Of a DNA stretch of 64,000 nucleotides, positions 1 to 64,000 are shown piece after piece (the first letter of the stretch is position 1; every line of letters starts with the position of its first letter). Where the stretch lies: positions 161,021 through 225,020 of the forward strand of contig JAJDYR010000022.1 in NCBI GenBank assembly GCA_022825065.1. Direction: 5' to 3'. The notes under the pieces were generated by a model, which was not told the origin of the DNA, did no database searches, and saw only the letters and a list, made by a program, of their open reading frames with translations. Source of the stretch: a bacterium. GTDB taxonomy: Bacteria; UBA8248. A program made the position numbers and the translations under genes.

Positions 1-878
1 TCAGGCGTCCGAACCCGGAAGCGAGGCGTGTGAAATATCCTCAGCGTGAGGCCATCGTTATCAGCCAGTCTTCTCCTGATCAACTCGTATGTCGCATCCC
101 GGACCCCGCCGCCGCCCAGTTCGAATACACTCGTCACGCCGGCACGGTTGAAGTCCGCCATCAGCTTTTTCAGGCCTGATATGGTTTTGTCGTCCGTAAT
201 TCCCGGCAGTTCACGCCGCCAGAACCGGAAAATAGCCCGGCGGCCATAAATGACGCCCGAGGGAGTGCCGGACTCGTTTCTGGCTATCCGCCAGCCTCTC
301 GGCGCTTCGAAATTCTCATCGATTCCCGCCTTCTCGAGGGCCAGGCTGTTCAGAATCATGAACCGGTAGGATTGCTGGATGAATACCGGATTGTCCGGGG
401 CGGCCCTGTCCAGTTCCGCCTTCGTGAACAATCCCGGCTTGTCGCGAAATTGCCCGGGGCTCCACCCGCCGATGATGAGGAGCCACTCCCCGCGTTTCAG
501 CGATTTCGCCTTGGCGGAAATGATGGACAGGGCTTTGCTGCGGGAGGTAACCCCGTCGATTCTCGCTTCGTGCTCCCACCGCAACGCATGGCGAATAAAG
601 TGCACGTGGTTGTCAATCAAGCCAGGAATAATCGTTTTTCCTTGTAGATCAATTACTTTCGTTTGAGAATCTATAAATTGCTTTATCCGGGAATCGTCTC
701 CCACAGACAGAATGCGTTCGCCCCGGACAGCCACGGCCCCTCGGGTGGAAAAACTCGCATCGACGGTTAAGACTTTCCCGTTCACCAGGGCGATATCTGC
801 AGTTTGGGCAAATGCAGGAAACGGGAGAGCCCCCAAAGCTACGAAAATGATTGCGAATACTCTGATTTTCAGAATCAT
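1..878 (-). CDS. Amidohydrolase family protein (YtcJ-like), secreted, C-terminus cut by window edge
   Basis: Reverse-strand open frame from ATG at 878: MILKIRVFAIIFVALGALPFPAFAQTADIALVNGKVLTVD...GKTIIPGLIDNHVHFIRH; signal peptide and metal-binding HxH motif; no stop before position 1. Confidence 0.8.
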   Translation of the reverse strand, partial: MILKIRVFAIIFVALGALPFPAFAQTADIALVNGKVLTVDASFSTRGAVAVRGERILSVGDDSRIKQFIDSQTKVIDLQGKTIIPGLIDNHVHFIRHALRWEHEARIDGVTSRSKALSIISAKAKSLKRGEWLLIIGGWSPGQFRDKPGLFTKAELDRAAPDNPVFIQQSYRFMILNSLALEKAGIDENFEAPRGWRIARNESGTPSGVIYGRRAIFRFWRRELPGITDDKTISGLKKLMADFNRAGVTSVFELGGGGVRDATYELIRRRLADNDGLTLRIFHTPRFRVRTP

Positions 879-1046
879 GCGTCCCCCTCGGATTCCAATA
901 ACCATTCTTTACAAATCATCAAAAAATCAAGGATGAAATACTCCTGTGATGGTGATAACATATTCACCCGAATCAACATTTACGGCAAATGCGGGCAAAT
1001 GCGTAGTTGGAGAGATGGTAATTCTCACTGCCGAGGAGAACCGAGA

Positions 1047-2048
1047 ATGAATACTTCCAATAATTCAAGCCAGCAAACCCTCAGGCCCAAAACGACCGTA
1101 GCGCCGGTTACCGTCATTCGCTTCGGTGAAATGATGCCCGATTGGGGCGAGTATCATGAATCACACGCCGAAGGGAACCACCGCGCGATTTACCGGTACA
1201 TCGGTGGTATTTCCGGTCAAAATCTTCGTTCCCCCCTCCCCGGCTGGGAGTTTACCTGCGGCATCGCCATGGCTCCTCCTCAAAACGGCGCACCGCTTCA
1301 TGATCATCCGGATGAAGAGATTTTCATGGTCTGGGAAGGTGAGTTCGAGATTTACTGGGAAGACTTTGAAACCAAAGCCCTTAAAAACGTCATCCTGGGC
1401 AAGTATGACCTGATCCGCGTGCCCTCGGGCATCATGCGCGGGTTCAGAAATGTCGGCAAAGATGACGGGTTCATTCATTTCATCCACGGCCAAGGCGACT
1501 ACCAGTACCCCGTCTATCCTGAAGCACTGCAAGAAGGGTTGCCCGATGACGCCAGGACGGAATCTTACGTCAAACAACCCGCCTATGATCCGGCCACCCA
1601 GCTAGTCCGTCATGAAGAATGTCCCCGCAACTGGAATGTTTACCACGAAGCCAAACTCCCCGAGGGAGTTCGTTCGCTCAGGCGCTATATCGGCGGCGTT
1701 TCCGGGGACAGGGAGGACGGACCACCGCCTTCTCTCTCCGAGGGAGAGATCGGATATGCGATGGTCGAATGCGGCAATGGCCGGGGCGCCCCGCTTCATG
1801 ACCACCCCTGTGAGGAGCTTTTTATCGCCCTGGAAGGCAGATGGGTCGTCTACTGGGCTGACGAGCGCGGAGAGAACCATCAAGCCGTTCTCGACCCATG
1901 GGATGCCTGCTGGGTGCCCACAGGTGTGCAGCGCGGATTCCGTAACGCCGATAGAACCGAGGGGAAAATCCACATCATCCAGGGACAAGGAGCAACCCCG
2001 GCTCCCAACTATACGAAGGATTATTCCGCCCTGAAAGAAAATGCATAG
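1047..2048 (+). CDS. Two-domain cupin protein
   Basis: Two repeated cupin motifs (PLHDHPDEEIFMVWEGEFEIYW; PLHDHPCEELFIALEGRWVVYW); start at internal ATG 1047 of the 804..2048 ORF. Confidence 0.75.
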   Translation: MNTSNNSSQQTLRPKTTVAPVTVIRFGEMMPDWGEYHESHAEGNHRAIYRYIGGISGQNLRSPLPGWEFTCGIAMAPPQNGAPLHDHPDEEIFMVWEGEFEIYWEDFETKALKNVILGKYDLIRVPSGIMRGFRNVGKDDGFIHFIHGQGDYQYPVYPEALQEGLPDDARTESYVKQPAYDPATQLVRHEECPRNWNVYHEAKLPEGVRSLRRYIGGVSGDREDGPPPSLSEGEIGYAMVECGNGRGAPLHDHPCEELFIALEGRWVVYWADERGENHQAVLDPWDACWVPTGVQRGFRNADRTEGKIHIIQGQGATPAPNYTKDYSALKENA

Positions 2049-2175
2049 CTCAAACCGCAGGCTCACGATTACGATCAAACGTGTATTTCGCGAGGATGCG
2101 AAACCGGAACCAAATCAAATAGTCAGGGGCAAATTGCCCTGACGGGGGATGCGCCCCGCTTGTATCGCTCCGCTT

Positions 2176-3264
2176 CTAATGCCCCTCCCCCAAGGGTAAT
2201 TGAACGGCCTCTCCCGTCTGGGAAGACAATTCCATCGCGATCGTCACCTCCAGGGTTTGGCGCGCATCCTCAGCCGTGGCGTGCGTTGTCGGTCTTCCAT
2301 TGATCACATGATCAAGCCAGCTTCTTGTTTCATCACCCAGCGGGCCCCAATAATCACCCGCTGCCCAGTCACCAGGGGTCGTGCTGCTCAAAAATGCCGT
2401 GTTGATGTGATGGTCCGGTATATATGTGTGCGGAATCCCCTTGTCGGTGTACAGCATCTCATCCTTGTGGTCTTCATCAAGCATCAAAACGCCGTCCGTA
2501 CCGTAAATCTCCATCCTCACACTCTGGCCCAGCGCCGGGTATTTCGCAGGCAGGGCATAAAAAACACCCAAATTCATCACAGCCCCGTTATCGAAAGTGA
2601 CGATAGACCAGGTGACATCGTTCGCCGAATACCCGTGTTCTTTATAGATTTTCCCGTTTCCCCGGGCGACAACTTCCACCGGTCGATGACCTTCCATGAA
2701 CCAGCAGGCCATATCCACCCAATACGTGAGCACGTCGAGCACAGGCGTTGCGTGGGGGGAGCGCTTCAGGATCTGGAGCCCCTGGGCGCGGGTGTTACAG
2801 GTTCGTCCCGTGCCTGCGAGAATCTCCCCGAGTCTCCCTTGAATAATTTGCTCTTTCGCCATCTGGTAGCGACGTTTGAATCGTTGGGCATAACCTACCC
2901 TGAGTTCAGTACCTGTCCTCTCGGCAACCGAGAGTATCCGGTCGGCATCCTCCAATGTCAGGGAGATCGGTTTTTCCACCAGCACAGGCTTGCCTAATTC
3001 CAGGGCATGGATGATGGAATCGGCGTGATCATGTTCGGGCGTGGATACGATGACCGTCGTCACTTCGGGGTGTTCAATCACTTCGTCATTTCTGCCGGTA
3101 GCGAGTTGGGCGCCTACCTGCTCCCCCAATTCTTTCGCCCGGCCCTGGTCGATGTCGGAAACCGCCAAAAATTCAAGAGACGGATGATGTGAAACCAAAT
3201 TCGCCCGCAGGGTTCCTATTCTGCCGGAACCAACAACACCTACTCCCAATGACTTTTTGTTCAT
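2176..3264 (-). CDS. Gfo/Idh/MocA family oxidoreductase
   Basis: N-terminal GVVGSGRIGTLRA Rossmann motif and VLVEKPISLTLEDAD motif. Confidence 0.9.
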   Translation of the reverse strand: MNKKSLGVGVVGSGRIGTLRANLVSHHPSLEFLAVSDIDQGRAKELGEQVGAQLATGRNDEVIEHPEVTTVIVSTPEHDHADSIIHALELGKPVLVEKPISLTLEDADRILSVAERTGTELRVGYAQRFKRRYQMAKEQIIQGRLGEILAGTGRTCNTRAQGLQILKRSPHATPVLDVLTYWVDMACWFMEGHRPVEVVARGNGKIYKEHGYSANDVTWSIVTFDNGAVMNLGVFYALPAKYPALGQSVRMEIYGTDGVLMLDEDHKDEMLYTDKGIPHTYIPDHHINTAFLSSTTPGDWAAGDYWGPLGDETRSWLDHVINGRPTTHATAEDARQTLEVTIAMELSSQTGEAVQLPLGEGH

Positions 3265-3352
3265 TTTGACCCTCTGGATATTCTTGAAGAGTAATCTCGT
3301 GACACAAGCTCACGAAGAAACACGCCGCTTCTCTTCAGCAATAGGAACAAAT

Positions 3353-3382
3353 CAAAAAAAACCGGCCTCAAAGGAGACCGGT
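3353..3382 (-). terminator. Rho-independent terminator downstream of pnp
   Basis: Reverse strand accggtctc-cttt-gaggccggt (9-bp stem with one GU) followed by a T-run. Confidence 0.8.
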
Positions 3383-3405
3383 GCATACATCATCATTTGG
3401 TTTCA

Positions 3406-5541
3406 TCAGGTCACGGGCGCATAAAATTGCTTCCATTCTTCGGGCAACTCTTCTTCTGTCACATCTTTCATCGAGAGGCGAATTCTCCCATTTCCTTCCA
3501 CTTCGATGCATTTCACCAAAACCTTCTGGCCTTCTTTCAAGACATCACTCACTGAACCGATTCTCTTCTTGGCAATCATGCTGATATGGCAAAGGCCATC
3601 CGTTCCAGGGAATATTTCAACGAATGCTCCAAAATCCATGATCTTTCTGACTGTACCATAGTAAACCGTGCCCTTTTCGGGTTCCTGAGTCAGCTCACGA
3701 ATGATCTCAATGGCCCTAAGAGCTGCCGCCTCATCGGTGGAGGAAATGAAGATTGTTCCATCATCTTCAATATCTACATCCGCCCCCGTCTCCTCGACGA
3801 TTCCGCGAATCACCTTTCCGCCAGGCCCAATCACATCCCTCACACGATCTTTCGAGACCTGTATCGTCATAATCCTCGGCGCGTAGGGAGAAATCTCTTC
3901 GCTAGGCTGGGAAATCACTTTATCCATCTGCTCGAGCACGTGCATTCTCGCATCGTTGGCCTGCGCCAAAGCATCTCTCACGAGGCTCAATTGCAATCCT
4001 TTGATCTTGATATCCATTTGAAGAGCAGTAATGCCATGACGCGTACCACCGACCTTGAAGTCCATATCTCCCAGATGATCTTCCAATCCAAGGATATCCG
4101 TCAGTATTGCTGTTCTTCCTGTAGATTCTTCACTGATCAATCCCATGGCAATGCCGGCCACAGGAGATGTTATCGGTACGCCCGCGCTCATCAAGGCCAG
4201 GCTGGCGCCACAGATGCTCGCCATGGATGAACTGCCATTGCTCTCCGTGATGTCTGAAACTACCCGGATTGTATAGGGAAAATCTTCCTGCTCCGGCAAT
4301 ATCGCCTGCACTGCCCGAGATGCCAGCGCGCCGTGGCCGATTTCGCGGCGACCCGGGCCGCGGTTTGGTTTCGCTTCCCCAACGCTAAATCCGGGGAAAT
4401 TATAGTGCAGCAGAAAAGTCCTGTCGGCTTTCCCGTCCAGCGTGTCTATCAATTGGGCCTCGGAGGCAGTGCCAAGCGTCACCGTCACCAACGCCTGCGT
4501 CTCACCTCGCGTGAACAATGCGCTGCCATGGGGCCTGGCAAGGGGCGACATTCTAATGGTAATCGGCCGAACATCACGAAGCCCCCGACCATCCGAACGT
4601 TTTCCCTCATCTAAAATCAAACCCCGGAAAACTTCTTTTTCGATTTTGCCAAAATAATCCGAGACAACTCCCTTATCCACAGACTCTTCCTCGTCTGCGC
4701 AAAGGGTATCGACCGCAGCAGCTTTCGCCTCATCGATTGCGTTATATTGTCCCGCTTTGTCGTGAATCTCTGCAGCCGCTTGTAGTTTGGGAACTACAAT
4801 TTCACGTACCTTCCCCATTAGTTCCGCATCTTCTTCCTCAGGCTCGACTACACGTTTGGTTTTTCCGCATTCCGCCCGAAGTTCATCCTGCATAGCGCAC
4901 AACTCTTGAATCACAGAATGGCCTTGCTCAAACGCTTCCATGTAAACGTCTTCGGAAACTTCAAAGCTGCCGGCTTCCACCATGACTATCGCGTCCGAAG
5001 TTCCAGCCATCACACAATTCAGATCGCTGTCGATTTGCTGTTCGACCGTCGGATTGACAATAATTTCGCCGTCAATTCGCCCGACGCGAACAGCACCGAT
5101 AGGACCGGAGAATGGGATATCCGAAATGTGGAGAGCGGCGGAAGTTCCATTGATTGCCAAAATGTCGGAGTCATTCAACTTGTCGTAAGACATGACCATG
5201 ACCTGAATCATCGTCTCACAACGAAATTCCTTCGGGAAAAGAGGACGGATAGGCCTATCGATTAAACGACAAGTTAATGTTTCCCTCTCGCCAGGTTTTG
5301 CCTCGCGCCGGAAAAAATTGCCGGGAATAATTCCTGCGGCGTAGAAAAACTCTCGGTAATCAACTGTAAGGGGGAAAAAATCCACGCCCTCACGTGTAGA
5401 ATGCGAAGCGCAAGCCGTACACAGCACACTGGTCTCACCATAATGCATCATTACGGCGCCACCGGCTTGCTTGGCGATCTCACCTGTTTCAAAGGCAAGA
5501 GTATAACCATTGATGGATATGTCTTTTCGATACGGTGGCAT
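3406..5541 (-). CDS. pnp: Polynucleotide phosphorylase
   Basis: Full-length PNPase with two RNase PH domains, KH (VIGPGGKVIRGI) and S1 domains. Confidence 0.98.
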   Translation of the reverse strand: MPPYRKDISINGYTLAFETGEIAKQAGGAVMMHYGETSVLCTACASHSTREGVDFFPLTVDYREFFYAAGIIPGNFFRREAKPGERETLTCRLIDRPIRPLFPKEFRCETMIQVMVMSYDKLNDSDILAINGTSAALHISDIPFSGPIGAVRVGRIDGEIIVNPTVEQQIDSDLNCVMAGTSDAIVMVEAGSFEVSEDVYMEAFEQGHSVIQELCAMQDELRAECGKTKRVVEPEEEDAELMGKVREIVVPKLQAAAEIHDKAGQYNAIDEAKAAAVDTLCADEEESVDKGVVSDYFGKIEKEVFRGLILDEGKRSDGRGLRDVRPITIRMSPLARPHGSALFTRGETQALVTVTLGTASEAQLIDTLDGKADRTFLLHYNFPGFSVGEAKPNRGPGRREIGHGALASRAVQAILPEQEDFPYTIRVVSDITESNGSSSMASICGASLALMSAGVPITSPVAGIAMGLISEESTGRTAILTDILGLEDHLGDMDFKVGGTRHGITALQMDIKIKGLQLSLVRDALAQANDARMHVLEQMDKVISQPSEEISPYAPRIMTIQVSKDRVRDVIGPGGKVIRGIVEETGADVDIEDDGTIFISSTDEAAALRAIEIIRELTQEPEKGTVYYGTVRKIMDFGAFVEIFPGTDGLCHISMIAKKRIGSVSDVLKEGQKVLVKCIEVEGNGRIRLSMKDVTEEELPEEWKQFYAPVT

Positions 5542-5573
5542 TAGATTACTTCCCTCTGGGGCAAGACCCGCAT

Positions 5574-5861
5574 CTAGCGACGCAGGCCCAGGTCCTGGAT
5601 TATCGTGCGGTAGCGGTTGATGTCTTTTTCTTTCAGATAATCAAGCAGGCGACGGCGCTGACCCACGAGTTTCAGTAGGCCTCTGCGGGAATGATGATCT
5701 TTCTTGTGGGTCTTGAAATGGTCTGTGAGGTAGGTAATACGTTCGGTCAGGATAGCTACCTGCACTTCCGGTGAACCAGTATCTGTGTCATGTGTGCGAA
5801 ATTTCTCGATAACTTCCGACTTTCGCTCCTTCGCTAGGGGCATTTCTGTCACTTCCTCCAC
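5574..5861 (-). CDS. rpsO: 30S ribosomal protein S15
   Basis: [50 protein letters not shown]. Confidence 0.98.
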
Positions 5862-5970
5862 TGCTTATATGTTGCTCTTTTAAGTCTCATTAGCGCAACG
5901 TCATCAAAAACGCGCGGATTCTATACGACTTTGCCATCAATGTAAATACAAAGCGTATTCTCTCGTAACT

Positions 5971-6900
5971 CTATGTGACAAATACTTTTTCAGGCGCCAC
6001 AAACCCTTGGTTGCGTTTTTGTTTCCTTTCATGGACCGTCTTCCCGACCGCCAATAACTCTCCCGGTCCATTCAGCATACGGACGCGGGTATCTACGGGC
6101 AAATCAACAACTTGTTGAACATCTTCAAACCTGACTACCGCACCATTCAATACCCGCACCTCCGCACTGGGATGCACATAGACGGCAGGCAAATGTGCAA
6201 GCGCCTGCGCCGGACTCATCAGAATGTCCTGAAGGCGTTTTTCCTGCAAGTGGCGATGAACATCCTGGATAGAAACGGAATCTGACAGCTCAAACGGACC
6301 CAAAGCAGTCCGCGTAAGGGCCTGCAAACATCCACCGGACCCTTGATTGGCGCCAATATCATGACAAATTGAACGAATATATGTTCCCCGAGAGCATGTG
6401 ACATCAAAGGTAAGTTGTGGGCCATCCATACCAATCGCCTTGATCCTAAATACTTCAATTTGGCGCTTTTCTCTTTCAACTTCCTTGCCAGAACGCGCTA
6501 ATTCATGCAGGCGCTTTCCATTGGCCTTCAATGCAGAATACATCGGAGGTACCTGCATTGTTTTTCCCAATATCCCACTTAAAAGCTCTTGCGCTCGAGA
6601 AAGTGAAATATCACCCGGCTCAGCTTCAGCCAGTAATTTCCCCGTAATGTCCTGCGTATCTGTCACTCGTCCAAACAACATGACAGCCCGATACGTTTTC
6701 TTGCACTCTAAAAAATATGAGAACAATTTTGTCGAATTACCAATACAAATCGGCAAAACTCCTTCGGCCATGGGGTCAAGCGTACCCGCATGCCCGACTT
6801 TTGGTTTTCCGGGAAGCAGCTTTCTCACTTCATCAACCATATCATGTGAGGTAGGACCGTGTTTTTTCTTCAGATTCAAAACACCCGAGAGTTCCAACAT
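5971..6900 (-). CDS. truB: tRNA pseudouridine(55) synthase TruB
   Basis: GVLNLKKKHGPTSHDMV, KVGHAGTLDPMAEGVLPI; start chosen at MLELSG (6900) rather than ORF start 7005, which overlaps rbfA. Confidence 0.95.
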   Translation of the reverse strand: MLELSGVLNLKKKHGPTSHDMVDEVRKLLPGKPKVGHAGTLDPMAEGVLPICIGNSTKLFSYFLECKKTYRAVMLFGRVTDTQDITGKLLAEAEPGDISLSRAQELLSGILGKTMQVPPMYSALKANGKRLHELARSGKEVEREKRQIEVFRIKAIGMDGPQLTFDVTCSRGTYIRSICHDIGANQGSGGCLQALTRTALGPFELSDSVSIQDVHRHLQEKRLQDILMSPAQALAHLPAVYVHPSAEVRVLNGAVVRFEDVQQVVDLPVDTRVRMLNGPGELLAVGKTVHERKQKRNQGFVAPEKVFVT

Positions 6901-6911
6901 CTTGTCCTTTC

Positions 6912-7271
6912 TCAAAATGATCTCTTCGCACCGGATAACAAACGTTCGATTTCGTCGCTGAATGCCAAACTCCGGTCGGCAAAGAATTTCAGCCTGGGTG
7001 TACATTTCAATTCCAAGCGTTCGGCAAGTTTTCTCTGCAAGAATCCACTGGCTCGTTCAAGTCCCTCGAGACCCTCTTCCATCTCCTTGACATTCCCTTG
7101 ATTTTCACCGTAACGGCTAAAGTAGACCTTCGCAACTCTCAAATCCGGGGATATTTCGACTCGAGTGATCACAACATGCCGCACACGCGGGTCCTTCACA
7201 TCCCTCATCACCAAGTTAGCAAGTTCGGATTGTATGAGTTCCGAAACGCGCAGTATGCGAGCATTACCCAT
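6912..7271 (-). CDS. rbfA: 30S ribosome-binding factor RbfA
   Basis: RILRVSELIQSELANLVMRDVKDPRVRHVVITRVEISPDLRVAKVY; gene order. Confidence 0.95.
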   Translation of the reverse strand: MGNARILRVSELIQSELANLVMRDVKDPRVRHVVITRVEISPDLRVAKVYFSRYGENQGNVKEMEEGLEGLERASGFLQRKLAERLELKCTPRLKFFADRSLAFSDEIERLLSGAKRSF

Positions 7272-7295
7272 TTGTTGAATTGCTCTCCATAAATC

Positions 7296-7580
7296 TCAAA
7301 AAATCTCGATATCAAAATCCAGGACAATCACCAGCCCCGTTCCCTCAAGGAAATTCAGCACTTTTCTAAGTTGGCTATCTACAAGTCGACAGTCATTGCT
7401 CACCACGCAAACGCCGACGCGACATCTCTGCCACTTATCCTGGAAACCGACTTCAGCGACAGAAACATTAAAACGCTGACGCAGACGTGTTGTTATCGAT
7501 TGAACTATCTTGCGTTTTGCTTTGAGCGAGCGGCACTCGGGAATCTGAACATCGATATTCAAAAGGCCAACGAAAGGCAT
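7296..7580 (-). CDS. DUF503 (YlxP-like) family protein
   Basis: SLKAKRKIVQSITTRLRQRFNVSVAEVGFQDKWQRCRVGVCVVSND; sits between infB and rbfA as usual. Confidence 0.9.
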   Translation of the reverse strand: MPFVGLLNIDVQIPECRSLKAKRKIVQSITTRLRQRFNVSVAEVGFQDKWQRCRVGVCVVSNDCRLVDSQLRKVLNFLEGTGLVIVLDFDIEIF

Positions 7581-7623
7581 GGATTGAAAATATCAAAAAA
7601 AGCGACACAAGGCACAAATCAAC

Positions 7624-9882
7624 TTAAAGCGTCCGAGATACTTCTTCTGTAATATATGGTTCTATGATATCGCCTTGCTTGATGTCGTTATAATTCTCAA
7701 TTCCGATTCCACACTCATAACCAGATTGGACCTCGTTCACATCATCTTTGAACCGCCTCAAAGATGAAATTTTACCCGTATAGATAACTACATTATCCCG
7801 GATGAGACGTACACTTGAATTTCTATTGATATTTCCGTCGATGACATAGCAACCCGCTATCGTCCCCACGTTGGGAACATGAAACAACTCCCGAATTTCC
7901 GCGTGCCCGCGTACTATTTCTCGCTGAACGGGCTCGAGTATTCCTTCAAGAGCCGACTTGATTTCATCGATAGCGTCATAGATGACGGAATATAATCGAA
8001 TATCTACTTTTTCATGTTTCGCGACTTCCCTAGCTCCTGGCGTCGGACGAACATTAAAGCCTACGATAACGGCAGCCGAGGCAGCTGCGAGCATCACATC
8101 GGTTTCAGTAATACCACCTACCGCACTATGTAAAACCTTAACTCCTACTTCCTCATTCCCTAACTTGCCCAAGGATTCTTTCAATGCCTCTATGCTTCCC
8201 TGCACATCTGCTTTCAAGATTAAACTCAACTCTTTTACCCGGCCTTCTTCTACACTTTCCATGAAACTTTCCAAAGAAACGCGCGCAGAAGCCATAAGCG
8301 CAGCCATTCGTTCACGTTGTTGGCGCCTGGCGCTTATCTCTCTTGTCATCTTCTCATCTTCTAAAACGGTAAATGTATCACCAGCCTCAGGAACACCGGC
8401 GAAACCTAAAATTTCTACCGGCGTAGAAGGGCCCACGAGCCTCAACTTGCGGCCTTGGTCGTCCAATAGTGCGCGAACTTTGCCACTCCATTTGCCAGCC
8501 ACGAAATTATCACTCACATTCAAAGTGCCTCGTTGAACCAAAACCGTAGCTACCGGTCCTCGCCCTCTATCCAACTTCGCTTCAACCACAACACCACTAG
8601 CGAGCCGGCTTGGGTTGGCCTTCAACTCCATGAGTTCAGCCTGCAAAATGGCAAGGTCCAAAAGCTCATCAATTCCGATATTCTCTTTTGCGGAAATTTC
8701 AGAATAAACCGTATCTCCACCCCAATCTTCCGGGATTAAGTCCAATGTTGAGAGTTGTTGTTTTACCCTGTCGGGATTTGCATCTGCTAAATCCATTTTA
8801 TTCATCGCCACCATAATCGGAACTCCAGCGGCCTTCGCATGATCGATCGCCTCTCGAGTCTGGGGCATGACACCTTCATTCGCCGCTACTACGATGATTA
8901 CCAAATCTGTCACTTGCGCCCCACGCGCCCTCATTGCTGTAAAGGCTTCATGCCCAGGGGTATCTAAAAATACAGCCGTCCCCTTGTCCGAAGTAACTCG
9001 ATAGGCACCTATATGTTGAGTGATCCCACCAGCTTCGCCTTCCATCACATTGGCTTTACGGATGGCATCGAGAAGCCTAGTTTTCCCATGATCAACATGA
9101 CCCATAATTGTTATGACAGGAGCCCTGGGCTGAAGATCTTCCTCCCTATCCTCTTCCTGAATCAGCAGATCTTCAATATTGTCTTTGGATATTTCAACTT
9201 CATAGCCGAAGGTTTCAGATATATTGGTAGCCGTGTTGTGATCTATCATTTGATTGATAGTTGTCATCTGGCCTTTTTTCATCAACTCCTTGATAACTTC
9301 CGTCGCCTTTACATTAATTTTCTCAGCGAGTTCTTTCACCGTTATCGTCTCTGCAATACGGACGCGCCCTCCATGACGGTGAGGAAGCTTCTCTTTGCTG
9401 ACCTCCCGAGCAATTTGGGGACTTGTTGGTGATGTGGCGTCTTTATCATCAGGTGCTGGAGTTGCTTTATCTAAGACCGTTTGTTTATCCGCACTAACCT
9501 TTTCTTTTTCCGCGATTGGCTGTTTGTCGACAACAGTATCTTCTGGTGCGATAGATGCCTGAACAGTTGCATCTTGAGTGGCAGGAGAAGCTGTTGATTC
9601 TTCTTTGGATTCTACATCTTCCAAGCCAGACGCACTCGCTTTTTCCGGCTTTTTAGCTTTTGTCTTGGTTGAAGTCTTTTTTTCCGTCTTGCTTACTGGA
9701 GCCACTTTCTCCTCTTGCAGTGCTTCTTGAGAAAAAAGCGCCATTACCAGTTCCGCTGTTTCATCATCCACAGTACTCATATGGCTTTTTACTACGATTC
9801 CTTCCCTGGCTAATTCCTCAACAAATGTCCTGCTGTCATATCCAAGATTTTTAGCCAGTTGATATACGCGTACGCTCGCCAT
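7624..9882 (-). CDS. infB: Translation initiation factor IF-2
   Basis: [36 protein letters not shown] GTPase motifs; IF2_N domains. Confidence 0.98.
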
Positions 9883-9961
9883 AAAACCTCCGCTGCAGAT
9901 TATTCACATCCAATATCCAACGAAAAGCAAATCGAAGAAGAACCTCAAGCCATATCCTGCT

Positions 9962-10525
9962 TTAACCATTACTCATTGCTCGTTCATGCATCAAGCGCAA
10001 GCGGATACTATCCATCAGAAGAGGCTCACTGACAAATAACACGCCAAACGGTTTTCTACTCAAAAATTCTCCAAGTTCATTCATGGAAAAAGGCAGAATA
10101 TAAAATTCTTCCGACATGCGTTTCAAGTTCATCAAAATTTTTGGGGATATGTCCTTGGAAACAAACGTCGTCCCCATTTTCGAGAACTTTATCTTCTTGA
10201 ATACCTCCTCTTTTCCAATGGCAAGTACTCCTTTTGCTTTAGAAGCAATCAACATGCCCTCGAGGTTTCGTCTAAGAAGCATTCTCACATTTCGGCTTAA
10301 TTCGTCTGAACCAATCCTAAAATTCCTTCTTTTCAACGCAATTTCCAAGCGATTCGAAGAAACAAGCTTTGAAATGCAACTCATGTCAAAACAACAGTGC
10401 GCTCCTCTTCCCGGCAATTTTCTTCCTAGCTCGCAAACAATATTCCCTTCGGGGCCGATTACCATTCTAAAAAAATTATTCGCATTTCCTTTATTCCGAC
10501 AAGCTATACATGTTCTATCTGGCAA
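9962..10525 (-). CDS. YlxR (DUF448) domain protein with C-terminal L7Ae-like extension
   Basis: MPDRTCIACRNKGNANNFFRMV...KLPGRGAHCCFDMSCI; about 100-aa C-terminal region compatible with an L7Ae-like fold; between nusA and infB. Confidence 0.8.
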   Translation of the reverse strand: MPDRTCIACRNKGNANNFFRMVIGPEGNIVCELGRKLPGRGAHCCFDMSCISKLVSSNRLEIALKRRNFRIGSDELSRNVRMLLRRNLEGMLIASKAKGVLAIGKEEVFKKIKFSKMGTTFVSKDISPKILMNLKRMSEEFYILPFSMNELGEFLSRKPFGVLFVSEPLLMDSIRLRLMHERAMSNG

Positions 10526-10540
10526 ACATTCATCCCTTCA

Positions 10541-11890
10541 TCAGTCCTCATCGGACTCCGAGCCAGTGGATTTCTCATGAGTTCGAGCTGCTTCGATCAG
10601 CAACTCGGCCCTTTTCGGACCAATCCCGGGAACTTCACACAATTCATCCGTCGATGCCGCGCTAATCGCCGCAATCGTAGAAAAACCATTGTCAGCCAAA
10701 AGCCGCGCCATTTTCTCACCAACAAGCTCTAGTTCTATCAATTCACTGGAAGAGTCTTCATCAGCTTCTGTTGGACGAATGCTCTCATCCTGCTCTTCTG
10801 CGCCAGCAACATCCTCTTGGCGATCATCGATCGAGAACGCCTGCTCGGCGATGATGCGTCGATATTCACCCTCACCTTTCAGATCAATTTTCCAGCCCAG
10901 GAGTTTCGCCGCCAAGCGAACATTCTGGCCGCCTTTCCCAATTGCTAGAGAGAGTTGATCGTCAGGCACTAAAACCTCCATTCGGCCTTCGTCTTCAAAC
11001 AAAGTGATGTGCTGTATCTTGGCGGGACTGAGCGCATTTGCAGCATATGTGCGTATATCGTCGTTCCAAGAGATGATATCGATCTTCTCTCCCCTGAGTT
11101 CTTGAACAATCGATTGCACACGGCTTCCACGTGTCCCTACACATGCGCCTACGGGATCTATGTCTCGCTCATGACTTACAACAGAAACTTTTGAACGTCC
11201 ACTTGGCTCTCGAACGCAACCTTTTATAGCCACTATGCCGTCGTAAATTTCGGGCACTTCCATCTCAAATAGCCGAATCAGCAAACCAGGATGTGTCCTA
11301 CTGAGAACAATTTGAGGACCTTTTGTTATTTCCCGCACCTCCATAATATAAGCGCGGATGCGATCTCCCCGCTTATAGACTTCTCTAAATATTTGCTCCC
11401 GACGAGGGAGGATCGCCTCTGTGCGCCCTATATCTACATAAATATTCCCGCGCTCTACCTGAGAAACAGACCCCGTAATCAAATCGCCTTCACGCTCCTT
11501 GAACTCCTGGTATATATTCGCACGCTCCGCTTCTCTGACTCGCTGCAATATAACTTGCTTCGCTATTTGCGCTGCTATCCTGCCCAGCCCCTCGGTCTCG
11601 ACACCCTGCGAAAGAAAATCCCCAACTTGAATATCAGGATTTTCCTTTCGCGCTTCATCTAAAAGGATTTCACTCTGAGGGTTCTGAACAATCCTGACGA
11701 CTTCTTTCGCTGCTTTGACGTCAATTTCACCAGTTTGTTCATCAAATGATACGTCCACATTTTTTCCCAAACCGTATTGCTTCTTCGCAGCTGACGCCAT
11801 TGCGATTTTTAGCGTGTCTAGCAGCACATCTTTGGAGACACCTCGCTCGCGTTCCAACTGTGTCAGGACCGCAATCAATTCTTGACTCAC
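10541..11890 (-). CDS. nusA: Transcription termination/antitermination factor NusA
   Basis: S1 and KH domains (VGACVGTRGSRVQSIVQELRGEKIDII), C-terminal HhH repeat. Confidence 0.97.
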   Translation of the reverse strand: MSQELIAVLTQLERERGVSKDVLLDTLKIAMASAAKKQYGLGKNVDVSFDEQTGEIDVKAAKEVVRIVQNPQSEILLDEARKENPDIQVGDFLSQGVETEGLGRIAAQIAKQVILQRVREAERANIYQEFKEREGDLITGSVSQVERGNIYVDIGRTEAILPRREQIFREVYKRGDRIRAYIMEVREITKGPQIVLSRTHPGLLIRLFEMEVPEIYDGIVAIKGCVREPSGRSKVSVVSHERDIDPVGACVGTRGSRVQSIVQELRGEKIDIISWNDDIRTYAANALSPAKIQHITLFEDEGRMEVLVPDDQLSLAIGKGGQNVRLAAKLLGWKIDLKGEGEYRRIIAEQAFSIDDRQEDVAGAEEQDESIRPTEADEDSSSELIELELVGEKMARLLADNGFSTIAAISAASTDELCEVPGIGPKRAELLIEAARTHEKSTGSESDED

Positions 11891-11923
11891 AAAACCACTC
11901 CTCCATCATGGATTGAGTTGACT

Positions 11924-12424
11924 CTACACTGTATTCCCCATGCCTTGAAATTCTTTATCCCAATCCACATCCAAGTTCGCTTTTGCAATATCGGCCAGTG
12001 AAAATGAAGCTTTCTCCCCATTCTTTGATGAAATAATATGAATCATATTGTCATCAACCTCGACTATCTTCCCTACAATTCGCCTCTTTCCTTCCTTCTT
12101 GCTTTTAAGACGAATGCGCACCCGATGCCCGACATAGCGCTCAAAATCCCGGACTTTTCGAAGAGGCCTTTCGAGCCCAGGGCTCGATATCTCGAGGCGA
12201 TAAGAATTTTCAATGACGTTTTTGTCATCGAAAAATTCTCCGAGTCTCCGGCTCACTGCTACACAATCAGAAAGAAGGATACCTTCTGGCTTTTGAATAA
12301 ATATCCGAATGAGCTGTTGGCTACGGTTGCCGGTCAGTTCAATGTCAACCAATTCATACCCTAGGCCAGAAACCACCTCCTGGGCGATAGTCCATATTTG
12401 AGAGTCAACATCAATTGACACCAT
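11924..12424 (-). CDS. rimP: Ribosome maturation factor RimP
   Basis: GYELVDIELTGNRSQQLIRIFIQKPEGILLSDCVAVSRRL...YRLEISSPGLERPL. Confidence 0.95.
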   Translation of the reverse strand: MVSIDVDSQIWTIAQEVVSGLGYELVDIELTGNRSQQLIRIFIQKPEGILLSDCVAVSRRLGEFFDDKNVIENSYRLEISSPGLERPLRKVRDFERYVGHRVRIRLKSKKEGKRRIVGKIVEVDDNMIHIISSKNGEKASFSLADIAKANLDVDWDKEFQGMGNTV

Positions 12425-12736
12425 AAACTCTATTCCGAGAATGAATAAAAAAATGGGCCATCAATTGACCCACTTGCTCAACAGCCAAAATCACGAACAC
12501 TTTAATAGTCATTCGAGTAAAGCGCAAGTGGAATAGCTTCTTTTTAGAACACCGGCGCATTCTTGCCCGAAGAAATGCGACGTGCTAGATTCTGCCAAAT
12601 TAAGCGGATAAACAATCTTGAAACAAAATGATCGGCGAATCAGTTTTGCGCTTTCTCTAAAATAAACCCGGTGTGGCCTTGACCAGAGAATCTCGTCTCC
12701 TGGTTGGAGTGCAATCATCAGTGAAGAGGTAAATCC

Positions 12737-13708
12737 ATGATTCGATTGACAAAGGTCAAGGCCCTTTGGATTTACGAAACAATGGTTCGCATTCGCAGGT
12801 TCGAGGAGCGTTCCATCGAGTTATTTCAGGCAGGAGAATTGCCGGGCTTCCTTCACGCCTATATCGGCGAGGAAGCTGTCGCTGCCGGGGTTTGTGCTCA
12901 CCTGACTCCTAAAGACCAAATCACATCTACACACCGAGGTCATGGGCACATGATCGCCAAGGGGCTCCAATATGAAGGCATGTTCGCCGAGTTGTACGCC
13001 CGCGCGACTGGCTATTGCAAAGGAAAAGGAGGATCGATGCACATCGCCGATCAGGACCTGGGAGTCTTGGGGGCGAATGGCATTGTGGGCGGTGGGATCC
13101 CCATAGCCGCCGGCGCCGCCTTGGGGCTTCGATTGAAAGGAGAAAAACACGTCGCTGTCAGTTTCTTCGGCGACGGAGCCAGCAACGAAGGCGCATTCCA
13201 TGAGGGTATCAACATTGCCGCCACCTGGAAGCTGCCTGCTGTGTTTGTCTGCGAGAACAACGGATTTGCCGAAAGCACGCCTCGCGCTGATCATCAGGCG
13301 GTTCAGGATATCGCCGATCGAGCTAAAGCTTACGGCATGCCTGGAATCGTTGTCGATGGCATGGAACCCCAAGCAGTATATGAAGTGGCGGGCGAAGCGA
13401 TTGCGCGCGCCCGCAAAGGAGAGGGACCCACGCTGATCGAAGCGAAAACAATGCGTTTTTTGGGCCATTACGTGGGCGACCCCGGCACCGCTTACGGGCA
13501 CGATAAAGAGGTGGGCAAGTGGCTCAAACGCGACCCGATCATCACGTTTGCAGAAGTACTCGTGAAGAAAAAATGGTTGGGCAAAAAAAGTATCGACGCC
13601 ATCCATGCGAAAGTGAACGAAGAGATGGAAGAGGCCATCGAATTCGCCCGGAAAAGCCCGGAGCCCGAGCTCGGTGACGCCATGACAGATATCTACGCGT
13701 CCGTTTAG
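12737..13708 (+). CDS. Pyruvate/acetoin dehydrogenase E1 component, alpha subunit
   Basis: TPP-binding GDGASNEGAFHEGINIAATWKLPAVFVCENN. Confidence 0.93.
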   Translation: MIRLTKVKALWIYETMVRIRRFEERSIELFQAGELPGFLHAYIGEEAVAAGVCAHLTPKDQITSTHRGHGHMIAKGLQYEGMFAELYARATGYCKGKGGSMHIADQDLGVLGANGIVGGGIPIAAGAALGLRLKGEKHVAVSFFGDGASNEGAFHEGINIAATWKLPAVFVCENNGFAESTPRADHQAVQDIADRAKAYGMPGIVVDGMEPQAVYEVAGEAIARARKGEGPTLIEAKTMRFLGHYVGDPGTAYGHDKEVGKWLKRDPIITFAEVLVKKKWLGKKSIDAIHAKVNEEMEEAIEFARKSPEPELGDAMTDIYASV

Positions 13709-13717
13709 GGAAAGGAA

Positions 13718-14698
13718 ATGCGCGAGATTTTATACCGGGAAGCCATTATCGAGGCCCTGGATGAGGAAATGGCGAGAGATGACTCGGTTTTTCTACTCGG
13801 AGAGGATATCGCCGAATTCGGCGGCTCATACAAGACGACCGTGGGTCTTTTGGAGAAATATGGCGCTGCGCGGGTGAGAAACACGCCCATCTCCGAGCAA
13901 GGCATCATCGGCACGGCCCTTGGGTCGGCGCTCGTAGGCATGCGCCCCGTGGCGGAGTTGATGTATATCGATTTTTCCGCCGTCGCCATGGATCAAATCG
14001 TCAACCAGGTCGCCAAGGTCCGTTACATGTTCGGCGGCAAGGCGAATACCTCACTCGTCATCAGAACTCAGGGCGGTGCGGGACGCAGTTCCGCCGCCCA
14101 GCATGCGCAAAGCCTGGAAGCGTGGTTCGTCCATGTACCGGGACTCAAAGTGGTCATGCCCTCCAGCGCACGAGACGCCAAAGGTCTCCTGAAAGCAGCC
14201 ATCAGGGATGACGACCCGGTTTTCTTCATCGAACACAAACTCCTTTACCTGGAAAGAGGCGCTGTTTCCGAAGAAGAAGAGATCATCCCCATCGGCGTAG
14301 CCGAGGTGAAAAGAGAGGGGAGCGACCTCACCATCGTCGCCACCTCCTCGATGGTCGGCAAATCGCTCGCTGCGGCAAAAGAACTTGAAAATGAGGGCGT
14401 AAGCTGCGAGGTCATCGACCCCAGAACGCTTTTCCCGCTGGATACGGAGACAATTCTCGGCTCCGTCCGAAAGACGGGACGGCTCCTCATCACCCATGAG
14501 GCGGTGCAGCGGTGTGGCTGGGGTGCGGAAATCGCCGCCTTGGCCGCCAAGGACGCTTTTGACTACCTCGACGCGCCCATTGAGCGCGTCTGCGCCAAGG
14601 AAACGCCGGTGCCCTTTTCTCCCAAACTCGAATCCTATGTCATACCCGATAAAGATGACGTAATCGCCGGGGTTCGTGGTATGTTAGAGACGGTGTAA
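13718..14698 (+). CDS. Pyruvate/acetoin dehydrogenase E1 component, beta subunit
   Basis: ALDEEMARDDSVFLLGEDIAEFGG...NTPISEQGIIGTALGSAL; transketolase C domain. Confidence 0.95.
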   Translation: MREILYREAIIEALDEEMARDDSVFLLGEDIAEFGGSYKTTVGLLEKYGAARVRNTPISEQGIIGTALGSALVGMRPVAELMYIDFSAVAMDQIVNQVAKVRYMFGGKANTSLVIRTQGGAGRSSAAQHAQSLEAWFVHVPGLKVVMPSSARDAKGLLKAAIRDDDPVFFIEHKLLYLERGAVSEEEEIIPIGVAEVKREGSDLTIVATSSMVGKSLAAAKELENEGVSCEVIDPRTLFPLDTETILGSVRKTGRLLITHEAVQRCGWGAEIAALAAKDAFDYLDAPIERVCAKETPVPFSPKLESYVIPDKDDVIAGVRGMLETV

Positions 14699-14734
14699 TT
14701 CCACAACACTTCCAATCATTAGGAGCAAAGATTC

Positions 14735-15988
14735 ATGGCCACCCCTCTCCCGATGCCTAAGCTCGGCCTTACCATGGAAGAAGGAACTATCCTCAAGTGG
14801 CGAAAAGGCGAGGGTGAAGCGGTCGAAAAAGGCGAGATCATCCTCGACATCCAGACAGACAAGGTTGAATACGAGGTCGAATCGCCGGATGGCGGCCTCC
14901 TGCTCAAAACACTGGCGGGAGAAGGCGACGTCGTTCCCTGCGGCACGGACATCGCCGTTATCGGCGAAGAGGGAGAGAACATCAGCGATTTTGGAGGTAC
15001 GCCCGCCAAGGCCCCGGTAGAGACTGAACCCGAGGCAGCGGAGGCACTTCCGACGCCACCACCCGCCCCCTCGAAAACTGCCCCTGCTCCGGCGGCCCCC
15101 GTGGCGGCGCAACCCGCTCGCACCGGCCGAATTTTCGCCAGTCCGGCCGCCAGGCGCGTGGCCCGCGAGTTGGGTATCGATTACCGCACTCTCAAGGGCT
15201 CAGGCCCCGGTGGCAGAATCGTTCAGGCCGACGTGAGAGCGGCTGCGGCATCGGGCATTCCTGCCGCCGTAACGGCCGCTGCGAGCGGCCCCGCTGCCGT
15301 CGCGGGTTCAACACCTTTGGCCGGGATGCGGAAAATCATTGCCGAGCGCATGCTCTCCAGCTGGTCCCAGGTGCCGCGCATCACGATGCAGGCCGAGGTG
15401 GACCTAACGAATCTTCTGGCCGTACGCGAGGCCAGCCGCCAGGCGTGGGAAAACGACCTCGGCGTCAAGGTATCCATCAACGATCTCATCCTCTTCTACA
15501 CCGCCCGCGCCGTGCGCCGCTGCCCGGCCGTGAACGTCCGCCTCACCGAAAACGCCCTGGAGCAAATGCAGGACGTGAACATCGGCGTGGCCGTAGCCGT
15601 CGAGCAGGGCTTGATGGTGCCCGTCATCCGGGGCGCCGACCAGAAATCCATCGACGCCATTTCGCGCGAGTCGCGGGCGCTGGCCGAAGCAGCCCGCGCG
15701 GGCGCTTTGGGACTCGATGCGCTCGAGGGCGGCACCTTCACGGTCTCGAACCTGGGGGCGTACGGGGTCGACCACTTCAGCGCCATCATCAACCACCCCG
15801 AATCCGCCATCCTATCGGTCGGGGCGGCGCGAGAGCGCGCCGTCGTGCGAAACGGCGAGGTCGTGGCCCGGACGACGGCCTTCGTCGGCATCAACGCCGA
15901 CCACCGCGTGGTGGACGGCGCGCCGGCGGCCGAATTCCTCTCTACGCTGAAAGAGATGCTCGAACACCCCAAGGTGATGCCTGCTTAA
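14735..15988 (+). CDS. Dihydrolipoamide acyltransferase (E2) with one lipoyl domain
   Basis: Lipoyl motif IQTDKVEYEVESPDGG; E3-binding domain ASPAARRVARELGIDYRTLKGSGPGGRI; catalytic ADHRVVDGA. Confidence 0.95.
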   Translation: MATPLPMPKLGLTMEEGTILKWRKGEGEAVEKGEIILDIQTDKVEYEVESPDGGLLLKTLAGEGDVVPCGTDIAVIGEEGENISDFGGTPAKAPVETEPEAAEALPTPPPAPSKTAPAPAAPVAAQPARTGRIFASPAARRVARELGIDYRTLKGSGPGGRIVQADVRAAAASGIPAAVTAAASGPAAVAGSTPLAGMRKIIAERMLSSWSQVPRITMQAEVDLTNLLAVREASRQAWENDLGVKVSINDLILFYTARAVRRCPAVNVRLTENALEQMQDVNIGVAVAVEQGLMVPVIRGADQKSIDAISRESRALAEAARAGALGLDALEGGTFTVSNLGAYGVDHFSAIINHPESAILSVGAARERAVVRNGEVVARTTAFVGINADHRVVDGAPAAEFLSTLKEMLEHPKVMPA

Positions 15989-16636
15989 GAGTCAAACCTT
16001 TTGATATCAGTAACTTGAAAATAGATTGTTCATCCAGTTTATATTTCGTGAATTTATCGAAAAACCCCGTGAATTTATCTAATTTTATCGAATTGTTCGG
16101 GAATTCACTGACGGCCCCTGCTCGGGTTTGATAGCGGTTCACCGGTCCGCGGAGAAGAAATTCGCCGCGGCTCAAAAAGCAGGTGTGGTTCCGATCCGAC
16201 GCCGAATCGCCTTTCCATTTTCTCCCCCTGCTCCCATCCATGAGAACACGCGCTGTCGCGCGAGGGATTCTCGCCCATCCCGGCGAAAAACCGCCGGCGG
16301 CAAATGCGGGGAAATGCGCGGCCGATCACCGTCCCGAGAAAGAAAGATTTTCCGGACCCTCAAAAACGCGTGGACGGCGCATGACATCCGCTTCGACCGA
16401 TGAGCGAGAGTTCCCGTTTTCCCGGAAATTGCGAAGCGGTATTTCCCTGCTTCCAGGGCGGAACAACCACGCCGTATGGATCAACACGATCCTCCCTCCT
16501 CCCTCGGGGTTTACCCCGTTTCCCTGCCCCCGCCTCGTGTTGTATGATTATTTCTATTGAGGCGCGCGCTCAGTTGCGGCCCATGATTCGAGAATAACCG
16601 CCCCCCGGCGACGCCGGGTCAATCAGGAGACAGGCA

Positions 16637-17047
16637 ATGGCCGAGACAGTTCGTGAAGTACCCTACTATTACATGACCGCATCGAATAAGCCGGGAGAGG
16701 GCGCCGTCCTCGCCTCCATGTTGAAGGATGCCGGCGTCAGCCTGCTGGCGGTGCACGCCTTCCCCGAGCGCAGGCGCGTTCAGGTCGACATCGTGCCCGA
16801 GGACGCACGCGCCTTCACCTCCTTCGCGCGCAAGGCGAAGATCAAGCTCAGCCCGCGGAAAAAGGCCTTCCTCGTCGAGGGCACGGACCGCACGGGAGCG
16901 CTGCTGCCGATTTTCACCAAGCTCGGTGACGCCGGCATCAACATCACCGCCATCACGGCCATCGCCGCGGGCAGGAAGCGCTACGGGGCCATCTTCTGGG
17001 TGAATCCCAAGGATCACGGCAAGGCCAAGAGAGCGCTGGGCGTGTAG
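16637..17047 (+). CDS. ACT domain-containing protein
   Basis: Two ACT-like segments (SNKPGEGAVLASMLKDAGVSLLAVHAF; TDRTGALLPIFTKLGDAGINITAITAI). Confidence 0.7.
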   Translation: MAETVREVPYYYMTASNKPGEGAVLASMLKDAGVSLLAVHAFPERRRVQVDIVPEDARAFTSFARKAKIKLSPRKKAFLVEGTDRTGALLPIFTKLGDAGINITAITAIAAGRKRYGAIFWVNPKDHGKAKRALGV

Positions 17048-17211
17048 CGGATAAAACCCGACCACAGAGGGGTTGTTGAATAGCCCCTGCAATGACGGCA
17101 ATTAGATTCCGCTTGCCGAAGGGAGTGTAGGGGCCGCATACATGCGGCCCTCGTAGTGGGTGAAAAAACAGGGTCGCATATATGCGACCCCTACAGAAAA
17201 AACTCACATCC

Positions 17212-17679
17212 CTACCCCAACGCCAACTCCATGAAGAGCGCCCCCTCCACGGGGTTTTCGGTATACGGGTCAATCTCCACAAAACCCATCGAGCGGTAAA
17301 GGGCGATGGCCTCTTGCATGGAGGGCAGTGTATCCAAGCGCATCCTGGCGTAGCCCATCTCCCGCGCCTCCCGGACGACCTCCTCCGCACACCTTCTCCC
17401 CAAGGCGCGCCCCCTGAATACAGGCCTTAGATAAAGCCGCTTCATCTCGCAGATTCCGCCGCCCAAATCCCGAAGCGCGACGCCGCCCGCTGTGGCGTCT
17501 CCTGCACGCAACAAGAGAAACCTTCCCGCCGGCGGGCCGTACATCCGCTCCAGGGTCTCGACTTCCTCCTCGAAGCCTTGAAAGCACAGGTCCACCTCGC
17601 TTGCGGCCTCGTACTCGCGCAGCAAGGTTCGAGCCTCCCGGTAGTCTTCTTCCGTCTGCGCGATGATGAATTCGGGCAT
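17212..17679 (-). CDS. GNAT family N-acetyltransferase
   Basis: GGGICEMKRLYLRPVFRGRALGRRCAEEVVREAREMGYARMRLDT...AIALYRSMGF. Confidence 0.88.
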   Translation of the reverse strand: MPEFIIAQTEEDYREARTLLREYEAASEVDLCFQGFEEEVETLERMYGPPAGRFLLLRAGDATAGGVALRDLGGGICEMKRLYLRPVFRGRALGRRCAEEVVREAREMGYARMRLDTLPSMQEAIALYRSMGFVEIDPYTENPVEGALFMELALG

Positions 17680-17798
17680 CTTCCCGTCGTCTCCTCGCGC
17701 CCATCCTACAGCGAACAGGAGCGAACCTGCACGTCCGCCCCGGGGTTCCTCGCTCCGAATATCTCCTCCCCCGGCAAACGCGTGGAAGCCCCGGCGCC

Positions 17799-17891
17799 CT
17801 CATCCTGAGTAGGCCCGCAGGGCCGTATCGAAGGGCTGGGGCGAGGAGCGCGCCCCTCGATACGCGGCTTCGCCGCTACTCGGGGTGAGGG
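17799..17891. repeat. Imperfect intergenic palindrome (CCTGAGTAGxCCCGxAGGGCCGTATCGAAGG family)
   Basis: ccctcatcctgagtag...gccgtatcgaaggg paired with cccctcgatacg...ctactcggggtgaggg. Confidence 0.6.
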
Positions 17892-18025
17892 GGAGATTGG
17901 ATCGTAGAGGTGGACGCGCCGTCGTGAAACATGAAAGACAAAATCTCTGGATTCGGCCTTTCCTCCTCCCAATCGGAAATAACACCGGGATGACGGCAAA
18001 CCAGGCATTATTCCGCCCTCGCTCG

Positions 18026-18366
18026 CAGGGGCCTGTTGAAAAAGTCATCCTTGGTCGGAATTGACCACCGCCGTCATTCCGACAATCAATGCCGACCGAG
18101 GAGGGAGGGATTGCCCGGAATCCATTTTATGGTTTTTGCTTTCGTTTTCGCATTTGATTCCGACCCGCAAGAGGGAGTGCCACGCCCGAATCCTGAACGA
18201 ATAAGGTGTATATAAATGGCGGCGTCAGTATCTTCCCCGCTCGGGAGAGAGGACGTCCGTGCGAAAGGCCAAGGGTAAAGGCGAAAATGGATTCCGGCTT
18301 TCGCCGGAATGACGAACAAAAGCGAAGGTCAATGCTAGGCGAAGCGAGGCTTTTTCAACAGCCCCT
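18026..18366. mobile_element. MITE-like element with TGTTGAAAAAG/CTTTTTCAACA terminal inverted repeats
   Basis: ggggcctgttgaaaaagtc at left, gctttttcaacagcccc at right; inner inverted ATTCCGG/CCGGAAT segments. Confidence 0.55.
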
Positions 18367-18613
18367 ACGGCTGCCGAATGACGGCCAAAACGACGGTGAT
18401 TCTCACCCGTACAGGAGAAGATTTTGCGCCCCAAACCCACAGATCACGAACTGTGGGACGACTATGAGTCGGGGTACGCCCCTGCGTCGGCAATCATCCG
18501 TCGATGGCGATGACGCCCCTCTTCACCCACCATGATGACGCAGCCTCCGCCCGCGCTTATAATGGCGCATCGCCCGTCTGCGGCTTTTCGGATTTGAGAA
18601 GGAGTCCAGAATC

Positions 18614-18949
18614 ATGACGCAGGTAGACGACGCGCTCCTCCGGCGTATGGTCGAAACCATCGTGGACGAGGTGGATCCCGAACAGGTGATTCTTTTCGGC
18701 TCACGCGCGCGAGGCGACGCGGCGGCGGATTCCGACGTGGATTTCGTAGTGGTAGAGTCGGCCCCGTTTGGAAAAAGTCGTGACAGGCGAGCAGAAGCGA
18801 CGCGTCTTTGGCGCGCACTGGCGGACTTCGAAGTCTCCAAGGACATTCTGCTCTTCAGCCGTGATGAAGTGGAATACTGGCGCGATTCACTGAACCACGT
18901 CCTGGCGCGCGCCCTGCGTGAAGGCGAAGTTCTGTATGAGCGATCTTAA
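18614..18949 (+). CDS. Minimal nucleotidyltransferase (MNT) antitoxin
   Basis: GSRARGDAAADSDVDFVVV matches the GSx10DxD nucleotidyltransferase motif. Confidence 0.88.
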   Translation: MTQVDDALLRRMVETIVDEVDPEQVILFGSRARGDAAADSDVDFVVVESAPFGKSRDRRAEATRLWRALADFEVSKDILLFSRDEVEYWRDSLNHVLARALREGEVLYERS

Positions 18950-19343
18950 GCAGGCTCACGTTCTCCTGGAGGCGGCGGAACGGGATTTTAGTGCCCTTCG
19001 CGGAATGGAAGATGCAACCATCTTCGCCGATGAGATATTCGGCTTTCATGTGCAACAGGCGTTGGAGAAGTCGTTAAAGGCATTACTTGCTCTAGTTGGT
19101 GAAACATACCCTGCTACTCACGATCTGGCGAGGCTGATCAATTTGCTCAAAGAGCACGACGCAGAAGCGGCACGTTTCAATGAATTGGTGGAATATACCT
19201 CGTATGCCGTTCAGTTTCGTTACGGCGCCAGCCACGCTGGCGCAATGCCGCTTGCCCGGGACATCGCTTTAGAGCGCGTGGAAGTGTTGATTAATGAAGT
19301 TCGGCGGCGCTTAGAAAGCACAGAGCACTCTAAAGAGAATTGA
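18936..19343 (+). CDS. HEPN domain toxin, partner of MNT
   Basis: FGFHVQQALEKSLKALLALVGETYPATHDLARLINLL; RYGASH fits the R-x4-6-H HEPN motif; overlaps the MNT gene. Confidence 0.88.
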   Translation: MSDLKQAHVLLEAAERDFSALRGMEDATIFADEIFGFHVQQALEKSLKALLALVGETYPATHDLARLINLLKEHDAEAARFNELVEYTSYAVQFRYGASHAGAMPLARDIALERVEVLINEVRRRLESTEHSKEN

Positions 19344-19418
19344 TCCGCAATCCCCCTTACGCGAGAATGCGCCCGTTCACTCTTATTCGATCACGCATCA
19401 CCAGAAAAGGATTTCGCC

Positions 19419-20081
19419 ATGCCGATAAACGAAGCCACGGGCCTCTCTCAGGATATGGGCGTCACCGAGGAGATGATGGCCTGCCCCCTGCCCCGCGTGC
19501 CGCTCATCGACCCGGACGACATTCCCGAACACCTGGCCGAAGAACTGGCGCCCCTCTATGAGCGCGGCGTAAAGCGCTGGGGCAAAGTGTCGCGCTTCCT
19601 GCGCCTGCTCGGCTGGGCGCCCGGTTTCGTCGAGGGCTGGCAGATCATGGACGGCAAGCTGAGGGTCCAGCACCGGGACAGCGACCCCGAATACATCCAC
19701 ATGGCCCAGCTCGTCATCATCAAGACGGCCATCTTGACCGAGTGCAACAACTGACTCGGGCACAACGTCGAGCTCGGTCGGGCTCATGGCATCTCGCAGG
19801 AGAAAATCAATCTGCTGGAGGGCGACGGCTGGCGCGAAAGCGATCTCTTTAACGAGAAGGAAAAAGCCGCGGTCTGCTGGGCGGAGGAAGTCACGAACCT
19901 GACGGCGAAGGGAAATGACGCGGCCTTCGAGGCCATGAAGAAGCACTTCTCCACCGAACAACTCGTCTCCCTGACCCTGATATGCGGTTTATGGAACCTG
20001 ACGGGCCGCGTGGCCGAGGCCTTACACCTCGTCGTGGAGCCGCCCGGCGAGCGCATCGCCTTTCAGGAGGGGGGTGAGTAG
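19419..20081 (+). CDS. Carboxymuconolactone decarboxylase (CMD)/AhpD-family protein, candidate selenoprotein with in-frame UGA at 19752-19754 (CNNU)
   Basis: Supplied ORF ends ...MAQLVIIKTAILTECNN-UGA; same frame continues LGHNVELGRAHGISQEKINLLEGDGWRESDLFNEKEKAAVCWAEEVTNLTAKGND...RIAFQEGGE to TAG at 20079-20081; the family's second active-site Cys falls at the UGA. Confidence 0.82.
19770..19785 (+). promoter_or_regulatory. Candidate bacterial SECIS element (apical hairpin)
   Basis: gagcuc-GGUC-gggcuc: 6-bp stem (one GU), GGUC loop, 21 nt between the UGA and the loop's first G; E. coli fdhF SECIS has the same GGUC loop. Confidence 0.7.
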
Positions 20082-20113
20082 GGGGAAACAAATCCAATCG
20101 GAAGGAATTGTAG

Positions 20114-20140
20114 GGGGCGCATATATGCGCCCCTTTTTTT
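20114..20140 (+). terminator. Rho-independent terminator after the CMD gene
   Basis: ggggcgca-tata-tgcgcccc followed by 7 T. Confidence 0.75.
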
Positions 20141-20150
20141 CAAAATAGAG

Positions 20151-20330
20151 CTATGGCAAAGGTATCGGCTCCCCTTCCTCCTCCAGAACTTCGATATAGC
20201 CCTCGATGGCTTCCCGGATATTTTGAACGGCTTCTTTCCTGGATTGACCCTGGCTGATGCAGCCGGGCAGGCTGGGGCACTCCGCGACCCAGAAACCATC
20301 CTCTCCGGGTTTGATGATGATTGGTTTCAT
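20151..20330 (-). CDS. HicB-like (UPF0150) small protein
   Basis: 59 aa, below ORF-track cutoff: MKPIIIKPGEDGFWVAECPSLPGCISQGQSRKEAVQNIREAIEGYIEVLEEEGEPIPLP; 4-nt overlap with the upstream endonuclease gene. Confidence 0.75.
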   Translation of the reverse strand: MKPIIIKPGEDGFWVAECPSLPGCISQGQSRKEAVQNIREAIEGYIEVLEEEGEPIPLP

Positions 20331-20938
20331 GGAGCGACGCCCACGAGCACCAGAGGAACCGCGGGAACCCCGCGTCCCTGCCGCAAAACGTTCAGCAAAT
20401 CCCGTTCATAGTAGGCGACGCCGGAGGACATCTCCCGTTCCAGTTCCTTCATGGGGAGTATCTCCACCCCTACGTCGATGATGTCGGAAACATAGAAGCT
20501 GAGATGCTTCACGAACAGGTCATGCGCGACGAAGGCGTATTTGCCGAACTGAACCTCCACCGCGACGCGCTCTTTCACGAAATCCGTCTGGTTGTAGGAC
20601 ATGATGGGTTCGTATCCCGCTTGCTCGATGGCGCGTTTCTGCTCGCTTTCCGGCAGGCCGTATATGCCGCGCATGAGCTTCTCATCCGCCGTAAGCCAGA
20701 AAGTGCTCCTGCGCTCGCTCCAGCCGCGCACCTTGAGGCCGTCCTTGAACGCGCGGTTCATGTCGGCGGGCGAGAACAACACTTTCCCGGGCATGGTCTT
20801 TTCTCTGGAAACCTTTGTCCGGCAAGACGCCGCATCGACTGCCGCGATGACCTCCTTCACCTCATCCCACAATTGCTTGCGGTGGACGAGCAGGTATTCC
20901 TCGCCGTTCAGATGCGAATACTTGGCTTCGATGCGCAC
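20327..20938 (-). CDS. Type II restriction endonuclease, BstYI/BglII-like
   Basis: D-x8-EVQ catalytic arrangement (NQTDFVKERVAVEVQFGKYAFVAHDLFVKHLSFY); adjacent to DNA methyltransferase. Confidence 0.82.
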   Translation of the reverse strand: MRIEAKYSHLNGEEYLLVHRKQLWDEVKEVIAAVDAASCRTKVSREKTMPGKVLFSPADMNRAFKDGLKVRGWSERRSTFWLTADEKLMRGIYGLPESEQKRAIEQAGYEPIMSYNQTDFVKERVAVEVQFGKYAFVAHDLFVKHLSFYVSDIIDVGVEILPMKELEREMSSGVAYYERDLLNVLRQGRGVPAVPLVLVGVAP

Positions 20939-21852
20939 TAATGCCCGCCGTTTGGTTTCGCGGGGTCGTAGATGGGCTTACCCATCGGGCGCGTTTTGAG
21001 GGTTCCCGCATAAAAGCGGCGCACCCTGTCCAGCGCGATGTCCACGTATTCGGAAACGACGTCACAGCCATACGCCGTTCTCCCGTGCATGAGCGCGGCG
21101 ATGACGGCGGAGCCGACGCCCATGTAGGGGTCGAACACCGCGTCGCCCGCATCCGTCATGGAGAGAACGAGGCGCTCTACGAGTTCGACGGGGAACTGGC
21201 AGGGATGAATCGTTTTTTCCGGGTGATTGCTCTTCACGTTCGGGAAAGTCCACACGTCGCTCGGGTTCTTGCCCTTGGGGTTCCCCGAGAGCTTGCCGAT
21301 GTTCGGTCCCTTGAAGTGTTTCTTGCCCGGATATTTCGACGGAACCCGTATCGGGTCGAGATTCCAGGTGTAATCGTCTCCCCTCGTCCACCAGTTGATC
21401 GTTTCGTATCGGCCCGAGAGCCGCTTGGTGCAGTGAAGGCCGTGGCCGAAACTCCAGACGATTCGGTTGCGGAGCTTGAGGCCCTGCGCCTGAAAGACGG
21501 GATAGAGAACCGCGTCGAGCGGGATGATCTCTCCGTTTTCCACATAATTGCCGACCTGCCAGCAGATGGAGCCTTTAGGATGCAACAGCCGAACGCACTC
21601 GCGAATCACACGCTCCTGCGCCTCGACGTAAGCGTCGAGCGGAGTTCTCGATTCGTATTCTTTTCCGAGGTTGTAAGGGGGCGAGGTGACGATGAGCTTC
21701 ATCCTCTCGTCGGGAAGCTCGCTCATGAAAACGAGGTTGTCCGCGCACGCGAGGACGGGTTGGCTTTTGGGTTTTTCTCGCTCCAATCGAGGGAGCATGT
21801 CCTGCACCGGCTGCCGCGCCGTGCTTTCAACACTCGAAGCGGCGTTGGTCAT
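20938..21852 (-). CDS. DNA methyltransferase, beta class (N6-adenine or N4-cytosine), DpnA-like
   Basis: Motif IV TSPPYNLGKEYE N-terminal, motif I VFDPYMGVGSAVIAAL C-terminal. Confidence 0.92.
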   Translation of the reverse strand: MTNAASSVESTARQPVQDMLPRLEREKPKSQPVLACADNLVFMSELPDERMKLIVTSPPYNLGKEYESRTPLDAYVEAQERVIRECVRLLHPKGSICWQVGNYVENGEIIPLDAVLYPVFQAQGLKLRNRIVWSFGHGLHCTKRLSGRYETINWWTRGDDYTWNLDPIRVPSKYPGKKHFKGPNIGKLSGNPKGKNPSDVWTFPNVKSNHPEKTIHPCQFPVELVERLVLSMTDAGDAVFDPYMGVGSAVIAALMHGRTAYGCDVVSEYVDIALDRVRRFYAGTLKTRPMGKPIYDPAKPNGGH

Positions 21853-22019
21853 CCGATTTCCCCACGGGCGGCAATGTCTGATTCTGATCGTGCGCCATCA
21901 TACAACCCGCTAAAGCGGTTCTCAAGTCAAAGAGCATTTCATATTCCCGCGCGACCTTCCCTTGCTGAGCAAATCGCCTTCCGGAAAGCACGAGGAGAAA
22001 ACGATAACAGTGGACATGC

Positions 22020-23537
22020 CTAGATGTAATGCCTAAAAGGTAAAGGTGGCAGGTTCGGAACGGGTGCAGCAGTTAGAATTTCTCCTACAGCATCTGCAAA
22101 CCTAAGGGTAACTGGCTGTCCGTCTGCGAATTGACAAGCGTTGAAGTTAATCTTGGTTAGACCCATGATATCCTTCATCACTCTGAGCAGATCGGCTTCA
22201 CCTTTATGGATATCGACAAGCAATGGATTAGGGACTTCCCAACCAGGGTAGGTATCAAGCCGAGGTATGAATCCTTTGGTCCAAAGGTATCCTTTCCGTT
22301 TTGTCGAGAGATATACAGTACCACGAAGCACGGGCATTTTACCCACTCTATAAAGTTTCAATTCAGTGGTCGGGCGGATACGTACCCCGACTAGGTTTGT
22401 CTCGTTTGGAACAACTGTTTTGAACCCTTCCCACTCATCATCGTCAAATCGCGTCTTGCCGTGGATGAAAAGTTCTGTGGGCGGCTTCCCATGGAGATTC
22501 TGATATGCTTCCACTACTAGGCTCATCAAATCAGAGGCTTTCTCCTTGTTTAGGTGATATTCCTTAAGTGTCTTTGAATACCAAGGACCGACTGCACCCC
22601 GAAAAACAACACCATCGCCCGAGTCTAAAAACATTTGGGCACCACAACAAGCATTGCCAGCGTTTGGATCAGTGCCATCCATTTTATAGACTAACCCTAC
22701 ATAGCAAACCCCTGGGCGGACCGACGCAAGTTTCCATGGCTTGCCACTAGCCTTAAAAAACGCTGTTGTGCAGAGGTTCCAAGCGACTGTGGCAGGATCT
22801 TGAAGCTTCCGAATTGGACGCCCATTTCTGGCAAATTGATCAGGAGCAAGCGTCGTCTCGCGAACAATCTGAAGAACCACCTTTTCATCCAAAAGTCGGG
22901 CTTTCATCTGATGGTGAAAATTCAGATCGTAGCGGTAAATTTCTGCGGCTTGCTGATCTTCTGGGAAAAGCGCACCTTCTCGGAGAATCTTCGCCGCGAA
23001 TTTAGGAGAGACTGACCGGTTTCCGCGAATACGTTCCTCTCTAGGCACAACCGACTTAGGTCTACCGTACCGATGAACATCTTCCGGTATCACTACAAAC
23101 CACACGGCAGGCGGGGCTTCTTCTTGACGTAAATGTTTTCGTATAGGTTCCTCGAAAAGAGCAACTGTTTTATAAATTGCTTCGTGTCGATCCGTGAGTC
23201 GGATCGAATCACGGACAGCATCACCTGAGACAGTAAGTTCAACGAGGGGAACTTCTGGCCATTTAGTACCAAAAACCGCCTGGAATCCGGGCCAACTGGC
23301 ATGGTGCGGTTTATCTGGGTTTTGGGGTGGAATGTAAGAACGAATGGTTTTTGTCCATTCACGAAAATAGTTCAGGCCATCCTGTGTTCCAATGACACCG
23401 ATACGCATTTCAGCAGGATTGGCTATGTCATCTAATGGTCCAAACAAGAAAAGGCCGTCTTTCGGATGCTCCAACTCTTGGTCGTATCGGAACCCTAATC
23501 TTGGTTCTTCAATGTGTTGAAGCAGAGAGTTTGTCAT
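22020..23537 (-). CDS. Short prokaryotic Argonaute (MID-PIWI), SPARTA partner
   Basis: 505 aa short pAgo with C-terminal PIWI-like region ...RGTVYLSTKRKGYLWTKGFIPRLDTYPGWEVPNPLLVDIHKGEADLLRVMKDIMGLTKINFNACQFADGQPVTLRFADAVGEIL; 4-nt overlap with TIR-APAZ gene. Confidence 0.9.
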   Translation of the reverse strand: MTNSLLQHIEEPRLGFRYDQELEHPKDGLFLFGPLDDIANPAEMRIGVIGTQDGLNYFREWTKTIRSYIPPQNPDKPHHASWPGFQAVFGTKWPEVPLVELTVSGDAVRDSIRLTDRHEAIYKTVALFEEPIRKHLRQEEAPPAVWFVVIPEDVHRYGRPKSVVPREERIRGNRSVSPKFAAKILREGALFPEDQQAAEIYRYDLNFHHQMKARLLDEKVVLQIVRETTLAPDQFARNGRPIRKLQDPATVAWNLCTTAFFKASGKPWKLASVRPGVCYVGLVYKMDGTDPNAGNACCGAQMFLDSGDGVVFRGAVGPWYSKTLKEYHLNKEKASDLMSLVVEAYQNLHGKPPTELFIHGKTRFDDDEWEGFKTVVPNETNLVGVRIRPTTELKLYRVGKMPVLRGTVYLSTKRKGYLWTKGFIPRLDTYPGWEVPNPLLVDIHKGEADLLRVMKDIMGLTKINFNACQFADGQPVTLRFADAVGEILTAAPVPNLPPLPFRHYI

Positions 23538-24970
23538 GAAGCCTCTCCACTATGGACATCTTCATCTTCAAATACATATCCAAAATCATTTTCGTCTGAA
23601 TCACCATCAAAATCATCGAGCGCATCAGCCTCTGTTTCGCCTTCTATATGATCTTCTTCAGTAGCAGGGACCGGAACATCACCGACAATGGAAAGGGGGG
23701 CATCAAAACTCATTGGAGAGGCATCTATGATGGCCTCGGCGTCGCCACCAAGGGGCAAGATGAATTCCCCTTTTCCATTCGACATAAAAGTCACGAAAGC
23801 GCGAAGCAGGTCACGCCAGCGAGCATTCCACCAATTTTTACAGAAACTCCTCCGTAAACTAAAGGCTCTAGCTTTGCTATCAAGTGGGGTTTTCCCATCT
23901 TCCGTAAAAACAACGTGAGGACGCAATGCAACATGACGTGGGTCAGCGAGATTAACCTTTTCTGATACTGCAAAGTGCCAATAGACTTCTCTTTTCTCAC
24001 TTCGGCCAACCAACCGACGTCTCCTTTTCTTCCCATTTTCGTCTTGGAAAGTAATTATATTACCTTCAATCAAATTGAGGGGAACAAACCATGCACTTCC
24101 ATGTGCAAATTCACAAAACACTAAACCTTGACTCTTCACAAATTGTTCCCACGACTGGCGGAGAAGTCCGGTTACCATGTTTCGGGCTTCCCACCACGAT
24201 ATTTGTACCCCGTTAGGTATTTGACCGCTTAGAAGTCGCTCCAGTGGAATATGACCAACATTCTCAAGTGAAATATCAGGAGTATCAATTTGAAGCGTTG
24301 TCGTTTCAGCAAAGCCAACGACCATATCCTTATGCAAAGTGGTCGGACTTTGAAACCTATCGGGCGCAAGTTTCATAGATTTTTGTGAGGCGTTGAAACG
24401 GGAAAAATTGATGTGAGAGGGTAAAGAGCTAATCTGAAACCAGTTGGAGAATACTAGCTCCGGTGCATCGCAGATAGAGGTGCTTTGTCTTAGCATATAC
24501 TTCTGCCAAATAGCCAAGTCCTCTCCAAAATTGCTTATCGATTGTGGAACCTGAGTATCTTCAAAAATTTTCAGAAGTTCGCTGAATCCGTCCGCCCAAT
24601 TAGATGAGAAATTGATCGCATTTAGGCGTATCAATTGCTCGGGAAAATCGGAGAACGGGAGATCATCAAGGCGGACGGGTATAATAAATTGATCTTTCTT
24701 GAGTTTGCGGCCTGTGTTTACAGAAAGAGCAATTTCATTGAGGACACCTTCTTTCGAATAAGATGCACGAGATAAGGCAACAATGACTATGGCAGCTTGT
24801 TCCCTAATCACCGCACCAATATCTCGCCAGAATGCCTCACCGCCCTTCAGATTCAACACATCAGTCCATACTTCATAGCCAGCAGCAGCTAATCGCGCAC
24901 CAAGCCAAGAGGCAAATTCATTGTCCTCAGGGTTGGCATGGCTGATGAAAACAATGCGACGTTTTTCCAT
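23534..24970 (-). CDS. TIR-APAZ protein (SPARTA NADase subunit)
   Basis: N-terminal TIR: RIVFISHANPEDNEFASWLGARLAAAGYEVWTDVLNLKGGEAFWRDI...SKEGVLNEIALS; APAZ-length C-terminal region; co-operonic with short pAgo; acidic C-tail. Confidence 0.9.
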   Translation of the reverse strand: MEKRRIVFISHANPEDNEFASWLGARLAAAGYEVWTDVLNLKGGEAFWRDIGAVIREQAAIVIVALSRASYSKEGVLNEIALSVNTGRKLKKDQFIIPVRLDDLPFSDFPEQLIRLNAINFSSNWADGFSELLKIFEDTQVPQSISNFGEDLAIWQKYMLRQSTSICDAPELVFSNWFQISSLPSHINFSRFNASQKSMKLAPDRFQSPTTLHKDMVVGFAETTTLQIDTPDISLENVGHIPLERLLSGQIPNGVQISWWEARNMVTGLLRQSWEQFVKSQGLVFCEFAHGSAWFVPLNLIEGNIITFQDENGKKRRRRLVGRSEKREVYWHFAVSEKVNLADPRHVALRPHVVFTEDGKTPLDSKARAFSLRRSFCKNWWNARWRDLLRAFVTFMSNGKGEFILPLGGDAEAIIDASPMSFDAPLSIVGDVPVPATEEDHIEGETEADALDDFDGDSDENDFGYVFEDEDVHSGEAS

Positions 24971-25032
24971 CCCGTTTTCCTCTTTGAAGCATGCGACGAG
25001 AGCACTCGACCCAAAGTATTTTGGCTAATACG

Positions 25033-25893
25033 CTAACCGTTTACACTAGCCAATATCCACTCCATACCCCGCACAGCCAAGACCTCTCGCGCAGGAGATC
25101 GGTCGCCCGTGCAACTGATCCGGCGCGGGCCCTGGAGAAACGTCAAGGCGAATCCGTTTTTCTCATACAGTTCCACGATTCTACCCGTCGCCTGGTTCGA
25201 GAGGACGACGGGGCCTCCGTGCGCGGCGAGAAACTCCGCGAGGCGCACCTGATCCGCCCAGGAGAAATCCTCCTTTGCGTATTTCGTGAACTGGACGTCA
25301 TAGGGGGGATCCGCGTAGATGAAATCACTGGGCTCGATAGGGAGCGTCTCAAAATCCCGGCGCAGAAACTCCCAGCCTTCGAAGACCTCCCGGTAGGCCG
25401 AGAAATCTCGCACGTAGTTGATTCGCTTGTAGCGTCCGAAGGGGACGTTGAACTCTCCCTTGCCGTTGAAGCGGCATAGTCCGTTATAGCCCGTGCGGTT
25501 GAGATAGTAGAAAAGCTCCGCCGCTTGCTTTTGGTGTCCTCGTCCGCTCATGAGAAGCGCGTTGAACCGCTCCCTGTGGGCGTAGTAAATCTCCGCGTCG
25601 TTTCGCATGTCGAGCCGGGCGTTCGAGAGGCCCTTCTTCAGCCAGGCGTAGAAGTTCATGAGCGGGGCGTTGATGTCGTTCAAAAGTGCGCGTTCGGGGC
25701 GGAGGCCGAGTGCGACCGCCAGCCCGCCGCAGAAAGGCTCCACGAGCCGTCGGTCGCTAAAGTTTTTCCAATACGCCTGAATATGCGGGACGAGCCACCG
25801 CTTGCCGCCGGCCCACTTGAGGGGGGGCGTCAATTTTTCATCACTGGTTGTGAGGTTCGGTTTGCGAACTTGCGCATTCGTGCTTGTTGCCAT
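25033..25893 (-). CDS. Dam-like DNA adenine methyltransferase (D12 class)
   Basis: PPLKWAGGKRWLVPHI, FCGGLAVALGL, FIYADPPYDVQF; start at MATSTNAQ (25893). Confidence 0.93.
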   Translation of the reverse strand: MATSTNAQVRKPNLTTSDEKLTPPLKWAGGKRWLVPHIQAYWKNFSDRRLVEPFCGGLAVALGLRPERALLNDINAPLMNFYAWLKKGLSNARLDMRNDAEIYYAHRERFNALLMSGRGHQKQAAELFYYLNRTGYNGLCRFNGKGEFNVPFGRYKRINYVRDFSAYREVFEGWEFLRRDFETLPIEPSDFIYADPPYDVQFTKYAKEDFSWADQVRLAEFLAAHGGPVVLSNQATGRIVELYEKNGFALTFLQGPRRISCTGDRSPAREVLAVRGMEWILASVNG

Positions 25894-26009
25894 GTGGGTA
25901 TCCGAAACGCTTCGGTGGGCGGATGATGCGGACACCATACCACAACCGGGAGCCTGAGCCATCACTCACTGACGCAGTATAGCGATGGTGCGCCTTGGCC
26001 GGGCGAAGC

Positions 26010-26197
26010 GATTGGGGGTGCTGAAGAAGTCCCCTTGTCAGGGGATAAAGGCAACCCCCCTACCCCCCTTATCAGGGGGGCAAGAAAAATCAAAACCCCC
26101 TCTTCCGGCGGTTGGCGTCGCCTTTTTATACCCCCCTGTCAAGGGGGGGTAGGGGGGGTTGCTCCTTTGAGAAGGGGTTTTTCAGCAATCCCGATTA
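26010..26197. mobile_element. MITE-like palindromic element containing C-rich inverted repeats
   Basis: attgggggtgctgaagaa ... gtttttcagcaatcccgatt ends; inner aacccccctacccccc / gggggggtagggggggtt arms. Confidence 0.55.
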
Positions 26198-26263
26198 CGC
26201 TCTTTGCTGATTGTTATTACGAACTACCGTGCTATAAGAAAGAGACGGAACGAAGGAGTGAAA

Positions 26264-26479
26264 ATGACGAGAAAACGAAAGAACAACGCACCGATGGAGC
26301 CGGAGGATCGTCCCCTGACCAAGAACATGCTGGAGAAGATGCGTCCGGCTTCGGAAGTAGTCCCCGAGATCGTCGAAGCCCATGCCCGGGGAGAATTGGG
26401 GTATGGAGCCGACCGGGAAGGAAGAGAATTCACTCCCCCCTTGAGGGTCTGGCTTCCCGAGGGGAAAGCCAGACGATGA
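26264..26479 (+). pseudogene. Possible truncated antitoxin (BrnA-like N-terminal region) ending in repeat-derived sequence
   Basis: MTRKRKNNAPMEPEDRPLTKNMLEKMRPASEVVPEIVEAHARGE then reading frame enters the inverted repeat at 26431. Confidence 0.35.
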
Positions 26480-26612
26480 AGCCGAGCGGTTTGTGCGAAG
26501 GCTGAATCGGTGGGGGGTGAATCGCGTTTATCGCCAATCCGAATTATACCCCCACCGAATCGCTTACGGGCTTACGCCCTTAGCTCTTCGACTCCCCCTC
26601 AAGGGGGGAGTG
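26431..26612. repeat. 182-bp element bounded by a perfect 17-bp inverted repeat
   Basis: cactccccccttgaggg (26431-26447) and ccctcaaggggggagtg (26596-26612). Confidence 0.7.
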
Positions 26613-26692
26613 CATTTCTTTTCTACTCGGTCGGGTTCGACCCATGCGAAACCGCGTTCGGCAACAACGCGGATTGACTTCAGCCGACCCCC

Positions 26693-27751
26693 CTACCCCC
26701 CGATCTCCTGGCGCACGATGGCCGCGCCCTCGGCCATGGACTTGAGTTTGCCGAAAGCGACGTCGCGGTGCATGTACTTCATGCCGCAATCGGGCGCGAG
26801 GATGAGCCGCTCGGGCGATATGTGCTCTAGCGCCGCCCGGATGCGCGCGGCGACGGTTTCGGGCGATTCGATCTCGGGGTCGTCGTTGTCGATGACGCCC
26901 AGGATGATGGTCTTGTCCGGCAGCTTCTCCAGCACGGCGAGGTCGATGCGCGGCTGGGCCGCCTCGATGGATATCTGGTCGATGTCGCTCTCGTTGAGCT
27001 CGGGCAGGAAGGAATAGGCGTCGGGCTTTCCCAGCCCCTGCCAGGCGTGGATGGCCGCGTAGCCGAAGCACATGTGGAGAGCGGTCGTGCCCTCCACACC
27101 CTTCAAGGCCTCGGCGATCACCTCCAGGGCGAACTCCCTGGCTATCTCCGCGCGCGCCTGCATGTAGGGCTCGTCGATTTGCACCACGTCCGCGCCCGCG
27201 GCGAACATGTCCTTCACCTCCTCGTTCACCGCGCGGGCGTAGTCGAGCGCCATCGCGCGCTGATCGCCGCCGTAGTAATCATCCTGCGCCTGCTGCGTCA
27301 TGGTGAACGGCCCCGGCAGCGTGATCTTGATCTCGCGATCCGTGTTGGCGCGCAGAAACTCCACGTCGCTCACCTCGATGGGCTTGGGGCGATGGATTTT
27401 CCCCATCACGCGGGGGACGGGATTGTCCCGGCCCGAGCGGTCTTTCGCATAGCCGTGGTTTTCGGTGTCGATGCCGCCCAGGGCCGTGGCGACGCGGTTC
27501 GAATAGCTCTCGCGGCGCACTTCGCCGTCGGAGATGATGTCGATTCCCGCGCGCTCCATGTCGCGGATCGCAAGGAGGGTGGCGTCGTCCTGCGCGGCTT
27601 CAAGGAACTCGGGCGGGATGCGCCATATCTCCTGAACCCGCACGCGCGGGGGGAGCCGCGTGGTGAGATTCTCGCGGTCGATGAGCCATTCCGGCTGGGT
27701 GTAGCTGCCCACGACGGTGGTGGGCAGGAGTTTTTCGGTCATCTGTATCAT
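26693..27751 (-). CDS. Cobalamin-independent methionine synthase-like (MetE C-terminal/UROD-like) protein
   Basis: LPTTVVGSYTQPEWLID, VVQIDEPYMQARAE, LAPDCGMKYMHRDVAFGKL. Confidence 0.85.
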   Translation of the reverse strand: MIQMTEKLLPTTVVGSYTQPEWLIDRENLTTRLPPRVRVQEIWRIPPEFLEAAQDDATLLAIRDMERAGIDIISDGEVRRESYSNRVATALGGIDTENHGYAKDRSGRDNPVPRVMGKIHRPKPIEVSDVEFLRANTDREIKITLPGPFTMTQQAQDDYYGGDQRAMALDYARAVNEEVKDMFAAGADVVQIDEPYMQARAEIAREFALEVIAEALKGVEGTTALHMCFGYAAIHAWQGLGKPDAYSFLPELNESDIDQISIEAAQPRIDLAVLEKLPDKTIILGVIDNDDPEIESPETVAARIRAALEHISPERLILAPDCGMKYMHRDVAFGKLKSMAEGAAIVRQEIGG

Positions 27752-27823
27752 CTCCTCATGTCGCTAATACCGGGCCCGGCGGCCCGCTCGTATCGTCTTG
27801 AAAGCGCTGCGTGGCACGCAGCC

Positions 27824-28894
27824 TTACGGCGTCAGCATTACGCGCATTACGCCGTCCTCGCGCGCCTTGAACATGCGCATCGCTTCGTTGAACTCATCGA
27901 GCGCGAACGAGTGCGTGAGCATCTTGTCGGTCGCGATGTGGCCGTCCGCGATGATCTGGATCGCCCTCGGGTAGCAGTTGGGCGATCCGCGCCCGCCGAA
28001 TATGGCGATCTCATCGAGCACGATGCGGTCCGTGTTGAAAGCCGTCTCCTGGCCGCCGTTGATGCCCTCGAGCACCACGCGCCCCCCGCGCCGCGCCATG
28101 TCCACCGCCTGGCGCATTACCTCGGGCGGGCCTGCGCACTCGATGACGAGGTCCACCCCGCGGCCAGCCGTCTCATTCATCACGACCTCGACGGGGTCTT
28201 CCTTCGTGATGTCGATGGCGCGGTCGGCGCCCAGTTCCTCCGCGATTCCCAGCCGGTAGCCCCGTCCGGTGATGAAGGTCCTGGACGCGCCCATCATCTT
28301 GACGAGCTGGAGCACGGCGAGGCCCAGCAGGCCGGGACCCAGGATCGCCACGGTGTCGGCCGGCTCCACGCCCCCGCGCTCCAGCGCGTGAAGCGCGATG
28401 ACGACCTGGTTCACGATCACCGCGTCCTCCCATTTCATGGAGTCGGGCATCTTGTGGAGGTTGTTCGGGGGCGCCAGGCCGTATTCGCTGAAAGCGCCGT
28501 TCGCCGTGTGGCCGAGGAGCTTGTAGCCGCCGTCCGGCTTCGCGGCGTTCTCGCAGATGTGGTAGTCGCCCCGGATGCAGGTGGCGCAGGCGCCGCAGCC
28601 GACCGTCGGCTCCATGATGACGCGGTCGCCCACTTCGAGAGAGGTTTTCGCGCCGCTTCCGATGGCGGCCACCTCCCCCGCCCACTCGTGCCCCTGGATG
28701 AAGGGATAAAAGGGCGGCCACATCGGGCGCATATGCCCCTCGTAGATATGGATGTCCGTGCCGCAGATGCCGCAGGCGGCGACCTTCACCAGCACCTGGT
28801 CGGGTTCGTAGTCGGGCACGGGAATCTGCTCGATGCGCACCTCGTGCGCGGCGTGCGTGACCGCGGCCTTCATGGTTTCTGGAATATCGCTCAT
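27824..28894 (-). CDS. Zinc-dependent alcohol dehydrogenase (MDR superfamily)
   Basis: ACGICGTDIHIYEGHM, GHEWAGEV, CGACATCIRGDYHIC. Confidence 0.93.
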   Translation of the reverse strand: MSDIPETMKAAVTHAAHEVRIEQIPVPDYEPDQVLVKVAACGICGTDIHIYEGHMRPMWPPFYPFIQGHEWAGEVAAIGSGAKTSLEVGDRVIMEPTVGCGACATCIRGDYHICENAAKPDGGYKLLGHTANGAFSEYGLAPPNNLHKMPDSMKWEDAVIVNQVVIALHALERGGVEPADTVAILGPGLLGLAVLQLVKMMGASRTFITGRGYRLGIAEELGADRAIDITKEDPVEVVMNETAGRGVDLVIECAGPPEVMRQAVDMARRGGRVVLEGINGGQETAFNTDRIVLDEIAIFGGRGSPNCYPRAIQIIADGHIATDKMLTHSFALDEFNEAMRMFKAREDGVMRVMLTP

Positions 28895-28936
28895 CTCACT
28901 CCCCTCCTTCGCTTAAGAGGATTTTCATAATGACGA

Positions 28937-29581
28937 TCAGCCCTTGGGGCTGAACTGCGTCGCTTTTCTGTCGGGCCGCTGCATGTCGAACACGTCGTGC
29001 GAGCGGCAATACCCGTTGCCCGCGAGCCTGCCCACGGGCCGGAGCAGCACGGGGTCGATGTATTTCCCCTCCTCTATCATCACGTCCTCGCGCACGTGCC
29101 AGCGCACCACCTCGCCGATGATGACGTTCGTCAGGTGCTCGCGCCCGTTCGTGATGAGATGGCGGAACTGGCACTCCATGGCCACGGGCGCTTCTGCGAT
29201 GCGGGGCGCCTTCACGAGGTCGGAATCCATCGGCGTCAGGCCCGCCTCTTCGAACTCGCTCACCTCGAAGGGGTAGTCGTCCGCGCAGACGTTCATCTGC
29301 TCCTCCAGGCCGTCCACCACCGTGTGGATGACGTAGCCCTGCGTCTCCATGATGTTGCGCGCCGTGTCCTTGTAGGAACTTTCGCGCACGCCCACCGATA
29401 TCGAGAGCAGGGGCGGGTCGTGCCCCACGCAGGTGAAGAAGCTGAAGGGGGCGAGGTTCGCGTAGCCGTCAGCACTGATGGTGCTCACCCAGGCGATGGG
29501 CCTCGGCACGACGGAGCCGACGAGCAAGCGGTAGTTCTGCCGCCAGTGGTTGTCGGCGGGGTCGATGGTTTTATAGTTCAT
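28937..29581 (-). CDS. Flavin reductase-like FMN-binding protein
   Basis: VVPRPIAWVSTISADGYANLAPFSFFTCVGHDPPLLSISV. Confidence 0.9.
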   Translation of the reverse strand: MNYKTIDPADNHWRQNYRLLVGSVVPRPIAWVSTISADGYANLAPFSFFTCVGHDPPLLSISVGVRESSYKDTARNIMETQGYVIHTVVDGLEEQMNVCADDYPFEVSEFEEAGLTPMDSDLVKAPRIAEAPVAMECQFRHLITNGREHLTNVIIGEVVRWHVREDVMIEEGKYIDPVLLRPVGRLAGNGYCRSHDVFDMQRPDRKATQFSPKG

Positions 29582-29661
29582 GCGTTTTCATGCTCCTGTC
29601 GAAATAAGCCGTTTAGCGCGTCCTTGCGCCGTTGATGGCGGGCGTTTCAAGGCCATAAGAA

Positions 29662-30477
29662 TCAAACGCCATAATCCGCAGACGCCATCGCCGATTCCAT
29701 CGCCGTGAAGCACGCCCCCTGCGGGTCCATGATTCCGCCGATTCTGCCCACGTCGGGGATATCCATCGGGGGGAACGTGCCCTGCCCGCCCAGGCCGATT
29801 GCCTTCTCGAGCGCGGCGTCGAAGTTCTCCACCCCGAAATACACCCCCCAGTGCGGGGGCATTCCGCCCATCTCGGGGGTGAGTTCGAGCATCCCGGCGC
29901 GCGGCTCCTCGCCGCTCATGAACACCGTGTAGTCCCCACCCGCTGGGTTGGGCGTCACCGTACTCGTCCAGCCGAACAGGTCGGCGTAGAAAGCGCCCGC
30001 ACGCACAACGTCTTTCGTGAGCAGTTCGTTCCAGTTGAGCGCGCCCGGCTCGCCGATGACGTCGGCCCCCTTGTGCGCCTTGGGCTGCCAGAGGCACAGG
30101 AACGCCTCGCCCGGGTCGCGAATCATCGCCATGCGGCCCACGTCGGGCACGTCGCACGGCTCCTGGGGCACACTCCCGCCCAGTTGGGCTGCTTTTTTCA
30201 CGGTCTCGTCCACATTCTCGACCGACACATAGCTCTGCCAGAAGGAGGGGTGGCCGCTTTCGAGCATTCCCGGAAACATCTCGAACATGGCGCAGACCTG
30301 TTTTCCCTCTTTCGAGAAGATGGTGTAGACGGCCTCGTTTATCATGGGCAGTTCCTCGAACGTCCAGCCGAACAGGGACGTGTAGAAATCCCTGGAGACG
30401 CCCACTTCTTTCGCCACCAGATCGGCCCAGCAGAAACTTCCCGGCGCGTATTCCTTGACTTCAGACACGAATCTCAT
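29662..30477 (-). CDS. VOC family (glyoxalase-like) two-domain protein
   Basis: Two copies of the GxFCWxDL...FYxxLFGWT pattern. Confidence 0.88.
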   Translation of the reverse strand: MRFVSEVKEYAPGSFCWADLVAKEVGVSRDFYTSLFGWTFEELPMINEAVYTIFSKEGKQVCAMFEMFPGMLESGHPSFWQSYVSVENVDETVKKAAQLGGSVPQEPCDVPDVGRMAMIRDPGEAFLCLWQPKAHKGADVIGEPGALNWNELLTKDVVRAGAFYADLFGWTSTVTPNPAGGDYTVFMSGEEPRAGMLELTPEMGGMPPHWGVYFGVENFDAALEKAIGLGGQGTFPPMDIPDVGRIGGIMDPQGACFTAMESAMASADYGV

Positions 30478-30589
30478 TCCTCCATGGATGACGGCGAATG
30501 ATACGAATTTCTATCCTATATATGACGGTAAATCATGACTGGGATTCGGGGGAAAATCATAGCGCGAAGCGGCGGCGGCGAACAAGCGC

Positions 30590-32731
30590 TCAAGCGTCCG
30601 CATCGTATTCATAGCGCAGGCCGTCGGGCTCATCGGGATCGGCAAGGCGCGAGGCGGGCTCCGAGGCGTCTTCATCCTGCGGCGCCCCTATCGCCTCCTC
30701 CTCCAGCAGCCAGCGCTCATAGAGATCATTTGGCAATTCCTCCACGTATCTCGAAAGTCTGGAGAACGCGCCCCTGTTCCACTTCTCGCTCTCGAGCATG
30801 GGCTGGCACATGTAGAGTTCGTCCTTCGCCCGCGTGAGGGCGACGTAGAAAAGCCGCCTCTCCTCCTCTTCTCCCCCCGGGTCCGGCAGCGAGCGCGGCG
30901 AGGGAAAACGGGTATCGGTGAGCCAGATGAGGAACACCACCTTCCACTCCAGGCCTTTCGCCTGGTGAACCGAGGTCAGGACCATCGACTCGTCCGGCTC
31001 GTCTCGATCGCCCGAAGCCGCGGGACCGGCTGCTGCGGCCGTACCCATGAGCGCGAGTTCGGAGAGAAACGCCGCCGCCCCGTCGTACTGCACCGCGTAT
31101 TCCGCGAGCTGGCGCACGTCCTCTTTGCGTGCTTCGGCGTCCTCGAAGGTGTTCTCGACGTATTTCTCATAAAAGCGATCCAGCACGAGGGTGATCATCT
31201 CCGTCGGCGGCAGGGCGGATGGCTTCTCTCCCGCGGCGGCGCGGGGCGCGCCCGTCAGCTCGACGACAAGCTTCCTGAAAATCTCGAAACTCGCGCGCGC
31301 TTTCCCCGGGACAAAACTCACCTCTCCACTCTCCAGAAAGGAGAAGGGCTCCTCCCATATCCGCACCTGCTCCCAGACCCGGTGCGCCGTCACGTCCCCC
31401 ACGCCGGGCAGGAGCTTGAGCGCGCGCTTCCAGGCCAACTCGTCCGAAGGGGAACTCACGAGCCTTAAAAACGCCGTGACGTCCTTGATGTGGCGCTGCT
31501 CGAAAAAGCGCAGCCCGCTCCTGATCTCGAAGGGAATCCCCCGGCGCGTGAGCTCCATCTGAAGCTCCATCGAGTGGTAGTGCGCCCGGTAGAGCACGGC
31601 GATCTGGGAGAGCGGCACGTCCTCCTCATCGCGCAGCGCGAGCGTGCGGTCGACCACGAAGTCCGCCTGCTGCATGGCGTCGCGCGCGGCCACGAGGGCG
31701 GGCTTCATCCCCTCGCCGCGCGTGGTCTTGAGGTTTTTTTCGAACTGACGCCTGTTGTGAGAGATGGAAGCGTTGGCCAGCGCGAGGATGTTGGACGTGC
31801 TCCTGTAGTTTTCTTCGAGGCGGAAGAGTCTGGCACCCGGGTATCGCTCCGGAAAAGTGATGATGTTCTCGAAATGAGCACCCCGGAAACTGTAGATGCT
31901 CTGCGCGTCATCACCCACCACTGTGACGTTTCTCTGCTCACCGGCCAGGAGGTCCACCAGGTCGGCCTGCACCTTGTTGGTGTCCTGGTATTCATCCACG
32001 AGGATGTAGCGAAAGCGCGCCTGGAGTTCTTGTCTTACTTCTTCGTTTTCCGCGAGCAAATCCCGCGTGAGGGAGAGGAGGCCCGAGAAATCCACCGCCT
32101 GAATCTCTTTCTTGCGCTCTTCGTATCGGGCGGCGATTTGCTCCATCTCGCCCACGCGGTCCGCCAGGTAAGAGTAGCGATTCAGCACCGTCTCGGCGAC
32201 GCTTCGGTCGGTATCGGCGGCCAAAGCGAAGATCGATTCCAGCACGCGGCCTCTCGGGAAATACTTCTCTTTGGGGTCGAACCCCGCGAGGCGGATGCAC
32301 TCGGTCACGAGATCGGCCGCGTCCTCGCGGTCCAGGATGGTGAAACTCGGCCCGTATCCGATGAGGTTTCCGTACCGCCTGAGTATCAGATTCCCCACGT
32401 GGTGGAACGTGCCGCCCCAGACGCGCCGGGCGTCGGTCTGGATCAAGGAGGCGGCCCGGTGGAGCATCTCGCGCGCCGCCTTGTTCGTGAAGGTGACGAG
32501 GAGGATGGATTCAGGGGCGACGCCGTCTTCCACGAGGCGCGCGAGGCGATAGGTGATGGTGTGCGTCTTGCCGCTGCCCGCCCCTGCGATGACGAGCAGC
32601 GGCCCCCCGCCCGCCATCACGACCTCTAATTGCTGGGGGTTGAGCTTCTCCTCATACGCCTTGCGCCGCGCGGGCGAAGCCGCGGGCCGCTTTATCGTGT
32701 ACGTTCTGTGCTCGCGCGCGCTCATTTTCAT
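30590..32731 (-). CDS. UvrD/PcrA-type ATP-dependent DNA helicase
   Basis: LLVIAGAGSGKTHTITYRLARL, ILVDEYQDTNKVQ, VVGDDAQSIYSFRGA, VHQAKGLEWKVVFL. Confidence 0.95.
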   Translation of the reverse strand: MKMSAREHRTYTIKRPAASPARRKAYEEKLNPQQLEVVMAGGGPLLVIAGAGSGKTHTITYRLARLVEDGVAPESILLVTFTNKAAREMLHRAASLIQTDARRVWGGTFHHVGNLILRRYGNLIGYGPSFTILDREDAADLVTECIRLAGFDPKEKYFPRGRVLESIFALAADTDRSVAETVLNRYSYLADRVGEMEQIAARYEERKKEIQAVDFSGLLSLTRDLLAENEEVRQELQARFRYILVDEYQDTNKVQADLVDLLAGEQRNVTVVGDDAQSIYSFRGAHFENIITFPERYPGARLFRLEENYRSTSNILALANASISHNRRQFEKNLKTTRGEGMKPALVAARDAMQQADFVVDRTLALRDEEDVPLSQIAVLYRAHYHSMELQMELTRRGIPFEIRSGLRFFEQRHIKDVTAFLRLVSSPSDELAWKRALKLLPGVGDVTAHRVWEQVRIWEEPFSFLESGEVSFVPGKARASFEIFRKLVVELTGAPRAAAGEKPSALPPTEMITLVLDRFYEKYVENTFEDAEARKEDVRQLAEYAVQYDGAAAFLSELALMGTAAAAGPAASGDRDEPDESMVLTSVHQAKGLEWKVVFLIWLTDTRFPSPRSLPDPGGEEEERRLFYVALTRAKDELYMCQPMLESEKWNRGAFSRLSRYVEELPNDLYERWLLEEEAIGAPQDEDASEPASRLADPDEPDGLRYEYDADA

Positions 32732-32878
32732 ACTCGCTGCGGTTAAAGTTCTTCATCGCTACATTTCAGCACCTTAACGCTTCTCGGCGCATTGGCCTAA
32801 CCGTCCGTTCAGTTGACAGGCGAACGCCCCCGAAGATAAGGTGAGTCCATACACGACATCACAGGCCGGAGCGTTCCG

Positions 32879-33070
32879 ATGGGCGGATACCAGACATTCC
32901 TGGACGGCGTGGCCCTGGGCTTTTTCCTGGGGTTCATCGCCTTTTATCTGCTGCACCGCTGCATGGCGCCGAAACGGAAAAAACCGAAAAGCGATGTCGA
33001 CCGCCTCGTCGACGACATCCAGGACTACTACCGGAACGTCTCCGACCCCGAGGGCAGGGACTACGACTGA
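32879..33070 (+). CDS. Small single-TM hypothetical protein
   Basis: 63 aa, MGGYQTFLDGVALGFFLGFIAFYLLHRCMAPKRKKPKSDVDRLVDDIQDYYRN; divergent from flanking genes. Confidence 0.5.
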   Translation: MGGYQTFLDGVALGFFLGFIAFYLLHRCMAPKRKKPKSDVDRLVDDIQDYYRNVSDPEGRDYD

Positions 33071-33097
33071 GCCGCGCACTCACCCCGCGGCACATCC

Positions 33098-33745
33098 TCA
33101 GATATAGGGCTGATACGGATTCCGCTCGGAGACGGGCGCGTCTTGTAAGTGCGCCAGGGAGTTCATCGTCACGACGCTCCAGCCCCGCTCGGGCGAATGC
33201 TCGATGATGTTCATGGCGGCGTTGTGCTGGCGTATCCGCCGGAAGCCGTCGAGTTCCACGCCCAGAATCCTGCACAGGATCATGATGATCGCCAGATTGT
33301 GGCTCACCGCCGCGATGACCTCGTTTTCATGCGCCGCGAGGAAGCGCTCCACCGCCGCCCAGGCCCTCTCCTGCAACTCCGGGAGCGTCTCGCCGCCCGG
33401 CATTCGCGCGCGGGCGGGATGGTCCCGCCATACGCGCATGAAATCGGGGTGCGTCTCGGGGAGCCGCCGGAAGGGTTCTCCCTCGAGTTCGCCCTGGTTC
33501 AACTCGGCGATGCCCGCCTCCTCGAACAGGGGCGCGTCGAGAGCTTGCGCGACGATTTCGGCGGTGCGCCTCGCGCGCCTGAGCGGGCTCGCGTAGACGC
33601 AGGCGATCGGGCGTCCGCGCAGCGCGCAGGCGAGCGCTTCGGCCTGCGCGACGCCCACGTCGTTGAGCGCGGTGTCGGAGACGCCCTGGATGCGCTGTTC
33701 GACGTTCCAGTCCGTCTCGCCGTGCCGCAAGAGATAGAGAAGCAA
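33098..33745 (-). CDS. Histidine phosphatase family protein
   Basis: LYLLRHGETDWNVEQRIQG. Confidence 0.93.
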   Translation of the reverse strand: MLLYLLRHGETDWNVEQRIQGVSDTALNDVGVAQAEALACALRGRPIACVYASPLRRARRTAEIVAQALDAPLFEEAGIAELNQGELEGEPFRRLPETHPDFMRVWRDHPARARMPGGETLPELQERAWAAVERFLAAHENEVIAAVSHNLAIIMILCRILGVELDGFRRIRQHNAAMNIIEHSPERGWSVVTMNSLAHLQDAPVSERNPYQPYI

Positions 33746-33787
33746 TGCGAAAAACTCCGGTGGGGCGACGCCCGGGCGAGCCTCGCC

Positions 33788-34351
33788 TTAGTTGTTGTCC
33801 TCTTTCAGGAAATCATCGGGCTTGAGGTCCTTGAGCCATTCCTTGATGTCCTCGGGCTCTTCCTCCAACGGCTTTTCCGACTCGGGGGGCGCGTCTTCCC
33901 CGCTGCCCGCCTCCACCCCGGAGACGCCCTCTTTCACTTCCTCTTCGTTGAACTGGATGCTCTTCGCCTCCTCGAGCACCTTCTCCTCCACGAAAATCGG
34001 ACTGCCCATGCGAAGGGCCACGGCGATGGCGTCGGAGGGCCTCGAATCGACGACGATTTCCGATCCGTTCACGGAAAGATGAATCTCGGCGAAAAATGTG
34101 TTGTCTTTCAGATCGTTGATGAGGATTCTATCGACCCGGCCCTTCAAGTCGTTAATCATGTTCTTGATCAGATCGTGGGTCATCGGCCGCGGCGTCTCGA
34201 AGCTCTCGATCTCGCGCGCGATGGCGTGCGCCTCGAAAATGCCCACCCAGATGGGCAGCGCTCGATCGCCCTCGGTCTCGCGCAGCACCACAATCGGCAC
34301 GTTGGTGTGCGGATCGAGCGTGAGGCCTTTGACTTTCATCTCGATCATCAT
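33788..34351 (-). CDS. Bifunctional nuclease (DUF151) family protein
   Basis: LPIWVGIFEAHAIAREIE...DSRPSDAIAVALRMGSPIFV. Confidence 0.92.
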   Translation of the reverse strand: MMIEMKVKGLTLDPHTNVPIVVLRETEGDRALPIWVGIFEAHAIAREIESFETPRPMTHDLIKNMINDLKGRVDRILINDLKDNTFFAEIHLSVNGSEIVVDSRPSDAIAVALRMGSPIFVEEKVLEEAKSIQFNEEEVKEGVSGVEAGSGEDAPPESEKPLEEEPEDIKEWLKDLKPDDFLKEDNN

Positions 34352-35796
34352 TCGTCTTCCTCCATCGCCACGGCGCTCGGCGGCGAGACGCCCGCCAGAG
34401 AGTGAACCCCGCCCCGCATGATTTTCACCTCGACCACGTCTCCAGGCTCTGGCGTAAAACCCTCCGCGTATAATTGTACCCTGTGATTGCCCCGGCTGCG
34501 ACCCGCAAACCAGTTCGAGTCCGATTCATCCGCAAAATCGGGGCAGCCCGCGCATCCGGCGGGCGCGCTCTTGGGCTTCACCGCGCTCTCGACCATCACC
34601 TGCTGGATGCTCCCGACGAGCTCCGCATGCAGATTCTCCGTCACCTCGCGCTGCACCCGGCTCGCCTCTTCGAAGCGCTCGGTGAGCACTTCCTCGGGAA
34701 GGGTGTCTTCCATCGCGAACGCGGGCGTACCGGGCCGGGGGGAGTATTTGAACATGTAGATGTTGTCGTAGCGCGCCTCGCGCAGGACGCGCAGCGTATC
34801 CTCGAAATCCGCATCCCGCTCGCCGGGGAAGCCGATGATGACGTCGGAAGTCAACACGCCGTCCTTCACGCGGTCTCTGAAGAGAGAGACTTTTTCGAGA
34901 TATTCCTCCGCCGTGTAGCCGCGCTCCATGCGCGCGAGCACCGCGTCCGCCCCCGATTGAACCGGAAGATGAAGATGCTCGCACACCTTGGGGGATTCCC
35001 CCATCGCGTCGACCATGTCCTCATCACAATCCTTGGGGTGCGACGTCATGAAGCGGATGCGCTCGAGGCCGTCCACCTCGTTCAGGCGCCTCATCAGCCC
35101 GCCGAACGTAAGCTCTTCCGGGGACTTGCGGCCGTAGGAGTTCACGTTCTGGCCCAGGAGCGTGACCTCGCGAAAGCCCTCCCCCACCGCGCGCTCGACT
35201 TCGTCCACGATGAGTTCGCTCGGCTTGCTCCACTCGGGTCCGCGCGTGTAGGGCACGACGCAGAAGGTGCAGAAATTATCGCACCCGCGCGCGATGCTCA
35301 CGAAGGCGTTCAGGCCGCCGCCGCGCACCATCGGAGCGAGTTCGGTGAAATCAGGCGCGATAGGCTCGGTATCGACCACCCGGCGCTCTTCCATCTCCTC
35401 GAGCAGCATCGGGAGCTTGGCGATGTTCTGGGTGCCGAAGACGAGGTCGACCGCTTTGCCGCGCTTCGCTATCGCCTCCCCGTCTCGCGTGGCGAAACAG
35501 CCGCACACGCCGACTTTGAGCGCGGGGTTTGTTTTCTTGAGCTTGTCGAGGCGCCCGATCTGGCTATAAACCTTCTGCTCCGCCTTGTCGCGTATCGAGC
35601 AGGTATTCAGCAGGATGAGGTCGGCCGACTCGTTCGATTCGGTCTCCTCATACCCTTCGGCCTCCAGATATCCGGTAATCGTCTCCGTATCGTAACGGTT
35701 CATCTGGCAGCCGTATGTGAATATCTTGAACTTCTTGCTCAAGGTGCGCTCCCCTCGTTGCCTGGGTCCGGCGGTCCTGCGATTCTTTGGGGCCAT
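34348..35796 (-). CDS. miaB: tRNA-2-methylthio-N6-dimethylallyladenosine synthase
   Basis: YGCQMNRYDTETITGYL, radical-SAM ARGCDNFCTFCVVPYTRGPEWSK; start chosen at MAPKNRR. Confidence 0.95.
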   Translation of the reverse strand: MAPKNRRTAGPRQRGERTLSKKFKIFTYGCQMNRYDTETITGYLEAEGYEETESNESADLILLNTCSIRDKAEQKVYSQIGRLDKLKKTNPALKVGVCGCFATRDGEAIAKRGKAVDLVFGTQNIAKLPMLLEEMEERRVVDTEPIAPDFTELAPMVRGGGLNAFVSIARGCDNFCTFCVVPYTRGPEWSKPSELIVDEVERAVGEGFREVTLLGQNVNSYGRKSPEELTFGGLMRRLNEVDGLERIRFMTSHPKDCDEDMVDAMGESPKVCEHLHLPVQSGADAVLARMERGYTAEEYLEKVSLFRDRVKDGVLTSDVIIGFPGERDADFEDTLRVLREARYDNIYMFKYSPRPGTPAFAMEDTLPEEVLTERFEEASRVQREVTENLHAELVGSIQQVMVESAVKPKSAPAGCAGCPDFADESDSNWFAGRSRGNHRVQLYAEGFTPEPGDVVEVKIMRGGVHSLAGVSPPSAVAMEEDE

Positions 35797-35907
35797 ATTG
35801 CGAGGGCGCGTTTTCGATGTCAACTTGAAAGATGGAAAAGAAACATCGAATTTGATAAGCCTGTCGAGGGTTTGTGCTTTTTTCTTCTCTTTCACGAGAA
35901 ATACGCC

Positions 35908-36468
35908 ATGCGCGTGGTTTGTTTTCATGGTAGACGCGAAATCGGCGGGGAGGCCCTCTTCCTGAGCGCTGCCCGAATCTTCGCCGGCGCGGCCAACCAT
36001 GCCGGGTTCTCCGCCCAGGTGCGCACGCCCGGGTTCCCCTCCCCGCCGGGCTCGCCCGACCGGGCCGTGGTGAAAATTTCACGCGAACAACTCTCCGACC
36101 TCGCCATCCCGGCGGAGTACGATCTCGAAATCGTCTGCGACCCCCTCCTCGCCGTCGTGCCCCCGATGGGGAATGCGCTCAAACCGGGCGGCGTCCTCGT
36201 CCTCAACACGCAAAGCGCCATCCGAAGCCGCGAGATCCGCATCGCCTCGGTGGATATCGACGCCATCGCCTTAAAATACGCCGCAGCGCCCGAGGCGGCG
36301 CATCTGGGCGCGGCGCTGGCCGGCTGGGAGGCGCTCGAGGGAGGGATATCGACCCGAAACGCCATCGAGGCATACCGCGAAATAAAGGGAGAGGCCATGC
36401 GGGAGACGGAAGAAAAAGCCCTTGCCGAGGCCGCCTCGACGACGAAAAGAGCGCTTAGCGCCGAATAA
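35908..36468 (+). CDS. 2-oxoacid:acceptor oxidoreductase gamma-subunit-like protein
   Basis: MRVVCFHGRREIGGEALFLSAARIFAGAANHAGFSAQVRTPGFPSP; C-terminal part of the 34474..36468 ORF; diverges from miaB. Confidence 0.7.
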   Translation: MRVVCFHGRREIGGEALFLSAARIFAGAANHAGFSAQVRTPGFPSPPGSPDRAVVKISREQLSDLAIPAEYDLEIVCDPLLAVVPPMGNALKPGGVLVLNTQSAIRSREIRIASVDIDAIALKYAAAPEAAHLGAALAGWEALEGGISTRNAIEAYREIKGEAMRETEEKALAEAASTTKRALSAE

Positions 36469-36489
36469 CGGGAAGACAGCCCGAGTGGG

Positions 36490-36828
36490 GGTTGTTGAAA
36501 AAATCCGAGAGAGAGGAATGACTCCCCCCTTGAGGGGGTTGTTGAAAAAGTCCTTGAATAGGAAATCCCATAAAACCAACCCCCCCTACCCCCCCTTGTC
36601 AGGGGGGCAAGAAAAAGCAAAACCCTCTCAGCCCGGCGGGGACGCATCGCCTTTTTATACCCCCCTGTCAAGGGGGGGTAGGGGGGGTTGCCTTTCGACG
36701 AGGGAAGTCGGGGGTTCGCGCGAAAGCGGCCTTCCCGCTAAAGGCAATATCCCACGATGAGAGGTTTTTCAACAGCCCCGTCGGGGGCGTCGCTTTTACC
36801 CCCTGAAAAGAGGGCTTTTTCAACAACC
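36490..36828. mobile_element. 339-bp non-autonomous element (MITE) with 13-bp perfect TIRs and 9-bp TSD
   Basis: GGTTGTTGAAAAA...TTTTTCAACAACC; flanking CCGAGTGGG at 36481-36489 and 36829-36837. Confidence 0.75.
36577..36691. repeat. C-rich inverted-repeat module, second copy
   Basis: caaccccccctacccccccttgtcagggggg ... cccccctgtcaagggggggtagggggggttg. Confidence 0.75.
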
Positions 36829-36919
36829 CCGAGTGGGACGCATTGTTCTTTCGCATTGACCTCCCCTCGGCGCAAAGTGTAATTTGAGCGCATAAACTCC
36901 CGCCCCACGGAAAAACCGG

Positions 36920-38164
36920 ATGATGCGACTCCCGCGCACAGGCGCGCCCTGCCTCTTGCTCATCGCTCTACTGATCTCAGGATGCTCCTCGTTTCACGGG
37001 AATTTTCTCGTGCGCCTCCTCTCGCCTAAACCCTTCGAAATCAGCCTTTGGGTGCAGGCGGAGGGCGCGAACAAAACCCTGGACAGCGCAGAGAAGGTCA
37101 AGGCGCTGGTGAAGCGCGCGCGCTCCGCGGGCGTTACGGACATCTACGCGCAGGTCTACCGTTCGGGACGCGCGTGGTTCCCAACGAAGCTGGCGGATGA
37201 TTCTCCCTCAAAACGCGCCGGGCAGGACCCGCTGGCCCTGCTGCTCGATCTGGCCTCCCGAGGCGAGGAATTCGAGCGCCCCATCAAGGTCCACGCGTGG
37301 ATAAACGCATTCGCCCTTGCGAGAAACAAAAAAGCGCCCATCATCCGCGAACTTGGCACAGAAGCCGTTCTCAAGGATCAATACGGGCGCTCGCTGCTCG
37401 AATATCCTCTTTCGGGAAAACCCGCATGGGCGAAAGGCTTCGGCCTGGGAACGCCCGGCATCTTTCTCGACCCCGGCAATCCGGCCGTGCGCAAGCGCAT
37501 CATCGACGTCGCGGCGGATTTGGTGAAAAAATATCCACGCCTTGCGGGAATACATCTCGATTTCATCCGCTATCCCTACGCGCTTCCCATATCGCCGGGT
37601 TCCAGCTTCTCTTCGCGTCTTGATTTCGGCTACAACGAGGCCTCGGTCGCCCGCTTCGCGCAAGAAACCCGGAAAACCGCGCCGCGCGCAGGCTCGGGCG
37701 TGAAGCGCGCCGACGCGGCGGCCTGGGATGCCTGGCGGCGCGCGCAAGTCTCGGAGGCGGTCCGCGGCGTTTATGAAACAACCAGAGGTTTAAGGGGTCA
37801 AGTGATTGTTTCCGCTGCCGTTCTTTCCTGGGCGGAGCGGGCCTATCTCTCCGCGTTTCAGGACTGGCGCGGCTGGCTGGAAGGCGGGTTTCTCGATAAG
37901 GCAGTCGTGATGAATTATACGAGAGATATTCATCTGGCCGCTCAGATCAGCCGAAGCGCACTAGCCGCCAGGAGGGTGGAAACCCCGAATCCAAGCGCGC
38001 CCAAGGTCGTCATCGGCCTGGGCGCATATCTGTTCACCAAAAATCCGGCGAGCGTGTGGCGCGAATGGCGTGCCGCCCGGGATGCCGGCGCCGACGGCGT
38101 CGCCCTTTTCTCCTACGATCAGATGGTCGGGAACGATGCGATGTGGAAATTCCCCGTCCGGTGA
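36920..38164 (+). CDS. Lipoprotein with glycoside-hydrolase-like (GHL10/DUF187-type) domain
   Basis: Lipobox LLIALLISGCSS; VTDIYAQVYRSGRAWF, IHLDFIRYPYALP. Confidence 0.75.
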   Translation: MMRLPRTGAPCLLLIALLISGCSSFHGNFLVRLLSPKPFEISLWVQAEGANKTLDSAEKVKALVKRARSAGVTDIYAQVYRSGRAWFPTKLADDSPSKRAGQDPLALLLDLASRGEEFERPIKVHAWINAFALARNKKAPIIRELGTEAVLKDQYGRSLLEYPLSGKPAWAKGFGLGTPGIFLDPGNPAVRKRIIDVAADLVKKYPRLAGIHLDFIRYPYALPISPGSSFSSRLDFGYNEASVARFAQETRKTAPRAGSGVKRADAAAWDAWRRAQVSEAVRGVYETTRGLRGQVIVSAAVLSWAERAYLSAFQDWRGWLEGGFLDKAVVMNYTRDIHLAAQISRSALAARRVETPNPSAPKVVIGLGAYLFTKNPASVWREWRAARDAGADGVALFSYDQMVGNDAMWKFPVR

Positions 38165-38385
38165 TTTCAGCGCGATCCCTTGGCAGACAGGCGTTTTGCG
38201 CTTGCAAGCAATGGCGTAGATAGCTATAATCCGCTCGTCGTTACAGAATCACCCGCCCCGTATTTTACCTCCGCCTAAAACATTTTTGGATTTCTGTTGT
38301 TGGACGTTGTTTCAGCAAACAGAGCAGGCGTGAGCGCGCACGCACCGCCCGCGAGCCGCTCAGGGCGAAAGAGGAGAAGAAGAAA

Positions 38386-38658
38386 ATGAACAAAGGTGAA
38401 CTCGCAGACGCCATCGCCGCGCAGGCGAACCTGAGCAAGTCGAGCGCCCAGGGCGTAGTCAACGCATTCGTGGGCGCCGTAACCTCGGCTCTCCAGAGCG
38501 GGGACAAGGTGACGCTGACGGGCTTCGGCACATTCAGCGTCTCCCAGCGGGCGGCCCGCAAGGCGCGCAACCCGAGAACGGGCGAGGAGATTATGGTGGC
38601 GGCGGCCACCGTGCCGAAATTCAAGGCGGGAGCCGGCCTGAAGGCCTCAGTGAACTAG
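38386..38658 (+). CDS. HU-family DNA-binding protein
   Basis: MNKGELADAIAAQANLSKSSAQGVVNAFVGAV...GFGTFSVSQRAARKARNPRTGEEI. Confidence 0.97.
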   Translation: MNKGELADAIAAQANLSKSSAQGVVNAFVGAVTSALQSGDKVTLTGFGTFSVSQRAARKARNPRTGEEIMVAAATVPKFKAGAGLKASVN

Positions 38659-38913
38659 AGTTCGCAACTCCGAGCGCCGACAATCCGCCTCGTCGCAGAA
38701 GCAGAAACAAACTAGAAACTGCGGGATGTTTCTGCGCAAAAACTGAGAAAATCGCGCGGCCGGGCGTCGCAGTGTGCGGTGATTTTCGCTTGGACGGCGG
38801 CGTTGAAGCAACCTCCATGGACGAGAGGGTTGTTGTGCTTGAACATATATGTTAGGACTTAATTGGATCTGGGGACCCAGCTACCTTTCTTCTCTTCATA
38901 AGGATTCAATACG

Positions 38914-39081
38914 ATGAACTGGGTCACATTGCTGGATCAATCCAACTTCCCGATGATCATCCTGTTTGGGATGGGCTGGTTTTCCCTGTGGCGGAAAATA
39001 AGCGGACTTGAAGCGCGGATATCACACATCGAAGGCGTGATGGAAGGCTGGCTGTCGCCACGCCCGCCGGCCCAGGATTGA
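38914..39081 (+). CDS. Small membrane-anchored hypothetical protein (55 aa)
   Basis: MNWVTLLDQSNFPMIILFGMGWFSLWRKISGLEARISHIEGVMEGWLSPRPPAQD. Confidence 0.45.
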   Translation: MNWVTLLDQSNFPMIILFGMGWFSLWRKISGLEARISHIEGVMEGWLSPRPPAQD

Positions 39082-39228
39082 CCACCCGCCGCACCGCCTC
39101 CCTCGGGAAAATACTCTCTCGAACGCGGGCGTGTCCTGCGTCGCCCCGATACTTCTTTTCTGATGCCCGGCAAAGTCCTTATGCGGACGGACAATTTCCA
39201 TAATGTTTCACCACAGATGTGCGTGAAG

Positions 39229-40038
39229 TCAAAAACCCGCGCCTTCTATGGCGACCTCTCCTCCCCAAGCCTCCCAGTTGGAGAGCGTGTCCACCGAATC
39301 GTCGATGAATTCCATATAATCACTCGTCATCCGCGCTCCCTCTTCGATGAGGCGGCATGTCCTCTCGGTGTTCTCCTCATTGAAGGGCAGTCTGAGCTTC
39401 CTCAGAACGATTTTCGTTCGTCCTTTCACGAAGAGATGCTCTACGTCGTGCCAATCGCCATAAAACTTCCGCGGCGCGCCTCGCGCCCGCGCGACTTTTT
39501 CCGGCGCACAGCCATATAAAGCGCCGAGACCCTCGGCATATTCTCGTTTCTGCGCGTCGCTCATCGCTCCCTGGGCGTCGCGGAGTTGCTCTCCCACCGT
39601 GCCGTCGTCGAGATGTATGGCGTAATCCACTGCAATCTCCACCAGCACGTGCGCAAGATAGTGGAGGCTCGCCTCATCGGGCATCACGCCCGCTTCTTTC
39701 GTGAATTCGCGCATCAGGGGGATGAGCTCGACCCCTTTCAGATAAGTGTAGCCCTGCTTTTGGGAGGGAGTTTGCCCACTCGCCGTCTTGGCGATGCTTC
39801 CGTAGTGACAGAGGTTGTCGACCACCAGATGACATTTCACCCACAAAAGTTTCGGGAATTGCTCCATCGCGCCCGCCGGCGGCGCGAAGCGGTGGGTTTC
39901 CCTAGGATTGAACTCCCCGGACAGCGGCAAGGAATCGGGCGCCACGTTGTAGACGTAGGCGTCGTCCCCGGGATGGGACATCTCGGGATGACGCTCCAGC
40001 AGTTCCCGCAAAACCAGCGTGTGGCAGTTGGTAAGCAA
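39229..40038 (-). CDS. Hypothetical protein (all-helical, His-rich)
   Basis: Long ORF, GC-consistent, adjacent to MBL hydrolase. Confidence 0.65.
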   Translation of the reverse strand: MLTNCHTLVLRELLERHPEMSHPGDDAYVYNVAPDSLPLSGEFNPRETHRFAPPAGAMEQFPKLLWVKCHLVVDNLCHYGSIAKTASGQTPSQKQGYTYLKGVELIPLMREFTKEAGVMPDEASLHYLAHVLVEIAVDYAIHLDDGTVGEQLRDAQGAMSDAQKREYAEGLGALYGCAPEKVARARGAPRKFYGDWHDVEHLFVKGRTKIVLRKLRLPFNEENTERTCRLIEEGARMTSDYMEFIDDSVDTLSNWEAWGGEVAIEGAGF

Positions 40039-40051
40039 AAGTCCCTTCTCC

Positions 40052-40882
40052 CTAAAGCGGCCCCGTCAGTGAATAGCGCCCATCGGCGCAAGCGACTTTT
40101 CCGGATTTCACGAACCTCTCCAGATGCAACTCAATCACGCTGGCGCCCAGCTCTCTCTGGCGCTCCGGCAAATCCTGATATATGAGGTCCGCTATCCTGG
40201 CGGGCGAATCGTGTCCTGCCTCCAGCGCTTCCAGATACTGCGCATCGCGCTTCTTGCGGTGTTCGATAAGCTCGTCGATCCTGGCAACCGGGTCCTCGAT
40301 CACCGGCCCGTGGCCCGGGTAAATGAGGCGAGGCGCGAGTTTCTTCACCTTCTCCAGCGATTCGAGGTAATCACCCAGGTTCCCCTTGGGTGCGGTCACC
40401 GCCGTCGTCGAGGGGAGAAGAACGTTGTCGCCCCCCAGAAGAATCCTCTCCTCCTCCCACCAGAACGAAAGATGGCCGGGAGAATGGCCCGGCGTGAGGA
40501 TGGCCTCCAGGCGCATTTTTCCCAACTCGACGAATTCTCCTTCCCTTATCGGAGAAACCGGCAGACCCGGCTGTTCCTCTTCGAGCAATCGCATCTCCTG
40601 GGGATGGGCGTAAGCCGTAACGCCGAACCTATCGCAGACCGCCTTGGCGCCGCCGGAGTGGTCGAAGTGGTGGTGGGTCAGAACAAGTTTTTCCAACTCA
40701 CCTCCGGCGCGCGCTTCCACACAGGAAAGCACCTCGGGAATGCACTCGCGGTAGCCCGCGTCGAAGAGAATGAAAGGTCCCTCCCCGATGAGGATCACCT
40801 CCACGTGGTCCATGAACGAACCCTGAGGGGCTACCAACCTGTGGCTCTGAATAAGGTGTGATGCGGTCGATTTCACGTTCAA
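40052..40882 (-). CDS. MBL-fold metallo-hydrolase
   Basis: LTHHHFDHSGGAKAV, TPGHSPGHLSFW, YPGHGPVI. Confidence 0.93.
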   Translation of the reverse strand: MNVKSTASHLIQSHRLVAPQGSFMDHVEVILIGEGPFILFDAGYRECIPEVLSCVEARAGGELEKLVLTHHHFDHSGGAKAVCDRFGVTAYAHPQEMRLLEEEQPGLPVSPIREGEFVELGKMRLEAILTPGHSPGHLSFWWEEERILLGGDNVLLPSTTAVTAPKGNLGDYLESLEKVKKLAPRLIYPGHGPVIEDPVARIDELIEHRKKRDAQYLEALEAGHDSPARIADLIYQDLPERQRELGASVIELHLERFVKSGKVACADGRYSLTGPL

Positions 40883-41249
40883 GAAAAACCCCTCTCAAAA
40901 TTCCATCCTGCATGGGAAAACCACACAGGGCCGCGGCTCGATGAAGCGCCGGAGTGCTCTTGCCCGCGCCAGTTGCGGGTAAGGCGCTGCCCTTCCCTCG
41001 CCTTTTGGCCAATGTGTGCGAATAATCGGCACGAATCATCGCCTGCCGGAAAAAAACGGCATTTGACAGACACCGTGAATCTGTTATGTTCCCTACCACA
41101 AAAATTCGCAGACAGTAAAGAAAACAACCGATTATTGCGTCGTTTTACTTTACTGTCCGAGAGTTGTTCTGGTGAATGCGAAATAAGCGAACCTTTTCAG
41201 TTAACCGGGGGCTTGGCCCTCTCTCCATTCCTGCATGAGGAGACTTTCG

Positions 41250-42356
41250 ATGAAATCCCGTATCCGTTACTTCGTTGCCGCCGTCGCGGCTCTGGCCGTC
41301 TTCGCATCGGGCGCACTCGTATCCGAAGCGATGATGAAGAACCAGAAAGAGCTCGTGCGCGCGGCGAAAAAAGAGGGCGCCGTCACGCTCATCAACCCTC
41401 TGTTCAGCGACCGCACCGCCAAGCGCATGGGACCGGCCTTCGCCAAGAAGTACGGCCTGGGCGACGGCTTCAAGTTCCGCAACCTGCGCAAGGGCACCGG
41501 CGCCACCGTATCCCAGGTTCGCCAGGAGATACGGGCCAACAAGTTCACCGTCGACGTCCACATGGTGAGCGCGCCCGGCTTCTTCGCCTCTGCCCAGAAA
41601 CGCGGCGTATTCCAGAAGCTCGACAGCGCGGAATGGAACAAGCACTTCGCGGCGGTGATCAAGAAGGCCAATCAGTACGCGAACTACCCCTACGTCGTGA
41701 CGCCTCTGGCCTACACCTTCCAGCCCGTGTGGAACACTTCGTGTCCCGGTATGAAGAACCTGAACGTGACGTCCTATCCGGACACCATTACCAAGGATTT
41801 GACGGGCAGGAACATCGCCGGCGACATCACCAAGAGCTTCACCTACACCAACACCGTCATCTCGCTCATCGAGAACGGCATGGACATGAACAAGTACTGG
41901 GACGCCCTGAAGGCCCTGAAGCCCGTCGTCATGTTCCGCACCGAGCCGAAGATGCAGGTGCTCATCAACTGCGAGCGCGGCCTCGACCCCTGGAACCTCT
42001 CGGGCCGTGTGTACCAGAACGTACTCAAGAAGCCCGACCTCGCCAAAGTCCTCAAGATAGGCTACTACAAGGAAGGCCAGGTCATGCTGGGCAACCAGGT
42101 CGCCGCAATTAAAGGAGCACCGAACCCCAACGCCGGCAAACTGCTGGTTGAATTCCTTCTCACCAAGGAAGGCACCGACATCTACGTGGAAGGCGAGGCC
42201 ATATACAGCTTCCGCGCCGGCTACAAGCCGCCCAAGGCCGTGCAACCCTACCTCCTCGACCTGAGCAAGCACAAGCTTCTGGGGCTCAAGGATTGGGTGG
42301 CGGCTCAGAAGCAGTTCAAGAAAGTGCGCGGTGAATTCATCAAGCGCTTCAAGTAG
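41250..42356 (+). CDS. ABC transporter substrate-binding protein, Fe3+-type (copy A)
   Basis: Signal peptide; VRAAKKEGAVTLINPLFSDRT...; upstream of permease/ATPase genes. Confidence 0.85.
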   Translation: MKSRIRYFVAAVAALAVFASGALVSEAMMKNQKELVRAAKKEGAVTLINPLFSDRTAKRMGPAFAKKYGLGDGFKFRNLRKGTGATVSQVRQEIRANKFTVDVHMVSAPGFFASAQKRGVFQKLDSAEWNKHFAAVIKKANQYANYPYVVTPLAYTFQPVWNTSCPGMKNLNVTSYPDTITKDLTGRNIAGDITKSFTYTNTVISLIENGMDMNKYWDALKALKPVVMFRTEPKMQVLINCERGLDPWNLSGRVYQNVLKKPDLAKVLKIGYYKEGQVMLGNQVAAIKGAPNPNAGKLLVEFLLTKEGTDIYVEGEAIYSFRAGYKPPKAVQPYLLDLSKHKLLGLKDWVAAQKQFKKVRGEFIKRFK

Positions 42357-42384
42357 GACGCTTTATAAGTCATCGATCGGAATG

Positions 42385-42416
42385 GGTGGGAGTCCGCAAT
42401 GGACTCCCACCTTTCT
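42385..42416 (+). terminator. Terminator-like hairpin after copy A
   Basis: gggtgggagtccgcaatggactcccacctttct. Confidence 0.6.
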
Positions 42417-42672
42417 GTATTAAATAAGAAATACCGCGGCGCGCCATGCCGCGAAGCTTCCGCCAGGGCAGGCATTCTAACACCAACGGGGCGGAGCCTT
42501 CGCGATATAGCGCGCGGTTAGCGTTTTACAATTACCGAACATCCCCGCGAATCCAGGAGACGGTTCGCAGGCGTGTTGCTTTTGGAAACGGCGTTCTTTA
42601 TATTCGATAGTTCTTATTCCCGAAAAGACTTGCGTTTCCAGGATTCGCAGGAAAGGTTGTATCCACAAGACG

Positions 42673-42768
42673 ATGGCTATCAACACTACAGCACCGCGAA
42701 TCGACATCGCTCCCCCAAATAGAAATTTATTCAACCGGGGGCTCGTCCCCCACTCCATTCCTGCATGA
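42673..42768 (+). pseudogene. Remnant 5' end of permease gene left by tandem duplication
   Basis: MAINTTAPRIDIAPPNRNLFNRGLVPHSIPA, compared with intact MATDTAAPQIDVAPPRGW at 44203, exactly 1530 bp away. Confidence 0.75.
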
Positions 42769-42779
42769 GGAGATTTTCG

Positions 42780-43886
42780 ATGAAATCCCGTATCCGTTAC
42801 TTCGTTGCCGCCGTCGCGGCTCTGGCCGTCTTCGCATCGGGCGCGCTCGTATCCGAAGCGATGATGAAGAACCAGAAAGAGCTCGTGCGCGCGGCGAAAA
42901 AAGAGGGCGCCGTCACGCTCATCAACCCGCTGTTCAGCGACCGCACGGCCAAGCGTTTGGGTCCGGCCTTCGCCAAGCATTACGGCCTGGGCGACGGCTT
43001 CAAGTTCCGCAACCTGCGCAAGGGCACCGGCGCCACCGTCTCCCAGGTTCGCCAGGAGATGCGGGCCAAGAAGTTCACCGTCGACGTCCACGTGGTGAGC
43101 GCGCCCGGCTTCTTCGCAGCGGCCCAGAAACGCGGCGCGTACCACAAACTCGACAGCGCCGAGTGGAACAAGCACTTCGCGGCGGTCATCAAGAATGCCG
43201 GCCAGTACGCGAACTACCCCTACGTCGTGACGCCGCTGGCCTACACCTTCCAGCCCGTGTGGAACTCCGCCTGCCCCGGCATGAAGGATCTGAACGTGAC
43301 GTCCTATGCCGACACCATCTCCAAGAAGGTGATGGGACAGACCATCGCCGGCGACATCACCAAGAGCTTCACCTACACCAACACCGTCATCTCGCTCATC
43401 GAGAACGGCATGGACATGAACAAGTACTGGGACGCCCTGAAGGCCACGAAGCCCGTCGTCATGTTCCGCACCGAGCCGAAGATGCAGGTTCTCATCAACT
43501 GCGAGCGCGGCCTCGACCCCTGGAACATTACGGGCCGCGTCTGGCAGAACGTCCTCAAGAAGCCCGACCTCGCCAAAGTCCTCAGGACCGGCTACTACAA
43601 AGAAGGCCAGGTCATGCTGGGCAACCAGGCGGCCGTCCTGAACGGTGCGCCGAACCCCAACGCCGGCAAACTGCTGGTTGAATTCCTTCTCACCAAGGAA
43701 GGAACCGACGTATACGTGGAAGGCGAGGCCGTCTACAGCTTCCGCGCAGGCTACCAGCCGCCCGCGGCCGTGAAACCCTACCTCCTCGACCTCAGCAAGC
43801 ATAAGCTCCTGGGTCTCAAGGACTGGGTCGCCGCGCAGAAGAAGTTCAAGGCGACGCGCGCCGAATTCATCAAGCGCTTCAAGTAG
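42780..43886 (+). CDS. ABC transporter substrate-binding protein, Fe3+-type (copy B)
   Basis: Close paralogue of 41250..42356 in the same length and register. Confidence 0.85.
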   Translation: MKSRIRYFVAAVAALAVFASGALVSEAMMKNQKELVRAAKKEGAVTLINPLFSDRTAKRLGPAFAKHYGLGDGFKFRNLRKGTGATVSQVRQEMRAKKFTVDVHVVSAPGFFAAAQKRGAYHKLDSAEWNKHFAAVIKNAGQYANYPYVVTPLAYTFQPVWNSACPGMKDLNVTSYADTISKKVMGQTIAGDITKSFTYTNTVISLIENGMDMNKYWDALKATKPVVMFRTEPKMQVLINCERGLDPWNITGRVWQNVLKKPDLAKVLRTGYYKEGQVMLGNQAAVLNGAPNPNAGKLLVEFLLTKEGTDVYVEGEAVYSFRAGYQPPAAVKPYLLDLSKHKLLGLKDWVAAQKKFKATRAEFIKRFK

Positions 43887-44202
43887 GACGCTTTATCGAT
43901 TGCTACTCGGAACGGGTGGGAGTCCACAAGGGGCTCCCGCCCTTCCGGTTTCAGTAATGAAGCGATGCAATTCGCGGCGCGCCATGCCGCGAGGGTTCAG
44001 CCGATGCTGCCGCTCAGGCGCAAGATAAGCGGATCCTTCGCGATGTAGCGCGCAGCGAACTTTTTCCAGAAGACAAACTCCCCTGCGAATCCGCGTGACG
44101 TTTCGCAGGGCGTGTTGCTTTTGGAAACGACCTTCTTTATATTCGTTTGTTCGTATTCCCGAAAAGACTTGCGTTCGCAGGAAAGGTTGCATCAATAACA
44201 TT

Positions 44203-45951
44203 ATGGCTACGGATACCGCAGCACCTCAAATAGATGTAGCCCCACCCAGGGGCTGGCGCACGTGGTTCACGCAGGAGAACATCATCACGACCATCGTCGG
44301 CCTCATCGTGGCGGTGGCCGTCATCGTCCCGCTGGTCGCGCTCGTCATCAACAGCTTCCTGGTGCTCGACGACCTGGGGTTCGACACCGAATGGGGGCTT
44401 CAGAACTACAGGGATATATTCCACGGCCACGTTATCCGAAAGGCTCTCGTCAACACCGCCATCATCAGCACGGGCTGCACCATACTGGCCACGCTTCTGG
44501 GCGTATCGCTCGCGTGGATCAACGCGAGGACAAACTGCCCGTTCAGGGAGCAGCTCGAGCCCTTCAACCTCATCCCGTTCTTCCTGAGTCCTTTCGTGGG
44601 CGCGATCGCCTGGCACAACCTGGCCTCCCCCAAGGTCGGCCTCATCAACAACATGGCGAAAACCGCCTTTGGTATTGATTTTCCGCTTTTCAACGTCAAC
44701 AACCTGTGGGGCGTCATCTGGGTGACGGGGATTTTCTTCGCCCCCCTCGTCTACCTGTTCGTGGTCGGCTCGCTCAGGCGCATGGACCCATCGCTGGAAG
44801 ACAGCGCGCGCACGACGGGAGCGGGCCTGTTCCGCACCACCATGACAATCACCCTGCCCCTGGTGACGCCCGCGATTCTCTCGGGCGCCATCATCGTGTT
44901 CGTGACGACGGCAGGCGAATTCGGCGTCCCCTTCAAGCTCTCCGCCCCCTTCGGGTGGGAGACGCTGACCACGCAGATATTCACGAAAGCGGTGGGTGAC
45001 GACGCGAACCACTACCTCGGCGCCGCCATGAGCATGGTGGTGGGCGTGGTGACGGCGTTCTTCATCTGGATTCAGCACAGAATCATCGCGCCGCGCTCCT
45101 ACACGACGGTGACCGGCAAGGGCTTCCGGCCGAACCTCATCGACCTGGGCCGGTGGCGGTGGCTCGCATTCGCCTATAACTTGTCTTACGTGTGCGTCGC
45201 CGTGTTTCTTCCCATCATCTGTCTCTTCTTCGTGAGCCTCCATAAAATATGGTCGGGGAGAATCATCTGGTCGGAACTCACGTTCTGGAACTACCAGAAG
45301 GTACTCTTCTTCTGGTGGCCCGAGAGCATCCAGGCGGCCACCAACGGCATCATCAACAGCTTCATCCTCGCGTTCGGCGGCGCTTCCATCGCCATGGTGG
45401 TGGCCATCATCGTGAGCTACATGATCCACCGCACGAAGGGCTTCGGCGCGCGCCTGCTCGATTTCCTGAGCGTCATTCCTATCGGCTTCCCCGGCATCGT
45501 GCTGGCGATGGGCGTACTCGTCACCTACATCAGGACGCCCATCTACGCCACGCTCTGGATACTGCTGCTCGGCTACATTACGCGCTTCTTCCCGTACGGG
45601 CAGCGGAACATCTCCTCCATCATGATGGCCGTATCCGAAGAACTCGACCAGAGCTCGCGCATGGCGGGGGCTTCGTGGCTCACGACGCTGCGCAGAATCA
45701 CCATCCCGCTGCTCAAGCCGGGCATCTTCGCCGGGTGGATTCTGCTGTTCGTCATTTTCTTGAGGGAACTCTCCATCTCCATCATACTCTATTCCGCTGG
45801 CACGGAGACGCTCTCCGTCGGCGTGTATTATCTCTCGAACTTCGAAAACGAACCCATGACGTCGGCTCTTTCCATCGCGCAGACGGTCGCGTTGCTAATC
45901 TGCATCGTCATATTCAGGAAAGTCGCCGGCAAAGAGGCGCTGACGGCGTAG
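44203..45951 (+). CDS. ABC transporter permease, fused two-domain (FbpB-type)
   Basis: Two sets of TMs with EAA-like loops (EDSARTTGAGLFRTTMTITLPLVTPAIL; DQSSRMAGASWLTTLRRITIPLLKPGI). Confidence 0.92.
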   Translation: MATDTAAPQIDVAPPRGWRTWFTQENIITTIVGLIVAVAVIVPLVALVINSFLVLDDLGFDTEWGLQNYRDIFHGHVIRKALVNTAIISTGCTILATLLGVSLAWINARTNCPFREQLEPFNLIPFFLSPFVGAIAWHNLASPKVGLINNMAKTAFGIDFPLFNVNNLWGVIWVTGIFFAPLVYLFVVGSLRRMDPSLEDSARTTGAGLFRTTMTITLPLVTPAILSGAIIVFVTTAGEFGVPFKLSAPFGWETLTTQIFTKAVGDDANHYLGAAMSMVVGVVTAFFIWIQHRIIAPRSYTTVTGKGFRPNLIDLGRWRWLAFAYNLSYVCVAVFLPIICLFFVSLHKIWSGRIIWSELTFWNYQKVLFFWWPESIQAATNGIINSFILAFGGASIAMVVAIIVSYMIHRTKGFGARLLDFLSVIPIGFPGIVLAMGVLVTYIRTPIYATLWILLLGYITRFFPYGQRNISSIMMAVSEELDQSSRMAGASWLTTLRRITIPLLKPGIFAGWILLFVIFLRELSISIILYSAGTETLSVGVYYLSNFENEPMTSALSIAQTVALLICIVIFRKVAGKEALTA

Positions 45952-45955
45952 GACT

Positions 45956-47053
45956 ATGAGCGAAAACAACTATCTCCAGGTCGACCATCTCGTAAAATAC
46001 TTCGGCGACGACCGCGCCGTGGACGGCATTTCCTTCGGCATTCCGGAGGGGAAATTCCTGACCCTGCTCGGCCCCTCGGGCTGCGGGAAGACCACGACGC
46101 TCATGTGCATCGCCGGCCTCCACAAACCGGATGCGGGCGAGATCCGCATCGGCTCGGACCCGGTCACCTCGATAGAAAAACGCATCAACACCGCGCCGGA
46201 GAAGCGCAACATCGGCATGGTGTTCCAAAGCTACGCCATCTGGCCGCACATGGACGTGACCCAGAACGTGGCCTACCCGCTCGAGATACGCAACATGGCG
46301 CAATCCGAGATCGACGACCGCGTCGCCGAGGCGCTCAAGATCGTCGGCCTCACCGACATGGCGGACAAAAACGCCACGCAGCTCTCGGGCGGCCAGCAGC
46401 AAAGGGCGGCCCTTGCGCGCGCGATGGTCTTCCGGCCGCGCCTTCTGCTCTTCGATGAGCCGCTCAGCAACCTCGATCTCAAGCTCAGGGAGCAGATGCG
46501 CGTCGAACTCAAGCGCATCCAGCACGAAATCGGCATCACCTCGATCTACGTGACGCACGACCAGGCGGAAGCCCTCGTGATGAGCGATGAGATTATCGTG
46601 ATGAGCAAGGGACACATTGAACAAACCGGCGGCCCCCATAACATCTACGCGCGGCCCGTCAACAGGTTCGTGAGCAATTTCATCGGCGTGGCGAACCTGA
46701 CCGAGGGCCGAATCGTCGGTAACGGCGGAGGGGGCGCCGGGGCCATCGAGATATCCCAGGGCGGTGAGAGCGTGCAACTGCCCTGCCTGCTCGCCGACGG
46801 CCTCTCGGAGGGCGACGACGCCTATCTCTCCGTTCGCCCCGAGAACGTGGACGCATCGCGCAAGCCCATGGACGGCCCCCGGATCGAGGGCGAGGTGATT
46901 CAATCCGTCTTTCTGGGCAACTGCCTCGACTGCCGCGTGAAGTGGGGAGAATTCGAGTGGAAGGTGCTGGCGCATTCGAGAGAGCGCCTGCGCGTGGGCG
47001 AAAAGGTGTACGTGCGCCTCGACCCCGACCATACACTGGCCGTCAGACCCTAG
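45956..47053 (+). CDS. ABC transporter ATP-binding protein (FbpC/PotA-type)
   Basis: LLGPSGCGKTTTLMCIAG, LSGGQQQRAALARAM, TOBE domain. Confidence 0.95.
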   Translation: MSENNYLQVDHLVKYFGDDRAVDGISFGIPEGKFLTLLGPSGCGKTTTLMCIAGLHKPDAGEIRIGSDPVTSIEKRINTAPEKRNIGMVFQSYAIWPHMDVTQNVAYPLEIRNMAQSEIDDRVAEALKIVGLTDMADKNATQLSGGQQQRAALARAMVFRPRLLLFDEPLSNLDLKLREQMRVELKRIQHEIGITSIYVTHDQAEALVMSDEIIVMSKGHIEQTGGPHNIYARPVNRFVSNFIGVANLTEGRIVGNGGGGAGAIEISQGGESVQLPCLLADGLSEGDDAYLSVRPENVDASRKPMDGPRIEGEVIQSVFLGNCLDCRVKWGEFEWKVLAHSRERLRVGEKVYVRLDPDHTLAVRP

Positions 47054-47065
47054 AGGATAGATAGC

Positions 47066-48163
47066 GTGTCATTCGTCGAAATCTCGAAACTGGTGAAATC
47101 ATTCGGGCCCGAAGTGGCCGTGGCGGGAGTCGACCTCTCCGTCGAACAGGGGGAGTTCGTCACCCTTCTGGGGCCTTCGGGCTGCGGAAAAACCACGACG
47201 CTCAGGTGCATCGCCGGCCTCGAGCATCCCGACAGCGGCGACATTCAAATCGAGGGAGATTACGTCACCTCCGTCACGAACGAAATTTTCCTGACGCCCG
47301 AAGAAAGAAACCTGGGCATGGTGTTCCAGAGCTACGCCGTCTGGCCGCACATGACGGTCTTCGACAACGTGGCCTACGGCCTGAGGATCCGGCGCGAAAC
47401 CAGGGCCGCCATCAAGGAAAAAACGACGAAGGCGCTCGACCTCGTGGGTCTGGGCCATCTCGCCGAGCGCTACGCCACCAAGCTCTCAGGCGGGCAGCGC
47501 CAGCGCGTCGCCCTCGCCCGCGCCATCGTCTACAACCCCAAGGTGGTGCTCTTCGACGAACCCCTGAGCAACCTCGACGCCAAGCTGCGCGAACACATGC
47601 GCATCGAACTCACGCGCCTGCAGCACGACGTGGGCATCACATCGATCTACGTCACGCACGACCAGACCGAGGCGCTCGTGATGAGCGACAGGGTCGTGGT
47701 GATGGACAAGGGCGTCATCCAGCAAATCGGCGACCCCGAGAGCATCTACGCCGAACCGACGAACGCGTTCGTGGCGAATTTCATCGGCGTGGCGAATCTC
47801 ATGGAGGGCAAGCTGCTCGGCCACGACGGGGAACTGACGGACCTCGAAATTCCCCTGGGCGACGGAAGCGCTCCCATCCGCCTCAAGGCCACCGGCGCGG
47901 AGGGAGCGCCCGTAGGCGCGAAGATCATCCTGAGCATCCGCCCCGAGGACATCCTGCTGCACCTCGAGAAACCGGCCGAGGCGATGAACCTCTTCGAAGG
48001 CGAGGTGATCGACACCGTCTATCTGGGCAACTTCCTCGACTGCCAGGTCCGGGTCGGCCCGCACGAGGTCGGCGTGCAGATCGACCACTTCGAGGAACTC
48101 GACACCGGCCAGAAGGTGTATCTCTCCTTCACGCCCGACCACGGCTTGTGTCTGACTGAATAG
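47066..48163 (+). CDS. ABC transporter ATP-binding protein (second paralogue)
   Basis: LLGPSGCGKTTTLRCIAG, LSGGQRQRVALARAI. Confidence 0.95.
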   Translation: MSFVEISKLVKSFGPEVAVAGVDLSVEQGEFVTLLGPSGCGKTTTLRCIAGLEHPDSGDIQIEGDYVTSVTNEIFLTPEERNLGMVFQSYAVWPHMTVFDNVAYGLRIRRETRAAIKEKTTKALDLVGLGHLAERYATKLSGGQRQRVALARAIVYNPKVVLFDEPLSNLDAKLREHMRIELTRLQHDVGITSIYVTHDQTEALVMSDRVVVMDKGVIQQIGDPESIYAEPTNAFVANFIGVANLMEGKLLGHDGELTDLEIPLGDGSAPIRLKATGAEGAPVGAKIILSIRPEDILLHLEKPAEAMNLFEGEVIDTVYLGNFLDCQVRVGPHEVGVQIDHFEELDTGQKVYLSFTPDHGLCLTE

Positions 48164-48167
48164 CCCC

Positions 48168-49214
48168 ATGTCCCCCCGCGCTAAAGACGGCCCCAGACTT
48201 CTGGCGGGAGGAGACATCGCCATCAACCGCGCGGAGGCGAAAGGCGCTTTCGGCAGGCTGATTCCCCTCCTCCGGGAAGCGGACGTCTCCTTCGCCAATC
48301 TGGAACTGCCCCTTTCTCACGACGGAAAACCCGCACCCGAGAAAATCCTGCTGCGCGGCGCGCCGGAGATGGCCGGCGCCTTGACCGAGGCGGGCTTCGA
48401 CGTCATGGCCTTCGCCAACAACCACGTGCTCGACTACGGAGAAGACGCCTTTGCGGAAACCATGTCGCTCATGGATTCGCTGGGCGTCGCCCTCGTGGGC
48501 GGCGGCATGAACCTCGCACAGGCGAGAAAGCCGGTCCTCATCGAGCGCGGAGGCCTCAAAGTCGGTTTTCTCGCGTATTGCTCCGTCATCCCGAGGGGTT
48601 TCGAGGCCGCGGCGTCCGGGCCCGGCGTGAACCCCATACGCGCCCACACGGCCTATCGCCCCTGGCGCGACCTCTCGGAATACCCGGGCACTCCGCCGCG
48701 AATTGACACCTGGGCGGAACCCGCCCACCTCGCGCGCATGAAGCGCGACGTCAGGAATTTGAAGAAAAAAGCGGATCTGGTCGTCGTGAACCACCACTGG
48801 GGCACGAGCATGACGCACGAGGTGATGGCTTTCGAGCGAGAAATCGCCCACGCCAGCGTCGATGCGGGCGCAGACCTTGTTTTAGGAGGCCACCCGCACG
48901 TTCTCCAGGCTGTCGAATTCCACAAGGGCGCGCCCATCGTCTACAGCATGGGGAACCTGATATTCGACTTTGACATCCCGTTTTTCACCGACGAAACGCA
49001 CGACACCTTCCTGTTCGGCTGCGCGCTGACCAAAAAGGGGGTGAGAGACCCCTACCTCATGCCCGTGACGGCCGGCGTATTCTCGAAACCCAGGCTCCAT
49101 TCCCCCAGGCGGGGCGAGGGCCGCCGAATCGTCGATGTGATGAACGCGCTGAACGAACCCTTCGGAACGAGCCTGGAAATCCAGGACGACCGGGTTTTGA
49201 TATCGGCCCCTTAA
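48168..49214 (+). CDS. CapA family protein (metallophosphatase-like)
   Basis: LLAGGDIAINR, DVMAFANNHVLDYG, VVNHHWGTSMTHEV, GGHPHVLQAVE. Confidence 0.9.
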   Translation: MSPRAKDGPRLLAGGDIAINRAEAKGAFGRLIPLLREADVSFANLELPLSHDGKPAPEKILLRGAPEMAGALTEAGFDVMAFANNHVLDYGEDAFAETMSLMDSLGVALVGGGMNLAQARKPVLIERGGLKVGFLAYCSVIPRGFEAAASGPGVNPIRAHTAYRPWRDLSEYPGTPPRIDTWAEPAHLARMKRDVRNLKKKADLVVVNHHWGTSMTHEVMAFEREIAHASVDAGADLVLGGHPHVLQAVEFHKGAPIVYSMGNLIFDFDIPFFTDETHDTFLFGCALTKKGVRDPYLMPVTAGVFSKPRLHSPRRGEGRRIVDVMNALNEPFGTSLEIQDDRVLISAP

Positions 49215-49278
49215 GACGCCATCTCTTCAAGACCGCGCACTGCCCTCACCTGGCGCAAACCGGCCTTTCGAGCTTCTC

Positions 49279-49641
49279 CTAACTCAACACCCCGTCGGCG
49301 TCGCGAACCGGTCCCTTGATGATGATGGCCTGCATCTTCTCACCCACGGCCGCCGTCTTGTGCTCCATGCCTGCGGGGATGAACGCCACCGCCCCCGGAT
49401 AAAGGTCGATTTTCTCGCCGTGCGTCTCCGTATAGCCCCGTCCGCTCAGCACCCAGATGACTTCCTCCTGTCCGGGGTGCGCGTGCGGCTCGTGCGGTGT
49501 GGCGGGGTCGTACTCGGTGAGTCCCACGCGCACGTGTTCGGAGCCGTTCGCGGCCGGGCTGACCAGGATTTTCGTCTGCCCCCAATCCACGGGCTTGAAA
49601 GCCGCTTTCTGAACGTCCACTACTGATTTCTCCGGCATCAC
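49279..49641 (-). CDS. Cupin domain protein
   Basis: PHEPHAHPGQEEVIWVLSGRGY...PGAVAFIPAGMEHK. Confidence 0.9.
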   Translation of the reverse strand: MMPEKSVVDVQKAAFKPVDWGQTKILVSPAANGSEHVRVGLTEYDPATPHEPHAHPGQEEVIWVLSGRGYTETHGEKIDLYPGAVAFIPAGMEHKTAAVGEKMQAIIIKGPVRDADGVLS

Positions 49642-49682
49642 AATCTCCTATATTCTACTTGAATAATTCTGTGTAAGTAGTT

Positions 49683-50738
49683 CTATTTTAGTCTGTTTCT
49701 TACGGCGTCGCCGCATTCTTTCGTGGTCAATTTCCCCCCGATGTCTCCAGTGCGCTCCCCGTGCGCGATAGCCCCTTCCACGGCGCGCCGTATGGATGCC
49801 CCACCCTCACCGCAGCCCAGGTGATCCAGCAACAGAGCGCCCGTCAAAATGGCCGCCATCGGGTTGGCGATCCCGCGTCCGTAGATGTCGGGCGCCGTGC
49901 CGTGCACCGGCTCGAACATCGAGACCCCCTCGAGATTCACGTTCGCGGAGGGTGCCAAGCCCAGCCCGCCGACGAGGCCGGAGGTGATGTCGCTCAGAAT
50001 GTCGCCGAACATGTTGTTGGTGACGATGATGTCGAATTCTCCTGGATGCTGAATCACCTCCATCGCCACCGCGTCGATGTGCTTGGCCTCGGACTCGACG
50101 TCTTCGAAATCCGCCCGCACCTCATCGAACACGCGCCGCCATATGCCGCCTGCGTAGCGAAGCCCGCTCGCCTTGTCCGCCATGGTGACTTTTCTACGCT
50201 TGTGGCGCCTCGCGAACTCGAACGACGCCCGGATGACGCGCTCCACCCCCTTGTAGGTATGCACCTCTTCCTGCAGGGCAACCTCGTCTTTCGTGCCCTC
50301 CTTGAAAAACCCGCCCACGTTCACGAACAGGCCCTCGGTGTTCTCGCGCACGACGACGTGGTCGATGTCGCCCGCCCCTTTATTCTTGAGGGGCGTCAAA
50401 TCCTCATGGTAGAGCCTGCAGGGGCGGATGTTCGCGTATAAATCCAGCCCGAAGCGAACCCCCAGAATCACCTCCTCCTGTACGATGGAGCCGGGAACCC
50501 TCGGATCGCCGATGGCCCCTTGAAAAACGGCGTCGAAACCCGCCCGAAGCGTATCGCAGCCGTCTTCTGGCATGCCCCTGCCCTGCTCCAGATACCGATC
50601 GCTCCCCCAGTCGAAGTATTCGAACTCGACCGGAAACGAGGCCGCTTCGGCCGCCGCCTTGAGCGTCTCCTCCGCCTCGGGCATCACCTCGTTCGCGATT
50701 CCGTCTCCGCGCACCACCGCTATGCGAGCCACTCTCAT
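49683..50738 (-). CDS. Isocitrate/isopropylmalate (tartrate-type) dehydrogenase
   Basis: VVRENTEGLFVNVGG, NMFGDILSDITSGLVGGLGLAPSANV; start at MRVARIAVVRGDG. Confidence 0.92.
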   Translation of the reverse strand: MRVARIAVVRGDGIANEVMPEAEETLKAAAEAASFPVEFEYFDWGSDRYLEQGRGMPEDGCDTLRAGFDAVFQGAIGDPRVPGSIVQEEVILGVRFGLDLYANIRPCRLYHEDLTPLKNKGAGDIDHVVVRENTEGLFVNVGGFFKEGTKDEVALQEEVHTYKGVERVIRASFEFARRHKRRKVTMADKASGLRYAGGIWRRVFDEVRADFEDVESEAKHIDAVAMEVIQHPGEFDIIVTNNMFGDILSDITSGLVGGLGLAPSANVNLEGVSMFEPVHGTAPDIYGRGIANPMAAILTGALLLDHLGCGEGGASIRRAVEGAIAHGERTGDIGGKLTTKECGDAVRNRLK

Positions 50739-50906
50739 CTCTCCCCTGTTCCAGATAGCATTCCCGAAAAGAAGCGCATTTTGACAAAACGCGAGCGCAA
50801 CCCGCAAGGCGAGCCGCAGCCCCGGCGCGACTTCCCGAAAAACGCATAGACGGGCTAATATGCGCAGTATTCACGGCATCATCAAAATCAACATTTTTTC
50901 GAGGAG

Positions 50907-52010
50907 ATGTTCATGGTCGAGTCCGGTCCCCTGCCCGAAGGCACGGTGCGCTTTCCCGCCGAAGTCATCGAAGAGTTCGTCTACACCATATTCCGCAGCA
51001 AGGACGTGCCCGAGGACGACGCCCGCCTGGTGGCGAAAGTATTGGTCAGCGCCGATTTGAGAGGCATCCGCAGCCACGGGGCGGCGCGGCTGACCTTCTT
51101 CATGGTTCGCATCGAGAACGGCGTGCTCAACAACAGGCCCGACATGAAATTCTACAAGGGAAGCGACACCACCGGCCTTCTCGACGCGGACGACGCCATC
51201 GGCATCGTCGCCTCGAACCGCGCGATGGACGAGGCCCTCGCCATGGCGGAAAAACACGGCTCCGGCTTCGTGACCGTCCGCAACAGCAGCCACTTCGGCT
51301 ACGCGGGCTATTGGGCCCAAAAGGCGATGGAGGCGGGCTTCATCGGCATCAGCATGACGAACGGCGGACGCCGCACCGCTCCCACCTTCGGGGGGGAGGC
51401 GCTTTTCGGCACAAACCCGATGAGCGTGGCGATACCCGGCGGACCGGGAGGAACCGATTTTCATCTCGACATGGCCACCGCCGTGACGGCCGTGGGCAAA
51501 ATCGAGACGGCCCTGCGCGAAGGCCGTGAAGTCCCCAAGGGATGGGTGCTCTCCTCACTGGGAACGCCTACATTGAACGAGAAGAGCATCCTGAACTACG
51601 AGGTGCCGCTCGCGCCCCTGGGCGGCGAGGGAGACGAGACCGGCGGCCACAAGGGCTACGGCCTCCAGCTCATGATCGAGCTTCTGTGCGGCGTGCTGTC
51701 AGGCGCGGGTCTGGAAAGCCGCCTGGCGGGCGCGGCAGGCACGGCGAAATCCGCCACGGGCCACTTCATGGGCGCGATCAAGATGTCGGGATTCAGGGAC
51801 TTGTCCGCCATGTTCGGGGACATGACGAAACTCTTCGAGACCATCCGGGGGGCGAAAAAAGCACCGGGCCACGACCGCATCTACATTCACGGCGAGCCCG
51901 AGGCGATCGCCGAGGAGGAGAACAGGCGCATCGGCGTACCCATCACCCCCGCCGTCCTGGAGCAGATGCAAAGGCTGAACGAGGAACTCGAACTCGGTTT
52001 CGAGCTTTAA
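50907..52010 (+). CDS. Ldh family (malate/L-lactate dehydrogenase) oxidoreductase
   Basis: DLRGIRSHGAARL, VTVRNSSHFGYAGYWAQ. Confidence 0.94.
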   Translation: MFMVESGPLPEGTVRFPAEVIEEFVYTIFRSKDVPEDDARLVAKVLVSADLRGIRSHGAARLTFFMVRIENGVLNNRPDMKFYKGSDTTGLLDADDAIGIVASNRAMDEALAMAEKHGSGFVTVRNSSHFGYAGYWAQKAMEAGFIGISMTNGGRRTAPTFGGEALFGTNPMSVAIPGGPGGTDFHLDMATAVTAVGKIETALREGREVPKGWVLSSLGTPTLNEKSILNYEVPLAPLGGEGDETGGHKGYGLQLMIELLCGVLSGAGLESRLAGAAGTAKSATGHFMGAIKMSGFRDLSAMFGDMTKLFETIRGAKKAPGHDRIYIHGEPEAIAEEENRRIGVPITPAVLEQMQRLNEELELGFEL

Positions 52011-52135
52011 GCGTTCGGCGAGGTTCAACCGTAGGGGCCGCATACGGGATTGTCGAAAACCCCTTCGTCCCGAGCGGCGCCCCCGTTCGCTTCACCCTGA
52101 GTAGTCCTGAGCTTCTCGAAGGACGTATCGAAGGG

Positions 52136-52476
52136 GGGTGTTGATAAAGCCGCCTTTCCAGGGGGTAGAGGGGACACCCCTCTCCGCTTGAAATCCAACC
52201 CCCCCTACCCCCCCTTGTCAGGGGGGCAAAAAAAGACCGCCCCCATGTCAGGAGAGTACAAACATGAAGAAAGCCTCCTTGTCAGGGGGCAAGAAAAAGC
52301 AAAGCCTCCTCAGCCAGGCGGGGGCGCATCGCCTTTTTATACCCCCCTGACAAGGGGGGGTAGGGGGGGTTGCCTTTATCCCCGATGAGGGGTTGGGGCG
52401 CTTACGCGAGATGAGGTATCAGGGGTTCCGCGAAGAAGCCCGCTGCCGCAACCGGGTTCTTCAACAACCCCGTATA
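52136..52476. mobile_element. MITE-like element with C-rich inverted-repeat module (third copy, internally expanded)
   Basis: ggtgttgataaag ... cttcaacaacc; inner arms 52196-52372 with a second ccttgtcagggggcaagaaaaagcaa tract. Confidence 0.55.
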
Positions 52477-52525
52477 CAACCCGTGCGAAGACTCAACGCA
52501 GATTAGAAGCGACCGTGAAGCTCGT

Positions 52526-53131
52526 TCAGGAGCCAGCCGCTCGTTTCAGGTATTCGACAATCGCAGGCGCATCCCATTTGCGGGCGCCGATGATTTTTTG
52601 CAGGAGGCGGCCCTGGCGGTCCACGATGAACGTCTCCGGCACGCCGGTCGTGCGGTAGAGCTTCTTGATGCTCCCGCGCGGGTCGAGCAGAATCGGGAAC
52701 GTGAGGCCGAAGCGCTCGACGAATTTCCGGACCGCGTCCGCCCCCAGGGCGTCGATGCTCACCGCCAGTATCTCGAACGGCGCGCCGTCTTTTTTCATCC
52801 GGGCGTAGAGGCGCTGCAAATCCGGCATCTCATCCAGGCAAGGGACACACCACGTGGCCCACACGTTGATGAGAACCACCTTGTTTTTCTGGCCTGTAAG
52901 AGAGGCGCTCCCCCCGCCCAGCAGCGGGTATTCGAAAGGAGGAACCCGGGCGCCGATTTCGAGATTAACCACGGGCGCTTCTTCGACGCGCTCCGTCGTC
53001 AGGCGCTCGCCCACCGCCCAGAGCAGCGTCAGCAGCACCGGGGCCAGGATGAACGAAAGGGCCAGCCGCTTCGCCTTTCGCTGGTCTGGCTTCGAGCTGT
53101 TAAACTCCGCCATACTTTCAGCTTTTCTCAT
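52526..53131 (-). CDS. TlpA/CcmG-like thioredoxin-fold protein
   Basis: LINVWATWCVPCLDEMPDLQRLY; N-terminal TM. Confidence 0.92.
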   Translation of the reverse strand: MRKAESMAEFNSSKPDQRKAKRLALSFILAPVLLTLLWAVGERLTTERVEEAPVVNLEIGARVPPFEYPLLGGGSASLTGQKNKVVLINVWATWCVPCLDEMPDLQRLYARMKKDGAPFEILAVSIDALGADAVRKFVERFGLTFPILLDPRGSIKKLYRTTGVPETFIVDRQGRLLQKIIGARKWDAPAIVEYLKRAAGS

Positions 53132-53801
53132 CGAGCAAGTGCCCTACGAGAGCGAAGGCGGCCTCGCTGTCCCATTCGCGGGGACCTACGCCGTAGCCCA
53201 CTACCTGGCCTTGCCTGTCCAGGAGATATGTCGTCGGCAGGCCCCGCACCTTGTAGAGCGCCTTCGCCTTGTGCTCGGGGTCGAGGACGATGGGGAAAGT
53301 CAGTTTCAGCTTCGCGACGAACTCGCGCACATCGTCTTCATTGCCCTGGTCCAGTGATATCGCTACGATCTCGAGACCACGCGGCTTGTATTTCGCATAA
53401 AGCCGCTCCATCGAGGGCATTTCCCGGATGCACGGCTGGCACCACGTCGCCCAGAAATTCACCAGGACGAGCTTGCCCGCATGCTGCGTGAGGGAATGAT
53501 TCTGCCCGTCCAGGGCCTTGAGCATCACGTCCGGGGCATCGGCGCGCTGGACTTGCTTCAGAAAAATCATGTCGCGGTAGAGGGAGTCGTCATCCCCTGC
53601 GCCTTCCTTCGACATTGCCTGCGCCTGCTTTCTTTCCACCTCTTGCGTCGGCCGCTCCCCCTGTTTTCCGAAATACACAATCATCCAGACAACCAGGACG
53701 AGGCTGATCACCATTCCAGTCAGCCGCCATTTGATGCTGCGGCGGGGTGGAGAGAATCCGTCGAGATTTCTGACGAGTTCGGTTTTGGGATTATAATTCA
53801 T
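53118..53801 (-). CDS. TlpA/CcmG-like thioredoxin-fold protein (second)
   Basis: LVNFWATWCQPCIREMPSMERLY; N-terminal TM. Confidence 0.92.
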   Translation of the reverse strand: MNYNPKTELVRNLDGFSPPRRSIKWRLTGMVISLVLVVWMIVYFGKQGERPTQEVERKQAQAMSKEGAGDDDSLYRDMIFLKQVQRADAPDVMLKALDGQNHSLTQHAGKLVLVNFWATWCQPCIREMPSMERLYAKYKPRGLEIVAISLDQGNEDDVREFVAKLKLTFPIVLDPEHKAKALYKVRGLPTTYLLDRQGQVVGYGVGPREWDSEAAFALVGHLLDEKS

Positions 53802-53832
53802 CGAATGCTCTCAGCGTGCGGAGTATGGCGGC

Positions 53833-54321
53833 TCAGCCCTCGAAATCGCCAAGCTCGCGCTGCAAGCGATTGTCCAGGGGATCGTCCGAGGCGGTTTTTT
53901 GCGGGGCTTCTCCCCTCTCCCCGCTTTGCCCGGCGTCGTCTGGGCGCTTCGTCCACGCCCTCACCAGGACGAATACCACGCCGAAACCCGCCAGCACCCC
54001 CCCGAAAGGAAGGAGCCAGGCGGTAAGATAAAAACCCTCCGCCGGTGGTTTCGGCAGGACTTCCCGGCCGTACACTTCGACGAAATACCGGACGATCTCC
54101 TCTTTCGTCTCACCGGAGAATATCTTGCGGCGCACGAGTTCGCGGAGTTGGGCGCCCTCGCTGCTCGGGCAGTCGTGGAGCAGTTTCCCCGGGCAGACGG
54201 GGCTCATGAGGGCGCCCGCCACTTCGGAGAAGGTCGTCTTCGCTCCAGGCGAGGCGGCCTCCACAGCCGGGTGCGCATTGAAAGCGACTACGAGACACAA
54301 GGCGAGAACAAGTCGCATCAT
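53833..54321 (-). CDS. ccmH: CcmH-like cytochrome c maturation protein
   Basis: LMSPVCPGKLLHDCPSSEGAQLRELVRRKIFSGETKEEIVRYFVEVYGREVLPKPP. Confidence 0.85.
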   Translation of the reverse strand: MMRLVLALCLVVAFNAHPAVEAASPGAKTTFSEVAGALMSPVCPGKLLHDCPSSEGAQLRELVRRKIFSGETKEEIVRYFVEVYGREVLPKPPAEGFYLTAWLLPFGGVLAGFGVVFVLVRAWTKRPDDAGQSGERGEAPQKTASDDPLDNRLQRELGDFEG

Positions 54322-54452
54322 GGAGAATCTCCCCCGGGGGCAAGTTTTTTCTCCTCCTCGATCAAAATATCCATCCGCGCCTTGAGAGTCCACCAGTAAA
54401 TCGCAAAACCTCCCAGAACGACGATGTACGCCGCCGCCACGTAGCCCATCAT
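54318..54452 (-). CDS. ccmD: CcmD-like small membrane protein
   Basis: MMGYVAAAYIVVLGGFAIYWWTLKARMDILIEEEKKLAPGGDSP; between ccmC and ccmH. Confidence 0.75.
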   Translation of the reverse strand: MMGYVAAAYIVVLGGFAIYWWTLKARMDILIEEEKKLAPGGDSP

Positions 54453-55144
54453 CCTTCCTCCCGCGCGGCGCGCGCCTCTTCCACCCGCGCGCTCAGGCGC
54501 TCGATCTGCGCGCGCTTTCGGACGAAACACACGAACAGGAGCGTAAAAGCCAGCAGGGAACTCCACAGCGCGACGTGCATGGAATCGGGCAGATCCCTCA
54601 ACCCGCCCGAACGCATCACCACAGGCTTGGGATGGAGGGTGCGCCACCATTCCACCGACATATGCACGATGGGCACGTTCAGGAAGCCCACAATCCCCAT
54701 CACGGCGGCGAAGCGCGCCCTCTGCTCCGGTTCCGTCATGTAGGCGCGCAGCATCAGATACCCCACGTATATCATCCACAGGATGAGCGTGGTGGTGAGC
54801 CGCGCGTCCCACGTCCACCACACGCCCCATACAGGGCGGGCCCAGATGGGCCCGGTGATCAGCACCAGCGTGCAGAAGACCACCCCCGCTTCCGCGCAGG
54901 CGTGCGCGCGGATGTCGTCGTCCGGATTCCTTTTCGCCAGATATTTGATCGAGAAGATGAATACCAGGAAAAAGGCCAGATACGCCACCCAGGCCGACGG
55001 GACGTGGATGTAGAAAATCCGCTGCGGCGGCCCCTGGAGCCTGTCGGTGCCCGCGATGAAGAAATTCGCGAAAATGGCGAAAGCAAGAGTGACCAGGGTG
55101 AGAACCGGCAACCACCCGAACACTCCCCGCTCGTTTCGACGCAT
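54449..55144 (-). CDS. ccmC: Heme exporter subunit C
   Basis: FYIHVPSAWVAYLAFFLVFIFSIKYL; WTWDARLTTTLILWMIYVGYLMLR tryptophan-rich motif. Confidence 0.95.
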   Translation of the reverse strand: MRRNERGVFGWLPVLTLVTLAFAIFANFFIAGTDRLQGPPQRIFYIHVPSAWVAYLAFFLVFIFSIKYLAKRNPDDDIRAHACAEAGVVFCTLVLITGPIWARPVWGVWWTWDARLTTTLILWMIYVGYLMLRAYMTEPEQRARFAAVMGIVGFLNVPIVHMSVEWWRTLHPKPVVMRSGGLRDLPDSMHVALWSSLLAFTLLFVCFVRKRAQIERLSARVEEARAAREEG

Positions 55145-55223
55145 CAGGCGCTCCTCCCGGCGGCGCAGAGCGGCGACAATATATAAAGTAATTCAATAGA
55201 AATAATACTATAAGACATTGATG

Positions 55224-55913
55224 TTATTCTTCTAATATATATTCGAACACCATCGAGGCGGCCACCAAGAATACCACATCATACACCAACATCAAGCGTA
55301 TCCAATCCCTGGAATCCGGCCACCCGCCGCCGCCGAGATGCGCTTCCGTCGCCTTGACGGCGGCGATCAGAACGGGCACGAGAACGGGAAACATCAAAAC
55401 GGGCAGCAAGACCTCGCGCGTCCGCGTACGCGCGCTCATGGCGGAGAACAATGTGCCGGCGGCAGCGACTCCCAGGGTGGCCGAGGCAGCGATGAGCGCG
55501 AGCGCACCGGCCGACTTCCACACATCCGCACGATAGAGAACCGCCAGAACGGCGAAGCCCGCAAACTCCATGATCCCCATCAAAACGGCAACGGACACCA
55601 CTTTGCCCAGATACAACGCGGAAGGATCGGCGGGGCTCGCATACATGGCCGAAAAACCCGTGCTCTCGCGCTCCACGCCCATCGTACGGGACAGCCCGAT
55701 GACGCAGGCGAACAGGAACGATATCCACAAGATTCCCGCCTGGACGGCCCGCGCGTTCTCCCCGCTCCCTCCCCCCGGGCCGAAGGCGAAGCTGAACAGC
55801 GTGAGCACAAGCAGCGCGAAAACCACCATGACGAGGAGACTTTCCTTCGTCCGCCATTCGAGGCGCAAGTCCTTTTCCACCACCGCGAGGAGGACGGAAA
55901 AAAAACGCCTCAC
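55224..55913 (-). CDS. ccmB: Heme exporter subunit B
   Basis: VEKDLRLEWRTKESLLVMVVFALLVLTLFSFAFGP. Confidence 0.93.
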   Translation of the reverse strand: MRRFFSVLLAVVEKDLRLEWRTKESLLVMVVFALLVLTLFSFAFGPGGGSGENARAVQAGILWISFLFACVIGLSRTMGVERESTGFSAMYASPADPSALYLGKVVSVAVLMGIMEFAGFAVLAVLYRADVWKSAGALALIAASATLGVAAAGTLFSAMSARTRTREVLLPVLMFPVLVPVLIAAVKATEAHLGGGGWPDSRDWIRLMLVYDVVFLVAASMVFEYILEE

Positions 55914-56719
55914 CCCGAGCCTCCGGAGTATCCATCGAGCGCGGCCGACACATCCTCTTCGCTCGAATTTTGAACATCCGCCTCATAGACGAGCCTGCCC
56001 CCGGCCAGAACGGCGATTCTTTCCGCCACCTCAAAGGCTTTAGCTACATCGTGCGTCGTGAACACCACGATGTAGTCACGAAGGTCCCGCATCAACTCGA
56101 TTACACTCTCCAGGCGTTCCACCGCTTTCGTGTCCAGACCGGAAAACGGCTCATCGAGCAGCACGACCTCGGGTGTATGCAATAGCGTGCGCATAAACGC
56201 CGCGCGCTGTCTGAGCCCCTGGCTCAAGACGCGCACGGGCTCATCCAGGCGTTCCTCCATTTCGAGCGTGCCCGCCAAGAGCTCCACACGCGTCATCATT
56301 GCTTTGCGCTCGACGCCGAAAAGCCTGGCGAAGTATTCGAGGTTCTCCCGGATCGTCAACCCCTCATAGAGCATGGGCTCGTGCGAGAGCAGACCGATTC
56401 TGCCCCTCGCCTCGCGTGAGAGCGGCTGGCCGGACAGGCGCACCGCCCCTTCGGTCGGCTTCAGCAAGCCGGCAAGCGTCTTGAGAAGGGTGGTCTTGCC
56501 CGAGCCGTTCTTGCCCAGAAGAGCCAGCGTCTCTCCCGGGGAGACGGACAGGTTCAAATCCTTGAGCGCCCACCTCCATCCGTAGCGTCTGGATACGCCA
56601 AGAGCCTCCAGCACGGCATCCGTCCTCTTAGTCCGAGAGTTCTTTGAGGCGCTCGAAGCGCGGGGCGCGCTCCCGGGCATACTCGCTTGAGGTGATTTCT
56701 CCCGACGCGAGCCTGTCAT
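55910..56719 (-). CDS. ccmA: Heme exporter ATP-binding subunit
   Basis: LALLGKNGSGKTTLLKTLAGLL, VLSQGLRQRAAFMRTLLHTPEVVLLDEPFSGLD; start uncertain. Confidence 0.92.
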   Translation of the reverse strand: MTGSRREKSPQASMPGSAPRASSASKNSRTKRTDAVLEALGVSRRYGWRWALKDLNLSVSPGETLALLGKNGSGKTTLLKTLAGLLKPTEGAVRLSGQPLSREARGRIGLLSHEPMLYEGLTIRENLEYFARLFGVERKAMMTRVELLAGTLEMEERLDEPVRVLSQGLRQRAAFMRTLLHTPEVVLLDEPFSGLDTKAVERLESVIELMRDLRDYIVVFTTHDVAKAFEVAERIAVLAGGRLVYEADVQNSSEEDVSAALDGYSGGSG

Positions 56720-57530
56720 CGAGTGAAGCGATGGCGCGCAGTATCTCCTCGCGCTCCACCTGCGCGGAATAGGCCGTGTTCCTTCTTCTGCGGATGTATA
56801 CGCCCAGCCCCAGGCTCAAGACGACCACGACGCCGCCCACGACGTAGAAAACACCCAGGCCGCCCATCGAATCGGGCGCCTGCATGTCGATACGAACCAC
56901 CGTGCCTGCCCTGGCCGCCCCCACGAAGCGGTTGTATTCCCTGTCCTGAAACTTGACGGCGGGCTGTGCGGAAAATCCGAGAGCCTGAGCCTGCACACGG
57001 TCTTTCTCGGGCAGGACAGCGAAACTCGGCGTGTCGTAGAGAATCGGCCTCTCCATTCTGATGCCGCCGAATTCATCCTCCAGGCGATAGAGCAGGACGA
57101 TGAATTTCCGCCCCGGCGGGAGAGGCTCCGTCGTGCGGAGTTCATCCCCCACCGTTGTGAGGAACCTGGGGTCGAGCCCTGCGGGCGCCGCTCCCCAGCG
57201 CGCTCTGGGATTTCTGATGTTGCTGCTTCTGGGCAACGCAAAGCGCAGCGTGGGAGCGCCGCCTTTCGAGACGATGGTGGCGCTGCCCTCGTTCTCGAAA
57301 TCCATCATCTCCATGACCTCGAAAAAACCTTTCTCCAGCCGGACGGTGAGGATGTTGCGCTTGAGTTTCAGCGGGGAGAGGTCTGTCGTCGTGGGGCCGG
57401 GGGCTTGAACTTTCGCCCTGGGCGGCGCGGCTTCGATCTTCGCCGGTCCTGCATAAGAGAAGGAAGACGAAGAAAACAGCAAGAACAAGCCCAGGGCGAT
57501 CAGGCAGCATGTGGCAGCGATGCGTTTCAA
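56628..57530 (-). CDS. Secreted/membrane protein of the ccm cluster, unknown function
   Basis: Signal peptide, beta-rich region, C-terminal TM and LDDRLASGEITSSEYARERAPRFERLKEL tail. Confidence 0.75.
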   Translation of the reverse strand: MKRIAATCCLIALGLFLLFSSSSFSYAGPAKIEAAPPRAKVQAPGPTTTDLSPLKLKRNILTVRLEKGFFEVMEMMDFENEGSATIVSKGGAPTLRFALPRSSNIRNPRARWGAAPAGLDPRFLTTVGDELRTTEPLPPGRKFIVLLYRLEDEFGGIRMERPILYDTPSFAVLPEKDRVQAQALGFSAQPAVKFQDREYNRFVGAARAGTVVRIDMQAPDSMGGLGVFYVVGGVVVVLSLGLGVYIRRRRNTAYSAQVEREEILRAIASLDDRLASGEITSSEYARERAPRFERLKELSD

Positions 57531-58135
57531 CTGAGCCGGCGTCCACAGGAGGAGCAGAAATTATCCGCTTCATCCACCGCGTTTCCGCAAGAAGCGCAAA
57601 ACCGGGGTTTCATACTTTTCTCTTGCTCATCCGGTGACGGATCGGCTGGTTCATCCCCCGATTTACCCGGATTTTTTCTGTAGCGCAGGATCTCCGCCTC
57701 CAGGCGCTCATCGAGCGTGGGTGGTTTCTCGACCGCGGCTTTCCCGGATGGCGGATGTTTTATTTCGAGCCGGGCCGCCGCTTGAGCCGCCTCTCGCTCG
57801 TTCATCTGCAGGGGCGCCATCCCCTCCTTCACCCCTCTGGCGTCTAGGCGTCTCAGCACCTCCACCGCCTGCGCCCGGGCGGGCGCCATCATCTGAGAAT
57901 AGTCTTCATCCGAGAGCTTTCCCATTTCCTTGTCGAACTCGATGTCCATGATGTTCTTGTAGGCCTGCTCGCGCTCCATCAACAGCCGCGTCAACTCGCG
58001 GTTCGAAAGCGGCTGCGCGCTATCCTCATCCGCCAAGACGCCCCGGGCCGTCTCAGGGCGCATGATGGGCCGGATGGTGTAGAAAAACGCCGCGCCGACG
58101 GCTCCCAAGGCGATGACGGCGCCCAGAATTTCCAT
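57527..58135 (-). CDS. Membrane-anchored zinc-ribbon protein of the ccm cluster (CcmI-like segment)
   Basis: N-terminal TM; MDIEFDKEMGKLSDEDYSQM; C-terminal CASCGNAVDEADNFCSSCGRRL. Confidence 0.75.
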   Translation of the reverse strand: MEILGAVIALGAVGAAFFYTIRPIMRPETARGVLADEDSAQPLSNRELTRLLMEREQAYKNIMDIEFDKEMGKLSDEDYSQMMAPARAQAVEVLRRLDARGVKEGMAPLQMNEREAAQAAARLEIKHPPSGKAAVEKPPTLDERLEAEILRYRKNPGKSGDEPADPSPDEQEKSMKPRFCASCGNAVDEADNFCSSCGRRLS

Positions 58136-58138
58136 CGT

Positions 58139-60103
58139 TCAAGCCCGCTTCTTTCTTCGCCTGCCCCAGCGCTCCGGCAGGAAGCAGACGATGGAACCGA
58201 GCGTGAAGACGACGCCTCCCGCCCACACCCAGTTCACCAGCGGATTGACCATGAACTTGAACGTGGCGGTGCCGTCCGTGTCCGCCTCGGCGAAGACGGC
58301 GTAGATGTCCGAACGAGCCCCCCGGCGGATGCCGGGCTCCGTCGTCGGCTGCGGGGGCGTGAAGTAGAGCCTTTTCTCCGGCTCCACCTCCCCGATGCGA
58401 TACCCCGCCCGGTAGACGCCCAGGCGCGCGAAGGCGGAGCGGTATTGCGGCGTCGCGCTCTCGCGAATCCCCTCGTAGCGCATCCGCACGCCGTCGAGCG
58501 CGAAACTCTCGCCCAGGCGCAGGCGCACCTCGCCCACTTCCTGATAGGCGGAGGAAGCCGCCACGCCCACGAACAGGATCGCCATTCCCAGGTGGACGAT
58601 GTAGCCCCCGAAGCGCCTCTTGTTGCGCATGGTGAGTTCCCACGCGGCCCGGGCGATGCGCTCTCCCTGGTGACGCACGCGCGAAGAGGTTCCCCGCCAG
58701 TACTCCAAAACGATCGTCCCCACCACGAACGCGCAAAGTCCGAACGCGAGCGCCGCGTAGACGTGATGAACGCCGAAGAGCACCAGGACGAGAAGAGCGC
58801 CCACGGCCACCACGGAGGGATAGACGAAACTCCTGTTCATCTGCTTTCGAGACGTTCTGCGCCAAGCGAAAAGAGGCCCTGCGCCGCAAAGCAGGATCAG
58901 CAGAAGACCTATCGGCACGTTCACCTGGTTGAAGAACGGCGGACCCACGGTGACTTTGACGCCCTTCACGGCTTCCGAGACGACCGGGAAAATCGTCCCC
59001 CAGAAGACGGCGAACGTGATGCCGACGAGCACGACGTTGTTCAGCAGAAAACTCGCCTCGCGCGAGAAGAAGCTCTCCATCTCGTGTTCGCTCTGGAGCT
59101 GGGGCAGACGCCAGATCATCAGCGCGAAGGATATGACGAGCGCCACCAGCAGATAGACCAGAAACGCCCAGCCGAACGATGAGTTCGCAAAGGCGTGCAC
59201 GCTCGATATGATGCCGCTTCTCGTGAGGAAAGTGCCAAAAATCGTAAGCGCGTAGGTGATGATGATGAGCGAGACGTTCCAGACCTTCAGCATCCCGCGT
59301 TTTTCCTGGATCATCACCGAGTGGAGAAAAGCGGTTCCCACCAGCCAGGGCATGAGGCTCGCGTTCTCCACCGGGTCCCACGCCCAGTATCCGCCCCAGC
59401 CGAGTTCCTTGTAGGCCCATGCGCCGCCGAGCAGGATGCCGACTCCGTTGAAGAACCATGCGAACAGCGTCCAGCGGCGCGTCGAGGTGATCCAGTCGGT
59501 GTCGAGCTTTCCGCTCGCCAGAGCGCCGATGCAAAAGGCGAACGGGACGGCGAAACCCACATAGCCCAGGTACAGGTTGGGCGGGTGGATCACCATCCCC
59601 CAGTCCTGGAGCAGCGGGTTCAGGCCTCTTCCGTCCGCAGGCGGGGCGGCGAGCGTATCGAAGGGCGGGGTGACGAAATTCAGGATCACCAGGAAGAACA
59701 GCGCCGTGGCCATCAGCGTGGACGTCACATACGGCATCAATTCGAGATTTCTGTCGCGGTTTTGCCGGATGACAACAAACGCGTAAACACATAGGAGCAG
59801 GAGCCACATCAGCAGGCTCCCCTCCTGCCCTCCCCAGAAAGCGCTGAAGCGATAGAAGCCGTTCAGCGTGTTGTTGACGTGTCCCGCGACGTATTCCACG
59901 CGGTAGTCGCGCACCATGAGCAGATAGACGAGACACGCACTCGCGCCGCTCACCAGCCAGAAAACGCCGACGGCGGCGTTTCTGCCCGCCGCGACGAGGT
60001 CTGCCCTGCGCCTTAGCGCGCCGAAAATGGAAGCCCCGATCCCGAACACCGCCAGGACGAGCGACGCCAGCAAGCTGTAGTGTCCGAACTGAATGGCGAT
60101 CAA
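58139..60103 (-). CDS. ccmF: Heme lyase CcmF/NrfE family
   Basis: GGYWAWDPVENASLMPWLVGTAFLHSVMIQEKRGMLKVWN. Confidence 0.97.
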   Translation of the reverse strand: MIAIQFGHYSLLASLVLAVFGIGASIFGALRRRADLVAAGRNAAVGVFWLVSGASACLVYLLMVRDYRVEYVAGHVNNTLNGFYRFSAFWGGQEGSLLMWLLLLCVYAFVVIRQNRDRNLELMPYVTSTLMATALFFLVILNFVTPPFDTLAAPPADGRGLNPLLQDWGMVIHPPNLYLGYVGFAVPFAFCIGALASGKLDTDWITSTRRWTLFAWFFNGVGILLGGAWAYKELGWGGYWAWDPVENASLMPWLVGTAFLHSVMIQEKRGMLKVWNVSLIIITYALTIFGTFLTRSGIISSVHAFANSSFGWAFLVYLLVALVISFALMIWRLPQLQSEHEMESFFSREASFLLNNVVLVGITFAVFWGTIFPVVSEAVKGVKVTVGPPFFNQVNVPIGLLLILLCGAGPLFAWRRTSRKQMNRSFVYPSVVAVGALLVLVLFGVHHVYAALAFGLCAFVVGTIVLEYWRGTSSRVRHQGERIARAAWELTMRNKRRFGGYIVHLGMAILFVGVAASSAYQEVGEVRLRLGESFALDGVRMRYEGIRESATPQYRSAFARLGVYRAGYRIGEVEPEKRLYFTPPQPTTEPGIRRGARSDIYAVFAEADTDGTATFKFMVNPLVNWVWAGGVVFTLGSIVCFLPERWGRRRKKRA

Positions 60104-60176
60104 CTGAGAACTCCCGGAGTGGAGCGGATTTTCAAGACGACATGAGAGACAAGGGCCGTTTTCGCGGGTTTTTCAG

Positions 60177-60653
60177 CTATCTGGCCTCTGACATCCGCTT
60201 GCGCTTCGCGGCTTCTTTCATCAAGACCTCGTGATCCGTCGGCATGCTCTCACCCGCTTCTTTCATCTCCTCGAACTTCGAGGGGCACGCGACCATCAGG
60301 TTCTTCGCCACCAGGACCCCCTTGGCGTCCAGCTTTCCCTCGGCGATGACCGGAAACCCGTTTTCGAGCAAATCGGGGGGAACCCCCTTGTAGCTCACGG
60401 GCAAGGTCCCCTTCTCGCCCTGTATATGGAAGGCGAGCAGCATGGCGTCGGGGTTTTTCTGAAGCGTCCTGGGCACGATCTTGCCCTGCACCCTGATGCC
60501 GCGGCCGCCCAGGGTCGGCGCCTTTTGGGACACCTCATCCACGGTCAGGAAATACACCAGGTTCTCGCTCTGGAAACCCGAGATGGCCAGATAGGCGAAC
60601 GCGCTCAGGATGACTGCGCCCGCGATGAGAAATTTGATTTTCTGAACGCTCAT
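60177..60653 (-). CDS. ccmE: Cytochrome c maturation protein CcmE
   Basis: Single TM plus RGIRVQGKIVPRTLQKNPDAMLLAFHIQGEKGTLPVSYKGVPPDLLENGFPVIAEGKLDAKGVLVAKNLMVACPSKFE. Confidence 0.9.
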   Translation of the reverse strand: MSVQKIKFLIAGAVILSAFAYLAISGFQSENLVYFLTVDEVSQKAPTLGGRGIRVQGKIVPRTLQKNPDAMLLAFHIQGEKGTLPVSYKGVPPDLLENGFPVIAEGKLDAKGVLVAKNLMVACPSKFEEMKEAGESMPTDHEVLMKEAAKRKRMSEAR

Positions 60654-60761
60654 CCATTCCCTCTCGGCGGCCAAGAAAGGCGTCTTTCAAGAATACGACG
60701 CTCCTTCGTTTCTTTCAACCGGTTCGAGAACATAACCCCCAGGCAATTCAACATTTTTCAA

Positions 60762-60796
60762 AGAAAAACCGGCGGAGCCGCACGAACTCCGCCGGT
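60762..60796 (-). terminator. Terminator of ilvC
   Basis: Reverse strand accggcggag-ttcgtgcgg-ctccgccggt followed by ttttcttt. Confidence 0.75.
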
Positions 60797-60819
60797 CGGG
60801 ACGTCTCCCAAATTCTCTC

Positions 60820-61857
60820 TTATTTCACCTCGCGCTCCTCGATCCACGGCATCATGGCGCGCAGACGGCGTCCGACGATCTCGATGTCGTGCTCCTTCTC
60901 CTTGCGCACCACCGTGTTGAACGTCGGGCGGTTCACCATGTTCTCGTTGATCCACTCGCTGGCGAATCTCCCGGTCTGGATGTCGCGCAGGATGCCGCGC
61001 ATCCGCTCGCGCGTCGCATCGTCGATGACGACCTTGCCCCGCGTGATGTCCCCGTATTCGGCGGTGTCGGAAACCGAATAGCGCATCATGGTGATGCCGC
61101 CCTGGTAAATCAGGTCGGTGATCAGCTTCACCTCGTGGAGGCACTCGAAATACGCCAGCGCGGGCTGATAGCCCGCCTCAACGAGCGTCTCGAACGCGAC
61201 GCGAATCAACTCGGTGATGCCGCCGCACAGCACGGCCTGCTCGCCGAAGAGGTCCGTCTCGGTCTCCTCCTCGATGGTCGTCTCGATGATGCCGGCGCGG
61301 GCGCAGCCCACCGCCTTGCCGTAAGCCAGGGCGTATTCCTTCGCCTTGCCCGTGGCGTCCTGGAAGACGGCCACGAGACCCGGCACCCCGCGCCCGTCCT
61401 CGTACTGGAATCTCATCGTGTGGCCCGGGCTTTTGGGGGCGATCATCACGACGTCGATGTTCTCGGGAGGGATGATTTGCCCGTAATTCAGGTTGAACCC
61501 ATGGGCGACCACCAGGGCGTCGCCGTCTTTCATGTTGGGCGCGATGTCCGCGTTCCAGATGGCGGGCTGGAGATGATCCTGCGTCAGGATGACCACCATG
61601 TCGCCCGCCTCGGCCGCCTCGGCCGTTTCCATCACCTCGAGGCCGTCGTCTTCGGCCTGCTTCCAGCGCGGGGAGGTTTTCCTGAGACCCACGACGACGT
61701 CCGCGCCGCTGTCCTGTGCGTTCAGCGCATGGGCGCGCCCCTGGCTTCCGTAACCGATGACGGCGATTTTTCTGTTCTGCAGAAGATTCAGGTCCGCATC
61801 GGCGTCATAGTAGATTTTCAGGTCTTTCAACAACTGTTCTTCATTCACTTCGCTCAT
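60820..61857 (-). CDS. ilvC: Ketol-acid reductoisomerase
   Basis: [44 protein letters not shown]. Confidence 0.97.
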
Positions 61858-62145
61858 GGCCTTTGGCCCTCCAGGATTCGCAGCCCTCGCCGCGACATCA
61901 AAAAACGATCCACATGGTTCGGAAAAAACACCTCTTTATAGAATTCAGTTTCTCGTGGGAAACCCGCCGAAAAAGAGACCATAATCTAGGAGCAGGAAGC
62001 GGGAGCGTCAAGGCGCTCCGGGCATCATGCCGCACATTCCAGAGCATCTGGTTTTTCTCTTGCCCGGCTCCCGAAAACACCGCGTGAAGAGCGCCCGCTC
62101 GCGGTCGGGAGCGTTTCGCTCCTCATGCAAGAACCAAAGAGACGC

Positions 62146-62180
62146 AAAAAAAGCCGAAGCAATGCGCCCCGGCTTTTTTC
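62146..62180. terminator. Terminator hairpin downstream of the desaturase
   Basis: aaaaaaagccg...cggctttttt. Confidence 0.65.
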
Positions 62181-62190
62181 GAGTTGTCTT

Positions 62191-63597
62191 CTATACCGCA
62201 GAGGAAATGACGGGCCTTTCGATTCCCTTGAACGCAACCGCAATCTCATCAGCCGCCTTGGAGGCCGCATCGCTCGCTTCCTGCGCGAGCGACCTCGCTC
62301 TTTCAGCCGCCTGATGGGCGGATTCCGTCGCCCTGTCCTTCGCATCCGCCAGATACGCGCTCGCCTGTGCGGAGAACTCGCCGGCTTCCGCCGCGGCGTA
62401 TTTGGCCTGTTCGACGGCCGCCATCGCCATGTCCTTGCCCTTCTCCAGCATCTGGCGAACGGCCTGATCGGCGTCGTCTTTCTTGTGTTTCAGCGCAACG
62501 GAGGCGTGCGAGAGCGCCGCGTCGACCGATTCCATGGCCTTCCGGGCCGATTCCACCGCGGCCTCGCTCGCTTCCGTCAAAGAGGGCATTTCAGGGACTT
62601 CGAGCGGCATCGTGGGGTCGGTCATCGTGTGGAGCACTTCGGCGCGGGCGTCCTCTGTATCCAACCTTCTCGCCTCGGAGGCGCGCAAGCCCTCCTCGTC
62701 CACCATGATGTCGAGTCTTTTCGCCACGACCCGCTGGCTCGGCTCCCTCACCCCCCAGACAAGACCGAAGAGTTCCATGATCTTGATGAGCCGGTAGGTG
62801 ATGTCCACCTCGAACCACCTCTGGCCGTGGGCGGCCGAGCGCTGGTCCGCATGGTGGTTGTTGTGCCAACCCTCGCCGAAGGAGAAGATCGCGACGAGCC
62901 AGTTGTTGGTGCTCTCCTCGTCCGTGTTGTAGTTGCGGTAGCCGAAGGTGTGCGTCACCGAATTCACCGCCCAGGTGCAGTGCCACAAAACGACCGTTCG
63001 CACGAACACGCCCCAGACGAGCCAGGACATGCCCAGACCGCCGTACACTTCCCCGGCGAAGTAAATGGCGACCGCCGTCAGGACATAGATGGGGAAAAAG
63101 AACATGTCGAAAAAGCGCTGCCACTTGTCGCGGTGCAAATCCTTGGCGAAGCGCGAATACTCCTGGTAGGTGTGCGCGTCCGGCAGGCTGACGAAAAGCC
63201 ATCCGGCGTGCGCCCAAAGAAAATTCACGAGCGGGGAATGGGGGTCCGGCTCCTCGTCCGATTCCTTGTGGTGAATGCGGTGCATCGCCACCCATTCGAT
63301 GGGCCCGCTCTGAAGCGCCTGGCAGGCGCAGAAAGTCAGGAAATACTCCACCGGCTTGTACGTCTGGAAACTCCTGTGCGTCAGGAGCCGGTGGTAGGCC
63401 ATCGTCACGCCCACCATTCCGGCGACGAAATACATCACGATTCCCAACACGAGGCCGGAAACGCTGAAATAGCTCGAGTCGAAAGCCATCAGGGCGAGCA
63501 GATGGATCACCCCGATGATGAAAATCGTCTCCCACTGCAGCTTTCTTTCGGCTTTTCGGTGAATCGCGAGGCTGGGTTTCTGCGGCGCGGTAGACAA
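62191..63597 (-). CDS. Acyl-CoA (stearoyl-type) desaturase with long helical C-terminal extension
   Basis: His boxes HRLLTH, HRIHH, HNNHH; about 150-aa Ala/Glu/Lys-rich C-terminal region. Confidence 0.92.
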   Translation of the reverse strand: MSTAPQKPSLAIHRKAERKLQWETIFIIGVIHLLALMAFDSSYFSVSGLVLGIVMYFVAGMVGVTMAYHRLLTHRSFQTYKPVEYFLTFCACQALQSGPIEWVAMHRIHHKESDEEPDPHSPLVNFLWAHAGWLFVSLPDAHTYQEYSRFAKDLHRDKWQRFFDMFFFPIYVLTAVAIYFAGEVYGGLGMSWLVWGVFVRTVVLWHCTWAVNSVTHTFGYRNYNTDEESTNNWLVAIFSFGEGWHNNHHADQRSAAHGQRWFEVDITYRLIKIMELFGLVWGVREPSQRVVAKRLDIMVDEEGLRASEARRLDTEDARAEVLHTMTDPTMPLEVPEMPSLTEASEAAVESARKAMESVDAALSHASVALKHKKDDADQAVRQMLEKGKDMAMAAVEQAKYAAAEAGEFSAQASAYLADAKDRATESAHQAAERARSLAQEASDAASKAADEIAVAFKGIERPVISSAV

Positions 63598-63925
63598 ATT
63601 ATTTCCCCCATTCTCAAATATCTGTCTGGGTATCGTGGAACTTCATTTTAGATATGATCGGGCGATGTGCCGAGACAACTGTTCATCGACCTCAGACACT
63701 GTGATGATTCGCGGTTATCATGGGCCAGAAGCAAGCAGAAATCAAGCCCCCCAGAAGAAACCACTCCCCCTGAAGCCGAATCTTTCACTCGTTTTCACCA
63801 AAGCCGATCGTGTGGGTTCGACACATGGCAAGCAAGGAGAATTCGGTGATCCGCATTGTCATTTTGCCGATTCTCCCGTAAGAAACGAATTTCATAACCA
63901 CACGTCATCCTGCGAGGAGAACACC

Positions 63926-64000
63926 ATGCCCGAAGTGAGAACAAACGGCGTCAGTCTGTATTACGAAGCCAGCGGCGAGGGCGCTCCCGTCGTCTTCGTT
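63926..64000 (+). CDS. Alpha/beta hydrolase, N-terminal fragment at window edge
   Basis: MPEVRTNGVSLYYEASGEGAPVVFV. Confidence 0.7.
   Translation, partial: MPEVRTNGVSLYYEASGEGAPVVFV

Follow-up and report, generated by a model that had tools for sequence, protein, structure and literature searches.

In the stretch of DNA analysed here, 64,000 nucleotides long and called the window below, two genes encoding a TIR-APAZ protein and a short Argonaute (pAgo) sit inside a restriction-modification (R-M) locus at 20327-25965, and all five genes of this locus are on the minus strand (Table 1). The two ORFs form one operon, with an overlap of 4 nt (23534-23537), and both frames are intact and start with ATG. 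An earlier note on this DNA had described such an overlapping pair, with a TIR-led first protein followed by a 505-aa short pAgo devoid of PAZ and N domains, and had recognized in it the architecture of SPARTA systems. This description was borne out in each of its parts: the ORFs, the TIR motif and the pAgo length are as written, and both proteins match solved SPARTA subunits over nearly their full length.

Table 1. Position of the SPARTA genes, their functional regions and the neighbouring genes in the window
Feature	Position	Strand	Evidence
BstYI-like restriction endonuclease, 203 aa	20327..20938	-	PDB 1sdo E 4.7e-86, full length; Pfam Endonuc-BglII 2.7e-35
Beta-class DNA methylase, TSPPYN motif	20938..21852	-	Pfam N6_N4_Mtase 6e-47; PDB RsrI MTase 1e-27
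Promoter-like TTGAGA-N17-TATGAT before the methylase gene, beside the cassette junction	21897..21925	-	Consensus scan; kept in L028
SPARTA cassette, ~3.1 kb, GC about 0.46	21931..25059	.	Absent from same-genus genomes
Short pAgo gene (MID-PIWI), 505 aa	22020..23537	-	PDB and PADLOC matches
TIR-APAZ gene, 478 aa	23534..24970	-	PADLOC and PDB matches
Acidic C-terminal tail of TIR-APAZ, residues 429-478	23537..23686	-	Sequence count
APAZ region, about residues 161-430	23681..24490	-	Alignment to 8fex_A and 8qlo_A; limits per PMC11156904
Catalytic Glu79 codon (E77 in solved SPARTA)	24734..24736	-	Pairwise map to 8fex_A
TIR domain, residues 7-133	24572..24952	-	Pfam TIR_2 8.9e-21
Dam-like D12 adenine methylase	25033..25965	-	Pfam MethyltransfD12 2.9e-43; PDB DpnII M1 2.3e-31

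The first protein was assigned by PADLOC to the model Aga_TIR-PNTD1-PNTD2 (468.6 bits), and its residues 4-458 matched the TIR-APAZ chains of PDB 8qlo, 8fex and 8sp0 with E-values of 1e-65 to 1e-67. The second was assigned to pAgo_I (717 bits) and matched 8ifk_B with an E-value of 1e-139; a Pfam search with this protein gave no match that counts. Since it has 505 aa, and its residues 6-505 align with the 507-aa solved short pAgos, it consists of MID and PIWI only. Pairwise identity to solved SPARTA is 45% for pAgo and 32% for TIR-APAZ, and gene order, domains and lengths are the same as in the solved systems (8ifk, 8fex, 8qlo and 8u7b, with a 507-aa pAgo and a TIR-APAZ of ~450 aa). In comparisons with the nearest relatives, dN/dS was 0.07-0.11 for pAgo and 0.13-0.17 for TIR-APAZ, with dS above 1, indicating that the pair is under purifying selection; these values, together with E-values of 1e-139 and 1e-65, exclude a chance match. 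Single-sequence AlphaFold2 models of both proteins were too poor for use (mean pLDDT 38 and 34), but the assignment can do without a fold comparison, given the sequence matches to solved structures. The gene pair is thus a genuine, apparently intact SPARTA system, a protein pair of known kind, and its pAgo is the only match in this genome to the short-pAgo model.

Individual residues were compared with the solved systems using the numbering of PMC11156904 and PMC10474274, every letter of which agreed with the PDB chains used. The glutamate proposed in the earlier note as the candidate NADase residue, Glu79, aligns with catalytic E77 of the solved TIR-APAZ, for which E77A serves as the catalytic control (PMC10474274). 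In the TIR domain F47, W48, E79 and R115 are kept, with T11 replaced by N13 and Y105 by F106. The pocket of the MID domain for the guide 5'-phosphate keeps H208, K212, N466 and I505, with H155 in place of Y148, and the backbone contacts R226, T229, R243, K285, R363, K394, N437, N464 and R479 are kept, as is W319 of the sensor loop. The positions of the nuclease tetrad of CbAgo (D541/E577/D611/D727) are occupied by V284/Y328/R362/N484 in the 507-aa solved SPARTA pAgo (PMC11156904) and by V283/Y327/K361/D482 in the window pAgo, so the DEDX tetrad is lost, which settles by alignment the check that the earlier note had suggested for PIWI. In the loss of the tetrad and the presence of the guide pocket and the TIR glutamate, the window pair is like solved SPARTA. 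It differs, however, at the pAgo dimer interface, where D37/A39 stand for Q35/Y37, and in the APAZ contacts, four of eight being changed. The acidic tail of TIR-APAZ is also longer than in the solved systems, the last 50 residues containing 20 D/E and not a single K/R, and the locus, unlike theirs, lies inside R-M genes.

It has been described for solved SPARTA that a small guide RNA and complementary ssDNA bring about a tetramer of heterodimers, whose TIR domains hydrolyse NAD(P)+ (PMC10474274, PMC11156904), and that the C-terminal segment of TIR-APAZ is displaced upon target DNA binding (PMC11156904). By analogy with these homologues, the window TIR-APAZ and short pAgo would pair up as a heterodimer that takes a 5'-phosphorylated small guide RNA into the MID pocket, and the guide would pair with complementary single-stranded DNA of a plasmid or phage. 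This pairing would displace the sensor loop of PIWI together with the acidic tail of TIR-APAZ. Four heterodimers would then assemble, and their TIR domains would hydrolyse NAD(P)+, so that the cell would be killed or arrested. The guide type, the oligomerisation, the NADase activity and the abortive outcome are all predicted here from the solved homologues. Judged from its sequence, the two-gene cassette almost certainly carries a functional SPARTA system.

A decayed or inactive SPARTA remnant, retained by hitch-hiking with the R-M genes, could also account for a cassette of foreign composition that is present in one genome of the seven compared within the genus. Moreover, the published residues of the pAgo dimer interface are changed in the window, and mutating Q35/Y37 in the solved system abolishes activity (numbering of PMC11156904 and PMC10474274). 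However, both frames are intact, the residues needed for catalysis and for the guide pocket are retained, and dN/dS in comparisons with relatives stays within 0.07-0.17, and we consider a remnant very improbable.

Relatives of this functional candidate were sought in a single genome for each species, and the best 80 of 463 were kept. TIR-APAZ homology lies directly upstream of pAgo in all of these best 80 of 463, being partial in several loci at contig ends. In the maximum-likelihood tree the window pAgo falls, with support of 100/99, in a clade of six whose other members come from Candidatus Binatia (locus L044, 84% identity) and from four Latescibacterota (L045-L048, 79-81%). These five pairs, with pAgo 79-84% and TIR-APAZ 68-70% identical to those of the window, share DNA similarity with it that ends at the outer limits of the two ORFs. 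The SPARTA of Sphingomonadales, as on the Sphingobium sp. YC-XJ3 plasmid (NZ_CP117472), has the same gene order and a pAgo 70% identical to that of the window; on that plasmid it is flanked by genes for conjugation and by an S8 peptidase/ATPase pair and, unlike the window, has no R-M genes. Of 18 genomes of the window's order, one other than the window's own matched the pAgo model, weakly, and this match is a different and more distant short pAgo. It belongs to congener G008, at about 2599-3969 of the small contig C164 (L034). No relative turned up when viral contigs were scanned with the window pAgo. Horizontal transfer of SPARTA is the simplest reading of this distribution, and the window adds a well-preserved SPARTA whose nearest kin sit in little-studied phyla (Binatota, Latescibacterota).

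Three of the Latescibacterota have a HigA-like HTH (Pfam HTH_3, E about 3e-8) at the N-terminus of TIR-APAZ, a domain that the window TIR-APAZ does not have. The genes concerned are at 5948-8004 in L045, 5960-8004 in L046 and 2492-4201 in L047. In the first two loci, the gene directly upstream of TIR-APAZ encodes a HigB-like toxin, with a match below the Pfam cut-off. This arrangement looks like a toxin-antitoxin-coupled SPARTA variant; a literature search for such a variant found no paper.

The neighbouring genes place the cassette in a site that can be followed within the genus. The 203-aa neighbour aligns over its whole length with BstYI (PDB 1sdo), of the BglII family, and is not part of SPARTA. 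The methylase gene adjacent to it, as BstYI-type R-M requires, is its partner, and the encoded enzyme is probably of m4C type. The GC content of the SPARTA genes is 0.462 vs 0.587-0.593 for the three flanking R-M and Dam genes. In two congeners the site is empty, with 66 bp (G004, L028) and 53 bp (G006, L029) between the homologues of 21926 and 25060. The insert supplies the last ~9 codons of Dam, replacing the original ones, and leaves in place the promoter-like element of the methylase gene, found by a consensus scan whose sites are overall no more frequent than in shuffles. Neither an integrase nor a target duplication was found at the cassette ends, and a search for terminal repeats gave none that convince.

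In two other congeners, G007 (L030) and G009 (L033), the same slot holds a different insert, an ORF of 140 aa whose G009 copy matches Pfam PDDEXK_11 (7.4e-15). This ORF, at 2159-2581 of L033 and about 10105-10545 of L030, overlaps the stop codon of the Dam gene, and its product may serve Dam as a small partner in restriction. SPARTA and the R-M pair are both absent from G005 and G008. The empty sites of ~50-70 bp in two same-genus genomes identify a defence hotspot that gained SPARTA horizontally, and the site is anchored by Dam and has two variable slots. Dam alone, Dam with R-M, Dam with a PD-(D/E)XK nuclease, and Dam with SPARTA and R-M are all found in the genus, giving a clean before/after view of the assembly of a defence locus.

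Two readings give the R-M genes a part in SPARTA function. It could be proposed that SPARTA and the R-M/Dam genes form one cooperating system, in which cuts or the methylation state would supply guides or single-stranded targets. The five genes are on one strand, the cassette is fused to the end of the Dam gene, and each of the six loci in the pAgo clade has R-M genes beside SPARTA, of three unrelated types. In the window these are of BstYI type and in L044 they encode an HNH enzyme and a D12 methylase, whereas in Latescibacterota a Type ISP/IIG enzyme is convergent with the pAgo gene; this enzyme was identified by profile in L046 and is presumed in L045, L047 and L048, where an ORF resembles it in size and position. 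However, among the best 80 of 463 relatives a BstYI-type pair occurs in none and Dam-like similarity, weak, in one (L119). Moreover, the methylase gene is preceded by a promoter-like element of its own, congeners carry R-M without SPARTA, and R-M gene enrichment around pAgos, reported in 2009, is a known general trend (PMC2743648). A single cooperating system is therefore very unlikely.

A narrower proposal, confined to the small clade, is that R-M attack makes ends, single strands or guides that would arm SPARTA, the two acting as first and second lines of defence; to this we give a slim chance. In 51 other SPARTA loci Type I methylases made up 4 of the 102 nearest neighbours, with ~1-2 more of MmeI/Eco57I type, so that R-M adjacency occurs in roughly a tenth of them and is uncommon, not unusual. 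The pattern in the clade was noticed post hoc, and the loci of the four Latescibacterota do not count as independent cases, so it is a lead only. The recurrent linkage fits published defence-island behaviour and is no proof of cooperation. Nevertheless, a SPARTA naturally placed beside a restriction enzyme is a reasonable system for asking whether restriction fragments feed SPARTA. The interest of the locus is in its clean insertion history and this weak lead, rather than in a new mechanism.

The sharp step in composition and the absence from congeners might suggest a chimeric assembly, with the SPARTA of another organism falsely joined to this genome, but the contig is 377 kb long, both flanks are syntenic with congeners and two independent false joins would be needed at one interval of 50-70 bp, which makes this extremely unlikely.

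For the BstYI-like neighbour we infer specificity for RGATCY, of which the window has 17 sites vs 59 by simple expectation. In 204 kb of the window's own contig (the window and L124-L130) 80 sites were observed vs 112 expected, and in 140 kb of congener G007 (L131-L137), which lacks the BstYI-like pair, 48 vs 76. Because the deficit occurs with and without the pair, there is no specific avoidance of RGATCY, and its scarcity was dropped as a sign of R-M activity.

Near the hotspot, at 18918-19343 on the plus strand of the window, there is an ORF with a HEPN domain (Pfam 1.1e-14). The syntenic region of congener locus L033 contains a nucleotidyltransferase-like ORF (6361-6696), which suggests that the two represent an MNT-HEPN toxin-antitoxin pair. 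Just upstream of Dam, at 26035-26160, lie short C/G-rich repeat-like segments and a 15-bp terminator-like hairpin, and pieces of this repeat-like segment recur near the hotspot in congeners.
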